Below are positions 1 to 64,000 of a DNA stretch of 64,000 nt, in pieces. The stretch is taken from contig CALGKB010000007.1 of NCBI GenBank assembly GCA_937927915.1, positions 124,001-188,000 on the forward strand, given 5' to 3'. The stretch's first letter is position 1, and each line of letters starts with the position of its first letter. The notes beneath the pieces were generated by a model, which ran no database searches, was not told the origin of the DNA, and saw only the letters and a list, made by a program, of their open reading frames with translations. Source of the DNA: an uncultured Pseudanabaenaceae cyanobacterium (lineage in GTDB: Bacteria; Cyanobacteriota; Cyanobacteriia; Pseudanabaenales; Pseudanabaenaceae). The translations under genes and the position numbers were made by a program.

Positions 1-263
1 CGGGTCTCCGCCGTCTCCCGTTCATATTCCAAAGCTAGTTGCTGTGCCTTCGCCAGGCGCTCCTTTGCCTCGTTGTTGGTGGTGCGAATATAGTCATTGC
101 GACTATCGATCGTTTGCAGGAGGGGTTGAAAGAAGGTGCTATTGAGAATTGCTACCAACAGCAGAAATTGTATAGCCATCAGGGGCAACGTGGCGTCGAA
201 ATCAAACAGACCGCCGCTTTTTTCCGTCACCTCTGCCGCCAACAGGAATACAGGATGAATCAT
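1..263 (-). CDS. atpG: ATP synthase subunit b' (partial, runs off the left edge)
   Basis: Membrane stalk subunit b' of the F0 sector of ATP synthase, found in photosynthetic bacteria that carry two b-type subunits. The ATG is the complement of 261-263 and the 87 visible codons begin MIHPVFLLAAEV. A hydrophobic stretch at about residues 20-37 (membrane anchor) is followed by a charged helical region with many Glu, Lys and Gln, typical of the stalk. The gene continues past base 1, so the C-terminal part of the stalk is not seen. It lies downstream of atpI, atpB and atpH on the same strand, the usual cyanobacterial order, and atpF, atpD and atpA would be expected beyond the edge. Confidence 0.9.
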   Translation of the reverse strand, partial: MIHPVFLLAAEVTEKSGGLFDFDATLPLMAIQFLLLVAILNSTFFQPLLQTIDSRNDYIRTTNNEAKERLAKAQQLALEYERETAET

Positions 264-283
264 GCTTACCTCACTTTTAGGAA

Positions 284-306
284 GGCTGTCAGGTAGAGGG
301 ACAGCC
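284..306 (-). promoter_or_regulatory. Intercistronic hairpin between atpH and atpG
   Basis: A perfect 7-base stem (GGCTGTC at 284-290, GACAGCC at 300-306) with a 9-base loop sits in the short spacer between the atpH stop and the atpG start. There is no T-run behind it, so it is unlikely to be a full terminator. A stability or processing element that allows more subunit c than b' is a reasonable inference, because the c subunit is needed in many copies per complex. Confidence 0.4.
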
Positions 307-320
307 CTGTGGTCAGTTAA

Positions 321-614
<294 letters not shown>

Positions 615-629
615 TCAACATCTGGGCAA

Positions 630-1358
630 TTAATGCCCATGCTCTTCTTCCCCGTGCCCTTCCAGGGCTTCCCCGATGTAGGTGGCTGCCAGGGTGGCAA
701 AAATCAATGCCTGAATTGACCCCGCAAACAAACCTAACGCCATCATGGGGAGGGGGATAAATACTGGGACTAAAAACACCAGCACTCCCACTACCAGTTC
801 GTCCGCCAGAATGTTCCCAAACAGACGGAAACTCAGGGAGAGGGGTTTAGTAAAATCTTCCAGGATATTGATCGGCAGAAGAATAGGAGTGGGCTGCACA
901 TATTTGGCAAAGTAACCCAGTCCCTTTTTGCTGATCCCCGCCCAGAAATAGAGGACAGATACGGTCAATGCCAGGGCTACCGTCGTGTTGATGTCACTGG
1001 TGGGAGCAGCCAATTCCCCTTCCGGCAGGGTAATTAGTTTCCAGGGAATGAGGGCGCCTAGCCAGTTGGAGACCAAGATAAACAGGAAAAAGGAGCCAAC
1101 AAAGGGCAACCAGGGGCGGTACTCCCGTTCCCCGATCCCTGTCTTGGCAATCTCTTGCACAAACTCCAGGGCATATTCCATAAAGTTTTGCAAACCCCCA
1201 GGAATCCGCTGCAGGTTGCGAGTAGCCAGGCTAGAGACAATCACCAATACCGCCATGACAATCCAGGTGACGATCATAACCTGACCGTGTACCTCTAGGT
1301 TGCCAATGTGCCAGTAAAAGTGTTTGCCCACTTCCAGGGCGGCGAGATGTATCATCAT
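630..1358 (-). CDS. atpB: ATP synthase subunit a
   Basis: Stator subunit a of the F0 sector, which provides the two proton half-channels next to the c ring. The protein has 242 residues and five or six hydrophobic segments. The conserved penultimate-helix motif with its essential Arg is present ([17 protein letters not shown], about residues 174-190), as is the late helix with [19 protein letters not shown]. The gene overlaps the end of atpI by four bases (ATGA), indicating translational coupling, and is followed by atpH. Confidence 0.97.
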
Positions 1359-1774
1359 GGACTACCTGTACGAGACGATCGGATGAGGTCGTAAATAGCG
1401 TAGAGCAAAATGGCTGCTTTGTAGGTGACAAAGCCAAAGAAAACTGGAAGAACTGCTAGTTTATCCCAGCGCAATGCCACAATCATGACAGCGATAAACA
1501 CTGCTAAACGGGGTGAGCCAAACTGCCAGCCCTTCGCTGCTGTACCAAGACGGTCAACACTACGGGCTAACATCCGCCAGTACACCACGCCACTGCAGGC
1601 GCCTACACCATAGCTCAACCCCACATCCCCGCCATAGACAAGGACTAGGGTGAGGGTGACCACACCACTGAGGACAACCATGATCCCCAGGATACGCTCC
1701 TTGAGGGCAGTGTAGCTCTCAGCGGGGGCGCCTACTTCTACAGGTCGGTAGGATTTAGCCGGAATGACGCGCAA
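1355..1774 (-). CDS. atpI: ATP synthase protein I (Atp1)
   Basis: Small hydrophobic protein at the head of the ATP synthase cluster. In other bacteria AtpI helps assemble the c ring, and a similar assembly role is assumed here. The 139-residue protein has a polar N-terminus and about four membrane segments, with a Trp/Arg-rich loop in the middle. Its stop overlaps the atpB start by four bases. The first gene upstream (the caspase-like protein) is on the same strand but 61 bases away, so atpI is probably the first gene of the atp transcript. Confidence 0.88.
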
Positions 1775-1835
1775 GAATGACTAGCCTGTTCACCGTTTTT
1801 CAGGATAGCACCAAGTGATCCCCGCTACATACTTT

Positions 1836-3731
1836 TTAGACAATGCGGTAGCTAAAACCGATCGTTGCCCATTTCTGTAAAGGCAATACCCACTGGTCTT
1901 CGCTTTCTCCCTGGTGCAGGTCCTGCAGGAGAGCGAGCACTACCCCTAGGGGATTGTTGTACATAAGCATACCGTTGGTGGGTTGTCCCCCCTGTTCCAT
2001 GCCATTGCTGAAGGGCTGGCGGCTGACGACGAGGAGGATTTCAAAGTAGCCTTGGGGAGAGGAGACCGCCCAGGTGACGGGGGCGCTAGGGGGAGGGATG
2101 GTGATTTTTTGTTGGGGGGGGACGACGTTATTGCTGGCGTAGGGGGGAATGACAAAGGAAGGACTCATCAGACGATAGCGGCTATCGACGCAAAACAGAC
2201 GCAGGTAAAGGGGGTCATCGATCAGACTTTGAATTTGACAGGCAAGCTGGTCGCCAATTGTCAAGGTATGCCCCAAAATCTGGGGTTCGTCAGCCTCTTG
2301 GAAGGACTGGTTGGCACCTAAGTTATGTAAGGACTGCACATTTACGCGTGCTTGAAAGCTGAGGTAGGAGGAATTGGGGGTGAGGGTGAGATGGAGCAAC
2401 TTCACTGCTAGCAAACTTTCCAAACAGGGACGCAGTCGCTTGAGGGCAGCAGTAACTGATTCCCCCACTGCACCAAAGGAGTCGACAATGGGGAAGCGCC
2501 CCAAATTAAATAAGCCGTAGCGCCCCTCTTCTTTGCCGAACACACAATCGGCGTACTGCTCTCCTGCTGCCACAGCGATCGTGCGGGGTATGGCGGATAG
2601 GGCACTGGTGGCATCAATGCGTTCAATGCGGGATAACCCACTGTCCATCCCCACCACTAAACTGACATTGCGGGAAATATGGCGAATTTCTTCCTGCACT
2701 AGAGTTCCCACTGCCAGGGGTAATTCCCCCCGCACTACTTCTACTTTGGCAGTAAGACCATTGCGACTTTTGACCTGCAATAACTGGCTGGCAGTCTTCA
2801 GGAGGGAACCAGGGGCAGAATAGGACAAAGAACAGAGGGGCAAGCCTCCTAACCACATCTCTCCTCCCCTGCCATCGCTGGTGATGACCACCCCATCTCC
2901 CCCTTCCCCCTGTAGTAATTCCTGCCACAGGTCTGTCTGCCCCAGGGGTGCCGGCAATTCCAAATGCCACTGCTGCAGGGTGTCTGCCACCTTCCCTAGG
3001 ACAGCCCCTATGCTAGATGTACCGATCGTTTGCCAGAGATTTTGCGTTAACAGATAGGTGAAAACCCCACTGCTAAATCCTTCCCAGGTGGCTTCGGCGC
3101 CGAGTTGGTTGGGGTCAGCTGCCCGTAAGAAAATTCCCCCTTGCCTTTTGGCAGGCAATTTAGCCCGTAATTCCTCTTGGTAACTGAGTTCAGCAGGACT
3201 AAGGCGATCGGCACCCGTCCAGGGGCGACTGCGCACACGGAAATTCCCCACGATCGGTGTTCCAGGGTAACGGTAGCCAGCATCGATAATGCACAACAGA
3301 CGATCGGTGTTGATTGCCCGCAGCCACAGCGCCAGGGTGGAATAGGGAATAATCTGTCCCTCTGCCGTCCACAGGGCGGGTTCGTCCCCGATCAACGTCC
3401 CACAGCCGCTAAAGTGAATAACCGCTATATCTCCAGGCAGGGTAGATTGCCGCAAATGTTGATCGAGGGCGGTTTCAATAGCAGTGCGGGTAGCTTGGCG
3501 GTCCGTGAGGGTGACAATACTGCTGGGGGAAAAGCCAAAACGATAGCAGAGGAGTTGCCGTTGCAGAGCGACATCGGTAACTGCACCCAGGATGCCCCAC
3601 TGATTGATGCCGATGAGTACAGCCCGTTTGGCACTAGTAGAAGTCTGGAGGAGGCTAGCGGCTACCTGGGACTGCAGGAGCAAATAACTAGCGCCCCACC
3701 CAATCAGGAACTGCCGACGGCGGATGGTCAT
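1836..3731 (-). CDS. Exported caspase-like protein lacking the His-Cys dyad (pseudo-orthocaspase)
   Basis: A 631-residue protein with a Peptidase C14/orthocaspase-like N-terminal domain. The chosen ATG (complement of 3729-3731) opens with a twin-arginine-like signal, MTIRRRQFLIGWG, and a hydrophobic stretch; an upstream in-frame ATG at 3785 would add 18 unlikely residues. The caspase fold is recognisable from RAVLIGINQWG (about residue 36) and the IHFSG strand, but the catalytic His position of the usual SGHG motif is Cys110 (SGCG) and the catalytic Cys position is Gly152 (IIDAGYRY). The remaining ~400 residues resemble the DUF4384-type tails of cyanobacterial caspase homologues, with a Pro-rich patch near the C-terminus. 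It is probably a non-catalytic binding protein. Confidence 0.72.
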   Translation of the reverse strand: MTIRRRQFLIGWGASYLLLQSQVAASLLQTSTSAKRAVLIGINQWGILGAVTDVALQRQLLCYRFGFSPSSIVTLTDRQATRTAIETALDQHLRQSTLPGDIAVIHFSGCGTLIGDEPALWTAEGQIIPYSTLALWLRAINTDRLLCIIDAGYRYPGTPIVGNFRVRSRPWTGADRLSPAELSYQEELRAKLPAKRQGGIFLRAADPNQLGAEATWEGFSSGVFTYLLTQNLWQTIGTSSIGAVLGKVADTLQQWHLELPAPLGQTDLWQELLQGEGGDGVVITSDGRGGEMWLGGLPLCSLSYSAPGSLLKTASQLLQVKSRNGLTAKVEVVRGELPLAVGTLVQEEIRHISRNVSLVVGMDSGLSRIERIDATSALSAIPRTIAVAAGEQYADCVFGKEEGRYGLFNLGRFPIVDSFGAVGESVTAALKRLRPCLESLLAVKLLHLTLTPNSSYLSFQARVNVQSLHNLGANQSFQEADEPQILGHTLTIGDQLACQIQSLIDDPLYLRLFCVDSRYRLMSPSFVIPPYASNNVVPPQQKITIPPPSAPVTWAVSSPQGYFEILLVVSRQPFSNGMEQGGQPTNGMLMYNNPLGVVLALLQDLHQGESEDQWVLPLQKWATIGFSYRIV

Positions 3732-3801
3732 GGTTCTACATCCAGGATGATCCCTACTCCTAATGGTATATTGGTTTTGGGACAAACTGATTACAAAAAC
3801 A

Positions 3802-4038
3802 ATGTTAGAAATACCGGAGATAAATAACTTGGATAACGCTACCCCCGAAGAGCTAGGGGAACTGATTGCGGAGTTAACCGCCTATCGTAACCGTTTGGAG
3901 GCAGAAACCCTTGCCGCTGCCCAAAAAGCAAAAGTGAGCAGACAACAGGTCAACGCCCACCTGGAACCCGTCCTGACCAAACTCGATCGCACTATTGCCA
4001 AACTGCAAGACCGCTACGGTGCCCTGACTGCCCAATGA
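3802..4038 (+). CDS. Small conserved helical protein, function unknown
   Basis: A 78-residue, mostly helical acidic protein starting MLEIPEINNLDN. I do not recognise a named domain. The middle has heptad-like Leu/Ala spacing (ELIAELTAYRNRLEAE), suggesting a coiled coil. I chose the ATG at 3802 because the upstream TTG/GTG-type starts would run into the promoter region of the divergent caspase-like gene. It overlaps the next gene by four bases (ATGA), so the two are probably made together and may work together. Confidence 0.65.
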   Translation: MLEIPEINNLDNATPEELGELIAELTAYRNRLEAETLAAAQKAKVSRQQVNAHLEPVLTKLDRTIAKLQDRYGALTAQ

Positions 4039-4904
4039 CAGACCTAACAGCTATCCACGCCCGCAATGATGCTCTCCTGGCGCGGGTGACAGAGGAAATC
4101 ACCCTAGATACCTTCGATCCCTCCAACACCGAGGTATTACAGCAATTGGTGGCGGGTTTAGGGGATTCGCGGGGGGTAGTGCGGCTAGCCTTTGCCGAAA
4201 CCTTGGGTCAAATTGGGGAAGTTGCTACCCCTCTGTTAATAGATGCTCTCCTCCACCATGAGGATGTAGTCCTACGGCGGGCAGCGGCAAAAACCCTCAC
4301 CCTCATTGCTGACCCCAAGGCTGTACCTGCCCTATTGCAGGCTTTTCTCCATGACCCTGATACCGTTGTGCGGGGTTCGGCAGCAGGGGCCCTAGCGCGG
4401 ACAGGGGTAGCAGCTGCTCCCGGCTTACTGGCAATTCTCGCCCATCCCGATTACTCCCAGGACATCAAGGGGCACGCCGCCTGGGCATTGGCATTTATGG
4501 GGGCAGAGGCATCTGACTATCTCTTCCAGGCACTCCGTTCTGACAACCTGGATGTCCGCTGCGCTGTGATTGGTGCTATCGCACAAGTAGCCAAGGAAAA
4601 CCTCGACCCCCAAGCCTGTCAGGTGTTACTAGAAGCATTGCAGGACAAGGAGGAGCTAATCCGCGTGGAAGCCTGCGCTGCCCTGGGACAGTTAAATTAC
4701 CCCCCTGCTTTTCCCCATCTCCTAGCGGCACTGCAGGACGAAGCACTGGAGGTCAGAAAGACTGCCATCACTTCCCTGGGCAAACTGGGGAAACCAGAGG
4801 CGATCCCCCACCTGCAACCCTTCCTAGAGGACGAACTACCCCTCCTGCGCACCCTGGCAAAACTAGCGATCGAGCAAATCCAAAACTTCCAGGCACTAGA
4901 ATAA
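4035..4904 (+). CDS. HEAT-repeat protein of the phycobilin lyase-like/NblB-like type
   Basis: A 289-residue protein made almost entirely of HEAT repeats of about 31 residues, for example RRAAAKTLTLIADPKAVPALLQA and VRVEACAALGQL-type units, the layout of PBS-lyase HEAT proteins. In cyanobacteria this family includes bilin lyase subunits (CpcE/F), the phycobilisome degradation protein NblB and unassigned relatives. The repeat PEAIPHLQPFLEDE lies at the C-terminus. No pigment-binding residue can be assigned, so a role in phycobilisome assembly or turnover is inference. Its stop is directly adjacent to the convergent argC stop, with no intergenic base. Confidence 0.75.
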   Translation: MTDLTAIHARNDALLARVTEEITLDTFDPSNTEVLQQLVAGLGDSRGVVRLAFAETLGQIGEVATPLLIDALLHHEDVVLRRAAAKTLTLIADPKAVPALLQAFLHDPDTVVRGSAAGALARTGVAAAPGLLAILAHPDYSQDIKGHAAWALAFMGAEASDYLFQALRSDNLDVRCAVIGAIAQVAKENLDPQACQVLLEALQDKEELIRVEACAALGQLNYPPAFPHLLAALQDEALEVRKTAITSLGKLGKPEAIPHLQPFLEDELPLLRTLAKLAIEQIQNFQALE

Positions 4905-5936
4905 CTAGGGGTAGAAGGCATATTGGGGTAAACCCAGGGTTTCTGCCCAGCCCAGCATGAGGTTAAAGCACTGTACCCCCTGCCCCGCCTGCCCCTTGAG
5001 TAAGTTATCAATGGCGGAAAGTACGATCACCCTGCCCGTGCGTTGGTCTACCTCCATACCTAGGAAACACCAGTTCGTGCCTGCCACCCACTTAGTTTGG
5101 GGATAGCCGTTGATCACTCGTACCCAAGGCGCGTGGCGATAAAAGGACCTATAGATAGTGAGGAGGTCATCTTTTACCAGACCAGGGTCCCGCAGCTGGG
5201 CATAGACCGTCGCTAAAATACCCCGTACCATCGGCATCAGGTGGGGCGTGAACTGCACGGTAATTGCCTGCCCCGCCACCGCACTGCAAATCTGCTCAAT
5301 CTCTGGGGTATGGCGATGATTAGTTACCCCGTAAGCCGCCACTGACCCCTGCGCCTCCGCCAGCAATAGGTGGGTCTTTGCCTGCCTGCCCGCCCCCGAT
5401 GTCCCCGACTTGGCATCAATCACGATGGATTTGAGGTCAATTAACCCCTGACTGATGAGGGGCAGCAGCGCCAAAAGACTAGCCGTAGGGTAGCAGCCAG
5501 GACAGCCCACCAACCTCGCCTTGGCAATCTCCTCCCGATAGAGTTCCGGCAAGCCATAGACCGCTTCCTGCGCCAGTGCCTGGTCCGATCGTGTCCCCTG
5601 GTACCACTGGGTGTAGATACTGAGGTCACGAAAACGGTAGTCCGCCGACAGGTCCAGCACCCGACAGCCGCACTCTAACAACTGGGGCGCTAATTGACAA
5701 GCTAAGCCATTGGGCAGGGACAGGAACACCACATCACACCGATCGGCAATCGCCGGGGGAGGCAAATCCTCGATCGGCAGTGACCAGCCCAGATGGGGGT
5801 AGATGTCCCCGAAGGACTGCCCCACACTGCTACTCCCCCCCAGGTAAGTAATTTCTGCTTGCGGGTGCTCCAGGAGAAGGCGTACTAGCTGCACCCCCCC
5901 GTAGCCTGAAGCCCCGATAATCCCGACTCGCACCAT
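4905..5936 (-). CDS. argC: N-acetyl-gamma-glutamyl-phosphate reductase
   Basis: Third step of arginine synthesis: NADPH-dependent reduction of N-acetylglutamyl phosphate to the semialdehyde. The 343-residue protein starts with the Rossmann motif [17 protein letters not shown], then GSSSVGQ, and carries the active-site Cys in the motif [15 protein letters not shown] (around residue 145). The conserved KSGTSGAGR segment and the [13 protein letters not shown] region with the catalytic His are also present. Length is normal for the short bacterial form. It stands alone, not in an arg operon, as is usual in cyanobacteria. Confidence 0.97.
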
Positions 5937-5992
5937 AAACTAAAGATATTTTCGTTAGCCTACCACCTAGCAGGGGAGAAGGGAGTAACAAT

Positions 5993-7042
5993 TTACGCCG
6001 TAGTCAACTGCAAAGCGGGGATATTAGAACGGAAAATCTGCGCCAGGCGGCGGGCAGGACGATTTACCCAGTTGCGTTTGCCGTAGGCGTACCCCACTAC
6101 CAGGGGCATTGCCAGGGTCGCTTCTGAGAAAACCATCTGCTCCCGCACAATATCCACCTTGCCCCAGGAATGGGCTTCCCGCAGCGTCGAACCAGACAGA
6201 CCCCCATCCCGTTCATCCGCTACCGTGATCTGAATAGCATACTTGTGCATCGCCGTTTCAAACCCCAGCAGTTCTGCTGCCACCACTGTATCCTGGGCAA
6301 AGTTCTTGGGTACGCCGCCCCCGATCATAAACAGCCCTGTGTGGGGAGAGGCTAGCTTACACTGGGTCAGCTCCCGGAAATCCCGCACCGAATCGATCGT
6401 CAGGTGGGACTCCGGGCTATACCACTGATGGTGCACCAAACCAAAGCCCGCCGAACAGTCGCTAAAGGCAGGGACAAAAATAGGTACATCGTGGTGGTAA
6501 GCCGCCAACACTACGGATTCGCGGTTACGGGCGTGCTTGTCCAGGTAAGCCCCCATCGCCTGGATAAATTCCCTGGAGGAGTGGGGACGGGGGGGAAGAG
6601 TGGCAGCAATCTCCGCGATCGTCATGTCGCAGACCCGCAGTTCATCCTCGTCGATGTAGGTGTCATAGATGCGATCGATGTGGAGTTGACGGAGCACCTC
6701 ATCATCGGCGAAAATATCCCCCACGTAGTGCTTAGAGCCAAGGGCTTCAAAGAAGTCTTGGTCGACGATGTTTGCCCCCGTAGAGACAATGATGTCCACC
6801 ATATTGTGGGTGATCATGTCGTAGACCACCTTCTTTAGCCCCGCACTAAAGAGGGACCCCGCCAGACAGAGAATAATGGCGCAGTCTTGGTCCCGCAGCA
6901 TCTCGTCGTAGATGTGGGCAGCTCTACCTAGGTTACGGGCTTGGAAAGCAGTGCGGGACATAGCCTCTACCAGCCCCACCACGTCGAACTGCTTAATGTC
7001 AATATGTTGTACAGTTTCCTGCAACAGATCAGATTTTTGCAT
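5993..7042 (-). CDS. Deoxyhypusine synthase-like protein
   Basis: A 349-residue member of the deoxyhypusine synthase family, NAD-dependent enzymes that transfer the aminobutyl group of spermidine. Features visible are the N-terminal MSRTAFQARNLGRAA, the nucleotide-binding ILCLAGSLFSAGLKK, the motif VSTGANIVDQDF, and near the C-terminus GGGVPKNFAQDT, where the Lys matches the catalytic lysine of the family. Bacteria lack hypusinated eIF5A, so the real substrate is probably another amine (homospermidine-type chemistry in related enzymes). I chose the ATG at 7042, after the Shine-Dalgarno AGGGAGA, rather than the ORF-opening ATG 11 codons upstream. Confidence 0.8.
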   Translation of the reverse strand: MQKSDLLQETVQHIDIKQFDVVGLVEAMSRTAFQARNLGRAAHIYDEMLRDQDCAIILCLAGSLFSAGLKKVVYDMITHNMVDIIVSTGANIVDQDFFEALGSKHYVGDIFADDEVLRQLHIDRIYDTYIDEDELRVCDMTIAEIAATLPPRPHSSREFIQAMGAYLDKHARNRESVVLAAYHHDVPIFVPAFSDCSAGFGLVHHQWYSPESHLTIDSVRDFRELTQCKLASPHTGLFMIGGGVPKNFAQDTVVAAELLGFETAMHKYAIQITVADERDGGLSGSTLREAHSWGKVDIVREQMVFSEATLAMPLVVGYAYGKRNWVNRPARRLAQIFRSNIPALQLTTA

Positions 7043-7359
7043 GGCAATTTCTCCCTTTATACAAAAAATGAACAAACGGAAACAGTCACCCCAAAGGTGT
7101 AGAAGTTATTCAGTTGTGAAATTCTGTTGTCTACGATCGGTTCAGGGCACTAGGAGAGAACCGATCGGCACATACTGGGTCCTTCGCAGGATTCATCCCA
7201 AGACAGACCGGGCTTTCTCTTGCGTCGCTCTTCTAGCTTGAGGGAAAGCTGCCAATCGAGGTCAAATAGGAGAAATCTGTATTTCAACTTGAGCAACCCT
7301 GGCGCAAATAACAATTAAAGTATAGCTACTATTTTTCCCTGGCGTCAACAAAATTTAAC
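7043..7359. other. 317-base intergenic region with an inverted repeat and a weak small ORF
   Basis: This gap between fmt and the deoxyhypusine synthase-like gene lies upstream of the latter, and fmt transcribes away from it on the same strand. It contains the inverted repeat at 7134-7167 and a TTG-started open frame on the minus strand at 7150-7287 (45 codons, beginning KYRFLLFDLDWQLSLK). The small frame has plausible amino-acid content but no clear ribosome binding site, so I do not call it a gene. No RNA gene was recognised. Confidence 0.4.
7134..7167. repeat. 10-base inverted repeat ending in HIP1-like cores
   Basis: CGATCGGTTC (7134-7143) and its exact reverse complement GAACCGATCG (7158-7167) flank a 14-base loop. 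The stem could form a stable hairpin in either strand. It has no T-run on either side. It may be an operator, an RNA processing hairpin in the leader of the deoxyhypusine synthase-like gene, or the chance pairing of two copies of the genome's abundant CGATCGG word. Confidence 0.5.
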
Positions 7360-8289
7360 CTAGGATAGAGTCATGCCGATCCGCCCCTGCAGGGCACCAC
7401 CGTAAAACTCCCAGCCGCTTTGCACCTTTTTCCCTGGGGGCTGCACCTGTTGAATCAGGAGGGGAATGGTGCCAGTTTGGACAACAAAGCCGATGGATTT
7501 GACAGTATCCACGATCGTGCCTGGGGCAGCGGTGTACTGGCTGGGGTAAGGGGCAGCTGCTAGAATTTTCAACCTTTGTCCCCGCCAGGCGGTAAAACAG
7601 TCAGGGTAGAAGCCGCGAATTTTGCCCCACAGTTCCTCCCCTGGTCTTTCCCAGTGCAGTTCGAGGTCGCTTTTCTGTACCAGGGGGGCATAGGTAGCCA
7701 GGCTGTCATCCTGGGGAAGGGGGGTAAGGTAGGGGAATTGGTCAAGGGTCCGTCCCAGTAGTTCTGCCCCTAGGTGCGCTAACTTGTGGGAGAGGGTGGC
7801 GTAGTTGTCCTCTGGCAGTATGGGCATTTCCGCCTGCAGGAGCATCGCCCCCGTGTCAATCCCTGCGTCCATCAACATTGTGGTTACCCCAGTTACCGTT
7901 TCCCCCTGCACTAACGCCCACTGGATGGGAGCTGCCCCCCGGTATTTGGGCAACAAGGAGCCATGCACATTGATACAGCCCGATCGGGGTATGTCCAGCA
8001 CTGCCTGGGGTAAAATTTGCCCATAGGCGACAACGATAAAAAAATCCGCCTCTAATTGCCCTAATATCTGCCACAGCTCCCGATCGGTGCGCAGTTTCTG
8101 GGGTTGCCACAGGGGGAGACCATAGCGCAGTGCCACCTCTTTGACGGGAGAAGGAGTGACGGCATTACCCCTGCCCCGCCGCGCATCCGGTTGGGTAACT
8201 ACCCCCACCACCTCGTACTCAGACCGATCGATTAAGTATTGCAAAGACGGCACGGCAAAATCGGGCGTACCGAAAAAGACAAGACGCAT
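7360..8289 (-). CDS. fmt: Methionyl-tRNA formyltransferase
   Basis: Formylates initiator Met-tRNA using 10-formyltetrahydrofolate. The protein from the ATG at 8289 has 309 residues and starts MRLVFFGTPDFAVPSL, the canonical N-terminus; the ORF-opening ATG six codons upstream is unlikely. The formyltransferase signature is visible: the catalytic Asn-His-Asp set lies in INVHGSLLPKYRGAAPIQWAL and the segment TTMLMDAGIDTGAML. The C-terminal OB-like tRNA-binding domain (KIRGFYPDCFTAWRGQRLKIL) is present. It is divergent from purD, with a roughly 60-base shared promoter region. Confidence 0.97.
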   Translation of the reverse strand: MRLVFFGTPDFAVPSLQYLIDRSEYEVVGVVTQPDARRGRGNAVTPSPVKEVALRYGLPLWQPQKLRTDRELWQILGQLEADFFIVVAYGQILPQAVLDIPRSGCINVHGSLLPKYRGAAPIQWALVQGETVTGVTTMLMDAGIDTGAMLLQAEMPILPEDNYATLSHKLAHLGAELLGRTLDQFPYLTPLPQDDSLATYAPLVQKSDLELHWERPGEELWGKIRGFYPDCFTAWRGQRLKILAAAPYPSQYTAAPGTIVDTVKSIGFVVQTGTIPLLIQQVQPPGKKVQSGWEFYGGALQGRIGMTLS

Positions 8290-8319
8290 AGTTCCTTGTA
8301 ATGTCATAATTTATCACGA

Positions 8320-8325
8320 TATAAT
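8320..8325 (+). promoter_or_regulatory. Likely -10 box of purD
   Basis: TATAAT 26 bases upstream of the purD TTG start, in the divergent fmt-purD spacer. No good -35 box was identified at the expected distance. The call rests on the exact hexamer and its position. Confidence 0.4.
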
Positions 8326-8350
8326 GAGCCGCAATGGTTGAGGAGTCGGC

Positions 8351-9628
8351 TTGAAAATTCTGGTCGTTGGTAATGGCGGCAGGGAGCACGCCCTTGCTTG
8401 GAGATTTTTACGTTCCGAGCGGGTCAAGCAGGTTCTGTGTATTCCAGGCAATGGGGGCACAGCCACCTTGGAGGGGTGTATCAATGTTCCCCTGCTCCTG
8501 GATGATTTTGCGGGTATGCGGCGCCTAGCGGAGGTGCAGGGGGTGGCTCTAACGGTGGTGGGACCAGAAGTACCTCTGGCAAAAGGAATTGTGGACTACT
8601 TTCAGGAGGCAAATTTACCAATTTTTGGACCCAGTCGCCAAGCTGCCCAAATTGAAGCGAGCAAATCTTGGGCAAAGGACTTGATGCAGGCAGCCAATGT
8701 TCCCACTGCCCCCTACCAAGTCTGTCCCGATCGGGCTACTGCTCTTGCCTACCTAGAGGGTTGCCAGTTTCCCACGGTGATCAAGGCAGATGGGTTAGCA
8801 GCGGGGAAAGGGGTAACAATTGTGCGGGACAGAGACAGCGCCATTGCCACGATCGAGCGCCTATTTGAGCAGAGACCGCAGGAGCCGGTGGTGATAGAGG
8901 AATTTATCCCAGGGGAAGAGGTGTCTGTGATTGGGGTAACAGATGGGGAGACGATCCGCCCCCTGATAGCTGCCCAGGACCACAAACGTCTGGGGGAGGG
9001 GGATACGGGACCCAACACAGGGGGAATGGGGGCTTATGCCCCTGCGCCTATCCTTAGTTCTGCCTTGCTGGAGCGGGTGCAAAAAACCATCCTGGAACCG
9101 ACCCTTGCCCAACTGCGGACGCGGGGGATCACCTACCGGGGCTTTTTGTACGCCGGTTTAATGATTACCCCTGGGGGGGACCCCTACGTAATTGAGTTCA
9201 ACTGTCGTTTAGGGGACCCAGAGGCCCAGGTAATACTGCCCTTGTTGGAAACACCCCTAGAGTCCCTACTCCTAGCCTGCCAAGAAGGGCGTTTAGCCCA
9301 ATTTCCCCCCTTGCAGTGGCGATCGGGTTACTGTGCCACAGTGGTCTTAGCCAGTGAAGGCTACCCTGACAGCCCCATTACCGATCGGTTAATTACAGGT
9401 TTGAGCAGCCTTCCCCCCGACATTCTGGTCTTCCATGCGGGCACAAAACGGAAAAACGACCAACTCTACAGCAGTGGGGGCAGAGTCCTCAATGTGACAG
9501 CTCTAGGGGAAGACCTGGCAGCCGCCCTCTCTAAGGTATATGGGGCAATTGGGAGTATCCATTTTGACGGGATGTACTACCGTCGCGACATTGGCTGGCG
9601 TGCTCTAGCCGATCGGTCACAGCCTTGA
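8351..9628 (+). CDS. purD: Phosphoribosylamine-glycine ligase
   Basis: Second step of purine synthesis (GAR synthetase), an ATP-grasp ligase. The 425-residue protein begins at a TTG codon (8351) preceded by AGGAG at 8341-8345; no ATG is available and the sequence KILVVGNGGREHALAW is the standard PurD N-terminus, so the TTG start is well supported. The ATP-grasp core is clear (ADGLAAGKGV, EEFIPGEEVSVIG), as are GPNTGGMGAYAPAP and FNCRLGDPEAQVILPLL. The final 98 bases overlap the convergent aroK gene. Confidence 0.97.
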   Translation: MKILVVGNGGREHALAWRFLRSERVKQVLCIPGNGGTATLEGCINVPLLLDDFAGMRRLAEVQGVALTVVGPEVPLAKGIVDYFQEANLPIFGPSRQAAQIEASKSWAKDLMQAANVPTAPYQVCPDRATALAYLEGCQFPTVIKADGLAAGKGVTIVRDRDSAIATIERLFEQRPQEPVVIEEFIPGEEVSVIGVTDGETIRPLIAAQDHKRLGEGDTGPNTGGMGAYAPAPILSSALLERVQKTILEPTLAQLRTRGITYRGFLYAGLMITPGGDPYVIEFNCRLGDPEAQVILPLLETPLESLLLACQEGRLAQFPPLQWRSGYCATVVLASEGYPDSPITDRLITGLSSLPPDILVFHAGTKRKNDQLYSSGGRVLNVTALGEDLAAALSKVYGAIGSIHFDGMYYRRDIGWRALADRSQP

Positions 9629-10121
9629 TTACCTTTTGGGCAACTGCCTTGGGGTCACCCGTAGCCGTGATATGGACATCAGCCTGGGCATAGCGGGGGC
9701 GGCGTTGCTCCCACAGGGTCTGCAGGGTAGCTTGGGGGTCAGGGGTTTGCAGGAGAGGACGGGGAGTACTGGACTGGGAAAGGCGTTGCCACAGCTCAGA
9801 CACGGGCACATCCAGCCAGACCACCACGCCATGATGGAGATAAGACCAATTGCGGTCTGCCATCACTACTCCCCCCCCCGTCGCTACCACCAGGCGGGAA
9901 TGGGCACAGACTTCCTGCAGCACTTGGCTCTCTAACTCGCGGAAATAAGCCTCCCCCTCGGTGCGAAAAATATCGGCAATGCTGCGTTGGGCGCAGGCTT
10001 CAATCAAGTTATCCATATCCACAAATCTGTACTGCAGTTGGGGCGCTAACAACTTTCCCACCGTGGATTTGCCCGCCCCCATCATCCCCACCAAAAACAA
10101 ATTCACCCCCCGCAGCAGCAT
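9531..10121 (-). CDS. aroK: Shikimate kinase with an extended C-terminal tail
   Basis: Phosphorylates shikimate in aromatic amino acid synthesis. The Walker A motif is GMMGAGKSTVGKLLA (about residues 12-26), followed by the shikimate-binding VDMDNLIE and the RSIADIF-EGEAYFRELE segment; ATGGGVV forms the second substrate site and RPRYAQAD the lid end. The usual domain ends near residue 168 (VIKAVTDRL). The last ~28 residues, rich in Ser, Gln and Arg, are encoded entirely on the antisense strand of purD. They look like read-through added after loss of an earlier stop. Confidence 0.95.
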   Translation of the reverse strand: MLLRGVNLFLVGMMGAGKSTVGKLLAPQLQYRFVDMDNLIEACAQRSIADIFRTEGEAYFRELESQVLQEVCAHSRLVVATGGGVVMADRNWSYLHHGVVVWLDVPVSELWQRLSQSSTPRPLLQTPDPQATLQTLWEQRRPRYAQADVHITATGDPKAVAQKVIKAVTDRLEHASQCRDGSTSRQNGYSQLPHIP

Positions 10122-10186
10122 AACTCCCCCGTTTCTGAAATTAAGATAAAATTATAGCTATCCAACCGAACTAAGGGAGGTGAAAA

Positions 10187-10480
10187 ATGCCAGCAGAAAC
10201 GATCGAGCGGGTACAGCCAGCCCCCCGCACAACCAGCAAGCATTACCCCAACTACAAAGTAATTGTCCTTAATGACGACTTCAACACTTTTGAACACGTC
10301 GCCAAAACCCTAATGAAGTATATCCCCGGCATGACAGAGAGCCGTGCTTGGGAGTTGACAAACCAGGTGCACTACGAAGGTTTAGCGGTAGTCTGGGTGG
10401 GACCCCAGGAGCAGGCAGAACTCTACCACGCCCAGTTGAAGCGGGCAGACCTGACAATGGCACCCCTGGAGCCAGCCTAG
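10187..10480 (+). CDS. clpS: ATP-dependent Clp protease adaptor ClpS
   Basis: Delivers N-degron substrates to the ClpA/ClpC unfoldase. The 97-residue protein has the core motif YKVIVLNDDFNTFEHV, where the Asn-Asp pair binds the N-terminal amino group of the substrate, followed by the helical Clp-binding part (AWELTNQVHYEGLAVVWVG). An unstructured N-terminal tail of about 20 residues precedes the fold. A Shine-Dalgarno GGGAGGTG lies just upstream. It is convergent with the CP12 gene, with a one-base gap. Confidence 0.96.
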   Translation: MPAETIERVQPAPRTTSKHYPNYKVIVLNDDFNTFEHVAKTLMKYIPGMTESRAWELTNQVHYEGLAVVWVGPQEQAELYHAQLKRADLTMAPLEPA

Positions 10481-10481
10481 A

Positions 10482-10703
10482 TTACTCCTCGTATACGCGG
10501 CATTCCACCGCATCAGGATTCTCATCACAGTAGCGTTCCAAGGAAGTTTTCCCCTTTTGCTCCCGTTGGTGGGAAGCTTCCGCCTGCACTTCTTCTAGAG
10601 CATCGTAGGCAGCGGCACACTCCTTGGAGCCAACCCCACTGGTCTCACATACCTTGCGGGCGTTCTCTAGTTCCTCCTGAATCTTGGCGTGAATATCGCT
10701 CAT
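10482..10703 (-). CDS. cp12: CP12, redox regulator of the Calvin cycle
   Basis: Small intrinsically disordered protein that joins GAPDH and phosphoribulokinase into an inactive complex in the dark. The 73-residue sequence has both regulatory cysteine pairs: Cys19/Cys29 (N-terminal hairpin) and Cys59/Cys68 (C-terminal loop that enters the GAPDH site). The core AYDALEEVQAEASH matches the CP12 AWD-VEEL-type motif with a Trp to Tyr change, and the ending CRVYEE matches the usual CRVYDD-like terminus. It is a single-domain CP12 without CBS fusion. Confidence 0.95.
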   Translation of the reverse strand: MSDIHAKIQEELENARKVCETSGVGSKECAAAYDALEEVQAEASHQREQKGKTSLERYCDENPDAVECRVYEE

Positions 10704-10765
10704 AGTCTTTCTGAACTCACCCCCGCCATCATAACAAAAATTGCCCTAGGTATAGTTACGGTTAT

Positions 10766-11638
10766 CTAGGTAAGGGTGGCTAAAATCATTCCCCCAAGCA
10801 CAACAAAGCCAATACTTACATTTTGATTAAATAATGCGGGGTAGAGGGAGGGTTCCTTTTCCTGTCGCAGCCGCCACCAGTGGCTCAACCACCCGATCGT
10901 TGCCCCCGCTAGAGCATAGAAATAGGGAGCCGCCAACTGCAACCGCACGCCCACTACTGCCAGACAGATAGCTGTGAGGAGATAGCAAGCGAGCACCGCT
11001 CCAGGGACATACTCCCCCAAGAAGAGGGCACTGGAGTTAATACCCAAACGGCGGTCATCCTCCCGATCGCTCATGGCGTAGACGGTATCAAAACCCATGG
11101 TCCAAGCCAGAGTTGCCCCCCACAGCAGCCAGCAGTTGCCATCTAGGGTTTGGGTGACAGCCGTCCAGGGAATCAACACTGCAAAGCCCCACGCCAGGGA
11201 CAAGACCAACTGGGGCAGAGCAAAGAAGCGCTTGCAGAGGGGATAGATGACAATGACAGGCACTGCCAGCAGGCAAAGACTAAAGCTAAGGGGATGGAGA
11301 TAGGTGGACAAGCCCCAGGCACAGAGGGCAGCCACTGCCAACACAACTACACCTACTGCTATAGATAGGGATTTACTGGCAAGGGGACGATTTTTTGTCC
11401 GTTCCACCTGGGCATCAATATCTCTGTCCCAAAGGTCATTGATCACACAGCCCATGGCACTGGTGGCTAAACTGCCCGCTATAATGACCAGCGTCAAATC
11501 CAGGGGGGGAGTGATACCTGCTTGATAGCATGCTAAAACCAGGGACCAGAGGGCAGGCAGCATGAGAATCAAGCGCCCCGCCGGTTTGTGCCAGCGCAAA
11601 AGGTAAATAATGCGTAGCCCCAGAGGTAGAGTTGTCAT
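10766..11638 (-). CDS. UbiA-family 4-hydroxybenzoate polyprenyltransferase (plastoquinone pathway)
   Basis: Integral membrane prenyltransferase that attaches a solanesyl-type chain to 4-hydroxybenzoate, the first committed step of cyanobacterial plastoquinone synthesis. Both Asp-rich prenyl diphosphate sites are present: NDLWDRDIDAQVERTKNRPL (about residue 70) and YAMSDREDDRRLGINS (about residue 190). Seven to nine membrane helices can be drawn. The sequence closely follows the pattern of the Synechocystis enzyme (IIYLLRWHKPAGRLILM near the start). I prefer the ATG at 11638 over the one at 11659. Confidence 0.92.
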   Translation of the reverse strand: MTTLPLGLRIIYLLRWHKPAGRLILMLPALWSLVLACYQAGITPPLDLTLVIIAGSLATSAMGCVINDLWDRDIDAQVERTKNRPLASKSLSIAVGVVVLAVAALCAWGLSTYLHPLSFSLCLLAVPVIVIYPLCKRFFALPQLVLSLAWGFAVLIPWTAVTQTLDGNCWLLWGATLAWTMGFDTVYAMSDREDDRRLGINSSALFLGEYVPGAVLACYLLTAICLAVVGVRLQLAAPYFYALAGATIGWLSHWWRLRQEKEPSLYPALFNQNVSIGFVVLGGMILATLT

Positions 11639-11745
11639 AAAATTTGCGCTCAAAAACAACTTTTTCCACTATTATCAATTTAATTTCTGCTCTATCATCT
11701 GGGTTAACTAAGGACTAAGAAATCAAATACTTTGTTGTTGCATCC

Positions 11746-12048
11746 ATGAAAAGAACAGGTGTCAAAACTGCCATACCTTTGCCCTCTCCCATTCACTACG
11801 AACTTCTCCTCCAATTGCTAGAACAGAAAACCCTCTCTGCCCTGCCCCCCAAAGACGTAGCCGCCAGGGAACAGATTCAAAACATTATCATCATGCTGCG
11901 CAAAGCCCTCTGCCTCCAGAAGCAATTTGAGGAAAACTGCGCCCAGGATAGAATCCCCACAACCCACCGCTGGTCCCTAAATGAGTTTGCCAATGGTTGG
12001 CAGCGATCGGATTGCCTCCTGCACAGTGGCGACTGGTACGATCGTTAA
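11746..12048 (+). CDS. Small conserved cyanobacterial protein (probable DUF5340)
   Basis: A 100-residue protein with the segment LPSPIHYELLLQLLEQKT followed by IIIMLRKALCLQKQFEENC and HRWSLN, which matches my recollection of the cyanobacterial family DUF5340. No function is known. The family normally ends near the RWSLN segment; here about 20 more residues are encoded across the 3' end of the convergent radA gene, a 72-base overlap. The start ATG follows a long AT-rich leader. Confidence 0.6.
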   Translation: MKRTGVKTAIPLPSPIHYELLLQLLEQKTLSALPPKDVAAREQIQNIIIMLRKALCLQKQFEENCAQDRIPTTHRWSLNEFANGWQRSDCLLHSGDWYDR

Positions 12049-13365
12049 GCCATAGTCCTGCCCCAGGTTTGTTTTGGGGATCATTGCCCGCTGAAACCCC
12101 AATTTCGCAGCCTCCCGCAGCCGCGCTTCTAACTGGGACACTGCCCGAATTTGCCCCCCTAGCCCCACCTCCCCAATGAAGACAGTGGCAGGATCGAGTA
12201 TGCGGTCTTTGAAACTGGCGGCAACTGCCAGGGCTACCCCCAGATCAACGGCGGGTTCGCTGACATGTAATCCCCCGGCAGCAGCAACATAGGCATCCAG
12301 TTTGGACAGGGGAATCCCCAGACGTTTTTCCAGGACTGCCAAAATCTGGAGAAAACGATTGGTCTCAATGCCTGTAGCAGTGCGGCGGGGAGAAGCATAA
12401 CTGGTGGGACTGACCAGGGCTTGTAATTCTACCACCAAGGGGCGCGTACCTTCACAGGACACGATCGTGGCAGTGCCGGGGGTAGGCTCTTCCCGACTGC
12501 CCAAAAACAAAGCGGAGGGATTACTGATTTCTCTTAAACCTGCGTCTACCATTTCAAAGACACCCACCTCTTGTGTGGCACCAAAACGATTTTTCACCGA
12601 TCGCAGCAATCTATGACTGGCAAATCTGTCCCCCTCAAAATAGAGCACAGTATCGACTAAATGTTCTAATACCTTGGGTCCAGCGAGGGTACCTTCTTTA
12701 GTGACATGACCAACAATCAATAAAGTGATATTTTCCTTTTTGGCAAAGCGCATCAAAATCGCCGTACATTCCCGCACTTGGGAGACAGAACCGGGGGCAG
12801 AACTAAGAGAGTTGAGATAAAGGGATTGGATACTGTCAATTACTACAACAGCGGGCTGTAGAATCTGCAACTGCCCTAGAATTATATCCAAATCAATTTC
12901 TGATAAAAGATACAAGGGAGTTGTGGTAGCTGGTGAAATACCCAGGCGTTGCGCCCGCATTTTTACCTGTTGTACCGACTCCTCCGCACATACATAGAGG
13001 ACAGTTTGTGACTGCGCCAATTTATCTGCCACCGCCAATAAAAGTGTACTTTTGCCAATGCCCGGCTCCCCCCCAATCAAGACTAGAGAACCAGGCACTA
13101 AACCACCCCCCAAAACCCGATCGAGTTCGCTATAGCCAGAGGGCAATCTAGGTTGTGCATAATGATTCACCTCTGCTAGAGTAATGGCTGTTTGGGTCTG
13201 GACAGTAGGAGCGATCGGTTCTGCTGCTAAGCCCAATCTAGTTTTAGGAGGCAATTTCACTTCCTGCAGAGAATTCCAGGCACCGCAGTCAGGGCAGCGA
13301 CCGAACATCTGTAAAAATTCACCGCCGCATTCGTTACAGATATAGCGATGTTTTACCTTAGCCAA
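11977..13365 (-). CDS. radA: DNA repair protein RadA
   Basis: RecA-like branch migration ATPase that processes recombination intermediates. The 462-residue protein has an N-terminal C4 zinc finger (CNECGG and CPDCGAW, residues ~10-30), a Walker A motif GGEPGIGKSTLLL, the RadA-specific KNRFGATQEVG motif and a C-terminal Lon-protease-like domain (AGGLHVSEPAVDLGVALAVAASF) that lacks a proteolytic Ser-Lys pair. Length is normal. Its 3' end overlaps the convergent small gene by 72 bases. Confidence 0.97.
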   Translation of the reverse strand: MAKVKHRYICNECGGEFLQMFGRCPDCGAWNSLQEVKLPPKTRLGLAAEPIAPTVQTQTAITLAEVNHYAQPRLPSGYSELDRVLGGGLVPGSLVLIGGEPGIGKSTLLLAVADKLAQSQTVLYVCAEESVQQVKMRAQRLGISPATTTPLYLLSEIDLDIILGQLQILQPAVVVIDSIQSLYLNSLSSAPGSVSQVRECTAILMRFAKKENITLLIVGHVTKEGTLAGPKVLEHLVDTVLYFEGDRFASHRLLRSVKNRFGATQEVGVFEMVDAGLREISNPSALFLGSREEPTPGTATIVSCEGTRPLVVELQALVSPTSYASPRRTATGIETNRFLQILAVLEKRLGIPLSKLDAYVAAAGGLHVSEPAVDLGVALAVAASFKDRILDPATVFIGEVGLGGQIRAVSQLEARLREAAKLGFQRAMIPKTNLGQDYGLTIVPVATVQEAIRSLPTIGKLI

Positions 13366-13426
13366 ATCTTAACTTTCTTGCCCTTGATCTTCCCCTACCA
13401 ATCTAACATACTAGAGCAAAGAGTGC

Positions 13427-16400
13427 ATGGACAAACTAATGATATCCAGGAAGGGTTATCCGTTGCGGGTCGTGTTGGCACTGGCATTTTTTGCCCAGAC
13501 AATTTTAATCAGTGGTTTAGTGGCAGTAGGTAGCTGGTGGCGGGAACGGCAATCCCTAGTGAGAGTGTCAGAAAAACTGAGACAAGATGCCACCAAATCG
13601 GTGGAGTCCTTCCTGGGAAAATACTTAGCTGGTCCCTATTTAGTAAATAACATCAATGTCAAAGCCTGGGAGTTAGGAATTATCGATTTCCAGCCGCAAA
13701 AATTTGAGCAAGTTAGCCGTTTCTTTTGGGAACAAATGCAGGTTTACGATGTGGGCTTTGTCAATTTTGGTACCACTGATGGACCCAACTATATCGGTGT
13801 AGAAAGACAGGATGACGGTAAATTTCGCGTATGGGAAGTTTCTCGCCCTAAGTATGGCAATATCAACAACTATATCTATAGCCTTGATAGCCAGGGTAAT
13901 CGTACTGCTGTGACAGTGATTAAACCAGACTCTAACCTCACCCTAGAAGCAGAGGCTTGGTATAATGATGCTGTTAAAGCAGGTAAACCCCTGTGGACAA
14001 GTATCTACAGTTGGCTAGATTCTAACGTAATTTCTATTTCTGCTAGTCATCCCCTCTATGATAGCAAGGGTCGTTTAGTGGGTGTATTTGGCACGGATTT
14101 AACCCTCACACAAATTGGCAAATCCCTCCAAAAAGCACGCCCTACTGACAATACAGAAATAATTTTGCTAGAGAGGAATGGAATGCTGGTGGGGACTTCC
14201 AAGCTAACCCCTGTTAGTGTGACAGAAAACCGCATGGCACGCCGCTTAAAAATTACGGAGAGTCCCGACCAGTTTACTAAAGCCCTGGGGGAATTTCTAT
14301 TCAAAACTAGTGAGGATTTATCCCAAATAGCAGGACGGAAGGATTTAAGATTTAGGGTGGATAAAAAGGCTTATGATGTGCAAATTACTAGTTACATAGA
14401 TCAGCATTATCCTGGGTTGGAATGGTTAATTTTGGTAGTCACCCCTGAAACGGATGTCATGTCCCTGGTGCGGCGTAACAATCAGGCAAATTTACTGTGG
14501 CTATGGATTGCTATTGGCGGTACCTTTGTCCTTGCTCTCTTCACGGCTGCCCTGTTCACTAAACCGATCAAGGAATTAAATGACGCTGTGCAATGTCTAG
14601 CCCGGGGTAATATCAAGGGGAAATTAGACATCAGAGGCATCGCAGAATTTGAACAATTATCCCAATCTTTTAATACAATGGCAGATGATTTAACTAACTT
14701 AATCCGCGAGCTAGAAGCAGCAAAACAAAACTTGGATTTGAAGGTACAGGAACGCACAAAGGAGTTAAAACGATCGGAAGAGAAATTTGCCGCTGCCTTC
14801 ACTGCTAGCCCTAACCCCATAATTATTGTTAAATTGCCTGAGACTACTTTTGTGGAGGTGAATGAAGCATTTTGTCACCTGACTGGTTATCGTCCAGAAG
14901 AGGTCATTAACCGTAGAGTAGCTAGGTTGAAAATTTTTACGGCGGAGACTTTTCGCGGTATTTCCCAAGAGTTATTGGAGAATGGTCGGGTTAGGAACTT
15001 TGAGTTTGATTATTGGAACCGCAAAGGGGAAAAAAGAACGGCAGTAGTGGCAATTGAAATGACAGATTTTGGCAGTGATGTCTATCTGATTGCCATCGTC
15101 AATGATATTACAGAACAAAAGAGATTTCAACTGGAACAGGAACGATCGCGGGCGGCTTTGGAACAGCGGGATGCTCTCTTGTATCGCCAAAATTACTATC
15201 TCAAAAGTCTCAATCGTGACCCCCGCACTATGAACGGGGATTTGCCGACGGCGTTTCAAATTTTCACCGAGACTTTAGCCATGGCTTTGGGAGTCGATCG
15301 GGCAAGTATTTGGTTACTGGATGAGACGGGGGAGCAATTGGTTTGCCATGATTTATATTCCCAGCAGGCAGAGGATTTACCCCATGCCCAGGGACGTGTT
15401 GTGCCGCTTAGGGATATACAGAGTTACTGGGAGCAAATTGACCGCGATGGCGTAGTCATGGCAGAGGATATTTACTGGAAAGCAGAATTTATGGAGGTGA
15501 TTGGTACGCCCCTAAAAGATGATGTGGTGATTGCCAGCTTTGATACAAAAATCCGTATGGATAGTAAAACAATTGGGGTGTTGACAGTAGAAAATGTACG
15601 CCCCCATATCTGGCTACAGGAGGAGCAAAGCTTTATCCGATCGGTATCGGACTTAATCACTTTAGCCATCCAAACAGCGGAGAGAATTAAGACGGCAGAG
15701 GAGTTAGCGAGGGCAAAAGAAAGTGCCGATCGGGCTAATCGGGCTAAGAGTGAATTTTTAGCAAATATGAGCCATGAGTTGCGCACACCCCTGAATGGTA
15801 TTCTCGGCTATGCCCAAATTTTACAGCGCTATGAGTTACCGGAAAATGTGAAAAAAGGTATTCAAACTATCTACAATTCCGGCAATCACCTACTCACCCT
15901 TATCAACGACATTCTTGATCTGTCTAAAATTGAAGCCCGTAAGATGGAATTACACCCCCATCCTGTCCATTTGCCTTCCTTTTTGAAGGGAGTAATTGAG
16001 ATAGCTTCTGTGCGGGCAGAGCAGAAGGGAATTGGCTTTATTCACTCCTTTAGTGCTGACTTGCCAGAGGGGATTATGGTCGATGAAAAGCGTTTGCGCC
16101 AGGTACTGCTCAATCTCTTGGGCAATGCTATCAAATTTACTGACCAGGGCTGTGTAACGCTAATAGTGGAATGTGGCAAATGTAATGCCCAGGAGGCAAA
16201 TCTTACCTTTACTGTCAGTGATACGGGGATAGGAATGACCCCAGAACAAATGAGTCAACTATTCCAAGCTTTCCAACAGGTAGGGGATGTTAATCGCAAA
16301 GCAGAAGGTACGGGTTTGGGGCTGTCTATTTCCCAGCGGCTGGTGCAGATGATGGGGGGGGAAATTAAAGTAGAAAGTGTCTATGGTGTAGGCAGTAAGT

Positions 16401-17119
16401 TCTGGTTTACGGTCACCTTCCCCGTGGCACAAAACGTCACACCACAACAGATAGAGGTGCATCAGTCTATTGTCGGTTATAAGGGGGAGAGAAAGAAAAT
16501 TTTAATCGTGGACGATCGGGAGGACAACCGCGAAGTAGTGGCGGGGATGCTGTTGCCCTTGGGCTTTAATTTGGTGATGGCTAGTGATGGAGTAGAAGGC
16601 ATTCAAGTAGCTGAGAAAGAAAGACCCGATTTAATTATCACTGACCTCGTAATGCCTAACATGGATGGCTTTGAAATGGTGCGGAGACTGCGGCAAAATC
16701 CCCTCTTCCAGGAGACAAAAATTATTGCTTCTTCTGCGAGTGTGTTCCGATCGGACCAGGATAAATGCATGCAAATTGGCTGTAATGCCTTTGTGGCAAA
16801 ACCTGTGCAAGCGGATGATTTGTTCAACAAAATTCAACAAGTCCTGCAGCTAGAATGGCTGGAAGCACAACCAACAGCGATCGAGACTACAACAACAGTC
16901 AGTAATGGACAGCCTCTTATTTTCCCTGGGCAGGAGGTGGTAGAGGAACTCAAAGAATTGACCCGCAAAGGGGCGCTGAAAAAAGTAATCAAAAGAGTGA
17001 AACAGTTGGCAGAGGAGGACAGCCGCTATGGTGAATTTGTACAGCAAGTGCGATCGTTGGCAGAGTCCTTCCAGGAACAAAATTTGCTTAGCTTTTTAGA
17101 AAATCCCCCCGTGACTTAG
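13427..17119 (+). CDS. Hybrid sensor histidine kinase (dCACHE-HAMP-PAS-GAF-HisKA-HATPase-REC)
   Basis: A 1230-residue membrane sensor. Order of parts: membrane helix at about 15-37; periplasmic double-CACHE-like region at about 50-345, with WYNDAVKAGKPLWTSIYSW and GVFGTDLTLTQI; second helix at about 354-378; HAMP; PAS domain (about 450-560); GAF domain (about 600-755); HisKA with the phospho-accepting His783 in NMSHELRTPLNGILGY; HATPase with NLLGNAIKF and TGLGLSIS; and a REC domain with acceptor Asp1073 (ITDLVMPNMDGF). A short helical tail of about 75 residues follows. The ligand is unknown; CACHE domains usually sense small extracellular metabolites. No partner regulator is adjacent. Confidence 0.95.
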   Translation: MDKLMISRKGYPLRVVLALAFFAQTILISGLVAVGSWWRERQSLVRVSEKLRQDATKSVESFLGKYLAGPYLVNNINVKAWELGIIDFQPQKFEQVSRFFWEQMQVYDVGFVNFGTTDGPNYIGVERQDDGKFRVWEVSRPKYGNINNYIYSLDSQGNRTAVTVIKPDSNLTLEAEAWYNDAVKAGKPLWTSIYSWLDSNVISISASHPLYDSKGRLVGVFGTDLTLTQIGKSLQKARPTDNTEIILLERNGMLVGTSKLTPVSVTENRMARRLKITESPDQFTKALGEFLFKTSEDLSQIAGRKDLRFRVDKKAYDVQITSYIDQHYPGLEWLILVVTPETDVMSLVRRNNQANLLWLWIAIGGTFVLALFTAALFTKPIKELNDAVQCLARGNIKGKLDIRGIAEFEQLSQSFNTMADDLTNLIRELEAAKQNLDLKVQERTKELKRSEEKFAAAFTASPNPIIIVKLPETTFVEVNEAFCHLTGYRPEEVINRRVARLKIFTAETFRGISQELLENGRVRNFEFDYWNRKGEKRTAVVAIEMTDFGSDVYLIAIVNDITEQKRFQLEQERSRAALEQRDALLYRQNYYLKSLNRDPRTMNGDLPTAFQIFTETLAMALGVDRASIWLLDETGEQLVCHDLYSQQAEDLPHAQGRVVPLRDIQSYWEQIDRDGVVMAEDIYWKAEFMEVIGTPLKDDVVIASFDTKIRMDSKTIGVLTVENVRPHIWLQEEQSFIRSVSDLITLAIQTAERIKTAEELARAKESADRANRAKSEFLANMSHELRTPLNGILGYAQILQRYELPENVKKGIQTIYNSGNHLLTLINDILDLSKIEARKMELHPHPVHLPSFLKGVIEIASVRAEQKGIGFIHSFSADLPEGIMVDEKRLRQVLLNLLGNAIKFTDQGCVTLIVECGKCNAQEANLTFTVSDTGIGMTPEQMSQLFQAFQQVGDVNRKAEGTGLGLSISQRLVQMMGGEIKVESVYGVGSKFWFTVTFPVAQNVTPQQIEVHQSIVGYKGERKKILIVDDREDNREVVAGMLLPLGFNLVMASDGVEGIQVAEKERPDLIITDLVMPNMDGFEMVRRLRQNPLFQETKIIASSASVFRSDQDKCMQIGCNAFVAKPVQADDLFNKIQQVLQLEWLEAQPTAIETTTTVSNGQPLIFPGQEVVEELKELTRKGALKKVIKRVKQLAEEDSRYGEFVQQVRSLAESFQEQNLLSFLENPPVT

Positions 17120-17148
17120 AATAGTGATGCTCATTCTGGTTAAAATCT

Positions 17149-17859
17149 ATGTTCCTCTGGTTGCAAAGGTGTTTGTTGGTATTCTGTGTGCTGTTGACGG
17201 TAGGTTGCACGATCGTTAACAACTCTGATGCCAAGAATGTCCCACCAGCGGGGCAGGAGAAGATGAGTAGTGTTTCTAGCAGTGAGGCAAAGAAGTTGAA
17301 CCTACCCCAACTACAAGGTACGGCTACAGTGGAAATGAAACTGCCCTACGGCACTGTGGTCATGGAAATTGATGGCAATAACGCCCCGATTACGGCGGGC
17401 AACTTTGTCGACTTAGTCAATAAGGGTTTCTACAACGGCTTGACGTTCCACCGCGTGGTCAAAGACCCCAGCCCCTTTGTTGCCCAGGGCGGTGACCCCC
17501 AAGGTACGGGGACGGGCAGCTATGTGGACCCCAAAACTAAGCAGGTTCGTTATATCCCCTTGGAAATCTGGGCAGAGGGGGAAAAACAACCGACCTATAG
17601 CCGCGTGTTGAATCCAGGGGTCAAACCCAAACTCAAACATTCCAGGGGGGCGGTGGCGATGGCACGCACTCCTAACCCTGATTCTGCTTCTTCCCAGTTC
17701 TACATTGCCCTGGCAGACATTAACTTTCTGGATGGGCAGTATGCTGTCTTTGGCTATGTGAAGTCGGGGATGGAATACGTGGATCAGATCAAAGTGGGGG
17801 ACAGGATTGAGTCCGCCAGAGTAGTGCAAGGGCTGGAGAACCTAAAACTACCCAACTGA
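17149..17859 (+). CDS. Cyclophilin-type peptidyl-prolyl isomerase, lipoprotein
   Basis: Catalyses cis-trans isomerisation of proline bonds, probably anchored to the outer face of a membrane. Residues 1-20 are a lipoprotein signal with lipobox LTVGC (Cys20). The cyclophilin fold follows from about residue 60: NFVDLVNKGFYNGLTFHRVV, AQGGDPQGTGTG, and SRGAVAMARTPNPDSASSQFYIAL. The active-site Arg is in FHRV; a Gln/Phe-rich part is conserved. A Ser-rich linker lies between lipobox and domain. Its stop overlaps the next start by one base (TGATG), so it is coupled to the ketoacyl synthase. Confidence 0.93.
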   Translation: MFLWLQRCLLVFCVLLTVGCTIVNNSDAKNVPPAGQEKMSSVSSSEAKKLNLPQLQGTATVEMKLPYGTVVMEIDGNNAPITAGNFVDLVNKGFYNGLTFHRVVKDPSPFVAQGGDPQGTGTGSYVDPKTKQVRYIPLEIWAEGEKQPTYSRVLNPGVKPKLKHSRGAVAMARTPNPDSASSQFYIALADINFLDGQYAVFGYVKSGMEYVDQIKVGDRIESARVVQGLENLKLPN

Positions 17860-18869
17860 TGGCGCGGGTACGGGGCTATGCCTGTATTACGACCCTAGGG
17901 GATACCTGCACCACTTGGTCACGGCTCCTGCAGGGAGAGTCAGGAATTAGGGGGAGGCAGGGGAGGGTGGAGGGCTACGATAGCCTGGAAGCTCTCCTTC
18001 TAGCAGCGGTGATGCAGGCAGTGCAGGGGATAGACTTGCCCCCCGACTGTGGGGTAGTGGTGGGTTCCAGTCGTCATTATCAAGGGGCATGGGAAGAGGA
18101 CAAATGGGTTTTACCCGCCCATCTCTCCCAGGTGGTAGTGCAGCATTTGGGGTTGGGGGGAGCCACGATCGCTCTTGCCTGTGCCTGTGCCACGGGAAAC
18201 TGGGCAATTATCAGGGGTTTGCAATTATTAGACGCCTGCGGGGCGGTGGTGGTCGCCTGTGCCGATCGCTGTCTTACGCCTTTGAGTTTAGCGGGGTTAC
18301 AACAGATGGGGGTGTTAGCTGATCGCTGTCATCCCTTCAGTAGAGAACGGCGGGGCATGGTGTTAGCGGAGGGAGCAGCGGCGCTGGTATTGACCAGGGA
18401 AGGACGAGGGGTGGAGATATTGGGGTGGGGTTGTACCAACGATGCCTATCATGTCAGTAGTCCCGACCCTACAGGGGCAGCTATGGCAAAAGCGATCGAG
18501 CAGGCTCTAGGGAGAAGTGGTATTACCCCTGCCCAAGTGGATGTCATTTCCCCCCACGCCACAGGGACAATTTACAACGATCGTGTAGAAGCAGCGGTTT
18601 TAAGCCGTCTTTTTCCCCAAAGACCTTGGGTCTGTCCCAGCAAGGGGGCAACGGGGCATAGCCTAGGGGCAGCAGCATTGATTGAGGCAGTTTTGTGCGT
18701 CCTCATCTTGCAGGAGCAAAAAATTTTTCCTGCCGTGGGGGTTCTAACTCCAGAGTATGACCTCAACCTACCCCGCCAAGGACAGTCAATCAGCGCCCAA
18801 ATTGCTCTCAACCTCAGTTTTGGTTTTGGGGGGCAAAATACAGCCGTTGTCTTTCGGAAATCCGAATAA
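17859..18869 (+). CDS. Short beta-ketoacyl-ACP synthase family protein
   Basis: A 336-residue thiolase-fold protein related to FabF/KAS enzymes (usually about 410 residues). The catalytic triad is complete: Cys110 in ACACATG, a His in SPHATGT and a His in KGATGHSLGAAALIEA. The C-terminal NLSFGFGGQNTAVVF motif is standard. It is shorter mainly in the N-terminal half. The housekeeping fabF is not in this window, so this may be a specialised paralogue, for example in a secondary lipid or polyketide route. Coupled translation with the upstream lipoprotein cyclophilin suggests a shared transcript but gives no functional clue. Confidence 0.88.
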   Translation: MARVRGYACITTLGDTCTTWSRLLQGESGIRGRQGRVEGYDSLEALLLAAVMQAVQGIDLPPDCGVVVGSSRHYQGAWEEDKWVLPAHLSQVVVQHLGLGGATIALACACATGNWAIIRGLQLLDACGAVVVACADRCLTPLSLAGLQQMGVLADRCHPFSRERRGMVLAEGAAALVLTREGRGVEILGWGCTNDAYHVSSPDPTGAAMAKAIEQALGRSGITPAQVDVISPHATGTIYNDRVEAAVLSRLFPQRPWVCPSKGATGHSLGAAALIEAVLCVLILQEQKIFPAVGVLTPEYDLNLPRQGQSISAQIALNLSFGFGGQNTAVVFRKSE

Positions 18870-18923
18870 CAGAAACCTGACCAACTTCAGTAGGATGAAG
18901 TTACTAGCGTGGAGGTAAAAAAT

Positions 18924-19241
18924 ATGCCCTTCTTTGAGTCGGAAATCGTACAGGAGGAAGCCCGCCGTCTGTGGCAGGACTACGAATCCTTGGTGGCTTT
19001 GGGGGCTAACTACGGCAAATTCGATCGGGAAGGCAAGAAAATCTACATCGAGAAGATGGAAGAGATTACCGATCGGTTTCGCATTTTCCTCAAGCGCTTT
19101 GAACTCTCAGAAGACTTCATGGCAAAGATGGCACTGAAACAACTGGAAGTTTATCTCTCCCGTTTTGGTGTTACGCCCCAGCAGATGTTTGACCACATGA
19201 CCGCCGCCCTGGCAAAAATGAAAGAGGAAATTGAGCAATGA
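18924..19241 (+). CDS. DUF1825 family protein
   Basis: A 105-residue helical protein of a family found in cyanobacteria and plastid-bearing organisms. The start ATG at 18924 follows GGAGGT; an upstream in-frame GTG overlaps that site and is not used. Conserved features are FFESEIVQEEARRLWQDY near the start, YGKFDREGKKIYIEKME in the middle and MFDHMTAALAKMKEE at the end. No membrane segment or catalytic motif is seen and the function is unknown. It overlaps the next gene by four bases. Confidence 0.85.
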   Translation: MPFFESEIVQEEARRLWQDYESLVALGANYGKFDREGKKIYIEKMEEITDRFRIFLKRFELSEDFMAKMALKQLEVYLSRFGVTPQQMFDHMTAALAKMKEEIEQ

Positions 19242-19525
19242 CAGAAATCCTCTTTGGTGCCTCTCTTTTTCCCTATTTAGTCTTTCTATGGTTTATTACC
19301 CGATCGGGGGCTTTGCCGAAGCTAGCCCTGGCAGGTTTTTATGCCACTCTGTTGTTTGTTGCTATCAGTATTCCAGCGGCAATTTATGCCCAGACCCACT
19401 ATCACACCAATTTAGCTAATGTGGACTGGTTACACGGCGGCGCCGAGTTTTTCCTCTCCCTCAGTAACATCATTTTAGTTTTGGGGCTATACAAAAAATT
19501 AAATGTTACAGCTCCAGATAATTGA
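19238..19525 (+). CDS. DUF3593 family membrane protein
   Basis: A 95-residue integral membrane protein with three predicted helices (about residues 5-20, 28-48 and 68-86), belonging to a family found in cyanobacteria and plants. The loop WLHGGAEFFLSLSN is the conserved part. The function is unknown; plastid homologues suggest a thylakoid or envelope role. The ATGA overlap with the DUF1825 gene indicates coupled expression. Confidence 0.82.
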   Translation: MTEILFGASLFPYLVFLWFITRSGALPKLALAGFYATLLFVAISIPAAIYAQTHYHTNLANVDWLHGGAEFFLSLSNIILVLGLYKKLNVTAPDN

Positions 19526-19748
19526 GAGCAGCTAAGACAGGATCAGTCAGTTTTGAGATTTCAGGTAGCAAATTAGCTGTCAGCAGGGCTTTTTCTTCTA
19601 ACTGGACATAAACGATCGACATTTGAGCGGGGATACCCTATCCAAATAGGGTTAAGAGAGCTGATGAGCCAGTTTTTCTATGGCAATGAAGATAGATTCT
19701 GAGTTAGGATTAGCGGGATTGCAGTCGGTAACTGGGGGAATTGCTAAT

Positions 19749-20278
19749 TCAGAAGGACAGGGGTTGGAATAAATCTCCTAAAAGAAGACGGAACTCAGGC
19801 ATAATCTCTTCCCCCTCCAAGTAGTCCGATGATTTTAACAAACGATCGGGTTCTTGGGCACAGCGATAAACTAAGGCATAGCGTTGCGTGGGATAAATGA
19901 GCCAGACCAAGAAAGTGGCGTTATCAAAATAATCCAGCAGTCTTTCTGCCATTTCCGCCATTGTATCGCCTGGGGAGAGAATTGCTACTGCTAGATCAGG
20001 CGCACCCTCTAAAAAGCAGTCTCTCTTTGCTAAAAAAAGAGATGTCTGGCGATCGGCGCTTGCCGTTTTTCATCTTAAAAGACCTACTAGAGTCAAATAC
20101 AACAGCAAGTTTCTGTTCCCGTACGAATGCATAGTGCAATTGCTATATAGCCGTGTAATACCCCTGCCCCCCCACCAACTCCCCCTTGACCACTTCGTAA
20201 CGATGTCCATCTTTTGGCAGTGCCATAAACTCCTCTTCTGTCCAAACTTTTTCCATCAGACTGGGCATATAGCTCCCC
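19749..20278 (-). pseudogene. Decayed Uma2 family (PD-(D/E)XK-like) nuclease gene
   Basis: All parts of an Uma2 protein can be read on the minus strand but in changing frames. The N-terminus starts at the ATG complement of 20276-20278 ([17 protein letters not shown], then YEVVKGELV). Near 20130 the frame shifts to one reading [15 protein letters not shown] and [14 protein letters not shown]. Near 20015 it shifts again to [16 protein letters not shown] and VWLIYPTQRYALVYR, ending PLSF at 19749. Short stretches expected between these blocks are missing. Uma2 genes are abundant, mobile-like families in cyanobacteria; this copy is inactivated. The 223 bases between it and the DUF3593 gene contain nothing I can name. 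Confidence 0.8.
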
Positions 20279-20337
20279 CTCCCCAACAACAACACTATGG
20301 TAGCTATACTGGAGGAGTAGTTAGCCAGACAAACACC

Positions 20338-21378
20338 TTGAGCAAGCGTCCTGTTTTTCCCTTTAGTGCCATCATCGGGCAGGAGGAGATGAAGTTAGCC
20401 CTCATCCTCAACGTCATTGACCCCAAAATTGGCGGCGTAATGATCATGGGCGATCGGGGGACAGGTAAATCCACCACCATCCGTGCCCTAGCAGATTTGC
20501 TCCCCGAAATTGAAGTAGTAGCTGATGACCCCTTTAACAGTCACCCCACCGACAGCGAGTTGCAGAGTGAATTGGTGCGGGAACGCCTGGCACGGGGAGA
20601 AGTATTGCCGATCGTGCGCAAGAAAGTAACAATGGTCGACCTACCCCTCGGTGCCACAGAAGATAGGGTGTGCGGCACTATAGACATTGAGCGAGCACTA
20701 AGCGAGGGGGTAAAAGCTTTTGAACCTGGTCTCCTGGCAAAGGCAAATCGGGGTATTCTCTACATCGATGAGGTGAATTTGTTAGATGACCACCTAGTAG
20801 ATGTCCTCTTAGATGCAGCAGCTTCGGGGTGGAATACAGTAGAAAGAGAAGGAATTTCCATTCGTCACCCCGCCAGATTTGTGTTAGTAGGTTCGGGGAA
20901 TCCAGAAGAAGGGGAACTGAGACCGCAGTTACTCGATCGCTTTGGTATGCACGCCCAAATTCGCACCGTCCGCGACCCTGAATTGCGGGTAAAAATTGTG
21001 GAACAGCGTACCCAATTTGACCAAAATCCCCAGGCATTTCTGAGCGCCTATGCCAGTGCCCAAGCAGAATTGGAACGCAAAATCACCGCCGCCCAGCAGT
21101 TGTTGCCCCAGGTAACGATTCCCCAGGAACTGAAACTTAAAATTTCTCAAGTCTGCGCCCAACTGGATGTGGATGGACTGCGGGGGGATATTGTCACCAA
21201 TCGCGCTGCCAAAGCCCTCTGCGCCTACGAAGGCAGAACCACCGTGACAGTAGGAGATATAGAAAAAGTGATCGTCCTCTGTCTGCGCCACCGCCTGCGG
21301 AAAGACCCCCTAGCCTCTATCGATTCCGGAGACAAGGTACAAAAAGTCTTCCAGGAAGTGTTTGCCCAGGTGGCATGA
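20338..21378 (+). CDS. chlI: Magnesium chelatase ATPase subunit I
   Basis: AAA+ ATPase subunit of magnesium chelatase, which inserts Mg into protoporphyrin IX, the branch point to chlorophyll. The Walker A motif is [19 protein letters not shown], Walker B is [21 protein letters not shown], and sensor regions [22 protein letters not shown] follow. Homology begins at about [16 protein letters not shown]. The open frame continues upstream to 20134, but that part is antisense to the Uma2 relic and not ChlI-like. No ATG is available near the homology start, so I used the in-frame TTG at 20338 (346 residues); a GGAGGAG lies at 20311-20317, rather far away. The exact start is uncertain. Confidence 0.93.
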
Positions 21379-21896
21379 TTACGCTGGTCACAGGACCAAG
21401 CCGATCGGGGAAGAGTGAGTGGGCAGAAAAATTAGCCCTGTCCTCCTCTCTGCCGGTGGTTTACATTGCCACAGCCCAGAATTACCCCACTGACCCCGAA
21501 TGGCAGGCAAGAATTGCCAAGCATCGCCAGCGCCGTCCGTCCCATTGGCAGGTGTTAGAAGTTCCCCTGGAGTTGCCCAGCACTCTCCTTGCCTTGCCCT
21601 CCCCCTCCCTTGTCCTCATTGACTCCCTCGGTACCTGGGTTGCCAATCTCCTGGAAAACTCCCTGTGGCAGCAATACCAAGAGGCTTTCCTCACCGCCTT
21701 GCCCAACTCCCCCTCCCACATCGTGATTGTGGCGGAAGAAGTAGGGTGGGGTCTGGTTTCCCCCTACCCCCTAGGTAGACTGTTCTGCGATCGTATGGGG
21801 ACTTTAGTACAAGAAATCAGTAAGATTGCCGATCGGGTCACCCTTGTAGTAGCAGGCTACGCCCTTGACCTCTCGCAACTGGGACAAAGACTGTGA
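21375..21896 (+). CDS. cobU: Adenosylcobinamide kinase / adenosylcobinamide-phosphate guanylyltransferase
   Basis: Bifunctional enzyme of the nucleotide loop assembly in cobalamin (pseudocobalamin) synthesis. The 173-residue protein has a P-loop [16 protein letters not shown] at the N-terminus, the GTP-binding HRQRRPSHW segment containing the guanylylated His region, and the [12 protein letters not shown] Walker B. The C-terminal segment [25 protein letters not shown] is typical of CobU. It overlaps chlI by four bases (ATGA). Sharing a transcript with a tetrapyrrole chelatase links the chlorophyll and corrin branches. Confidence 0.95.
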
Positions 21897-21930
21897 CAGA
21901 AATCAACCCCCCCACCTCTAACCAAAGCGG

Positions 21931-21936
21931 TATAAT
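21931..21936 (+). promoter_or_regulatory. Likely -10 box for the ComFB-family gene
   Basis: TATAAT 25 bases upstream of the ATG at 21961. It implies that the ComFB-like gene has its own promoter separate from chlI-cobU. No convincing -35 box was identified. Confidence 0.4.
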
Positions 21937-21960
21937 AGCGGCAGGCTTGTCTTGACATAA

Positions 21961-23154
21961 ATGCTAGTCCGCAACACGATCGAGGAATTTGTCATTGAAG
22001 AGGTGGAGAAACAAATATCGCCAGAGGAGCGACGGGACAAATTTTTCCTCAATGAATTGATCGTGACCAGTCTCAACTTACTACCCCCTCTTTATGCTTG
22101 TACAGAACGGGGCTGGATTCAGCAGCGGCAGAAAATCCAAAGCACTTTGCTAGAACAAATCAGCAACGCTGTCCAACTGGCGCGGGCACAACTGCACAAC
22201 GATCGCCCCAAATTTCCTATCCCCCTCACTCTCCATGAAATCCGCCGATCGGAACACTGTCTTTTGCAACTGCGCCAACTTTTGGATAAACCAGACCTGA
22301 CCTGGCGGGAGCTGCCGGAGGTGCTAGAGAAAAAGATCAGCGACCATCGCAACCCCCACGACTTTGATATGACCGTCATTCAGGAGCCGAAACTCTACAA
22401 TCGCCGCTACGAAGAGGACGTCGATTTTTATTCCTACTACATCACTGCCTCCTACTCCTTTGTGAATGTCCTGGAAGGCTCAGTGATGACGGAAACCCAC
22501 CGCCGCGTTAAACAAATGGGCAAGTCCTTAACCCCTGGCATCAAGCTGGATGATATCGTCTGCTATGTCCTCAACCGCCTCCCCCCCCAATATGTCTCCC
22601 ATATGCTGAAGTTCCAAGAGAAGCTGGAACAGACCAATCCCGAGGTGAGCAAGGAAGTACACCAGGGAGTCATTGATTCCCTGATGCGCTTAAATTCTTC
22701 CCCCGCCCGCGAAAAAAAACCCCTGCCCCTCGCCCGCTTTGACTATGAATTTCGCCAGGTTTTGCCTAAAGTGGAAGCGTTGATCAAGCCCCCCAAACCC
22801 CTTAGTGTGGGGAACATTGTTGACCAAATCGAGGCAGTCCTGCCCAACCCCGATCGCCTACAGTCCAAGCTCAACCAGCTCCGCCTGGAAGTTTGTCAAG
22901 CCTACAACCTTGACCCCGAAGACGCAGTCTTACGGCTGAAATACAACCGCGATGGCTCTATTACCTTCCACAGCGCCCAAGACACGACCGTGTGGATAAT
23001 TGCCGAAAAACCCTATCTCGCTAGTTATTTAAGCCTCCTGCTCTTTCCCCGCCTGCCAGGAATTGTCCTTACGGCACCAGGGTTAAATAATCCCTTGAAG
23101 TTTTCCCGTAAGGAGCTGTTTCAGGAGCTAGCCACCACAGCGGCAATTACTTAA
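21961..23154 (+). CDS. ComFB family protein with two ComFB-like regions
   Basis: A 397-residue protein. Residues 1-60 ([14 protein letters not shown], with [10 protein letters not shown]) and residues ~155-215 ([21 protein letters not shown], then [16 protein letters not shown]) each resemble the late-competence ComFB fold. Cyanobacterial ComFB-type proteins have been described as c-di-GMP receptors (CdgR), but the C-terminal ~170 residues here are not part of that fold and I do not recognise them. A role in nucleotide second-messenger sensing is therefore inference. The 3' end overlaps psbK by eight bases. Confidence 0.75.
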
Positions 23155-23275
23155 AACCAATGGCAGCCTGCCACACGAAGGCTAAGAGCAGGAAAAAGAC
23201 AGGAATTATGGGCAGTACATTCACGATCGGTTCAAAGACGCGGTACGCCTCTGGTAAAGCAGCGAAAAACAGCAT
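23147..23275 (-). CDS. psbK: Photosystem II protein K
   Basis: Low-molecular-weight subunit of photosystem II, one transmembrane helix. The 42-codon frame reads [14 protein letters not shown], then a hydrophobic helix and [10 protein letters not shown] at the end. The mature protein begins at LPEAY after removal of a short presequence, as in other PsbK proteins, and the Pro pair around VLPIIPV and the Trp-Gln-Ala-Ala motif are conserved. It is too short for ordinary ORF listings. A GGAG-type ribosome site is seen just upstream of the start (AAGGAG). It is convergent with the ComFB gene and overlaps it by eight bases. Confidence 0.93.
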
Positions 23276-23368
23276 AAAAAACTCCTTAAATTATTGAATT
23301 CATCCTATGATGGAAAGTATATCACTGCAAGTGGATGTCTAGCTGTGGGAGCGCTACTTTGTCGATTG

Positions 23369-23773
23369 ATGTCTGGGGTGTTGCTCTTGGTGGGAGTATT
23401 CCTGTGGGCATATCCAGCAGGGGCAACGGTACAAATTAAACTATCTGACCTCTCCTACCGTCCCTGTCCCCCTGGTAGTTCCGAGAATATGGTGCTGTTT
23501 GGGGGGACAATGCCAGCCAAATGCTACTTAATCTCGGGTACCGCCACTAATACCTCCGGCAAGGTGGTCTACAACGCCGATGTCTTTGGGCGCATTTACG
23601 ATGCCAACGGCAATGATGTCATTCCGGAACGGGGGCGCATTGGCTCTATTGACGAAATTCCCCTGGGCAAGAGTAGGTTTGAAATCATGGTCAGTGTGCC
23701 GGCTGAACAACCAGAGCCGCTAGAATTAAAGCAATTTAAGGCTTCGGGATTTACGGGACGTGTCCGCCGCTAG
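23369..23773 (+). CDS. Conserved cyanobacterial exported protein, function unknown
   Basis: About 134 residues. A signal peptide (hydrophobic LLLVGVFLWAY, cleavage near AGA) is followed by a compact domain: VQIKLSDLSYRPCPPGS, a conserved Cys pair (Cys at SYRPC and at PAKC), TATNTSGKVVYNADVFGRIYDANGND, and LKQFKASGFTGRVRR at the end. Homologues in cyanobacteria are sometimes misannotated as biotin carboxylase; there is no such domain. The start is uncertain: an ATG at 23369, a GTG at 23345 or a TTG at 23294 are all in frame. The TTG would leave only 18 bases to the divergent psbK start. The next gene begins six bases after the stop. Confidence 0.7.
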   Translation: MSGVLLLVGVFLWAYPAGATVQIKLSDLSYRPCPPGSSENMVLFGGTMPAKCYLISGTATNTSGKVVYNADVFGRIYDANGNDVIPERGRIGSIDEIPLGKSRFEIMVSVPAEQPEPLELKQFKASGFTGRVRR

Positions 23774-23778
23774 TTTTT

Positions 23779-24744
23779 ATGAACCAAGAGCAGGAAAAGC
23801 CCCCCATAATTACTCGCCGCATCCTGCAGGGGGATGTGGAAGCTGTATTTCGTCTCATTAGTGCCCTCGCCGAGTACGAGAAATTATTGCCGGAATGTAC
23901 GGGTACCTTGGAGGCTCTTACGGAACATCTGTTTCAAGAAGATGCCTTTGTGGAGGCAGTGGTGGCGGAGGAGGAAAATTATCCTGCTGGCATTAGCACC
24001 TTCTATTGCCGCTATGAACCCCTCAAAACTCGTCCCATCTTTTTTGTGGAAGACCTGTTTGTAGAACCCCTGTATCGGCGGCGGGGGGTGGGGCGGGCAT
24101 TGATTGCCTACCTGGCGCAGTTAGCCCTGGGGCGCAGTTGCTCCCGTATGGAATGGCTGGTGCTGGAATGGAATACTCTTGCCCGCAATTTCTACCAGAA
24201 ACTCCAGGTGGTGCAGGTGGTGACAAGAGATCGCATTGCCCGTATTGGAGGGGATGCCCTGAAATACCTAGCTAGTCAGACTTTGCCGCCTCTGGTAATT
24301 CGCGATGCTACCCCGGAGGACTTGAATGCTCTCTGGGATCTGTTTGAGGCAAGGGGGGGGATGACAGGCTCCATTGATAAGTTGGAAGAGCACTTGTTTG
24401 GCTTTATCCCCTATGTCAAGGCGCTGATTGCGGAACACTCTGGTTTACCCATTGGCATGGCACTCTACTCCCGTACCTACTCCACCTTTTTGACTGCCCC
24501 TGGCCTGTTCCTGGAGGAATTGTTTGTGCTGCCGGAATACCGCGGCTATGGCATTGGTAAGTCGTTTTTAATTAGCCTGGCGCAGCGGACAATAGCGATG
24601 GGGGGAGCACGCCTAGAACTCTATGTCGATGCCAGTCAGCCAAAAGTAGTAAATTATTATCAAAAACTGGGGGCGGAAATTCTGATGGACTGGCTTATCT
24701 GCCGCGTTGACCAACTACAAATACAAAAACTGGCAATTACCTGA
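23779..24744 (+). CDS. Protein with two GNAT acetyltransferase domains
   Basis: A 321-residue protein with two tandem GNAT folds, about residues 8-155 and 172-315. Each has an acetyl-CoA-binding loop: RRRGVGRALIAYLAQLA in the first and YRGYGIGKSFLISLAQR in the second, preceded by similar beta strands (FVEDLFVEPLY and FLEELFVLPEY). The sequence type is close to diamine/spermidine N-acetyltransferases. The internal similarity indicates duplication and fusion of one ancestral domain. The substrate cannot be read from the sequence. Confidence 0.88.
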   Translation: MNQEQEKPPIITRRILQGDVEAVFRLISALAEYEKLLPECTGTLEALTEHLFQEDAFVEAVVAEEENYPAGISTFYCRYEPLKTRPIFFVEDLFVEPLYRRRGVGRALIAYLAQLALGRSCSRMEWLVLEWNTLARNFYQKLQVVQVVTRDRIARIGGDALKYLASQTLPPLVIRDATPEDLNALWDLFEARGGMTGSIDKLEEHLFGFIPYVKALIAEHSGLPIGMALYSRTYSTFLTAPGLFLEELFVLPEYRGYGIGKSFLISLAQRTIAMGGARLELYVDASQPKVVNYYQKLGAEILMDWLICRVDQLQIQKLAIT

Positions 24745-24792
24745 ACAGATGAAAATAAGTTAATATCAAGAAGGTAGCTTATTGATAATGTC

Positions 24793-25248
24793 ATGGCGCA
24801 GTCAATTTATACAGCGGAAGCACTAAAAGCGGAGTTAAATTCTAAGGGTTGTCGCATGACTCCCCAACGGGAAAAGATTCTCAAGGCTTTCCAGGAGTTG
24901 CCAGAAGGGGAGCACCTCAGCGCGGAAGACCTCTACCACAAATTGCAGGCTCAAAATGAGAACATCAGCCTTTCCACGATCTATCGCACGGTGAAGATGA
25001 TGGCTAGGATGGGTATCCTGCGGGAGCTGGAACTGGCAGAAGACCACAAACACTATGAACTCAACCAGCCCCGTCCCCACCACCACCACCACCTCATCTG
25101 CGTCAAAACCAACAAGGTGATCGAATTTAAGAATGACCAGGTGCTCAGTATCAGCCAAAAGGTGGCGGAAAAGTATGGCTTCCAAGTCCTGGACTGCGAA
25201 CTGCGAATCGTGGGCATCAGCCCTGAGGGGCAACGATCGATCTTTTAG
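24793..25248 (+). CDS. fur: Fur family iron regulator (FurA-like)
   Basis: Ferric uptake regulator type repressor, 151 residues. The winged helix occupies residues ~10-85 ([16 protein letters not shown] and [21 protein letters not shown], the recognition helix). The metal-binding part includes DHKHYEL and the PHHHHHLIC cluster. In most FurA proteins a CxxC motif follows the His cluster; here it reads CVKT, so the second Cys is replaced by Thr. No other CxxC is present. FurA rather than Zur or PerR is inferred from overall sequence. Its end overlaps the convergent aar stop by four bases. Confidence 0.9.
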
Positions 25249-26261
25249 ACGATCGGTCTAAAGCCATGCTTGCGGGAGAGGGCACCAATTTGATCCATTT
25301 TCTCGAGCGTGATTTGGTTGCGTCCCCAGGAGAAATTAGTGTACCAGCCCTCAAACTCCAGGAGCATCGATTCGGCAAAGCAGGCAAACAGTTGGCGGGA
25401 GGGGGCATAGCGGTTGACCCACTTCATAATTTGCCAGTCCACATCAAGGGCGTGTTCCACCATCCCGCCGTTGATTACCTGCACATCCGGCACCTGGATT
25501 GTCGTTGCCAGGTTTTTGGGATAGCCGCCATCGATCAGGAGGGAGGGCTTTTTCAAAATGGCAGGGGAAATTTCCATCCCCTTTGCCATGCTCGCCACCC
25601 ACACCACAATGTCTGACTGGGGGAGAGCCTCCTCAATCGTCATAATTTTGCCCCTGCCCAAACTATCTCGCAGGGCTTGCAGGCGTTCCTGGTTGCGGGC
25701 GACTAAGATTAACTCCTGGATGGGACTGCGGACACTGAGCCAGCGACAGACAGCACTGCCAATATCCCCCGTTGCCCCACACACCGTCACTGTGGCTTTG
25801 GCAAGGTCGATGCCATATTTTTGCGCCCCTTCCTCCACCTGCCGACAGATGATGTAAGCCGTGTGGGTGTTGCCGGTGGTGAAGCGTTCCACCTCCAGTT
25901 TGATGTTGCGGAAGTGGAGCATTTCCATGAGGTTAAAGTTTTCAAAAATAATGGAGGAAAAGCCCCCCAAGGCAGTGATGTTGATGCCGTGTTTTTGGGC
26001 GTGGGCCATTGCATTGAGGACTTTGCGGGTAGCAGCCTTGAATTTCTTCAGCAGCAGCATCTCTGGTAGAAAGCAAGACTCCACGTACTTCCCCACGATC
26101 GTTTTACCTGTAATGCTTTTCACCGTTATATCCGCCACGATCTGGGGGGGAGCGACACACCAAAAATCCAAGTCCTTTTGGGCGTATTCCTCGTAGCCCA
26201 ACTCCCGCGCTACCTCCTGGGCATGGGCGAGACTGGTAAGATGACCAATTAAACCGAACAT
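25245..26261 (-). CDS. aar: Long-chain acyl-ACP reductase (alkane pathway)
   Basis: Reduces fatty acyl-ACP to fatty aldehyde with NADPH, the first step of cyanobacterial hydrocarbon synthesis. The 338-residue protein matches the family throughout: [18 protein letters not shown] at the start, ESCFLPEML-type active-site region, the NADPH-binding [18 protein letters not shown] (about residues 160-178) and the late [17 protein letters not shown]. The gene follows ado on the same strand with a four-base gap, the standard ado-aar pair. Confidence 0.97.
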
Positions 26262-26265
26262 ACTG

Positions 26266-26937
26266 CTAGGCGAGACCGTAGGCAGCCATCTTCATAATTT
26301 CTCTGGAGGTAAAACCAATATTACCAAGGGTTTCACTGTATTGGGTCATAAAATCTGCCATCAACTCCTCCCGTTCCATGCCTAGGGTACGGGCATCCGC
26401 GGTCACCTGATTGAGCATCTGCCACACGAGGGGCAGGTTTTGGCGGTTAGCTGCTTCGATGTCCTGTTTCACCTGGGCAAAGTTTGCCTTGAGCCACTCC
26501 TCCCCAAAACTCAGGTGCAGGTATTCGTCTTTTAGCACCCCTTCCGTAATCTTGCGGGCAAAGGGGTCCGCCACAGGGATATAGATGTTGTAGGCAGCAA
26601 TGGCGAAACACTCCACAATCAGGGCTTGAATGACCAGACAGGTGACTAGATTGCCCTGGCGGAGGGCATCGTCAAAATTCTGCTTGAGGGCGGCAAAAAA
26701 TTGGCGGGCGTATTCCATATCCGGGGTGACCTCCAGGTTCTTGCCACAGGCAGTAAACCCCTTCTTGTGCCGCTCCTCCATCTTGGCAAGTCTGTGGAGT
26801 TCCTCCGATCGATCGGGCAGGAGCTGAGTGAGAGCAATGTAGTTGTCGTGGGCCTCCTGTTCACCTTCAATGACAATGGCGTTGATGCGGCTATAGGCAT
26901 CTCTGTAGGTGGGGCATTGGTAATTGATGACAGTCAT
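26266..26937 (-). CDS. ado: Aldehyde-deformylating oxygenase
   Basis: Non-heme di-iron enzyme converting fatty aldehydes to alkanes plus formate. From the ATG at 26937 the protein has 223 residues; the long open frame upstream (to 27042) passes through a terminator hairpin and is not coding. Iron ligands are visible: Glu in [11 protein letters not shown], Glu-x-x-His in [10 protein letters not shown], Glu in [12 protein letters not shown] and Glu/His in [15 protein letters not shown]. It heads the ado-aar pair, whose alkane product resides in thylakoid membranes. Confidence 0.97.
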
Positions 26938-26999
26938 CCTAGCGCTGGGAATTCGTATCGGTTTGTAACTAATTGTAGGGCAATAGCTCACCTTGTTTG

Positions 27000-27024
27000 A
27001 AAGTAAAATAGCCCCCTCGGGGGC
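27000..27024 (-). terminator. Rho-independent terminator upstream of ado
   Basis: On the minus strand, GCCCCC-GA-GGGGGC (27011-27024) is followed by TATTTTACTTT. This ends transcription coming from rplI or from the small ORF at 27055-27147 and leaves ado with its own promoter between here and 26937. Confidence 0.7.
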
Positions 27025-27054
27025 TAGCGAGTTGAGGGACATTCAGGCAGAAAA

Positions 27055-27147
27055 TTAGCCACAACGACCAACTACTACCTGATGCCCGCAATTTACCAGA
27101 TTGGTCAAGTAACGTTTACCACATTTACTACTATCCTGCACGGGCAT
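27055..27147 (-). CDS. Candidate small Cys-rich protein between rplI and ado
   Basis: A 30-codon frame, beginning MPVQDSSKCGKRY and ending VVVGRCG, with three Cys-Gly pairs (Cys9, Cys20, Cys29) and a His at 22. A perfect Shine-Dalgarno AGGAGG (27150-27155 on the minus strand) lies two bases from the ATG and eight bases from an in-frame GTG at 27141, which would be the better-spaced start (28 residues). A terminator follows at 27000-27024. The Cys/His spacing could bind one zinc ion. I know no family with this sequence. It could instead be a leader peptide, but it is too long and terminates too far from ado to be an obvious attenuator. Confidence 0.55.
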   Translation of the reverse strand: MPVQDSSKCGKRYLTNLVNCGHQVVVGRCG

Positions 27148-27228
27148 CACCTCCTTCTTCCTAAGTGGCTGAATTTATAGAATTCGTTACTTACGATACT
27201 CTATCCCGCCCGATCGGTCAAGGGGAAT

Positions 27229-27690
27229 TTATTCGGGGACAACCTGGAGCTTGATGGTGGCACTAACTTCGCTGTGCAGTTTGATAGTCACGTCGTAGGT
27301 ACCCACGGTTTTGATGTCAGGCATGGTGATTTCCCGCCGGTCGATGGTTTGGTTGGTGCGGGCTTGGATGAGTTCGGCAACTTCAGCGGCTGTGACGGTA
27401 CCAAACAGGGTGTTGTTTTCCCCTGCCTTCTTCTTGATGATGTAGCCGCCTATGGTGGTGATGGCGTCTCTAATGCGCTCTGCGGCTTGGCGTAGTTCTA
27501 ATTGCCGCTGCCGTTCCTTTTCCTTGCGCCGTTCTACCTCTTTGATCACACCGGGGGTTGCCAGGATCGCTAAGCCCTGGGGCAAAAGATAATTGCGGGC
27601 ATAACCAGGAGCGACTTTCACCAGGTCACCCACCTTGCCGACCTTGCTCACATCCTTGGTCAGCATTACTTGCACATCGCGTTTGGACAT
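27229..27690 (-). CDS. rplI: 50S ribosomal protein L9
   Basis: Large-subunit ribosomal protein with two RNA-binding domains joined by a long helix. The 153-residue sequence has the N-terminal KVGKVGDLVKVAPGYARNYLLPQGLA signature, the central helix VIKEVERRKEKERQRQLELRQ and the C-terminal domain with NTLFGTVTAAEVAELI. It sits downstream of the DUF2358 gene by 24 bases on the same strand, so the two are probably cotranscribed. Confidence 0.98.
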   Translation of the reverse strand: MSKRDVQVMLTKDVSKVGKVGDLVKVAPGYARNYLLPQGLAILATPGVIKEVERRKEKERQRQLELRQAAERIRDAITTIGGYIIKKKAGENNTLFGTVTAAEVAELIQARTNQTIDRREITMPDIKTVGTYDVTIKLHSEVSATIKLQVVPE

Positions 27691-27714
27691 AGGGGTATCA
27701 GTAGCTGCAAATTT

Positions 27715-28095
27715 TTAATTGTAGCGGAAATGCTGTTTAATGACATCCCATTTGCTGCAGTGCCAGTAGTCGTAGTGGGCGCAGATTTTACCCTCCCGGT
27801 TCAGTTTTAGTTCTGTCCAACCGGAAACGCTAATGGGGGGTCGCCAGGGCAGGGGGGCACGCCAGCGCATGGTCCAGGTGGTTTGGATGGTGTCTCCCAC
27901 CCGCTCGATGCTGTGCAGTTCTAACTGCAGGTCACGGAACCAGGTGGTGATGAATTTAATCATGTCCTTGTAGCGGTCAATGCCGCGGAAATTATAGACG
28001 GGGTCGCGGAAGTGGACATCGGGGGCATAGATGCTGTAGGTCTGTGCCTGGGGAAAGCGGGCGTAGTCCTGTTTGATGATTTCCAGCAAGTCCAT
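27715..28095 (-). CDS. DUF2358 family protein (NTF2-like fold)
   Basis: A 126-residue protein of a family shared by cyanobacteria and plants. The pattern DLLEIIKQDYARFP, YAPDVHFRDPVYNFRGIDRYKDMI and GHYDYWHC-type ending (here AHYDYWHCSKWD) resembles NTF2-like/SnoaL pockets. Function unknown; a small-molecule binding role is inferred from fold only. It precedes rplI and is divergent from the iron permease gene. Confidence 0.82.
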   Translation of the reverse strand: MDLLEIIKQDYARFPQAQTYSIYAPDVHFRDPVYNFRGIDRYKDMIKFITTWFRDLQLELHSIERVGDTIQTTWTMRWRAPLPWRPPISVSGWTELKLNREGKICAHYDYWHCSKWDVIKQHFRYN

Positions 28096-28116
28096 AGGGC
28101 AGGGAGGAATTTTGCC

Positions 28117-28122
28117 TATAAT
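28117..28122 (+). promoter_or_regulatory. Likely -10 box of the iron permease gene
   Basis: TATAAT 29 bases upstream of the ATG at 28151, in the short spacer between the divergent DUF2358 and FTR1 genes. No Fur-box was recognised around it, which is notable for an iron transport gene next to no other iron genes. Confidence 0.4.
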
Positions 28123-28150
28123 TGTATGTGCCCTTGTCTACTCCTACGGT

Positions 28151-29029
28151 ATGGATTTTGCCCCTGCGCTGCCTGTATTTCTCATCACTCTGCGGGAAGG
28201 TTTAGAAGCTACTTTGGTCATCGGTATTGTCCTGGCATACCTGACAAAATTGGGGGCAAAACACCTCTTCCCATCGGTCTATTTGGGCATAGGGGCGGGC
28301 ATTGCCGCCAGTGTCCTATTGGGATTTGCTATTACCTACGGTCTCGATCGGGTAGGTCTGGCGCAGTGGCAATATGCCCTGGTGGCAAAACATTTTTTAG
28401 AGGTTTTGGTGGCAGTCATAGCGATCGGTTTGTTGAGCTGGATGTTGTTGTGGATGACGCAAACTGCCAAGGGTCTCAAAGCAGCAATTGAAACAGCGGT
28501 GGGGGTAGCGGTGGCAACAGGCACGGGCATTTTTAGTTTGATTTTTATTGATGTCCTTAGGGAAGGGGTGGAGACAGCCCTGTTTATTGGTGCCCAGGCA
28601 CAGCGAGATGGAATTGCCCTGGGGGGAGCGATCGGGGGGATAGCTGCGGCTGCCCTGCTGGGGTGGCTACTCTTCCAGGGGGGGGTAAAACTGAACCTCA
28701 AACTCTTTTTCCGCGTCATGGGATTTGTCCTTCTCCTAATCGTAGGGGGCTTGGTGATTACTGCCCTGCGCCAGTTAGAGTTGGGTATAGAAGCCTGGAG
28801 TCACATTTCCCCCACGGTGCAGGCTTGGTGTGCTGGCAAACCCTCCTGTGTCCTGGGGGGGCAAGTATGGGATTTGAGAGCGGTGTTGCCCGATCGGCAA
28901 TTTCCCGGTGTCCTCCTTAAAACTCTCCTGGGCTATCGGGACAGGCTGTATTTGGGGCAAGGGATCGCCTACCTGGCATTCCTCCTACCGATGGGCTGGC
29001 TCTACTGGCGCCACCTGGCGGGGAAATAG
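28151..29029 (+). CDS. FTR1 family iron permease
   Basis: High-affinity iron (or divalent metal) permease in the plasma membrane, 292 residues with about seven helices. Both metal-binding REGxE motifs are present: REGLE at residues 15-19 and REGVE at about 138-142. The start ATG at 28151 opens directly with the first helix, MDFAPALPVFLITL; the longer open frame upstream runs through the promoter. No multicopper oxidase or EfeO/EfeB partner is nearby, so it is a single-component member of the family. Confidence 0.92.
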   Translation: MDFAPALPVFLITLREGLEATLVIGIVLAYLTKLGAKHLFPSVYLGIGAGIAASVLLGFAITYGLDRVGLAQWQYALVAKHFLEVLVAVIAIGLLSWMLLWMTQTAKGLKAAIETAVGVAVATGTGIFSLIFIDVLREGVETALFIGAQAQRDGIALGGAIGGIAAAALLGWLLFQGGVKLNLKLFFRVMGFVLLLIVGGLVITALRQLELGIEAWSHISPTVQAWCAGKPSCVLGGQVWDLRAVLPDRQFPGVLLKTLLGYRDRLYLGQGIAYLAFLLPMGWLYWRHLAGK

Positions 29030-29036
29030 GGGCGGG

Positions 29037-29042
29037 TATAAT
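29037..29042 (+). promoter_or_regulatory. Likely -10 box of the MPBQ methyltransferase gene
   Basis: TATAAT located 28 bases upstream of the ATG at 29071. With it, transcription would begin at about 29049-29050, directly at the left edge of the HLR1-like element. Confidence 0.45.
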
Positions 29043-29049
29043 AGACAGC

Positions 29050-29067
29050 AATGTAACATTATGTAAA
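29050..29067 (-). promoter_or_regulatory. HLR1-type element (predicted RpaB binding site)
   Basis: Read on the minus strand the 18 bases are TTTACATAATGTTACATT. This fits every position of the published HLR1 consensus (G/T)TTACA(T/A)(T/A)NN(G/T)TTACA(T/A)(T/A), which is bound by the response regulator RpaB. It covers the predicted transcription start and ends three bases before the ATG of the MPBQ methyltransferase. A site at this position would be expected to repress the promoter when RpaB is bound, that is, in low light. Confidence 0.6.
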
Positions 29068-29070
29068 GGT

Positions 29071-29994
29071 ATGGATTGGACAGTCGGCACGTTAGGATTG
29101 GGGTTGGGAGCGATCGGGATTTATGTGGCATCGGCGCGCCCCTACAAGTCCAAGGAATCCGTGGCAAACTCCTATGATGAGTGGACAGCGGACGGCATTT
29201 TAGAGTTTTACTGGGGGGAGCACATTCACCTGGGGCACTACGGCAATCCGCCGGTGGCTAAAAATTTTATCCAAGCGAAAGTAGATTTTGTGCATGAGAT
29301 GGTCAAGTGGGGCAACTTACCTAAGGGGGGGAAGCTCCTGGATGTAGGCTGTGGTATCGGCGGTAGCAGTCGCATCCTAGCGCGGGACTACGGTTATGCA
29401 GTTACAGGTATCAGTATCAGCCCCAAGCAGATCGAGCGGGCAAAGGAGTTGACTCCCGCCGACCTACCTGTGCAGTTCCTAGTGGACGATGCCATGGCGA
29501 TGTCCTTCCCCGACAATACCTTTGATGTGGTGTGGTGCATTGAGGCGGGTCCCCATATGCCGGACAAACAGCAATTTGCGCGGGAGTTGATGCGGGTGTT
29601 GAAGCCGGGGGGTGTCCTAGTGGTGGCGGACTGGAATCAGCGGGATGACCGCCAAGTACCCCTCAACTGGTGGGAACGGATTGTCATGCGGCAATTATTA
29701 GACCAGTGGTCCCACCCCTCTTTTGCTAGTATAGAAGAATTCGCGGCAGCCTTAGAGGCGACAGGGATGGTAGAGGGAGCAGTGATCACTGCCGACTGGA
29801 CAGCAGAAACTTTGCCCTCCTGGTGGGACTCGGTGTGGCAGGGGGTAGCCCGCCCTGAGGGTCTCCTCAAGTTTGGCGTGCCCGGGTTTATTAAGGCGAT
29901 GCGGGAAGTGCCCACGATGCTACTTATGTGGCTGGGGTTTGGCTCTGGTCTCTGTCGCTTCGGGATGTTCCGCGCCCAGAAGAAATTGAGCTAG
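29071..29994 (+). CDS. 2-methyl-6-phytyl/solanyl-benzoquinol methyltransferase
   Basis: SAM-dependent methyltransferase acting on MPBQ and MSBQ in tocopherol and plastoquinone synthesis. The 307-residue protein opens with a membrane-anchoring helix (about residues 5-22) and carries the SAM motif LLDVGCGIGGSSRILA (about residue 92), DAMAMSFPDNTFDVVWCIEAGPHM and the family signature WNQRDDRQVPLNWWE. The sequence follows closely the pattern of the Synechocystis Sll0418-type enzyme. An HLR1-like site sits directly upstream. Confidence 0.93.
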   Translation: MDWTVGTLGLGLGAIGIYVASARPYKSKESVANSYDEWTADGILEFYWGEHIHLGHYGNPPVAKNFIQAKVDFVHEMVKWGNLPKGGKLLDVGCGIGGSSRILARDYGYAVTGISISPKQIERAKELTPADLPVQFLVDDAMAMSFPDNTFDVVWCIEAGPHMPDKQQFARELMRVLKPGGVLVVADWNQRDDRQVPLNWWERIVMRQLLDQWSHPSFASIEEFAAALEATGMVEGAVITADWTAETLPSWWDSVWQGVARPEGLLKFGVPGFIKAMREVPTMLLMWLGFGSGLCRFGMFRAQKKLS

Positions 29995-30004
29995 GGAGTG
30001 CAGG

Positions 30005-30970
30005 ATGGGGGTATTAGCCGATGCCATTCAGCGGGGGGAGTTTCTCATTACGGCGGAGATTTCCCCCCCCAAGGGTACGGATGTGTCGGCAATGCTTGCC
30101 CATGCCAGGGCGCTCCAGGGTCTGGTGCACGCCGTCAATGTCACGGATGGGAGCCGTGCGGTAATGGCGATGAGTCCCCTTGCTGCCGCCTTCCTCATCC
30201 AGCAACAGACAGGGGTAGAGGTGATCTGCCAGATGGCTTGCCGCGATCGCAATCGTCTTGCGCTGCAGGGGGATTTGTTGGGGGCAGCTGCCCTCGGTAT
30301 TGCCAACATTCTGGCCCTAACGGGCGATCCTGTGCAGGCAGGGGACCATCCCGACGCTAAGGCTGTCTTTGATTACGAGTCCGTGCGTCTCCTCCAACTT
30401 ATTGCCAAGTTGAACGCAGGGTTAGATGCCAACGATCGGGCTTTACCCCAAGGGGGCACAAATTTCCTGGCGGGAGCAGCCGTTGACCCCCAATCTACCA
30501 GTTGGTCAGGGTTAAAAACCCGCTTCTGCCGCAAATTAGAGGCGGGGGCACAGTTCTTCCAAAGCCAATTGATTACGGATTTCGATCGCTTAGCCAAGTT
30601 CATGGCGGAGATTGCCTCCCTAGGGGACAAACCTGTCCTAGCGGGGATATTTCTCCTCAAATCCGCCAAAAACGCCCACTTTATCAACAAATATGTCCCC
30701 GGTGTCCACATCCCTGACCACATCATCGATCGCCTCGCCCACGCTGCGGACCCCCTAGACATGGGAATTACGATCGCGGCAGAACAAATTCAACAGGCGC
30801 GCACCCTCTGTCAGGGAGTACACGTGATGGCAGTGAAAGCAGAACACCTAATTCCGGAGATTCTCCGCCGTGCTGGCATAAGTGCCCATCAGGTACAGGA
30901 TAGCCATACGCACCGCTACCCCGTTAGTCACTTGGTGGCTGATCAGACTGAGGCGGGGGTCATCCATTAA
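30005..30970 (+). CDS. metF: Methylenetetrahydrofolate reductase family protein with an overlapping tail
   Basis: Reduces 5,10-methylene-THF to 5-methyl-THF for methionine synthesis, TIM-barrel flavoprotein of 321 residues. Recognisable parts: [14 protein letters not shown] near the start, [35 protein letters not shown] (flavin site region) and [17 protein letters not shown]. The conserved barrel ends near EILRRAG at about residue 290. A further ~29 residues are encoded antisense to the 3' end of pyrB, a 123-base overlap. Partner metE is 33 kb away in the same window. Confidence 0.9.
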
Positions 30971-31849
30971 CTCCGAACTGATTTCCACCCCGCGATTGAC
31001 GGGACCAGGGTGCAACACCCGCACCTGGGAACTACACCTTGCCAAGCGTTCCCGCGTAATGCCAAACTGCTGGTGGTATTCCCGCAGACTGGGCAGCAGA
31101 TTTTGCGCCATCCGCTCCGTTTGCAACCGCAATGTCATCACAAAGTCCGCCCCCTCCAGCGCCTTGTCCAGTTGATAGTGCACTTTTACGCCTAACTCCT
31201 GAAATTCCCTGGGCAATAGAGTGGCAGGTGCTGCCAGATGTACCTCTGCCCCGTTGGTAACCAGACTCCAGATATTCGATCGGGCTACGCGGGAGTGCAG
31301 AATATCCCCCACGATCGCTACCTTTTTCCCCGCCATACTCTTTGCTTGGGGCAACTCTGGCTGCAGATAGCTACACATAGTAAAGAGGTCGAGGAGAGCT
31401 TGGGTGGGGTGGGAATGCTTGCCGTCCCCGGCGTTGAGGATGTGCACATTGCCGCTGAGGTTATCCATATCCCTGGCGATGAGGTGGGGGACGCCGGCAT
31501 GCTGGTGGCGGATGACCATGATGTCGGTGCCCATAGCCAAAAACGTGCGGGCAGTGTCTAGGATAGTTTCCCCCTTCACTAGGGCAGAGGTACTAGGGCT
31601 GAAATTGAGGGTATCGGCAGACAGACGCTTAGCCGCCAGCTCAAAACTATTGCGAGTGCGGGTAGAGGGTTCAAAAAATAGGTGGGCGACTACCTTTCCC
31701 TGTAGGGTGGGCACCTTCTTAGTGCGGCGGGACAGTACCTCCCGAAAGGAAGTAGCGGTCTGCAGAATTAACTCGTACTCCTCCTGGCGGAAATCCTCCA
31801 GGGAAAGCAAATGCTGGCGTTGCCAACTAGAGGCTATAGACTCTGCCAT
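30848..31849 (-). CDS. pyrB: Aspartate carbamoyltransferase catalytic chain
   Basis: Second step of pyrimidine synthesis. The 333-residue protein contains the carbamoyl phosphate site [19 protein letters not shown], the [16 protein letters not shown] segment, RHQHAGVPH, and the aspartate loop [10 protein letters not shown] plus [13 protein letters not shown]. The start region is preceded by the gene for the HTH protein, which overlaps by 23 bases. The C-terminal tail [11 protein letters not shown] lies in the 123-base overlap with metF. Confidence 0.97.
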
Positions 31850-32501
31850 TGAGGAGAATGTAACTGATACCCTTCTGGCGCAACTTCTCCTGGGCTGCCC
31901 GCAGTAGATACCCCGGCATTTTGATAATCCTTTGCTGGGGAGTAGAAAATCGTCTTGCCAGGCGATGGTTGCGGAAAATGGGCAACGTCGGTTTGTGCTC
32001 CTGCCCTGGCGGTAACTGCCCCAACTCCCGAAAATCCCGCAGGGGACGGGTGACGATCTCAGCTGATCGATCGACTACCAAATAGCAGGTCTCCGGTGCG
32101 CCTAACTCCGCCAGGGGCAAAATAGTGAGAGTGCTGGGCAGAAAAATATCCTCGCCCCCTTCCTCTTCCTCTGCCTCCTCCTCTTCTTCCTCCAAATCCG
32201 CTACGTCACCAAAGTCATCATCCCCCACTAACTCCTCCAATACATCTATGGGGGCAATATCCTCTACTGGCTGCACCTCTGGCTCCTCTGTCTCCTCTGG
32301 TTTAGGCACGATGGACAGTTGTTTTGCCTGCCGCCCCGATCGTTTACTTTGGATGAGGGCAGCCTCCTTCCCCTCCTTAATTACCCGTGCTATGGTGCTA
32401 ATACTGACACCAAATTTTGCCGCCAAGTCCGCATTGGACATCTGGCTATACAGCTGTAAAATCTCTTGCTTCTGTGCGGGGGTCAACTTCGTGGGAGCCA
32501 T
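31827..32501 (-). CDS. Helix-turn-helix protein with an acidic linker, conserved in cyanobacteria
   Basis: A 224-residue protein. Residues 5-50 form a transposase/Hin-like helix-turn-helix ([39 protein letters not shown]). Residues ~70-115 are a low-complexity acidic linker with long Glu runs. The C-terminal ~105 residues ([64 protein letters not shown]) look like a separate conserved domain I cannot name. It overlaps pyrB by 23 bases and the M48 peptidase gene by one base. A DNA-binding regulator is the best inference. Confidence 0.72.
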
Positions 32502-33472
32502 TACTTGATGCCCTTAAGCCGATCGATTTCTGCCTGTAATTCTGCAATTTGTTTGCGCAGCTGCTCTGCTGTTTCCTTGGTCCCCTCATCCGTCACTGCC
32601 CCGTTAGACACCTCCACTGCCCCTTCCGCCGTTGTTTTATAGTTGCCCCGCAGAATTTGGGCGTACTCCTCCGAGCGGGACCACTGCGCCAGATAACTTA
32701 GGCGCTCCACAGGAAAGGGATGACTAGACATAGACAGCAAACCGTTGTAGAAGAGCAGCTTATAGACCTGATTTAAGCCGTCTGTATCCAAACCCTCGTA
32801 CTGTTCCGCCTGCCGATTAAACTCAATCAGACTTAGTTCGTGGGCGAACTTTTGGCTGCCCCCTGCCACCTTCATCATCGTCCTCTGCACAATCTCCAGT
32901 TCATCCATGACCAACAGAGCCGCCCGATCGGCAGACAATTCCGCCTTGCGCCGCCACTCATAGAAAGCTAGTAAAAGCCCTAGACTCACCACCTGCCCCA
33001 AACCTAGCGTCGCCTGGGAGAGCGTGGAGATAATCTGCATCGCCCAGCTGCCCATCAGGATCAGGGTAGTATGTTCGCACTTGATATGCCCCAGCTCATG
33101 GGCTAGGACTGTCTTGATTTCCTCCTCTGACAAAACATCCAGGAGGGCAGAATTAACTACAATGTAGGGCTTCTCCTTCCCCAGAGAATAGCTGTTAACT
33201 AGGGGGCTTTGGGCAACAAACAAGTCCGGCTCCGGCGTCACATCTAAACTGGCTACACAGTCCCGAAACATCTGATAAAGAGTGGCGTACTGCCGCGGTC
33301 CCACCTGCACATAGTTGCCCAGATTAAAAATAAACTGGGGGCGCTCCGAAAAATACTCAATGAACTTTCTAGCTAGGAGGTCAAAACCAGGCACACTACG
33401 TAACGCCTGCTCCGCCTGCCGATCGAGGGGGTGGCGAAACGCCTCACTAGATATGCCTGGGTACCGTGCCAT
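32501..33472 (-). CDS. M48 family metallopeptidase with coiled-coil tail
   Basis: A 323-residue zinc peptidase related to HtpX/Ste24. The zinc motif HELGH is at about residue 145 (VLAHELGHIKCEHTTL) and the third ligand Glu is in RRKAELSADRAAL. One or two hydrophobic segments lie between (SWAMQIISTLSQATLGLG and VVSLGLLLAFYEW). The C-terminus (EQLRKQIAELQAEIDRLKG) is a short coiled coil. It is probably a membrane-associated quality-control protease. It precedes the HTH gene and pyrB in one overlapping run on the minus strand. Confidence 0.9.
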   Translation of the reverse strand: MARYPGISSEAFRHPLDRQAEQALRSVPGFDLLARKFIEYFSERPQFIFNLGNYVQVGPRQYATLYQMFRDCVASLDVTPEPDLFVAQSPLVNSYSLGKEKPYIVVNSALLDVLSEEEIKTVLAHELGHIKCEHTTLILMGSWAMQIISTLSQATLGLGQVVSLGLLLAFYEWRRKAELSADRAALLVMDELEIVQRTMMKVAGGSQKFAHELSLIEFNRQAEQYEGLDTDGLNQVYKLLFYNGLLSMSSHPFPVERLSYLAQWSRSEEYAQILRGNYKTTAEGAVEVSNGAVTDEGTKETAEQLRKQIAELQAEIDRLKGIK

Positions 33473-33490
33473 GACTCACCTCTACCTCAT

Positions 33491-33562
33491 ACCCCCAACG
33501 GGATTCGAACCCGTGTCGCATCCGTGAAAGGGATGTGTCCTAGGCCTCTAGACGATGGGGGC
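33491..33562 (-). tRNA. tRNA-Glu (anticodon TTC)
   Basis: Cloverleaf on the minus strand: acceptor GCCCCCA / TGGGGGT, anticodon stem-loop with CCTTTCACGG giving anticodon TTC, and T-loop GGTTCGAATCC. No CCA is encoded. In cyanobacteria this tRNA also supplies glutamate for tetrapyrrole synthesis by the C5 pathway. Confidence 0.96.
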
Positions 33563-33652
33563 TTGCGAACCACGCCTACTTAAGATAGCACAACTACTTC
33601 CGTAAATGCAACATTTGCTTAAACTTTCTTAGACGGTACAGGTCTTATCATA

Positions 33653-33664
33653 GTGAGTACTCAC
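33653..33664. repeat. 12-base perfect palindrome upstream of the gene at 33684
   Basis: GTGAGTACTCAC ends 19 bases before the ATG of the next gene. It could be an operator for a dimeric repressor or a chance palindrome. No matching second site was seen. Confidence 0.3.
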
Positions 33665-33683
33665 CGTCAGACTCTGGAGATAG

Positions 33684-35231
<1,548 letters not shown>

Positions 35232-35251
35232 TCACTTCCTGGTCGTCAAGG

Positions 35252-35947
35252 TTAGTCAATAATTTTAATCTTTCCTGCCTCGATTTGCTGAAAAACTCGA
35301 TTGATTTGGTAACAGTCCCGATCGGAGAGACCCCGATTGGTAAAAATGGTGTTGAAGATGGCTTTGCTGAGGTGCATATAGCCCTTGCGACTGAGGACAC
35401 CGGCATTGATGATGCGTCCCACCACCTCTTCTAGGCTCATTGTTTCCTGGGAGGGAGTAGGGGCGGCGGGGGCGGGCATGGGTTGTAGGGTTGTAGGGGG
35501 AGTTTGCAGGGTTGTAGTTTTGCTAGCAGTTTGGAGAGTAGTGGTAGTGCGGGGTGCCGCCTTTTTCAAGCAACGGGCAATGGCAGCTTTAAGGAGCACG
35601 GGGTCAAAGGGTTTAGTGAGATAGTCTTCTGCCCCCAATTCCATACACCGCATCACACTCTCAATTTCTTCCAGGGCAGAGATCATAATCACAGGGATAC
35701 TCTTTAGCCCCTCTTCTGACTTCATGGTCTGCAGGACTTCGTAGCCGTCCATCTCCGGCATCATAATATCCAGGAGGACAAGGTCGTATTGCTTTTGCCT
35801 TGCCATCTCCAGGGCTTCTACACCGTTGGCTGCCATCTCGATCGTAAATCCCTGTTGCCGCAGACGGCGGGCGAGGGTATCCCGATTCATCTCGTTGTCA
35901 TCGACGACTAGGACAGTGTAGGCAGAGGTGGGGTTAGGGTTGGTCAT
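35252..35947 (-). CDS. Response regulator (REC plus unknown C-terminal helical domain)
   Basis: A 231-residue protein. The N-terminal REC domain (residues ~10-128) has the acidic pair VVDDNEMNRD, acceptor Asp in LVLLDIMMPEMDGY and the Lys in YLTKPFDP. A Pro/Thr-rich linker (residues ~130-170) joins it to a ~60-residue helical domain, LEEVVGRIINAGVLSRKGYMHLSKAIF and so on, that I cannot name. It is third in a run of three overlapping REC genes, overlapping the preceding one by four bases. Confidence 0.88.
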   Translation of the reverse strand: MTNPNPTSAYTVLVVDDNEMNRDTLARRLRQQGFTIEMAANGVEALEMARQKQYDLVLLDIMMPEMDGYEVLQTMKSEEGLKSIPVIMISALEEIESVMRCMELGAEDYLTKPFDPVLLKAAIARCLKKAAPRTTTTLQTASKTTTLQTPPTTLQPMPAPAAPTPSQETMSLEEVVGRIINAGVLSRKGYMHLSKAIFNTIFTNRGLSDRDCYQINRVFQQIEAGKIKIID

Positions 35948-36876
35948 AGGTTGTTTCCAGGTAACAGCTGCGACGCAATGGCATTGCCACTGGTTTTGGC
36001 GCGGTCTAGTTCCCGATCGGCTTGCTGTAACAGTTCCGTTGGGTCAACAGTGGAACCTGGCGCCGTAACAATGCCTATACTAATAGTGACATAGGACCTA
36101 AGGGGTGAACAAGGGTGTGGCAGTTGGGCACTAGTCAGTTTTGCTTGCAGAGCCTGTGCCCAGGCAAGGGCGGTTTCTTGGTCAGTCTCAGGCATAACCA
36201 CAACAAATTCCCCCCCCCAGTCATGGAAGAGTTGGCTAGGGGGTACCACTGCTGTCTGCAAAATTTTTGCCACCTGTTGCAACAGAGAGGTGGTCGCTGC
36301 TTTACCCTGTTGGTCGCGGTACTGACCCAAATAATCGACACTGAGGGAAACGATCGTGATCACAGTAGGGGGGGTGTAGGATTGGCAATAGTAGTCCAGG
36401 GCACGGCGGCTAGGCAGTTGGGTGAGGGGGTGAGTGAGAGCACTGTTTTCCAGTTCCGAGAGGTATGCCCTTTGTCGATCGCTGAGGTATTTCCGTTCCA
36501 GACAGACACCGACGCGGGCTTTGAGGATGAGGGGATCAAAGGGCTTCGGTAAATAATCTTCCGCCCCCAGTTCAATACAACGAACCACACTGTCCGTCTC
36601 CTCCATGGCTGAGATCATAATCACGGGAATCGATCGGTACTTTTCCTCCCCCTTTAGTTTCGCGAGCACCTCATAGCCACTGAGGTCAGGCATCATTACA
36701 TCTAGGAGAATGAGGTCAAAGTCTTGTTTTTGCAGGAGGTCAAAGGCTTGCCTTCCCCCTTCTACTGCCGTGATTTGGCGATACCCTTGGCGGCGGAGAT
36801 GGCGTTGCAGAATCTCCCGATTCATGTCATTGTCGTCGACAATGAGGAGGCGATACTGGTCAGGAGATGGGAGCAC
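35944..36876 (-). CDS. Response regulator with degenerate GGDEF domain
   Basis: A 310-residue REC-GGDEF protein. REC has VDDNDMNRE, acceptor Asp in LILLDVMMPDLSGY and YLPKPFDP. The GGDEF domain starts near residue 150 (HPLTQLPSRRALD), but the signature that should read RYGGDEF or RWGGEEF is HDWGGEFVVV, lacking one acidic residue and the preceding Arg. The frame is intact through a run of nine Cs. It is probably a poor or inactive diguanylate cyclase. It lies between two other REC genes with 17- and 4-base overlaps. Confidence 0.88.
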   Translation of the reverse strand: MLPSPDQYRLLIVDDNDMNREILQRHLRRQGYRQITAVEGGRQAFDLLQKQDFDLILLDVMMPDLSGYEVLAKLKGEEKYRSIPVIMISAMEETDSVVRCIELGAEDYLPKPFDPLILKARVGVCLERKYLSDRQRAYLSELENSALTHPLTQLPSRRALDYYCQSYTPPTVITIVSLSVDYLGQYRDQQGKAATTSLLQQVAKILQTAVVPPSQLFHDWGGEFVVVMPETDQETALAWAQALQAKLTSAQLPHPCSPLRSYVTISIGIVTAPGSTVDPTELLQQADRELDRAKTSGNAIASQLLPGNNL

Positions 36877-37237
36877 GGTTTAACAACTTCTCAATCTTGC
36901 CCAGGAGACGATTAAATTCTAAAGGTTTGGTGTCGTAGTCGTCACAGCCGGCTTGCATACCCCGCTCCCGATCGCCCACCATAGCATGGGCAGAAAAGCC
37001 AATGATAGGGATAGTTTGGGTAGCAGGGTCTTCCTTGAGGATAGTAGTGGCAGTCCAACCATCCATAACAGGCAGGCTCATGTCCATAATGATCAGATTA
37101 GGGCGCAGGCGGCGGGCTAGGTCTACTCCCTCCTGTCCGTCTACAGCAACGACAATTTCATAGCCTTTCCTTGCCAGGCGGCGGGACAACATATCCCGAT
37201 TCATTTCGTTGTCTTCTACAAGGAGAATTTTTGTCAT
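36860..37237 (-). CDS. Single-domain response regulator
   Basis: A 125-residue CheY-like receiver: KILLVEDNEMNRDMLSRRLA, acceptor Asp in LIIMDMSLPVMDGW, Thr-equivalent in IIGFSAHAM and Lys in YDTKPLEF. It is the first gene of the REC triplet, and its 3' end overlaps the next by 17 bases. All three receivers share the NxMNR- -L-RRL-R-G pattern, suggesting duplication. The cognate kinase is not adjacent. Confidence 0.93.
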   Translation of the reverse strand: MTKILLVEDNEMNRDMLSRRLARKGYEIVVAVDGQEGVDLARRLRPNLIIMDMSLPVMDGWTATTILKEDPATQTIPIIGFSAHAMVGDRERGMQAGCDDYDTKPLEFNRLLGKIEKLLNRAPIS

Positions 37238-37300
37238 AATAGATATGCAGAGGGGATTATTTTGTCATTGTACCCTGAATGTGTTAGAACTAGACTAGGG

Positions 37301-37374
37301 CGGGATGTAGCGCAGCTTGGTAGCGCATCTGCTTTGGGAGCAGAGGGTCGCAGGTTCAAATCCTGTCATCCCGA
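37301..37374 (+). tRNA. tRNA-Pro (anticodon TGG)
   Basis: Cloverleaf: acceptor CGGGATG (37301-37307) pairs with CATCCCG (37367-37373), D-arm GCGCAGCTTGGTAGCGC, anticodon loop TTTGGGA giving TGG, and T-loop GGTTCAAATCC. No CCA is encoded. Confidence 0.96.
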
Positions 37375-37539
37375 TAGGAGGGAAGGGGGAAAAGGGGGCT
37401 TCCCCAGGCTCTGCCCTGCAAATAGTCAGGCGCATACCTCAGGATAGAGGGGGGGTAGCCTAGGAGGAAAGTTGAGACCCCCTACAGGACCCAGTAGCCA
37501 GCGGCATGGATAACTCTCGTCTAAACCCTCGAGAGCCTT
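37375..37539. other. Spacer after tRNA-Pro with possible structured RNA
   Basis: The 165 bases between tRNA-Pro and the convergent DUF4079 gene hold no open frame. They contain several G- and C-rich tracts (GGGGGGG near 37450, CCCCC near 37480) that could pair, and a hairpin CTCTCG / CGAGAG at about 37510-37533 that may act as the end signal for the DUF4079 transcript. I cannot match it to a known RNA family. Confidence 0.3.
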
Positions 37540-38022
37540 CTAGAGGGAGAGACCCAACTTTAAGCCCAAGAGGGCATGCACAAACAGCAGGCACAGGATA
37601 GCGCTGCCCAGGTAGGCATGGGTGCTACGCAGGAGGGCTTGATTGCCCGCAAACCCAGTGAGAGAAATTGTGCCGTTGACAAAAAGGAGCACCAACACCG
37701 CTGAACCTGTCCAGAAATGGGGGCTTTCCAGGAGAGGTTGTTTTTGCATCACCAGGGACAGCAGACCGCCCGTGTAACCCATTGCCAGAAAGAGGGTCAT
37801 TAGAGGCGCAATCTTCCGATGGTCCGCCAAATTCTTTGCCTTTTCCTCTGGGTCACTCACCAAGCGACCCCGCCAGCCCGCTAAACCAACAAAACTGCCC
37901 ATGACAAAAATCACGATCGCCATAAAGAAGGGATGCCCCCAATGTACGATCGGTTCTGGCACCCCTAGTTGATTAAACTGTTGTGCTATGGGTTCTAAAA
38001 ATTTGCTCAGAGTGGTATTCAT
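37540..38022 (-). CDS. DUF4079 family membrane protein
   Basis: A 160-residue protein from the ATG at 38022 (MNTTLSKF), with four predicted helices and conserved His residues (VHWGHPFFMAIVIFVMG; TGFAGNQALLRSTHAYLGS; LFVHALLGLKLGL). The His pattern is reminiscent of four-helix cytochrome b561-like proteins. A heme-binding role is inference. The family is common in cyanobacteria, without known function. Confidence 0.8.
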   Translation of the reverse strand: MNTTLSKFLEPIAQQFNQLGVPEPIVHWGHPFFMAIVIFVMGSFVGLAGWRGRLVSDPEEKAKNLADHRKIAPLMTLFLAMGYTGGLLSLVMQKQPLLESPHFWTGSAVLVLLFVNGTISLTGFAGNQALLRSTHAYLGSAILCLLFVHALLGLKLGLSL

Positions 38023-38121
38023 GGCACACCTCATAGAGTAGGAACAGGGACAGATGCCCCAGGGCTTATTTTATCTGCCTTAACAAAAGGTTAAAATCAG
38101 CATAACTACAGATGAGATGCT

Positions 38122-38976
38122 ATGGCTTTTATCGACCTACAGGGGGTTACCAAACGCTACAATCAAGTACCAGTTGTCAATCACTTGGATTTAACTATCG
38201 ATCAGGGGGAAATGTTTGCCCTCCTGGGACCAAACGGGGCAGGCAAGTCCACCACTATTAAAATGCTCACTACCCTGGCTACTCCCGATGAAGGCAAGAT
38301 CACGATCGGAGGAGCAGATGTCGTCAAACAGCCCCACCTGGTCAAGCGCTTTATCGGTGTGGTGCTGCAGCAAATTAGCCTCGACCTCGATCGCACTGTC
38401 TGGGAAAACATGGAATTTCACGGCAGGATGCATCATATGCCCCCCAAAGAAAGGAAAGAAGCCATCGATCGGTGTTTAGAGTATGTACAGTTGCAGGACA
38501 GACGCCACGAGCGCACCCGCAACCTCTCAGGAGGGATGAAACGCCGTTTGCAAATTGCCCGTGCCCTTATGCACAATCCCAAGGTATTATTCTTAGACGA
38601 ACCCACTGTGGGACTCGACCCCCAAACCCGCCGTCGCATCTGGGAAATCATCCTCGACCTCAAACAGCAGGGCATGACCATTTTACTGACGACCCACTAC
38701 ATGGAAGAGGCAGAAACCCTCTGCGATCGGGTGGGGATACTAGACCAGGGCAAGTTAATTGAGATGGGCACACCGGAAGAATTGCGCAAAAAGCATGGTT
38801 TAGCCGTAGTTATAGTGCAAAATGAAAAAGACCAGCGGTTAGACTACAAATTCTTCCCCACCATGGCCGATGCCAACACCTACCTAGAGTCATTGCCCCA
38901 CAAGCAGGGCGTAATGGTGCGCGAGTCCAACTTGGAAGACATTTTCGTAGAACTAACGGGTAGACAACTAGATTGA
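38122..38976 (+). CDS. ABC transporter ATP-binding protein (DrrA type), no adjacent permease
   Basis: A 284-residue ATPase: Walker A GPNGAGKSTT at about residue 38, Q-loop VLQQISLDLD, signature LSGGMKRRLQIARALMHNP, Walker B VLFLDEPTVGLDP and H-loop LLTTHYMEEAE. The C-terminal LEDIFVELTGRQ is the drug-export (DrrA/CcmA-like) tail. No membrane partner is next to it; the following gene, nine bases on, is a sugar nucleotidyltransferase. An exporter for a polysaccharide or lipid is possible but not shown. Confidence 0.92.
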   Translation: MAFIDLQGVTKRYNQVPVVNHLDLTIDQGEMFALLGPNGAGKSTTIKMLTTLATPDEGKITIGGADVVKQPHLVKRFIGVVLQQISLDLDRTVWENMEFHGRMHHMPPKERKEAIDRCLEYVQLQDRRHERTRNLSGGMKRRLQIARALMHNPKVLFLDEPTVGLDPQTRRRIWEIILDLKQQGMTILLTTHYMEEAETLCDRVGILDQGKLIEMGTPEELRKKHGLAVVIVQNEKDQRLDYKFFPTMADANTYLESLPHKQGVMVRESNLEDIFVELTGRQLD

Positions 38977-38985
38977 GGAAGCAGA

Positions 38986-40110
38986 ATGAAAGCCATGATT
39001 CTGGCGGCGGGTAAGGGAACCAGACTGCGCCCCTTTACTAATGTGATACCAAAGCCCATGATTCCCATTATGCAGAAGCCCGTGATGGAATTTTTGGTGG
39101 AACTCCTGCGGCAGCACGGTTTTACAGAAATCATGGTCAATGTCAGCCACCTAGCGGAGACCATTCAAAACTACTTCCGCGATGGGCAAAAGTTCGGTGT
39201 CCAGATGGCTTACTCCTTTGAGGGTAGGATTGAAGATGGGCAACTCAAGGGGGAGGCTCTGGGGTCGGCGGGAGGTATCAAAAAAATTCAGGATTTTTAC
39301 CCCTTTTTTGACGATACCTTTGTGGTCCTCTGTGGGGATGCTCTCATTGACTTAGACCTGACGGCGGTGGTGGAATGGCACAGACGCAAAGGGGCAATGG
39401 CAACAGTGGTGATGAAGCGTGTACCCCGCGATCAGGTTTCTAGCTATGGGGTTGTAGTCACCGATCGGGAGGGGCGTATTCAATCCTTCCAAGAGAAACC
39501 CCCTGTGCACCAAGCCCGCAGCAATCAGATCAACACGGGGATTTACATTTTTGAACCAGAGGTGTTGGATTATATTCCATCGGGGCAAAAGTTTGACATT
39601 GGGGCAGACCTCTTTCCCAAGTTGGTGGCTGAAGGTGCCCCCTTCTATGGCATCTGCATGGATTTTGAGTGGGTGGATATTGGACGTGTCCCCGACTATT
39701 GGCAAGCCATTCAAGATGTGCTATGCCAGCGGCTGCCCAATGTACCGATTCCAGGGCGGCAGGTGCTGCCTGGGGTCTATACGGGCTTGAATGTGGCGGT
39801 GAACTGGGACAGGGTGGCAGTGCAGGGACCTGTCTACGTTGGCGGCATGACTAGGATTGAGGATGGAGCGCGCATTATAGGTCCCACGATGATCGGTCCC
39901 AACTGTCACATCTGTGGGGGGGCGGTGGTGGAACGGAGTGTGATTTTTGAGTATTCCCGCCTGGGGGATGTGCGCCTTGTGGATAAGCTGGTGTTTGGGC
40001 GCTACTGTGTAGATAAGGATGGCACTGCGATCGATTTACAGGCAGCAGCTTTGGATTGGTTAATTACGGATGCTAGGCAGGACAATCACGCCAGAATTGT
40101 ACGGGTATGA
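38986..40110 (+). CDS. Sugar-phosphate nucleotidyltransferase with hexapeptide tail
   Basis: A 374-residue NDP-sugar pyrophosphorylase: N-terminal MKAMILAAGKGTRLRPFTN, the metal-binding VLCGDALIDLDL, and NTGIYIFEPEVLDYIP. The C-terminal ~110 residues (GPVYVGGMTRIEDGARIIGPTMIGPNCHI) form a left-handed beta helix. The type resembles mannose-1-phosphate guanylyltransferase or glucose-1-phosphate thymidylyltransferase-like proteins of cyanobacterial envelope pathways; substrate not assignable. It overlaps the next gene by four bases. Confidence 0.9.
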   Translation: MKAMILAAGKGTRLRPFTNVIPKPMIPIMQKPVMEFLVELLRQHGFTEIMVNVSHLAETIQNYFRDGQKFGVQMAYSFEGRIEDGQLKGEALGSAGGIKKIQDFYPFFDDTFVVLCGDALIDLDLTAVVEWHRRKGAMATVVMKRVPRDQVSSYGVVVTDREGRIQSFQEKPPVHQARSNQINTGIYIFEPEVLDYIPSGQKFDIGADLFPKLVAEGAPFYGICMDFEWVDIGRVPDYWQAIQDVLCQRLPNVPIPGRQVLPGVYTGLNVAVNWDRVAVQGPVYVGGMTRIEDGARIIGPTMIGPNCHICGGAVVERSVIFEYSRLGDVRLVDKLVFGRYCVDKDGTAIDLQAAALDWLITDARQDNHARIVRV

Positions 40111-40799
40111 GTCATTTAATTATTTTGGCTTTGCTGTTAGTTTTTGCGGTTGCCCACAGTGGCTTGGCGAGCCTACGTTGGCGCTGGGAAGATAAGATAG
40201 GGGCAAGGTTGTATCGGGTGATGTTTGCCCTTATAAGCATTACCTTGGCGGTACCTTTGTTTATTTACTACTTCAATCATCGTTATGATGGGCTGGTTTT
40301 GTGGTCATTGCAAACGGTGCCTGGGGTGCATGAATTGGTGGGTATTCTCTCAGGTATTGCCTTTTTCTTTCTCTATCCCGCTACTTTTAATTTGCTAGAA
40401 ATTGCCGCTGTTGCCAAACCCCAAGTCCACCTCTACGAAACAGGCATTATTCGCATTGCCCGCCATCCCCAATTAGTGGGTATGACTCTGTGGTGTATTG
40501 CCCATACCCTATGGATAGGCACAAGTTTTGCCCTGGTAACCGCGATCGGTCTGGTTTCCTATCACCTCTTTGGCGCCTGGCATGGGGATAGGAGGTTGTT
40601 AGCCCGCTATGGGGAGAGTTTTCGGGCGGTACAGGAACGCACATCTATCGTGCCTTTTCTAGCTATTTGGCAAGGCAGACAGAAATTAGTGTGGCAGGAA
40701 TTTATCCGCCCTGCCTATGGTGGGGTTTTAGTGACTATTGCTGTATTTTATTGGCTACACCCAATCGTTATTTCTGCCAGCGCCAACCTACCTTATTAA
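40107..40799 (+). CDS. NnrU family membrane protein (possible zeta-carotene isomerase)
   Basis: A 230-residue protein with about six membrane helices: HLIILALLLVFAVAHSGLASLR, then VMFALISITLAVPLFIY, with the family motif HPQLVGMTLWCIAHTLWIG. NnrU proteins are homologous to plant Z-ISO, which isomerises 15-cis-zeta-carotene using a heme bound by His residues, and a cyanobacterial homologue has been shown to do the same. A carotenoid role is therefore plausible here; the conserved His in VAHSG and in ARHPQ are candidates for heme ligands. Coupled by ATGA overlap to the nucleotidyltransferase. Confidence 0.8.
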   Translation: MSHLIILALLLVFAVAHSGLASLRWRWEDKIGARLYRVMFALISITLAVPLFIYYFNHRYDGLVLWSLQTVPGVHELVGILSGIAFFFLYPATFNLLEIAAVAKPQVHLYETGIIRIARHPQLVGMTLWCIAHTLWIGTSFALVTAIGLVSYHLFGAWHGDRRLLARYGESFRAVQERTSIVPFLAIWQGRQKLVWQEFIRPAYGGVLVTIAVFYWLHPIVISASANLPY

Positions 40800-40973
40800 G
40801 CCTTCCTCCCCTGCCAAGATGCCGTCGGGATTCCTATTCCCTCTAGCTCACAGGGCAAACCTGCGAGTTGTTACCTAAAATTGCTAGGGTGCCAAAAATA
40901 TAATGATTGAATTGCCACTCTAAAATAGAACTAAGTTTTAAGAGACTGCCATCATAAAATACCACGATTGTTT

Positions 40974-41750
40974 ATGACAGATATAGATGAGCTAATCAGA
41001 GCACTCGATCGGGCTGATTCCGCCGACAGTCTCACAGAAGCCGTGAAGGCATTGGCACAAACGCGATCGGTCAAGGCTATCCCCCATTTAATGCAGGTAC
41101 TGAGTTTCAACAATCCAGGGGCAGCGGTAGCAGCGGTGGATGGTTTAATTCAAATTGGCGTGGAGGCAGTCCCCTATCTCCTCAGTCAGCTCGATCGGCA
41201 TAACTACACAGCGCGGGCATGGGCGATTCGTGCCCTGGCAGGTATTGGTGACCCTAGGGGTTTGGTGACTTTGTTAGGAGCGTCAACAGCAGATTTTTCC
41301 GTCAGTGTACGGCGGGCAAGTGCTAGGGGTTTAGGACTGCTGAAGTGGTACTGGTTCCCTCCTCAACTGCGGGAAATTGCCCAGTTAGAAGTGTTGGAGG
41401 CGTTGTTATTTGTCCTAGAACAGGATGAGGAATGGGTAGTGCGCTATAGTGCTGTGACTGGTTTGGAAGCCTTCCTGCCCCACTATCCCCCCGCCACCGC
41501 TCGGGTACAAGCCTGTTGGCAACATCTCCTCCTCCACGACCCCGTGCCTGCCGTGCGTGCCCGCATTGCCTATGCGCAACAAAATCTCCTCACCCCCCCT
41601 GCCATTCAGCCAGAACCCCTCACTGCCACGATCGATTGGGAGGAAATCCTCGCCCGCCTGAGTGCCCGCAAGCGCCAAGAACGCCTCCGCCCCAGTGACC
41701 CCGCCAACTATCGCCAGCTGGCAAAAACGATCGTGTGTCAAGACTTGTGA
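40974..41750 (+). CDS. cpcF: CpcF-like phycocyanobilin lyase subunit
   Basis: HEAT-repeat protein, 258 residues from the ATG at 40974. Matches the CpcF pattern: LIRALDRADSADSLTEAVKALA, LSFNNPGAAVAAVDGLIQIG, HNYTARAWAIRALAGIGDPRGL and SVSVRRASARGLGLLKW, then EWVVRYSAVTGLEAFL. CpcE/CpcF attach phycocyanobilin to Cys84 of the phycocyanin alpha chain. The C-terminus is about 45 residues longer than typical CpcF, ending WEEILARLSARKRQERL. Neither cpcE nor cpcA/B is adjacent, so pairing with CpcE must be in trans. Confidence 0.7.
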   Translation: MTDIDELIRALDRADSADSLTEAVKALAQTRSVKAIPHLMQVLSFNNPGAAVAAVDGLIQIGVEAVPYLLSQLDRHNYTARAWAIRALAGIGDPRGLVTLLGASTADFSVSVRRASARGLGLLKWYWFPPQLREIAQLEVLEALLFVLEQDEEWVVRYSAVTGLEAFLPHYPPATARVQACWQHLLLHDPVPAVRARIAYAQQNLLTPPAIQPEPLTATIDWEEILARLSARKRQERLRPSDPANYRQLAKTIVCQDL

Positions 41751-41818
41751 AGATTGCTTTACGGATGTAACAAATTCCACTTAGGATTTTGTTTTAGTTT
41801 GTAACCTACTAGAGGTCT

Positions 41819-42385
41819 ATGCGGAAATTACTAGCTCTCTTATTGGCGGTATGCGTCTGGGTAGGGTTGGCAGTACAACCTGCTCAAGCAGCCTTTTCCT
41901 TTGATGTCCTGACCCCCTGCGGTCAATCGGAAGCCTTCCAAAAGCGTCTCAATGACGAGATCAGTGCCTTTGAAGACCGCTTAAGCAACTTCCAAGCGGG
42001 TACTCCCCAATATCAGTACCTCCAGCATAAGATTGAAACCACCAAGGCACGCTTTAGCAAGTACGCCAACTCTAGCCTGCTCTGCGGTGAAGATGGTCTG
42101 CCCCACCTGATTTCGGACGGCAGATGGGACCACGCGGGGGAATTCATCATTCCTAGCCTGTTATTCCTCTACATTGCGGGTTGGATTGGTTGGGTAGGCA
42201 GAAGCTACCTCCGTGCCATTCGCAAGGATGTCGATGAAGCTTACACCAAGGAAATTATTATTGACGTGCCCCTCGCTTTGCAGTGTATGCTCACTGGCTT
42301 TATTTGGCCCCTAGCCGCGCTGCAGCAATTTGGTTCCGGTGAGCTGACGGCTCCCGATAATGAAGTGCCTGTTTCCCCTCGTTAA
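41819..42385 (+). CDS. psaF: Photosystem I subunit III
   Basis: Thylakoid protein at the edge of the PSI reaction centre; in cyanobacteria it lies near the plastocyanin/cytochrome c6 side. The 188-residue precursor has a cleavable signal ([18 protein letters not shown], cleavage after AQA, mature from [11 protein letters not shown]), two luminal Cys residues (LTPCG and LLCGED) and a transmembrane helix ([18 protein letters not shown]), then a stromal end. It is immediately followed by psaJ with a 21-base gap, the standard psaFJ operon. Confidence 0.98.
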
Positions 42386-42406
42386 TCTGTTTGGAGTAAG
42401 TGAACT

Positions 42407-42532
42407 ATGCAAGACTTTGTAAAGTATCTTTCCACTGCCCCTGTCCTGGCTGCTGTCTGGCTGTTTATCACAGCGGGTATTTTGATTGAAGTAAATCGCT
42501 TTTTCCCTGACCTATTAACTTTTCCCCTGTAA
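42407..42532 (+). CDS. psaJ: Photosystem I subunit IX
   Basis: A 41-residue single-helix PSI subunit, [19 protein letters not shown], ending [11 protein letters not shown]. The length and the helix pattern are typical. It was missed by simple ORF cutoffs because it is short. A GGAGTAAGTGAACT sequence precedes the ATG. A strong terminator follows at 42550. Confidence 0.96.
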
Positions 42533-42549
42533 TTTTTAAGTAGACTGTG

Positions 42550-42576
42550 AGGAGGGGCTACCCTCCTTATTTGTTT
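42550..42576 (+). terminator. Rho-independent terminator of psaFJ
   Basis: AGGAGGG (42550-42556), loop GCTA, CCCTCCT (42561-42567), followed by TATTTGTTT. The stem is perfect over seven pairs. It abuts the dnaX stop on the opposite strand. Confidence 0.75.
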
Positions 42577-44173
42577 AAGATAAATCGACAATTTCCCCCC
42601 CAAATATATGTAGGATGTTTTGTAGGGCATCCACCCCTCGATCGTTTTTTTTCTCCACAGCTGTTTCTTTTTCTTTTGTTTCAGGTGGACTCACCACAGG
42701 GGATGGAGAGACATTGGGTGTCGGTGGGGATAAATTGCTGGCAATGACAAATTCCACTTCTACGGGGTGCTGCAGTATTTTTTGACAGGCATCAGCTATT
42801 TGTTGTTTTTTAGGAACAAAGAATTTCTCCATAACTTGTTTGCTTTTCGCTTCAATGATTACTTTGTCCGCTCTAATTTCTGCACAGCGCCCCTGTTGGC
42901 ATAAAAGTGCCCTAGTTGCCATCGGTAAATTATTTAAGATTTGTTCCCAAAATTTATTGACATCCTGACGAGGCAAGAAGGAGCTAGGGGGTTTAACTTC
43001 TACTGACTGTAGGGGTTCTGTAGTCTTAACAGTCACTGGGGGCGGAACAACAGTCATTTCTTTGTTATTATTTGTTGTCGTGGGAAGTTCCCCTAGTAAA
43101 CCTAACAAGATTACTTCTAACCACAGGCGGGGTTGGGTGGTATTTTTTAACTGGGTTTCCCCCTGGCGGAGGTGCTGCTGTGCCTGTAAAATTTGTGCCG
43201 TAGTAATGCCCTGGGCTAACTCTACCAATCGCTGCCAATTCTCTCCTGTCCAGGTCACTAAATCTGTCCGATGGGGGGCGGTTTTTGCAATCAGCAAATC
43301 GCGATATAGGGTGGCAATATTTTGCAGAATGACTAGGGGTTCCCTGCCCCTATCTAAAATCTGACCCGTAATTTCTAGGACGGCAATGGCGTTCCCCTGC
43401 AGAATAGCGGTGGCAAGATTTAATAAATTTTCCTCCGAGACTGCTCCAACTAAATCCCAAATCATTGCTGCTGTGATGGTGCCATCCAGTAAGCTCACCT
43501 GGTCTAACAAAGCCTCACTATCCCGCAGTCCCCCCTGGGATAATTGGGCAATCAATCTGATAGCCGCTGGCTCAATGGTAATGTTTTCTGCTTGGGCAAT
43601 GTAGGTGAGATGGGCAATTGTTGCCTCTAAAGGAATGCGTCGAAAATCAAAGCGCTGACAGCGAGAAATAATTGTCGGTAATACTCTTTGGGGGTCAGTA
43701 GTAGCCAGAATAAACACAACCCGATCGGGGGGTTCTTCTAAAGTTTTGAGGAGGGCATTAAAGGCAGCATTACTGAGCATATGACACTCATCAATGACAT
43801 AGACTTTGTAGCGGGCTTGTACGGGGGCAAACTGGGCGCGCTCAATAATTTCTCTGATGTTATCTACGCCTGTATTACTGGCAGCATCAATTTCGGTGAC
43901 ATCTAAAGCGGTGCCTTTACTAATTGCTACACAGAGGGAGCACTTACCGCAGGGATTGGGAGTTGGTACATCTGAGGCTAAACAATTCAATGACTTTGCC
44001 ATAATGCGGGCGGTGGAAGTTTTCCCCGTTCCCCTGGCACCTGTAAACAAATAGGCAGGGGCGATTTTCTGTTGTAAAATGGCGTTGGTTAAAGTGCGGG
44101 CAATTCCTTCCTGTCCTACAAGATCGGCAAATTTCTGGGGGCGATATTTGTGATGTAGTGGTTCGTAGCCCAT
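42575..44173 (-). CDS. dnaX: DNA polymerase III subunit gamma/tau
   Basis: Clamp-loader ATPase, 532 residues. The N-terminal AAA+ core has YLFTGARGTGKTSTARI (Walker A), a zinc motif of four Cys (NCLASDV...NPCGKCSLC), VYVIDECHMLSN (Walker B) and the sensor SRCQRFDFRR. The C-terminal half is low in conservation, ending FGGEIVDLS. No intein interrupts the ATPase core, though many cyanobacterial dnaX genes carry one. No slippery A-run for gamma production was seen. Confidence 0.96.
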   Translation of the reverse strand: MGYEPLHHKYRPQKFADLVGQEGIARTLTNAILQQKIAPAYLFTGARGTGKTSTARIMAKSLNCLASDVPTPNPCGKCSLCVAISKGTALDVTEIDAASNTGVDNIREIIERAQFAPVQARYKVYVIDECHMLSNAAFNALLKTLEEPPDRVVFILATTDPQRVLPTIISRCQRFDFRRIPLEATIAHLTYIAQAENITIEPAAIRLIAQLSQGGLRDSEALLDQVSLLDGTITAAMIWDLVGAVSEENLLNLATAILQGNAIAVLEITGQILDRGREPLVILQNIATLYRDLLIAKTAPHRTDLVTWTGENWQRLVELAQGITTAQILQAQQHLRQGETQLKNTTQPRLWLEVILLGLLGELPTTTNNNKEMTVVPPPVTVKTTEPLQSVEVKPPSSFLPRQDVNKFWEQILNNLPMATRALLCQQGRCAEIRADKVIIEAKSKQVMEKFFVPKKQQIADACQKILQHPVEVEFVIASNLSPPTPNVSPSPVVSPPETKEKETAVEKKNDRGVDALQNILHIFGGEIVDLS

Positions 44174-44266
44174 AGTTTTAATTTGCCGCCATCCCTACTT
44201 CAAAATAATTGTAACAATGGCTGTAACATTGGGTTAGAATATTGCCGCAGTCTAGTTTATGCCCCT

Positions 44267-44686
44267 ATGTCTTTGCCTTTTCCCCCTGAACAGGTTTTAC
44301 TCACTGGTATTGCCATTGCTACGGTGTTAATCTATCTGCCTTATTTTGTGGTAGCTGCTGCCCGCGTTAGTGCCCAAGTTGACCTCGGTAATCCCCGCGT
44401 TGCCCTGGATAAACTCCCGCCCTACGCCCAAAGGGCTAATGCTGCCCACCAAAATGCCTTTGAGGTGTTTATTCTGTTTGCCGCCGCCGCCCTGATGGTC
44501 TATACCACTGGCAAAGCCTCCAACTATACTTCCATCGTCACGATCGTATTCCTTGTCTCCCGCCTGCTCCACTCCATCTTTTACATTGCGAATCTTCCTC
44601 CCCTGCGGGGCTTAGCTTGGCTCGTCAGCATTGGCTGCGTCGCTAGTTTGATGGGTACCAGTCTCACCCTGTTTTACAAAGCCTAA
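44267..44686 (+). CDS. MAPEG family membrane protein
   Basis: A 139-residue, four-helix membrane protein of the MAPEG (eicosanoid and glutathione metabolism) superfamily. The sequence AAARVSAQVDLGNPRVALDKLPPYAQRANAAHQNAFEVFILFAAA matches the conserved N-E-x-F/NP-R region. The start ATG at 44267 is preferred over an upstream one at 44183 that would add a Cys/Asn-rich leader. It may act as a glutathione-dependent peroxidase or transferase; not proven. Overlaps the S4 gene by four bases. Confidence 0.82.
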   Translation: MSLPFPPEQVLLTGIAIATVLIYLPYFVVAAARVSAQVDLGNPRVALDKLPPYAQRANAAHQNAFEVFILFAAAALMVYTTGKASNYTSIVTIVFLVSRLLHSIFYIANLPPLRGLAWLVSIGCVASLMGTSLTLFYKA

Positions 44687-45459
44687 ACCGATCGGGTCAT
44701 CTGCACGCGATAGCGATTCTTTTTGGTCACCATCACATCATCGATCGTCAATCTTCCCTTGCCCCTGATACTGATGAGGTCGCCGGGTTTGAGCTGGTAG
44801 CTGGGTTGCTCGATCGTTTGCCAGTTCACCCGTACCTCTGCCTGCTGAATTAACTCCACCATCTTGCTGCGGGACATCCCAAAGCCAGCGGAAGCAACGG
44901 CATCCAAACGCAGAGAGGCTTCCACACTGACAACCTCCTTGGTCTGGGGGGGACGCACCTTTAACTCCGACCACTCAATTCCCCGCACCTTCACGGGCAC
45001 CGTGCGCACCTGCTGTAAATTCAGCGCCAGGTAGTCCCCCAGGGTAGGGTCAACGATCGCCTGTGCTCCCCTCTCCCCCAGCACAATGATGTCCCCTACT
45101 TTGCCCCGATCGATGCCTGTGGCTAGAATCGCCCCTAAAAAGTCGCGGTGATTGGCAGGGTCAAACAAAAAGTTGCCGCTGATCTCTATAGGCAAGAGGG
45201 GAAAATCTCCCAGACTAAGGCACTGCTCTAGGCGAGCAATCCCTAACCGCTGTCGTTCTGCCTGCTCGTAACCCCCCCAGGCGCAAATCTGCACCTCTGT
45301 AAATTTCTGAAACAATCCCTGCGCCTCTGCTAGGACCGGGGGTGGCAAAAAATCGCTGTAAACAACTTCCCAACGTTGCAATGCCCGATCGCCTAAATCC
45401 AGCAACCGCGCGATCTCCTCCCGAAATTCCAGTTTGCCTAAACTATCGCGGGGCAGCAT
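44683..45459 (-). CDS. S4-domain RNA-binding protein (YlmH type, photosystem II S4 protein)
   Basis: A 258-residue protein. The C-terminal S4 domain (SLRLDAVASAGFGMSRSKMVELIQQAEVRVNW, about residues 180-245) binds structured RNA. The N-terminal two-thirds (DFLPPPVLAEAQGLF, ILATGIDRGKVGDIIVLGERGAQ) is the YlmH-like part. In cyanobacteria and plants this family is annotated as photosystem II S4 domain protein. It overlaps grxC by 17 bases upstream. Confidence 0.85.
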   Translation of the reverse strand: MLPRDSLGKLEFREEIARLLDLGDRALQRWEVVYSDFLPPPVLAEAQGLFQKFTEVQICAWGGYEQAERQRLGIARLEQCLSLGDFPLLPIEISGNFLFDPANHRDFLGAILATGIDRGKVGDIIVLGERGAQAIVDPTLGDYLALNLQQVRTVPVKVRGIEWSELKVRPPQTKEVVSVEASLRLDAVASAGFGMSRSKMVELIQQAEVRVNWQTIEQPSYQLKPGDLISIRGKGRLTIDDVMVTKKNRYRVQMTRSV

Positions 45460-45712
45460 TCAAAAGAATGTCTAACTTCCCATCCCTCTCCAAAGCATAG
45501 AGGTCATCACAGCCGCCGATGTGTTCGTCGTTAATAAAAATTTGCGGCACCGATCGCTTACCATCCTTGCCCCGCCGTACCATAGCCTCCCTAGCGGCTT
45601 CGTCCCCATCTATTTTGTATTCAATGTACTTTACCCCCTTGCGTTCCAGCAGCGCCTTTGCCCTGATGCAGAAGGGACAAAATTGCCACGTGTAAATCTC
45701 TACCTTCGCCAT
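45443..45712 (-). CDS. grxC: Glutaredoxin 3
   Basis: Thiol-disulfide oxidoreductase, 89 residues. Dithiol active site CPFC at about residues 12-15 (YTWQFCPFCIRAK), cis-Pro in SVPQIFINDEHIGG and the GGCDDLYAL motif for glutathione binding. Length normal. The ATG is followed by a typical strand (KVEIYTW). The 3' end overlaps the S4 gene by 17 bases. Confidence 0.96.
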   Translation of the reverse strand: MAKVEIYTWQFCPFCIRAKALLERKGVKYIEYKIDGDEAAREAMVRRGKDGKRSVPQIFINDEHIGGCDDLYALERDGKLDILLNAAPR

Positions 45713-45799
45713 TGCAATACAACTTAAATTTTCTAATTCAAGTGTAACACTCTGGCGAAATACAGATAGGTGGTGACCACCTACCCGCAGGACAGATTA

Positions 45800-46078
45800 T
45801 TAGCGATCGCGGTTGTTAGAACGGCGATTGGGGATTTCCTTGGGGCGCGCCTTGTTCACCCGTAAATCTCTCCCCATCCACTTCGCACCATCTAGGGCAT
45901 CGATGGCAGCTTCCTCCTGTGCTTCCTCTGCCATATCCACAAAGGCAAATCCCCGTACTCGTCCCGACTCCCGATCGATGGGCAACTGTACCCGCTTTAC
46001 TGTACCGTAGTCAGAAAATACCTCCTTTAAGTCCTCCTCTGTTGCCTTGTAGGATAGGTTACCTACGTAAATCGTCAT
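45800..46078 (-). CDS. RNA-binding protein with one RRM (cyanobacterial Rbp type)
   Basis: A 92-residue RRM protein. RNP2 is IYVGNLSYKAT near the start and RNP1 is GRVRGFAFVDMAEE at about residues 39-53; a basic Arg/Asn-rich tail (RPKEIPNRRSNNRDR) follows. The start ATG at 46078 is used, as the upstream in-frame ATG adds a non-conserved leader. These proteins are often cold-induced and bind mRNA leaders, including for photosystem mRNA localisation. No partner gene. Confidence 0.94.
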   Translation of the reverse strand: MTIYVGNLSYKATEEDLKEVFSDYGTVKRVQLPIDRESGRVRGFAFVDMAEEAQEEAAIDALDGAKWMGRDLRVNKARPKEIPNRRSNNRDR

Positions 46079-46203
46079 AATTCCTCCGCATTGAACCGTC
46101 ACTCCAGAATACGGCAGGAATCTTTGACGACTTCTGTACCGTATTCAGATGGCTTCAGTATAACCTAGTTACTGCGATTTGTAAGTGTGGTACATCACAT
46201 TGT

Positions 46204-46496
46204 TTAGGTTTGTTGTACCGCTAGGGGAGTGATCCCCTGCCGTTTGCCAAAAATTGCTCTGGGACGGAATAAATTGCGTAAAAGTAGCCATAAACTCTCT
46301 AGCTCGCCGGGAGAAGCGGGATGCCGCCACTGCCCAGGACGACAGAATAGTAATTTTATGAGCTGCCGTTCCTGCTCTAGGTTAAGATTTGTGAAGTCCA
46401 CCCGTCCCGAGGGAGGGTCATAGATGCCTGTGAGGGGTATGTTTTCCTCCAGGATAGTCAGTTGGACAGGGGTTTGGTGGGGGAGGGGGGCATCTG
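46204..46496 (-). pseudogene. Out-of-frame end of the PilZ domain of the cellulose synthase gene
   Basis: Directly after the cellulose synthase stop, another frame of the same strand continues with sequence that looks like the rest of its PilZ domain: PVQLTILEENIPLTGIY, RVDFTNLNLEQERQLIKLLFCRPGQW and LESLWLLLRNLFRPRAIF. The frame has no good start codon of its own and opens within the cellulose synthase tail. The shift occurs near the two C-runs at about 46478-46492. It is a frameshift or a sequencing error. Confidence 0.7.
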
Positions 46497-48392
46497 GGTA
46501 GGATTAAAAATTAACCCTGCCTCGGAGATCACACTGGTCTGTCCCCAAAGAGTTTGTCCTGTGGGGAGTTCGAGTTTGACGGTGCGTTTGAGGGTGAACC
46601 ATTCGTAGCGATCGGGTTTGGGCACATCCAGCATGACCAGGAGGGCAATGCCCACGAGGAAGAGGTTGTAAAGACTCCACACCCAGGGCAGCCCCAGCCC
46701 CTTGGGGTAATATTCTCCCATCCCCATTAGGCAGTTGCCCAGGTTGCGCCAAAAGCTGACCGCCGTTGCCCCAAATACAATCATCAAAGGCAAAGACAGC
46801 CGCCAATGAAAAATTACCCCCTCCCGTTGCCCGCCCTTGGGGGTGACCTTAAATCCCTTGCTAAAGGGGCGCCAGAATGTTTGGATAACCGTCAGGGCAA
46901 GGGGAAAACAGAGGACGACATCGTAAATTTCGGAAATGATGAGGGAGCGACTGCGCTGACTAAGCCAGCTAAAAACAGTTAAATTCACCAGATAGTTGGG
47001 CAAGAAATACAGCAAAATTTCCTCCTGGGTGGCGATAACGGGCAAGACCCCCCAAAAAGCGGAAAAAATGGGGATAGTGAGAAAACCAACCCGAGAGAGG
47101 CTGGTCATCCAGTGTAAGATGCCCGTGAGGTGGGAAAGGCGCTGCAGCCAATTCAAGCCAGGGATGAGGAGGGGGTTCTCCTGAATAAAAAAGGCTTGTA
47201 GGGTACCCCTTGCCCAGCGCAGTCTTTGGGTAGCTTGGGCTGCCATGTCGGGGGGGGCTTCCCCTGCACTTAGTTTTTCGTTGAGGTAAACGAGGCGATA
47301 CCCCTTACTGGAGAGCTTAACCCCTGTAAAGTAATCCTCACTGAGGGAACTAGTGACAAATTCGCCACCAATTTCTTCCAACGCCGATCGGCGCAGGACA
47401 AAGGAAGTCCCCGCACACACCACACTATCGGTGCCATCGCGGACGGGTTGAATTTGGCGATAAAAAGACTCCTGTTCTGGTGCCAGGATATTTTCTAAGC
47501 CCAGGTTGCGAGCAATGGGGTCAGGGGTGTAAAAACTCTGGGGCGTCTGTACCAGTGCCACCCGCTCATCCTGGAAAAAGCCCACTGTGCGCAGCAGAAA
47601 ATTGGTGGTAGGCACAAAATCGGCATCAAAACAGACGATCAGTTCTCCTTGGGTCTGGCGAATAGCGTTGTTGAGATTGCCTGCCTTGGCATGGTGGTTG
47701 TCGGGACGAGTGATGTAGTGACAACCTAATGCGGCTGCCAATGCTTGTACTGCAGGGCGGCGGGTGTCATCCAACAGGTAGATGTTGAGCCTGTCAGAGG
47801 GATACTCCAATGCCTGGCAGCCAATGATCGTGCGTTTGAGGATATAGGTCTCTTCGTTGTAGGTGGGCACCAGCACATCCACCGTGGGTACAAACTTCCC
47901 TCCTAGGACTGCCTCACTGTATCTGTCTGCCTCTTCCCGCCTATCCCGCTCCAGCAGCAATAACAACAGTTGCAGGGCACCACTGCCGATCGTGAGCATT
48001 TCCAGAGCATACAGACTGAGACTAAAAAACCCCTGTAAAAAATTCTGCCAGTTAAGAGTGCTAAAGGTGCGCCACCAGACATAGCGGGCTGCCAAGACAA
48101 TCAAAATCCCCACCACAATTGCCCGAGACCAGCCACGGGGCTGGGGAGAAATCTTGGTAATCAACCAGACAACCAAAAAGAGAAGGAAGGTGGGAAATAA
48201 AATAAAGGGCTGGGAAATAGGCACCAGCTGCCTGGGATGCTGCCACAACCAAACAACTCTCTGCCAGAGGACAGGGGCATAGTTACTCAGCATAAACCAC
48301 AGCAGCACAGTGATACCCCCTGCCATCACCACTGCCACCATCCAGCAGGCTGCAGTTCCTACCCTAGGCTGTAACGATCGTTTAGTTTCCAT
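46458..48392 (-). CDS. bcsA: Cellulose synthase-like glycosyltransferase (BcsA type), C-terminus frameshifted
   Basis: GT2 family membrane glycosyltransferase, 644 residues, about eight helices. The catalytic core has VDVLVPTYNEETYILKR (about residue 170), the DxD motif CFDADFVPT (about 255), TSLSEDYFTG (about 350) and the acceptor-binding QATQRLRWARG (about 390). The PilZ domain begins at KRTVKLELPTGQTLWGQTSV but the frame ends after ISEAGLIF and TQMPPSPTKPLSN. The rest of PilZ is in another frame (46204-46496). If real, the c-di-GMP activation domain is lost or altered. No bcsB is adjacent. Confidence 0.88.
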   Translation of the reverse strand: METKRSLQPRVGTAACWMVAVVMAGGITVLLWFMLSNYAPVLWQRVVWLWQHPRQLVPISQPFILFPTFLLFLVVWLITKISPQPRGWSRAIVVGILIVLAARYVWWRTFSTLNWQNFLQGFFSLSLYALEMLTIGSGALQLLLLLLERDRREEADRYSEAVLGGKFVPTVDVLVPTYNEETYILKRTIIGCQALEYPSDRLNIYLLDDTRRPAVQALAAALGCHYITRPDNHHAKAGNLNNAIRQTQGELIVCFDADFVPTTNFLLRTVGFFQDERVALVQTPQSFYTPDPIARNLGLENILAPEQESFYRQIQPVRDGTDSVVCAGTSFVLRRSALEEIGGEFVTSSLSEDYFTGVKLSSKGYRLVYLNEKLSAGEAPPDMAAQATQRLRWARGTLQAFFIQENPLLIPGLNWLQRLSHLTGILHWMTSLSRVGFLTIPIFSAFWGVLPVIATQEEILLYFLPNYLVNLTVFSWLSQRSRSLIISEIYDVVLCFPLALTVIQTFWRPFSKGFKVTPKGGQREGVIFHWRLSLPLMIVFGATAVSFWRNLGNCLMGMGEYYPKGLGLPWVWSLYNLFLVGIALLVMLDVPKPDRYEWFTLKRTVKLELPTGQTLWGQTSVISEAGLIFNPTQMPPSPTKPLSN

Positions 48393-48472
48393 GGTTTCCC
48401 CCTCTGGCTAAGAAGTCATACAGGGCAGGCAGAGAAGTGGCAAAATATCTTTAACAATTCTTAAATTTTATT

Positions 48473-48772
48473 ATGGCTAACATTAAGTTTATCAAAGAAG
48501 ACAAGTTGGTATTTGCGGTGGATGGGGCAAATCTGCGCCTAAAGGCGATGGAAAATGGCATTGACCTTTACACCTTTTGGGGCAAAATGACCAACTGCGG
48601 TGGTTATGGCCAGTGCGGCACCTGTTTGGTGGAGATTACTGAGGGTATGGAAAACACCAACCCCCGCACCGAGGCAGAGGAGCGCAAACTAAAAAGGAAA
48701 CCCGCCACCTATCGCCTTGCCTGTCAAACGATCGTCCAGGGAGACATCTGTGTCCACACCAAACCCCAGTAG
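48473..48772 (+). CDS. [2Fe-2S] ferredoxin-like protein
   Basis: A 99-residue electron carrier. Four Cys ligands are in the order [15 protein letters not shown] (three) and [12 protein letters not shown] (one), the plant-type/adrenodoxin-like pattern. It lacks the close similarity to PetF. The N-terminal strand region is [16 protein letters not shown]. Partner proteins are not known; it is followed by dnaJ on the same strand with a 66-base gap. Confidence 0.9.
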
Positions 48773-48838
48773 GGAAAGCCCTACCTGTTAATATGGTTAA
48801 CAAGGATTTACGATATTCCATCATGTAGCGAGATTCCT

Positions 48839-49963
48839 ATGGCGCGAGACTACTACGAGATTTTGAACGTTCCCCGCAACGCCGACCAGGAAGAAATTAA
48901 AAGAGCATATCGGCGGTTAGCGCGCAAATATCACCCCGACGTGAATAAGGAAGAGGGGGCAAAGGAAAAACTGCAAGAAATCAACAACGCCTACGAAGTC
49001 CTCTCCGACCCGGAAAAACGTGCTCGCTACGATCGGTTTGGGGAAGCGGGGGTATCGGGAGCTGGCGCTGGTGTAGGTGTCAACTTTGAAGACCTCGGTG
49101 GTTTCGCTGACATATTTGAAAGTTTCTTTGGGGGATTTGCTACGGGCACGAGCCAGACCCGCCGCCGCAGCGGACCGACCAGGGGGGATGACCTGCGCTT
49201 TGACCTCAAACTGGAATTCCGCGAGGCTATCTTTGGTGGGGAAAAGCAAATTCGTATTACCCACCTAGAGACCTGTACTACCTGTGGGGGCACGGGGGCA
49301 AAACCAGGTACTCGTCCACGCACCTGTCCTACCTGTGGGGGGTCAGGGCAGATTCGCCGCGCTACTCGTACGCCCTTTGGCAGTTTCACCCAAGTTTCCA
49401 CCTGTCCCACCTGTGGGGGTACGGGGCAAGTGATTGAGGAAAAATGCGAGACCTGTAACGGTGCTGGCATGACCCAGGTTTCCAAGAAACTAAAGATCAC
49501 TATTCCCCCGGGTGTAGACAACGGTACGCGCCTACGGGTCTCTGGGGAAGGGGATGCGGGTCAGCGGGGAGGTCCACCGGGGGACCTCTATGTCTATCTG
49601 TTTGTGCAACCAGACCCCCACTTCACCAGGGAAGGGATCAACATTATTTCCGAAATCAAAATCAGCTATTTGCAGGCAATTTTAGGGGACAAGATTACGA
49701 TCGATACTGTGGATGGTAAGAAGCCCCTGACCATTCCGGCGGGGATTCAACCGGATACTGTCCTCACCCTAGAGGGGTTGGGGGTGCCTAAGCTAGGCAA
49801 TCCTGTGGCGCGGGGTGACCACCTGGTGCGGGTAAAAGTGGAAATCCCCACCAAGATTTCCCAGGAGGAGCGGGAAGTGCTAGAGAAGTTACTGGAGCGC
49901 CAAAAAGGAGGCAATAAGGGGGGGATAGAGGGATTCCTGGGCAGCATTTTCCATAACAAATAG
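48839..49963 (+). CDS. dnaJ: Chaperone DnaJ
   Basis: Type I Hsp40 co-chaperone, 374 residues. J domain [23 protein letters not shown] with HPD in KYHPDVNKE; Gly/Phe-rich region ([15 protein letters not shown]); four zinc-finger repeats [24 protein letters not shown] and CETCNGAG; and the C-terminal peptide-binding domain. Normal length. A complete set of motifs supports function as a full DnaJ. Confidence 0.98.
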
Positions 49964-50003
49964 AACGGCAGTGTAGAATTGTACTGACCCCAGATGCCTC
50001 CCC

Positions 50004-51098
50004 ATGACTACCCAGGTGCGTTTTGGTATTATCTCTGACCCCCATATCACCTTGCCCCACACCCTCTGGCAGCATCCTAGCCGTTTTCACCTTTTGGAGT
50101 GGAGCATCCCCGCCTTTGAGATTGCCTTGGCACACCTGCTGGACTTAGGGATTGACTTTTTGCTCCTACCGGGGGACCTTACCCAGCACGGGGAAGTGGA
50201 AAATCACCAATGGTTAGCCGAGCGGTTGCGGCAATTACCTATCCCCACCTATCTTATCCCCGGCAATCACGATGTGCCTACTCCTCAAGCACTGGAGGCA
50301 TTTAGCTATTTCTATGCTGGTTTTGGTTACCAGGTGGGACAATCTCCCCTTTGCTATAGCGTTAGTCTCGCCCCCGGTGTGAGATTGCTGGGTTTGAACT
50401 CCAACTGCTTTGCCCCTACTGGGGAGCAACTGGGTGCCCTGACAGCTGACCAACTCCACTGGCTGCAAAATGAACTGGAGTCCCACCCCACTGAACTGCT
50501 GTGGGTGATGATCCATCACAACCTCGTCCCCCATCTGCCAGGGCAGGAACAGAGCCACCTAGGGAAGCGCTATATGCTGGCTAACTGGGCAGAACTCCTC
50601 TCCCTGTTGCAACGATACGGTGTACAACTGGCATTTACCGGGCATCTCCATGTCCAGGATGTGGCTTACAACGATCGGTACAACTTCTACGACATCACCA
50701 CTGGCTCCACTGTCAGTTTTCCCCACCCTTACCGCCTGCTCACCTATGAATTTACGGACAATCCCAAGGAAGGAAAACTGCATATTCAGTCCTTCCGGGT
50801 GCAAGCTGTGCCCGGCTGCCCCGACCTACAACACTATTCCCGCGAATGGATGGGAGAACGATCGGGGGGATTTTTGAAAAAACTGTTACTACAGGCGCAC
50901 CTTGACCTGCCAGAGGCGGACATTGACAAGTTTTTACCCCACCTGCGCTACCTGTGGGCGGATATTGCCAATGGCGATGCCCACTTCTCCTACCCTGACT
51001 TTCCCCCTGCCCTGCGCCAGTTTGTGGAAGGTCTGAGCGACCAGCCCCCCGCCGACAACGAATGCACACTCTGTTTTAGCGATCGGTTAGAATGCTGA
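50004..51098 (+). CDS. Metallophosphoesterase (calcineurin-like)
   Basis: A 364-residue phosphoesterase with all five metal-site blocks: IISDPHIT, LPGDLTQHG, IPGNHDVP, MIHHNLVPHLP and FTGHLHVQD. The type is close to CpdA/3',5'-cAMP phosphodiesterases and related exo-hydrolases, but the substrate is not clear. The C-terminal ~110 residues are a helical part I do not recognise. It lies just upstream of ffh (32-base gap) but need not share its function. Confidence 0.9.
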   Translation: MTTQVRFGIISDPHITLPHTLWQHPSRFHLLEWSIPAFEIALAHLLDLGIDFLLLPGDLTQHGEVENHQWLAERLRQLPIPTYLIPGNHDVPTPQALEAFSYFYAGFGYQVGQSPLCYSVSLAPGVRLLGLNSNCFAPTGEQLGALTADQLHWLQNELESHPTELLWVMIHHNLVPHLPGQEQSHLGKRYMLANWAELLSLLQRYGVQLAFTGHLHVQDVAYNDRYNFYDITTGSTVSFPHPYRLLTYEFTDNPKEGKLHIQSFRVQAVPGCPDLQHYSREWMGERSGGFLKKLLLQAHLDLPEADIDKFLPHLRYLWADIANGDAHFSYPDFPPALRQFVEGLSDQPPADNECTLCFSDRLEC

Positions 51099-51130
51099 GA
51101 GAGACTAGCGGGCAAGCCTAGAAGCGATCG

Positions 51131-52516
51131 ATGTTTGATGAAATAACTGAGAAATTTGAACAGGCGTGGCGGAAGTTAAGGGGTCACGATCGGATTACAG
51201 AGAGCAACATCCAACCTGCCATTAGGGAAGTACGGCGGGCACTGTTGGAAGCGGATGTCAACTTACAGGTAGCCAAAGAATTTGTAGCGAAAGTCAGCCA
51301 GCGCGCCCTCGGTACGGATGTAATCATGGGGGTCACCCCCGAACAGCAGTTCATCAAGGTTGTTTATGACGAGCTTGTAGCTTTGATGGGGGCAGAAAAT
51401 GTCCCCCTGGCACAGGCGGAAACGCCCCCCACGATCGTGTTGATGGCAGGACTCCAGGGGACGGGGAAGACCACTGCCAGTGCCAAATTAGCCCTTCATC
51501 TGCGCAAGCTAAACCGATCGGCTCTCTTGGTGGCGGCGGATGTCTATCGTCCGGCAGCGATCGAGCAGTTGATCACCCTGGGCAAACAGATCGATGTTCC
51601 TGTTTTTAGCCTCGGCAGTGATGCTGACCCCGTAGAGATTGCCCAGCAGGGGGTAGCCCAGGCGCGGGAGCAGGGAATTGACACGGTAATTATTGACACA
51701 GCGGGGCGCTTACAAATTGACGAAGCCATGATGGCGGAGCTGATCCGCATAAGGGATGCCGTACAACCAACGGAAGTTCTGCTGGTGGTAGATGCCATGA
51801 CCGGGCAGGAAGCCGCCAACCTCACCCGCACTTTCCATGAACAGGTGGGCATCACAGGGGCAATTCTCACCAAACTAGACGGGGACACCAGGGGAGGGGC
51901 AGCCCTTTCCATCCGCTACATCTCCGGCAAGCCCATCAAATTCATCGGGACGGGGGAAAAAGTAGAGGCACTGGAACCCTTCTACCCCGATCGGATGGCA
52001 TCTCGGATACTGCGCATGGGGGATGTCCTTACCCTAGTAGAGAAGATGCAGGAGCAGGTCAACCTGGAAGATGCCGCCAAAATGCAGGAGAAGATTCTCA
52101 GCGCCCAATTTGACTTTGAAGACTTCCTCAAAAATACCAGGATGCTGAAGAACATGGGGTCGTTTGGCAGCATTCTGAAGATGATTCCGGGGATGAAAGT
52201 CAACGAGGCACAGTTACAGGAAGCGGAGCAGAATCTCAAACGGGCAGAAGCCATGATTGCCTCCATGACCCCCGAAGAACGGCGCAATCCCGACCTCATC
52301 GCCCGCAGTCCCAGCCGCAAACAGCGCATCGCCAAGGGGTCCGGCTATCAGATGCAGGATGTCACCAAGCTGGTCTCCGACTTTCAGAAAATGCGTACCC
52401 TCATGCAGAACATGGGAAGGAATCAGATGTTTGGTATGGCGCCGCCCCGCCCCCCTGCTCCCACCCCCAACTACGGCAAGAAGAAGAAAAAGCGCAAGGG
52501 CTTTGGGGAACTGTAA
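51131..52516 (+). CDS. ffh: Signal recognition particle protein Ffh
   Basis: GTPase that targets membrane proteins to the translocon. The 461-residue protein has the N-domain (LRGHDRITESNIQPAIREV), G motifs GLQGTGKTTASAKLA, DTAGRLQIDEAMM and LTKLDGDTRGGAALS, and the M domain rich in Met (NTRMLKNMGSFGSILKMIPGM, then IARSPSRKQRIAKGSG). Lys-rich tail KKKKKRKGF. Upstream of rpsP and khpA in a likely operon. Confidence 0.98.
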   Translation: MFDEITEKFEQAWRKLRGHDRITESNIQPAIREVRRALLEADVNLQVAKEFVAKVSQRALGTDVIMGVTPEQQFIKVVYDELVALMGAENVPLAQAETPPTIVLMAGLQGTGKTTASAKLALHLRKLNRSALLVAADVYRPAAIEQLITLGKQIDVPVFSLGSDADPVEIAQQGVAQAREQGIDTVIIDTAGRLQIDEAMMAELIRIRDAVQPTEVLLVVDAMTGQEAANLTRTFHEQVGITGAILTKLDGDTRGGAALSIRYISGKPIKFIGTGEKVEALEPFYPDRMASRILRMGDVLTLVEKMQEQVNLEDAAKMQEKILSAQFDFEDFLKNTRMLKNMGSFGSILKMIPGMKVNEAQLQEAEQNLKRAEAMIASMTPEERRNPDLIARSPSRKQRIAKGSGYQMQDVTKLVSDFQKMRTLMQNMGRNQMFGMAPPRPPAPTPNYGKKKKKRKGFGEL

Positions 52517-52560
52517 AAATTTGCTATCATGGTTGTCTGTCTGCAAAGTAGTGGAGATAA

Positions 52561-52812
52561 ATGGTCAAACTGCGCCTGAAACGCTTTGGCAAGAAAGGCA
52601 AACCTACCTTTCGTATCGTTGCCATGCATAGTACCACCCGTCGCCAAGCCATTCCCCTGGAGGAATTGGGCTTCTATGATCCCCGCACCAAGGAAACTCG
52701 CCTCGACGTGGAAGGGATCAAACGCCGTTTACAGCAGGGAGCACAGCCCACCGATTCCGTCCGCCGTCTCCTAGAGAAAGCCAGTATCCTAGAACCGATC
52801 GCTCGTGGTTGA
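52561..52812 (+). CDS. rpsP: 30S ribosomal protein S16
   Basis: Small-subunit ribosomal protein, 83 residues: [21 protein letters not shown] at the start, [20 protein letters not shown] next, and [15 protein letters not shown] at the end. Standard length. It is between ffh and khpA, an order shared with many bacteria, and overlaps khpA by eight bases. Confidence 0.98.
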
Positions 52813-53101
52813 TTTCTACGCCCTCAGTCATTTCGTCTTTGCCTCCCTCGTAGAAGACAGGGAAGAGCTAGCGATCGATTGTGAAACCACAGCGGGGGGG
52901 CGTTACGTGCTAGTGCGGGTAGCAGTGGCAGATAGCGATCGGGAACGAGTGATTGGCAAGGGGGGCAAGACGCTCAATTTAATTAAGACGATCCTAGGTC
53001 TAGCCGCCAAAAACAGCGGTCAAACCGTTGAACTCAACCTCTACACAGAAGAAGCAGGACCATCTCTCCCCCGTAAACCCCGCCGCAGTCGCCACCGTTA
53101 A
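52805..53101 (+). CDS. khpA: KH-domain RNA-binding protein KhpA
   Basis: A 98-residue protein with a single KH domain; [15 protein letters not shown] is the GxxG loop. KhpA with KhpB binds many RNAs in Gram-positives, and cyanobacterial versions are less studied. It starts at a GTG (52805) overlapping rpsP by eight bases. The C-terminal tail is basic ([10 protein letters not shown]). Operon with ffh and rpsP is conserved. Confidence 0.88.
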
Positions 53102-53135
53102 TGGGATAATTTTCCCTATATCTAAGGAGAGAGCC

Positions 53136-54488
53136 ATGCGTTTATTGAGCTTAGGCATACTGTTGACAGTCCCCTGGGCGGCATGGGGGGCAGCACCCCG
53201 ATCGGTGTGGGTGGAACAGGAAATCTATAATTTTAACCGTCCCCTGGCACAACAACTGCCCCAGGAAATCGCTACCAAAATGCAGAAAATGGCGGCTAGT
53301 CCTTTTGCTTTTTATCGGGGGACAGCCCATCTTTTTTACCAAGACATGAAGACCCTGCCAGCTTCCCGTTACCAAACCCCAGCCACAGGTTATGTCTGGT
53401 TAGAAGGAGATATGCATCTGCAGAATCTGGGGGCGTTCCAGGACAGCAAAGGGAATTTTGTCTTCGACACTACTGATTTTGACGAAGGCTACTGGGGGCA
53501 ATATCACTGGGACGTGCGGCGGATGGCAGTCAGTATTATCCTGGCAGCGAAGGAAAACGGTCTGGGGAGCAGCGATCGGCAGGCTCTAGTTACCACTTTC
53601 CTAGACAGCTACCTGGATACCCTGGAGAACTTTCGCGGTAATGATACAGAAACAAGTTTCAAACTGACCACTGCCAATACCAATGGCTATGTCAAGGATT
53701 TGATCCAGGCGGCACAGGGGCGCACGAGGGCGGGTTTGCTGGACAAGTTTACGACTATTGTGGTGGGCAAGCGGCAATTCAAGACCACCAGTGACCTTGT
53801 ACCCGTCAGTTCCGCCCAGTACAGTGCTATCCAAGGGGGGATGAGTAGCTATGTCAACTCCATCAGTGCCAGTAAGCGGCAACCCAGTAGTTTTTACACC
53901 CTCAAGGATGTGCGGTTGAAGTTGGGGTCAGGGAATGGCAGTCTGGGGCGCTACCGTTACTACCTGCTGATTGAAGGGGCAACCTCTAGTCCTAATGATG
54001 ATGTGATTTTGGAAATGAAACAACAGCTCCACAGCGCTGTCAGCATAGCGGCTCCAGGACGAATGCCTTCTAGTTACTACAACAACCACCAGGGGGAAAG
54101 GGTCAGTAAAACTATCAAGGCACTCCTTAACCATACTGATCCCCTCGTCGGTCATACAACTGTGAATGGGCAGTTTTTCTTTGTGCGCGAAAAGTCTCCC
54201 TGGGCAGAGGATTTTGATTACACCCAGCTCAAGTCCTTCAATAGGTTTAATAATGCCGTTGCCTATGCAGGCGCGATCGTGGCGAAAAACCATGCCCTTG
54301 CCGACAAGGACTATGACCCCAGTCTCAATTACAGCCAGGACAAACAAATCCTAGAAGCTATCACCAGCAAGGCAGGGTTCAAGCAGGAGATCACCAAGTT
54401 TGCCCTCGATTATGCCCAGCAGGTGGAGCTGGACTACAACGCTTTCCTCTCTGCCTACCGATCGGGTAAGTTTTCCTCCTGGCGCTGA
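53136..54488 (+). CDS. DUF2252 family protein with an N-terminal signal peptide
   Basis: A 450-residue protein from the ATG at 53136, preceded by AAGGAGA. DUF2252 proteins have a kinase-like fold; visible blocks are FYRGTAHLFYQDM, VWLEGDMHLQNLGAFQDSKGN and VFDTTDFDEGYWGQYHWDVRRMAVS. The first 20 residues (RLLSLGILLTVPWAAWGA) are a classical signal peptide with cleavage after GAA, so the mature protein is probably periplasmic, where ATP is not available. Thus it may not act as a kinase. The 3' end overlaps the convergent low-complexity-tail gene by 34 bases. Confidence 0.88.
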   Translation: MRLLSLGILLTVPWAAWGAAPRSVWVEQEIYNFNRPLAQQLPQEIATKMQKMAASPFAFYRGTAHLFYQDMKTLPASRYQTPATGYVWLEGDMHLQNLGAFQDSKGNFVFDTTDFDEGYWGQYHWDVRRMAVSIILAAKENGLGSSDRQALVTTFLDSYLDTLENFRGNDTETSFKLTTANTNGYVKDLIQAAQGRTRAGLLDKFTTIVVGKRQFKTTSDLVPVSSAQYSAIQGGMSSYVNSISASKRQPSSFYTLKDVRLKLGSGNGSLGRYRYYLLIEGATSSPNDDVILEMKQQLHSAVSIAAPGRMPSSYYNNHQGERVSKTIKALLNHTDPLVGHTTVNGQFFFVREKSPWAEDFDYTQLKSFNRFNNAVAYAGAIVAKNHALADKDYDPSLNYSQDKQILEAITSKAGFKQEITKFALDYAQQVELDYNAFLSAYRSGKFSSWR

Positions 54489-55477
54489 TCCCCTTCTGTT
54501 TCGGTGGTAAACACCAGTTCTGGTATATCAGGGGAGGAAGTCTCTGGGGCTTCTGGTGCTGCTGTTGTTTTTTTCTCTTTTGTCTGCCTTGTGGGAGTGG
54601 GGGCAGGAGTTGCCGATCGGGTAACAGCTTCTGTTTGCGCTGACTCTGGGGCTTCTTCTACTTCTGGTGGTGCTGGTTGTTCTGGTGTGATGCTAGATGT
54701 TTCCGTCTGCGCTGGGGGAGTTGTCATTGCCGATCGGGTAACAACTTCTGTTTGCGCTGACTCTGGGGCTTCCTCTACTTCTGGTGCTGTTGGTTGTTCT
54801 GGTGTGATGCTAGATGTTTCCGTCTGCGCTGGGGGAGTTGTCATTGCCGATCGGGTATTAGGTTCTTTCTCTGAGGTAAAACTCCACAGCTGTTTACGGG
54901 GGACACCTAGAACAGTGAAGTCTTCTTTAATCCGTTGGGGGTCATATTCCTCTTGCAACTCACTGGGGGGGAGAACCAGCAGCCGCAGTGCCACCACTCC
55001 TAGCTGGGCACAGACATTAGCCACCAGGAAGAAAACCAATGCCCACAGGACACCCAAAAATCGCCATGACGCAGGAAAAGGGGCAATCTCCGCCGCTAGG
55101 GGGGCAGCAACGTAGAGTTGGCGAAAGATGGCATAGAGCAAGACCCCGACAAAGACAGCGATCCACCCCGTAGCGGGGCGTTTGACAATGGCTAGGATTT
55201 GCTTTTGTTGCCCAGTGAGATGCTCAGGCGCTTGATAGACAAACCCCAGGCTAAAGGGATAGAAGGGGCGTTGCCACTGTTGCCACACCGTGTAGGCAAT
55301 GATAGGGAAAGCCAGGATCGGTATCTCCAACCAGCTAGGTAACAGGGGGTCACCCACCGCCAAGCCTGCCATCGTCAATGCTAGAGCAAGGGGCACCACC
55401 GCCAGGAGGGACAAGTGCGCCCACACGAGAAGTTCGCTTGCCTGTTGTCGTTGTAGGAATTGCTCTAGGATGGTCAT
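54455..55477 (-). CDS. Low-complexity tail membrane protein
   Basis: A 340-residue protein with four membrane helices in residues ~20-170 (LLVWAHLSLLAVVPLALALTM, then WIAVFVGVLLYAIF and others), then a hydrophilic tail rich in Thr, Pro, Glu and Ser. The tail has two nearly identical 39-residue repeats. It resembles a cyanobacterial family known for low-complexity C-terminal tails that collide with convergent neighbours, as happens here with the DUF2252 gene (34-base overlap). The start ATG at 55477 is preferred; another ATG at 55495 is possible. Function unknown. Confidence 0.78.
   Translation of the reverse strand: MTILEQFLQRQQASELLVWAHLSLLAVVPLALALTMAGLAVGDPLLPSWLEIPILAFPIIAYTVWQQWQRPFYPFSLGFVYQAPEHLTGQQKQILAIVKRPATGWIAVFVGVLLYAIFRQLYVAAPLAAEIAPFPASWRFLGVLWALVFFLVANVCAQLGVVALRLLVLPPSELQEEYDPQRIKEDFTVLGVPRKQLWSFTSEKEPNTRSAMTTPPAQTETSSITPEQPTAPEVEEAPESAQTEVVTRSAMTTPPAQTETSSITPEQPAPPEVEEAPESAQTEAVTRSATPAPTPTRQTKEKKTTAAPEAPETSSPDIPELVFTTETEGDQRQEENLPDR
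54612..54845. repeat. Two tandem 117-base repeats in the low-complexity tail
   Basis: The unit begins GCCGATCGGGTAACA at 54612 and again at 54729 (117 bases later); a third copy begins at 54846 but diverges after a few bases. The two units differ at only a few positions. They encode the 39-residue repeats of the membrane protein tail. Length being a multiple of three keeps the frame, so copy number can vary. Confidence 0.9.
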
Positions 55478-55510
55478 AGGTTTTCTGGTCTCCAACTTCC
55501 GAACTATTGT

Positions 55511-56728
55511 ATGGGAATGAGTGCCAACTTGAGCAGTAATCTCTTTACTCTCCTCCTCTGTTGGGGCACTGCAATTGGCAGCGCTATCTACGCCTATTGG
55601 GCAAGACCGCAGGCAAAGGGGGTGCTCTGGCTGGTAGTGATACCCATTTTCTTCTCCCTCGCTGTTTTACTGTTACCCCTATCCCCTACAACCCAGGGGG
55701 GAGTGCTCCTCAGTTACATTACGATCGTGCAGTTGTGGCTCTTTAGTTGTCGTCCCACTTTGGTCATCACCCCTGGGGAAAAATCGGCAATTTATCGCTG
55801 TTTTGCTGATAGTTTATTTACATTAGAGTCTGTACAGGTGAGCAGCGATCGATTAATCTGTCTAGGGCGATTTCGGAGCGAGAATTATACCTTAGTGCAA
55901 CAGCAATTGCAGACCAGTTTTGATCATCTTTTACCGCAGCAATACTACGTAGTCATTGCCCAGAGCTTCTTACAGCCGCCCAGTTGTCACCTCTTACCCG
56001 TAGTCAGACAGCAACCAGCGCTAATATGGCTATCGCGATTTTTGGCAGCAATAGGTGCCGTTTTACTGATGCAACAACATTGGTCATACGTCCTGTCCAT
56101 TTTGGGAATTTTAGCAGGCAGAGAGTGGGCAAGGGCACGGGTAGGGGGGCGTTTACAATTGTCACCCCTGTTGACTGTTCCAGGTAACTTGACTTTGCCT
56201 GTGCTGGGGATGGGAAGGCATACAGTGATCCCTGCTCCCGATCGGCGTTTCCTATTTCGCTTGGGTCTGGCGCCAGCAGTGGTGGGGTTGATTTTATCCC
56301 TCCTGTTGTTGGTACCCGGCTACCTGGGGGCAGTGCCACAGACAGTTACAGTTCCTTTCCCCAATTGGCTAGGCGATATACTGGGACAGAAACTAGGAGG
56401 ACTACCCCCCTGGGCAAAGGCGGGTTGGCATGGTTTGCTGATTACGGGGTTGGGTTTACTACCGATCGGGCAATTGGAAGGGGGACATCTCCTCCACAGT
56501 TTGGTGGGCAGTGCGCAAGCAACTTTGGTCAGCCGTGTCAGCCGAGTGGTGCTTTTAGCAGTCAGCTTAGTACACTACCACATCTTACTACTACCAGCAG
56601 TGATGGCGTTTTGGGTAAATGTCGATCGTCTACCTGCCGCTAATGACCTCGATGAACTGCCAGAGGCATATGACCTTTGCGCCATCGCCTTGTTGGGCTT
56701 GGGATTGTTGATTCTCTTCCCCGCCTAA
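55511..56728 (+). CDS. Site-2 protease-like (M50) membrane protein without HExxH
   Basis: A 405-residue protein with about eight helices resembling cyanobacterial and plant M50 proteins. The helix that should carry HExxH reads GREWARARV at about residue 203, replacing both zinc-binding His residues. The second metal-binding motif NxxPxxxLDGG appears as LLPIGQLEGGHLL (about 316), with Asp changed to Glu. It resembles the proteolytically inactive plant EGY3. A structural or regulatory role in the membrane is inferred. Adjacent to recF with a one-base overlap. Confidence 0.75.
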   Translation: MGMSANLSSNLFTLLLCWGTAIGSAIYAYWARPQAKGVLWLVVIPIFFSLAVLLLPLSPTTQGGVLLSYITIVQLWLFSCRPTLVITPGEKSAIYRCFADSLFTLESVQVSSDRLICLGRFRSENYTLVQQQLQTSFDHLLPQQYYVVIAQSFLQPPSCHLLPVVRQQPALIWLSRFLAAIGAVLLMQQHWSYVLSILGILAGREWARARVGGRLQLSPLLTVPGNLTLPVLGMGRHTVIPAPDRRFLFRLGLAPAVVGLILSLLLLVPGYLGAVPQTVTVPFPNWLGDILGQKLGGLPPWAKAGWHGLLITGLGLLPIGQLEGGHLLHSLVGSAQATLVSRVSRVVLLAVSLVHYHILLLPAVMAFWVNVDRLPAANDLDELPEAYDLCAIALLGLGLLILFPA

Positions 56729-57843
56729 TGTTCCTCCACCAGTTGCAGCTGTACAACTTTCGCAACTATCGAGAGCAAATGGTGTTGTTCGACCAACCCA
56801 AAACGATCGTGGTGGGGGCAAATGCCCAGGGTAAATCCAATCTCCTAGAAGCCATTCAACTACTGGCGGTATTGCAGTCCTTTCGGGTGCAGCGCGACCG
56901 CGATTTAGTGCAATGGGGACAGAGACAGGGAGAAATTCACGGCAAATGTCAGCGACGCTACAGCACTGTAGATTTATGCTTGCGGTTATTTCCCCACCAA
57001 CGGCGGACAATGCTGGTCAATGGCGTAGTGGTCAAGACTAAGGATGAATTTCTGGGAAACCTCAACGCTGTCCTCTTTTCTGCCCTGGATTTGGAGTTGG
57101 TGCGGGGTAGCCCCGAATATCGCCGTGACTGGCTAGACAGAGTACTAGTGCAGTTGGAACCCCTCTACATCCGCCTGCAGCAGTCATACCAACGGGTTTT
57201 ACAGCAGCGCAATGCCCTCCTCAAGGGGATAAAACAGGGGAAAATGCGCTATGACCCCGCCCAAATGGAGCTATGGAACCAACAACTGGTCACGATCGGG
57301 AGCAAAGTTATGTTCAGGCGGCGCAGGTTAATCGATCGGCTCTCTCCCCTTGCCCAGGCATGGCATCGTCGGATCAGTGCCACCGAGACCTTAACTCTAA
57401 GTTATTTAACACGTTTTCCCTGTGGAGATGACATCAACGCCATTCAAACTGCTTTTTATGACCATCTACAAAAGCGGGCAATCGCCGAACAACAGCAGGG
57501 CAGCAGTTTAGTCGGTCCCCACCGCGACGATGTGCAACTACAGATCAACAGCCAACCTGCCAAAGAGTACGCCTCCCAGGGGCAGCAGCGCACCCTCGTT
57601 CTGGCACTCAAACTAGCGGAATTAGAACTACTCCAGACAGTGAGTGGGGAACCACCCCTCTTGCTGCTCGACGATGTCCTAGCAGAACTTGACCTCAGCC
57701 GCCAACAAGCCCTCCTATCAGCTGTCCAACCCACCGCCCAGACTATTATCACCACCACTCACCTGCACAACTTTGCCGATCGGTGGTTGCACTCCGCCCA
57801 GATTCTCACCGTCAAAGATGGAGAGATTCAGTTGAATTGCTAA
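56728..57843 (+). CDS. recF: DNA replication and repair protein RecF
   Basis: SMC-like ATPase that loads RecA at gaps, 371 residues from the ATG at 56728 (overlapping the upstream stop by one base, TAATG). Walker A GANAQGKSNLLEAIQLL near residue 30, RDRDLVQWG, and the C-terminal signature SQGQQRTLVLALKLAELE with Walker B LLLDDVLAELDLSRQQ. The sequence is complete. The ORF-opening ATG 17 codons earlier lies in the preceding gene and is not used. Confidence 0.95.
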   Translation: MFLHQLQLYNFRNYREQMVLFDQPKTIVVGANAQGKSNLLEAIQLLAVLQSFRVQRDRDLVQWGQRQGEIHGKCQRRYSTVDLCLRLFPHQRRTMLVNGVVVKTKDEFLGNLNAVLFSALDLELVRGSPEYRRDWLDRVLVQLEPLYIRLQQSYQRVLQQRNALLKGIKQGKMRYDPAQMELWNQQLVTIGSKVMFRRRRLIDRLSPLAQAWHRRISATETLTLSYLTRFPCGDDINAIQTAFYDHLQKRAIAEQQQGSSLVGPHRDDVQLQINSQPAKEYASQGQQRTLVLALKLAELELLQTVSGEPPLLLLDDVLAELDLSRQQALLSAVQPTAQTIITTTHLHNFADRWLHSAQILTVKDGEIQLNC

Positions 57844-57852
57844 ACAAACTTT

Positions 57853-58185
57853 CTAGCTGTTGGGTGGGACTTCTACACACTGGGGCATAGTTTGGAGAGT
57901 TTTAATTTGCTTTTGGGCTGCCTGCACAATCTGGTTGAGGTTAGTAATTTCCTGTTCTGTCTCCCGCACTTTAGCTTGAAAATTCTCCCACTGGCGGCGT
58001 GAGATTGCTCCTTCCTGTTGGAGCATTGCCATTGTTTTTTGGCGCTGTTGTAGTTTAGTCAAATCTGCCTGGAGGGTCTTTATGGCTGTCTGGGCTTGAA
58101 ACAGGGTTTCCTCCGTGCGGCGAATAAAAGGCAGGCAAGAAGGATGGACAGCTAGGAACAAAGAAAGATAACCACTCCAGACCAT
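57853..58185 (-). CDS. Small coiled-coil protein
   Basis: A 110-residue protein with a short hydrophobic N-terminus (GYLSLFLAVHPSCLPF) then a long predicted coiled coil, ETLFQAQTAIKTLQADLTKLQ and KVRETEQEITNLNQIVQ, ending PQCVEVPPNS. No family recognised. Its ATG is one base downstream of the stop of the 35-codon ORF at 58187-58294, which suggests coupling. Convergent with recF, nine-base gap. Confidence 0.55.
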   Translation of the reverse strand: MVWSGYLSLFLAVHPSCLPFIRRTEETLFQAQTAIKTLQADLTKLQQRQKTMAMLQQEGAISRRQWENFQAKVRETEQEITNLNQIVQAAQKQIKTLQTMPQCVEVPPNS

Positions 58186-58186
58186 G

Positions 58187-58294
58187 CTACTTTATCCGCT
58201 CGATCGGTGTCCCTGCGGCAGGGGGCTGGCTAGGGGATACTATACCCACTGTTAAAGTGAGCAAAACAGCTGTCACCAGAGCTTCTAGTTTCAT
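58187..58294 (-). CDS. Small hydrophobic ORF coupled to the coiled-coil gene
   Basis: A 35-residue frame, MKLEALVTAVLLTLTVGIV then SPSQPPAAGTPIERIK. The N-terminal part looks like a signal or single membrane helix, followed by a Pro-rich tail. It stops one base before the start of the coiled-coil gene. It could be a separate small membrane protein or the broken-off start of one longer gene; the two frames differ by one base. Confidence 0.4.
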   Translation of the reverse strand: MKLEALVTAVLLTLTVGIVSPSQPPAAGTPIERIK

Positions 58295-58679
58295 TCCATA
58301 CCCATAACTCTCTATTTTGAGGTTAGGGCAAATTCATCCGATCGGCAACGTGGGACAAGTTCACATCCAGGGGAAGGAAAGGGCAGAGTTGGCTGCCAGA
58401 AACGGTGGTACATAGGACTTGATCTATCTTCTACCCCTTGTAGGTTTCCGCAGTTGCAGGTAGACAAAAAAGAGAGTCTAGTGAGCCTCGCCGAACGCTG
58501 AAGTTGTTAATGATCCTATCAGAACCTTGACTGAGTTAAGGTGATAAGTTGCTATATGGCATGACACAATGGTGTTAAAAGATAGAATTAAGATAAAGAA
58601 GAGGGGCTAGAAGATGCTAATCTAAGCCTTATAAATATGAAAGCAAATGAATTGTGATAAGCTAACGAATGATCAATTA
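58295..58679. other. AT-rich intergenic stretch without recognised genes
   Basis: These 385 bases are more AT-rich than the rest of the window and contain no open frame of note. I see no tRNA, known RNA motif or riboswitch. The AT shift begins at about 58500 and continues through the transposase relics to about 59650. Confidence 0.5.
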
Positions 58680-58860
58680 GTTTTGTTTGTAAAGATATGA
58701 TAGATAGCATGATACCAGAAGATGACATAGGAGTAATGGACAAGAGCTTTGCAGACTAAAAGCTGATAGGAGAAATATGTAAACCAAAAACATTACTCAC
58801 AGAAGTGTTGAATGTCAAGAAAGAGATAGAAAAAAGGAGCCAGAAATGGTATTCTAGCTC
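58680..58860 (+). pseudogene. Relic A of an IS4-type transposase
   Basis: The reading KDMIDSMIPEDDIGVMDKSFAD, then a stop and KLIGEI, matches the central DDE region of IS4-type cyanobacterial transposases (consensus around GVMDRGFASWKLI). The frame is broken by stops, no start or ends are found, and terminal inverted repeats were not detected. It precedes a second relic of the same kind of gene. Confidence 0.6.
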
Positions 58861-59200
58861 AGACTCTTAAATCATCGCGGCTTTAAGGTTGATATATCTA
58901 CCTTTTCTAAAGCCTGTAAGCATCGTAGTACTCCACCATTTCAACGCATTTTAAGAGAGTTGCAACAGCGTCTGAAAAGACAAAACTACAGAGAGTTTAA
59001 GCATTTATTTCCCCTGGATTCTACCATCATAACTTTAACAAGTAAACTATTTTGGCAACAGCAAATATACCAAGTAAAACCATCCCTTGGCTTTGATATA
59101 AATGCAGATAATATTGGTAACGATACCAGGGGATGTCGTTAGCATCATGAATAGGGGTTTTGCTTCTTGGAAACTAATCGATGAAATAACCCCAAGCAGT
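58861..59200 (+). pseudogene. Relic B of an IS4-type transposase
   Basis: From 58862 the frame reads LNHRGFKVDISTFSKACKH, RSTPPFQRILRELQQRLK and HLFPLDSTIITLTSKLFWQQQ, then breaks after YQVK; a shifted frame near 59120-59195 continues GDVVSIMNRGFASWKLIDEI. This is an IS4-type transposase N-terminal part followed, after a deletion, by the DRGFA-like block. Order relative to relic A shows two separate copies. Both are non-functional. Confidence 0.7.
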
Positions 59201-59385
59201 GCAATCATGGCAATCCACCCTAGAATCCCTAAGCGTTGGATAATCAGAATGACTATACCCTTTAGTTTTCCAATCGATCGAAACGCCCACAGAGAAGGGA
59301 TAGTTAAAATTAAAGCCCATACATAACAGTCTGCAATGTAACATGGTGTAGATTGTCCTAGTCTTAACTCGTAGTTAACGATCAA
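59047..59385 (-). CDS. Possible membrane-protein fragment fused to transposase antisense
   Basis: A 112-codon minus-strand frame opening at a TTG. Residues ~22-70 (YVWALILTIPSLWAFRSIG, then ILIIQRLGILGWIAMIALLG) look like two real transmembrane helices, while the rest lies antisense to the transposase relic. It may be the remnant of a host gene cut by the IS insertion. I do not recognise the family, and it may well be non-coding. Confidence 0.25.
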   Translation of the reverse strand: MIVNYELRLGQSTPCYIADCYVWALILTIPSLWAFRSIGKLKGIVILIIQRLGILGWIAMIALLGVISSISFQEAKPLFMMLTTSPGIVTNIICIYIKAKGWFYLVYLLLPK

Positions 59386-59745
59386 ATGAAACCTTAAGCC
59401 GCGTCTCTTCGTCTGTCAAAATAGGGATAAGATCATATTTTAATATTTTTATCTCTCTCGTCCTTTGCTTCTCTTTGTTGATGTAAGCTTGTCAAAAGTT
59501 ACTAAGCACAGACCTTTGTTGCCAATTGTAAAGAAATCTTCATCTAGGTCATTATGCAAAATGAGTTATCCTGTTCTCTTTCTATGAATCTCTAAAAACT
59601 AACTGGGGAAACAGCTGGAACATTTTGTCACATAGCATAGAAGTTTTCGCTGCCTTAAACGATCGCTCAGCTATCTTTTATACTGTGGCTCGGCTGACCT
59701 CTTCCTTTAAGCTAGCCGTTGGTCTTGCCGAACCCTGTGTATGTA
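59386..59745. other. Intergenic region between the relics and fabD
   Basis: 360 bases, AT-rich at the left, without a convincing gene. A short minus-strand open stretch reading PILTDEETRLKVSFDR at about 59388-59440 ends at a stop and may belong to the same disrupted gene as the membrane fragment. No terminator for fabD was clearly identified. Confidence 0.4.
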
Positions 59746-60642
59746 TTACCTGGCAGCTACATCAACACAGCTAAACTGCAGGACTTGTTGTCTATCACTG
59801 ATATTGACCAGTTTGAGTCCAGGCACCGTGCGTTTTATCAAACCTGTGAGCACTTTCCCCGCCCCAACCTCAATGACTTGTTCACAACCCAATGCCTGTA
59901 AATGTAAACACAGTTCGCGCCAACGTACGGGAGCAGTCATCTGTTGTACTAAATATCTGTGACAGAGAGGTCCAGCAGTAGTAGGAGATTGGGGAGCAAC
60001 ATTGGAGAGGAAAGGCACTGACAAATCGGCAAAAGTCACCCGATCGAGATGTTCCTGAAATGCTGCTGCTGCTGTTGCCATAAAGGGAGAGTGAAAAGCC
60101 CCACTCACAGGTAAATAGATTGCCCGTTTCGGTTGCAAAGCTGCAATCACTTCTGCCACTCCCTGCTCTAAACCAGAAATCACTACTTGGTCGAGACTGT
60201 TATCATTGGCAATGACCACATCCTGGCGCTGGGAGAGGAGAAATTCCAACTTGTCCCGATCGTAGCCCATCAATGCCACCATCTTGCCCCCCTCCACCTG
60301 GGACATAAGTAACGATCGTTGTTGCACTAAGCGCAAGCCCGTTAGGAAATCAAAGGCACCGGCACAATAGAGAGCAGAATATTCCCCCAGGCTGTGACCA
60401 GCGACGAGATCGGGGTGATGTCCCTGTTCTTTGAGCAAATCAGAGAGGACAGCAGAAATGACATACAGACAGGGCTGGGTGAAATCCGTGCGAGATAGCA
60501 GACCATTGCTCCCTTGACAGACCTCCGCCACTGACCAACCCAACACCTCCGAAGCTTGCTTAAATTTTTCCGAATTGACTAAATCAGCTCCCATGCCTGG
60601 AGTCTGCGAACCTTGTCCCGGAAATACCCATACAGTTTTCAT
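59746..60642 (-). CDS. fabD: Malonyl-CoA:ACP transacylase
   Basis: Loads malonyl groups onto ACP for fatty acid synthesis. From the ATG at 60642 the protein has 298 residues, beginning KTVWVFPGQGSQTPGMG. The nucleophile elbow is AGHSLGEYSAL and the catalytic His lies in VSGAFHSPFMATAA. The C-terminal QVIEVGAGKVLTGLIKR is normal. The upstream ATG at 60672 adds ten non-conserved residues and is not used. Confidence 0.97.
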   Translation of the reverse strand: MKTVWVFPGQGSQTPGMGADLVNSEKFKQASEVLGWSVAEVCQGSNGLLSRTDFTQPCLYVISAVLSDLLKEQGHHPDLVAGHSLGEYSALYCAGAFDFLTGLRLVQQRSLLMSQVEGGKMVALMGYDRDKLEFLLSQRQDVVIANDNSLDQVVISGLEQGVAEVIAALQPKRAIYLPVSGAFHSPFMATAAAAFQEHLDRVTFADLSVPFLSNVAPQSPTTAGPLCHRYLVQQMTAPVRWRELCLHLQALGCEQVIEVGAGKVLTGLIKRTVPGLKLVNISDRQQVLQFSCVDVAAR

Positions 60643-60783
60643 ATTTCTTGATATTAAGACCTGTAAAAACAAACGAATAACAGCCTACCATGCTAGGGAT
60701 ACCAGTTTCACTACCAAAAAACTATTCTCTTTCACAAAAGAATGCCCTAATATTATTGGTAGAAGTGCACCATGCCCCCTACA

Positions 60784-61305
60784 ATGAGTGAAAAAACAGC
60801 TATGGACATCTCCCCTGAACAAATAGAACTGTCCCTGCGCACCCTGCGTCATTCCTATCAAACTCTCCTGGAAGAATTCGATCGTTGTCGGGAGTACGCC
60901 AAACTGCAGCTTTCCCAAGTGGAACTCCTCCTTTCTGTCGCTGCCAAAAATGGCAAGATGCATGACCTCAGTACCAAAACCCCTCTCAGCAAACCGCTGA
61001 TCAACGGCACTGCCGGGCAAAAAACAAAGGGGAGAAGACGAGAAAGGGTACAGGGATTAAAGTTTAGCAAACCCTACCAGAGTCTGACTATGCACGAAGC
61101 GATCGCTAAAATTCTCAAGGACAAGGGAGGAGCAGTAGATACAGACACGATCGTTTACGAACTCTACGGACAAAATCTGACGCCTGAGCAATTCAAAGTG
61201 GCAAAAGACCGTGTCACCAAAAGTTTATCTAAGGGGAAGCAGGAGGGCAAATGGTATCGTTTACCCGATCGCGCAGGCGTTTACACAGCATCCTTGGAGT
61301 ACTAG
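60784..61305 (+). CDS. Conserved cyanobacterial protein with coiled coil and HARE-like winged helix
   Basis: About 173 residues. The N-terminal half is helical (ISPEQIELSLRTLRHSYQTLLEEFDRC), the middle is basic and flexible (GQKTKGRRRERVQG) and the C-terminal ~75 residues, LTMHEAIAKILKDKGGAVDTD and ELYGQNLTPEQFKVAKDRVTK, resemble the HARE-HTH/winged-helix fold of chromatin and restriction factors. A nucleic-acid-binding role is inferred. The stop is directly followed by mtnP (no gap), so they are probably cotranscribed. Start could also be the ATG at 60772. Confidence 0.68.
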   Translation: MSEKTAMDISPEQIELSLRTLRHSYQTLLEEFDRCREYAKLQLSQVELLLSVAAKNGKMHDLSTKTPLSKPLINGTAGQKTKGRRRERVQGLKFSKPYQSLTMHEAIAKILKDKGGAVDTDTIVYELYGQNLTPEQFKVAKDRVTKSLSKGKQEGKWYRLPDRAGVYTASLEY

Positions 61306-62178
61306 ATGACTTACATAATTGGTGTAATTGGGGGCAGTGGTCTTTACCAGATGCCAGAACTGGAGCTGGTAGAAGAGATTTCCATCCTCACTCCCTTTGG
61401 TGCTACTTCTGATACTTTGGTGGGAGGCAATTTGGGGGGAACAAAGGTTGTATTTCTGCCCCGCCATGGTCGCACTCACCATCTGCTACCCCAGGAGGTA
61501 CCCTACCGTGCCAATATCTATGCCCTCAAACAGCTAGGGGTGCGCTACATCCTTTCCGCTTCGGCGGTAGGTTCTCTGCAAGCTGCCATTCAGCCCCTGG
61601 ACTTGGTCATCCCAGACCAGTTTATCGATCGGACTTCCAAGCGGGCGGATACCTTTTTTGGCGGCGGTATAGTTGTGCACATTGCCTTTAGTCAGCCTAT
61701 CTGTCCCCATTTGGCAGAGATACTAGCCACAGCTGCTACTGCCGTCGGGGCAAGGGTACACCGGGGGGGAGTCTATCTGTGCATAGAGGGACCGGCATTT
61801 TCCACCCAGGCGGAATCCCACCTCTATAGACAATGGGGGGCAAGTATAATTGGCATGACCAACGTTACAGAAGCTAAACTGGCAAGGGAGGCTGAAATTG
61901 CCTATGCTACCCTTGCTCTCGTGACAGACTACGACTGCTGGCACCCCGACCACGCCGCTGTGACCGTGGACATGGTGATCAGTAACCTACAGCGGAATGC
62001 AGAAACTGCCCGCCAAGTTATTCGCCGCGCCGTGAGTATGATTACCGCAAATCCCCCTATTTCCCCCGCCCATACTGCCCTTAAGCAGGCAATTCTCACA
62101 GACCTCAGACAAGTGCCCCCAGAGCGCCTGCAGGAATTAGAAATCTTAGTGCGTCCCTATTTGCCAGGAATGGGGTGA
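61306..62178 (+). CDS. mtnP: S-methyl-5'-thioadenosine phosphorylase
   Basis: Cleaves methylthioadenosine to adenine and methylthioribose phosphate for methionine salvage. The 290-residue protein begins [16 protein letters not shown] and has the phosphate-binding [43 protein letters not shown], and [31 protein letters not shown]. Substrate-specificity residues fit MTA. Its last 22 bases overlap the convergent lpxA. Confidence 0.95.
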
Positions 62179-62942
62179 CGACGACCGGGTTGGGTAGAAG
62201 AAGCCAGGAGAAAATCGTGGAGATGGCGGATATAGGGATTGGAGGAATTGGCTAACTTGCTCAGCGCTTCCTGCAGCGTTAAGCCCTGGCGGTAAAGAAT
62301 GCGAAAGGCGTTTTTAATCTCCTCGATCGTTTCCGCATCCACCCCCGCCCGCTCCAGTCCAATGCGATTGATTGCTCTTACCCGGGAAGGATTGCCCTCT
62401 ACAGTCATAAAGGGAGGGACATCCCGTTCAATGCGACTCATACCCCCCACCATCGCCAACTGCCCAATATGGACAAACTGATGCACCCCTAGGACACCAC
62501 TGACCCGCGCCCGGCTCTCAATCAACACATGACCGGAGAGAGCCACGGCATTAGCAATGACCACACGGTCTTGGATGATACAGTTATGCCCCACGTGCAC
62601 ATAAGCCATGAGGAGATTCTGATTGCCAATTACTGTCCGTTCCCCCGCAAAGGTAGCGCGATTGATAGTCACATACTCCCGAATGAGATTGTCATCCCCG
62701 ATGGTGACCTGCGTTAGAGCACCGTCGTACTTGAGGTCCTGGGGTTCTGTACCGATCACCGCCCCTGTAAAAATTTTGTTGCGGGCGCCAATTTCCGTCC
62801 AGCCATCGATCACCACATGATCGCCGATACGGGTATCTTCCCCAATTTTGACATACTCTCCAATCACAGAATAGGCACCGATTTGCACCGATGGATGGAT
62901 GTCTGCCTTGGGATGGACTACTGCGGTGGGATGGATCAACAT
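62157..62942 (-). CDS. lpxA: Acyl-ACP:UDP-N-acetylglucosamine O-acyltransferase
   Basis: First step of lipid A synthesis. The 261-residue left-handed beta-helix protein shows hexapeptide repeats ([32 protein letters not shown]) and the LpxA signature blocks [20 protein letters not shown] and the catalytic His region [13 protein letters not shown]. The C-terminal helical part ([19 protein letters not shown]) is typical. Eight bases follow fabZ, so the two are one operon, as in other Gram-negatives. Confidence 0.97.
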
Positions 62943-62950
62943 AACGAAAA

Positions 62951-63394
62951 TTACATTGCTACTAGGGAGAACATTAACTCACCTTCGCACACAAGTTGCC
63001 CATCTACTTCCGCTTTAGTCTGCATTTTACCAAAACGTTTTTGTTTTACCACCAGCAGTTCTGCCGTCATAATCAGTTGGTCCCCCGGGAGGACGGGACG
63101 ACGAAACCGCACCCCATCAATCCCCGCAAATAGGGAGAGCTGCCCTTCTGCCCCTGGCATCTGCGTTAATACTATGCCCCCCACCTGTGCCATCGCTTCT
63201 ACGATCAATACACCAGGCATGATCGGACGGTTGGGGAAATGCCCCTGGAAAAACGGCTCGTTCATAGTCACATTTTTTAGTCCCACTGCCGATCGCCCTG
63301 GCTCGTAGGCAATGATGCGGTCTACCAGCAAAAAAGGATAGCGGTGGGGCAAGATTTTTTGGATTGCTTCTATGTTCAAAACTGGGTTTGTCAT
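62951..63394 (-). CDS. fabZ: 3-hydroxyacyl-ACP dehydratase
   Basis: Hot-dog fold dehydratase of fatty acid elongation. From the ATG at 63394 the protein has 147 residues: [18 protein letters not shown] near the start, then the catalytic [20 protein letters not shown] with His and Glu. The upstream ATG at 63409 adds five residues. It is upstream of lpxA with an eight-base gap; the usual upstream partner lpxC is absent from this window. Confidence 0.96.
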
Positions 63395-63475
63395 GGTAAC
63401 GTCAAGCACTAAGGTTTAGTTGTAGCACAGTTTGCTCCCAATAAAGCAATCTCCCCACCTATCCCCTAATTGCTA

Positions 63476-64000
63476 CTAATTGGTGCCGGACAGCTCTGCT
63501 CGCAATTTTTGTGCCGCCCGTACCATATTTTGCAGGGCAGGGATTACCTCTTCCCACTGGCGAGTTTTCAAGCCACAGTCGGGGTTCACCCAGATTTGCT
63601 GCACGGGAATTTTTTCCACCCCCAGGCGCAGCTGTGTCGTAATTTGTGCCACACTGGGTATAGCAGGGCTATGTACGTCATAAACTCCATTCCCTACCTG
63701 GTGCTTGTAACCAGCCTCGGCAATCTCTAGGAGGGTGGCGTTGTTACTGCGACTGTTTTCAATGGAGAGGACATCGGCATCAAGGCGCTGAATGTGCTCA
63801 ATAATGTCACCAAACTCGGAGTAGCACATATGGGTATGAATTTGGGTCTCCGGTTGAGCCACCGCCGCCGCCAGACGAAAGGCATCCACTGCCCAGGTGA
63901 GATACTCCCCCCAGCGCTCCCGTTTGAGGGGTAGACCTTCCCGCAGAGCTGGTTCGTCAATTTGGATGATCTTTGCACCCGCTGCTTGTAAATCCGCCAC
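63476..64000 (-). CDS. metE: Cobalamin-independent methionine synthase, C-terminal part
   Basis: Transfers a methyl group from methyl-THF polyglutamate to homocysteine. Only the C-terminal ~174 residues are inside the window; the gene begins beyond base 64000. Zinc ligands are visible: His and Cys in THMCYSEF, and the Cys in NPDCGLKTR. The segment [15 protein letters not shown] and [12 protein letters not shown] match MetE. Its stop is followed by a spacer before fabZ. Works with metF (30005-30970) on the folate side. Confidence 0.95.

Follow-up and report, generated by a model that had tools for sequence, protein, structure and literature searches.

Results and Discussion

An HLR1 element in front of a quinone methyltransferase gene raises two questions: whether the element works as an operator for RpaB and, if it does, which pathway it would govern. 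The window, meaning the whole stretch of 64,000 nucleotides that was analyzed, holds the following features at this locus.

28151-29029, plus strand: FTR1-family iron permease gene (PF03239, 157 bits), ending 41 bp before the methyltransferase ATG
29037-29042, plus strand: predicted -10 box TATAAT, with a predicted start site at about 29049-29050
29050-29067, minus strand: HLR1, predicted RpaB operator, exact to the consensus; from 29067 to 29050 it reads TTTACATA-AT-GTTACATT
29071-29994, plus strand: gene for a SAM-dependent methyltransferase of the MPBQ/MSBQ type (Sll0418 type), assigned to the last plastoquinone step (Pfam Methyltransf_11, 92.4 bits)

We consider the 18 bases at 29050-29067 to be a functional RpaB operator, one that exerts repression because it lies across the methyltransferase start site, with a probability of roughly 0.8. 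This reading is based on the exact consensus, its rarity, its conservation before orthologues, the presence of an RpaB gene, and the occurrence of the other exact sites at hli and ubiC. The start site itself, RpaB binding, repression, and the light response at the methyltransferase are what we infer from these observations.

The HLR1 element and its core promoter

A pattern search found zero mismatches over the 18 positions of KTTACAWW-N2-KTTACAWW, the consensus printed for RpaB binding (PMC13421787; PMC11633204). The element consists of two 8-bp direct repeats spaced 2 bp apart, and no other exact HLR1 occurs in the window; the full-consensus element of the initial annotation is borne out. 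That annotation also described a TATAAT eight bases upstream; the box is present, and the distance is 7 bases. Three more bases separate the HLR1 end from the ATG at 29071. If the TATAAT is the -10 box, the element would lie at about +1 to +18 relative to the predicted start site, as in its earlier placement on the start site, just before the ATG. Published sites between -38 and +23 relative to the start site lead to repression, while those at -45 to -66 lead to activation (PMC13421787).

Other features of the promoter are less clear-cut. No good -35 box precedes the TATAAT (CCTGGC stands at 29014-29019), the promoter scan did not call the plus strand at the methyltransferase a promoter, and no terminator was found between the FTR1 and methyltransferase genes. 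The missing -35 box and terminator, together with the activating positions known for this motif, would fit an RpaB operator that activates from further upstream, or one that has little effect, most transcription of the gene being read-through from FTR1. We regard this as unlikely, since the TATAAT directly before the HLR1 stays in place when the upstream gene is replaced, and, so close to the ATG (3 bp), the element cannot precede the gene's own start site by 45 bp. The repressor site that we propose does not, so far as we can tell, control the FTR1 gene.

Two further observations concern promoter-like sequences in the window. On the minus strand, 29038-29067 contains a promoter-like pair, TTTACA-18-TATTAT, from which antisense transcription could run into the FTR1 gene. 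Separately, 26952-26979 (minus strand) carries three tandem HLR1-like half-sites, CCTACAAT-TA-GTTACAAA-CC-GATACGAA, with two mismatches per pair. They cover a TACAAT box and are about 14 bp upstream of the ATG at 26937, which is probably the real start codon of an aldehyde-deformylating oxygenase gene.

Rarity of the motif

Under mono- and dinucleotide models of the window, an exact HLR1 is expected once per 47 Mb, or 0.05 times per genome. The earlier estimate of one match in tens of megabases thus holds for random sequence. The 2.40 Mb genome contains three exact matches against the 0.05 expected; work at the genome scale relied on the pattern search and on the stretches surrounding its matches. 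We also searched for the reversed motif. This control is partly compromised, since a one-base shift makes it overlap with real HLR1s. Over 38 family genomes it gave 43 exact matches and HLR1 gave 92; the corresponding figures within the genus are 1 and 10, and the control matched once in the genome itself. Across the whole family, the empirical background is therefore higher than random-sequence models give. At three mismatches there is no genome-wide excess (559 sites against 547 for the control), so only near-exact sites are informative. An Rfam search of five HLR1 loci returned no match.

These counts bear on whether the 18-mer is a chance match, or whether its repeats are the -35-like hexamers of the antisense promoter TTTACA-18-TATTAT. 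AT-rich intergenic DNA lifts the background, the reversed motif reaches 43 exact matches in 38 genomes, and the promoter scan calls the minus-strand site promoter-like. Set against the 0.05 exact sites expected per genome, the conservation of the site in orthologues of another genus, and its company at hli and ubiC, we find this explanation highly improbable.

RpaB and other HLR1 sites in the genome

The same genome encodes RpaB (L065, 1015-1794; NF045944, 395.8 bits against a cut-off of 330). None of the three exact HLR1s is more than 36 bp from a start codon. Besides the methyltransferase site, there is one 36 bp upstream of an hli gene, which encodes a chlorophyll-binding domain, and one over the -10 region of a cyanobacterial chorismate lyase gene, ubiC (NF037993, 259 bits against a cut-off of 175), whose surroundings are as follows.

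L004, 880-1520 (G000 C4:36953-37582): ubiC and the neighboring TPM-domain gene, each with its own HLR1 (exact and one mismatch, respectively) over a TACAAT or TATAAT box

The one-mismatch sites of the genome include this TPM-domain (Psb32-like) gene and psbA, identified by sequence; psbA is an RpaB target. A two-mismatch site stands in front of the curated Psb32 gene. In relatives, exact HLR1s precede hli, psbA, Psb32, and an apparent FtsH gene. Judging from the sites near hli, ubiC, psbA, and Psb32 in this genome and its relatives, HLR1 is a live regulatory word in the Pseudanabaenaceae.

The arrangement resembles the known RpaB-repressed high-light regulon, in which HLR1 covers the start site at hliA, hliC, nblA, crtP, and ubiC/ycf21. 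Here, too, an exact element occupies a predicted -10/start region, RpaB is encoded, and HLR1 is found at hli, psbA, and ubiC. At ubiC and the TPM-domain gene, the element overlaps the -10 box in antisense orientation, as at the methyltransferase, whereas the hli and psbA elements cover the core promoter in sense orientation. The methyltransferase site shares the pathway, the antisense orientation, and the core-promoter position of the ubiC/ycf21 site; it differs in serving the last step instead of the first, and it begins 7 bp past the -10 box, while the ubiC element overlaps the box itself. Both hli and ubiC/ycf21 are listed among RpaB-repressed targets (PMC13421787). None of the papers examined, which include PMC13421787 and PMC11633204, lists the methyltransferase as a target, and a text search for the locus tag sll0418 gave no match.

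A different OmpR-type regulator that recognizes a similar site, RpaA or an SrrA-like paralogue for example, might bind the 18-mer instead. The genome encodes six further OmpR-type DNA-binding proteins, one of them RpaA-like by sequence, and RpaA and RpaB are reported to compete at shared promoters (PMC13421787). Of the three top candidates that were scanned, though, just one scores above the cut-off of the RpaB model, and the remaining exact HLR1s mark high-light genes of the RpaB type, which makes a different regulator very unlikely.

The methyltransferase and its pathway

The product of 29071-29994 has a class I SAM-dependent methyltransferase domain and full-length orthologues in cyanobacteria that are 69-93% identical, with values of about 70-79% for those spread across the cyanobacteria; among the matches listed, there is no second full-length homologue in its own genome. 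We take it to be an MPBQ/MSBQ methyltransferase from established knowledge of the Sll0418 family. Among NCBIfam models, none scored above its cut-off for this protein and none was listed by the MPBQ/MSBQ name.

The initial annotation proposed light-controlled repression of tocopherol and plastoquinone methylation. The HLR1 identity, the overlap with the predicted start site, and the repressor reading are well supported by the RpaB gene, the hli and ubiC sites, and the conservation before orthologues, while the tocopherol part fails because the pathway genes are absent. The genome has no tocopherol cyclase, which is present in 37 of 59 cyanobacteria, and no 4-hydroxyphenylpyruvate dioxygenase (HPPD). 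Nor is there a homogentisate prenyltransferase among its four UbiA-type enzymes, which are CtaB, 4-hydroxybenzoate prenyltransferase, ChlG, and MenA. We therefore rejected a tocopherol role; with that pathway missing, the enzyme should serve plastoquinone alone, and MPBQ is not expected in the cell.

By cyanobacterial orthology and established knowledge, the protein belongs to the same family as the MPBQ/MSBQ methyltransferase of a 2002 study, which acts in both plastoquinone and tocopherol synthesis as cited in PMC5159609; the host genome here differs in lacking the tocopherol genes. That paper also states that VTE3 is absent from cyanobacteria (PMC5159609).

The distribution of the gene within the family is uneven. 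G007, G010-G014, G016, G017, G021, G023, G025, G029, G030, and G032 have no close methyltransferase orthologue, and the best matches in these same-family genomes, several of which are complete, reach only E values of 1e-8 to 1e-16.

Conservation before methyltransferase orthologues

Scanning promoters of homologous genes for the same site had been suggested as a check, and the outcome agrees with the proposed operator within the family. In the sister species G003 (protein 93% identical) the 18-mer is unchanged. In G002 (79% identical), GTATAATAG and the repeat TGTAACA are kept and the second repeat is lost, leaving two mismatches. The gene upstream differs from the FTR1 arrangement in G002, and the -10 box and one repeat are still retained; GTATAATAG, the -10 box region, is invariant in three species of the genus, including G002.

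Six of the 17 Pseudanabaenaceae orthologue upstream regions contain an HLR1 with no more than one mismatch, and its orientation is the same in all of them, against 0.017 expected from dinucleotide shuffles; these orthologue counts, like those below, come from mutually related sequences and are not independent events. In another genus, apparently Pseudanabaena, five orthologues carry an HLR1 with 0-2 mismatches in the same orientation, at 38-95 bp from the ATG, a geometry unlike that of the 29050-29067 site. A good HLR1 is missing before the methyltransferase in about half of the family orthologues and in most distant cyanobacteria.

Outside the family, none of 69 orthologues has an HLR1 with at most one mismatch within 150 bp. 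Two-mismatch sites precede 11 of the 69, against 0.9 expected. Nine of the 11 coincide in position, 10-12 bp ahead of the ATG, and in eight of the nine the degenerate form is also the same, TTAATATT or GTAATATT-N2-TTTACAAT, adjoining a TAAAAT-like box. The second half of this candidate site runs into the ribosome-binding region. Patchiness was equally evident in 40 further sampled genomes and the best class loci, and for this reason we rejected universal conservation of the HLR1 across cyanobacteria.

Distant cyanobacteria from several orders also share a conserved leader, roughly gATAAAATTGTAAAnAAATATTAAGG, ahead of the methyltransferase ATG; it resembles a half-degraded HLR1.

Loci with the conserved leader: L077, L081, L083, L085, L087, L090, L117, L126, L149, and others

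A possible feedback on plastoquinone supply

Electrons pass from photosystem II to the cytochrome b6f complex on plastoquinone, and NblS-RpaB reads the redox state of the electron chain around this carrier. In the mechanism that we propose, the HLR1 of the NblS-RpaB system would lie on the methyltransferase start, at about +1 to +18. RpaB would occupy the HLR1 in low light and block RNA polymerase. Once high light had reduced the acceptor side of the electron chain, RpaB would leave, and the methyltransferase gene would be derepressed, allowing more of the last-step methylation of plastoquinone-9. Light thus probably controls the amount of plastoquinone made.

The matching HLR1 at ubiC, absent from the initial annotation, is the more interesting part. 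The ubiC enzyme converts chorismate to 4-hydroxybenzoate, the first step of plastoquinone synthesis, so exact HLR1s stand on the first and last steps, and both ends of the pathway would answer to one redox signal. We give even odds to the broader proposal that RpaB jointly controls ubiC and the MSBQ methyltransferase, with photosynthetic redox state feeding back on plastoquinone amount, and that the TTAATATT-N2-TTTACAAT form by the -10 region in distant cyanobacteria is an ancestral trace.

On the present genomic comparisons, the methyltransferase is a well-supported addition to the known RpaB regulon. What is new is that the photosynthetic redox state probably feeds back on the supply of plastoquinone: if RpaB does set that supply at both ends of the pathway, the sensor and the thing sensed would form a feedback loop.
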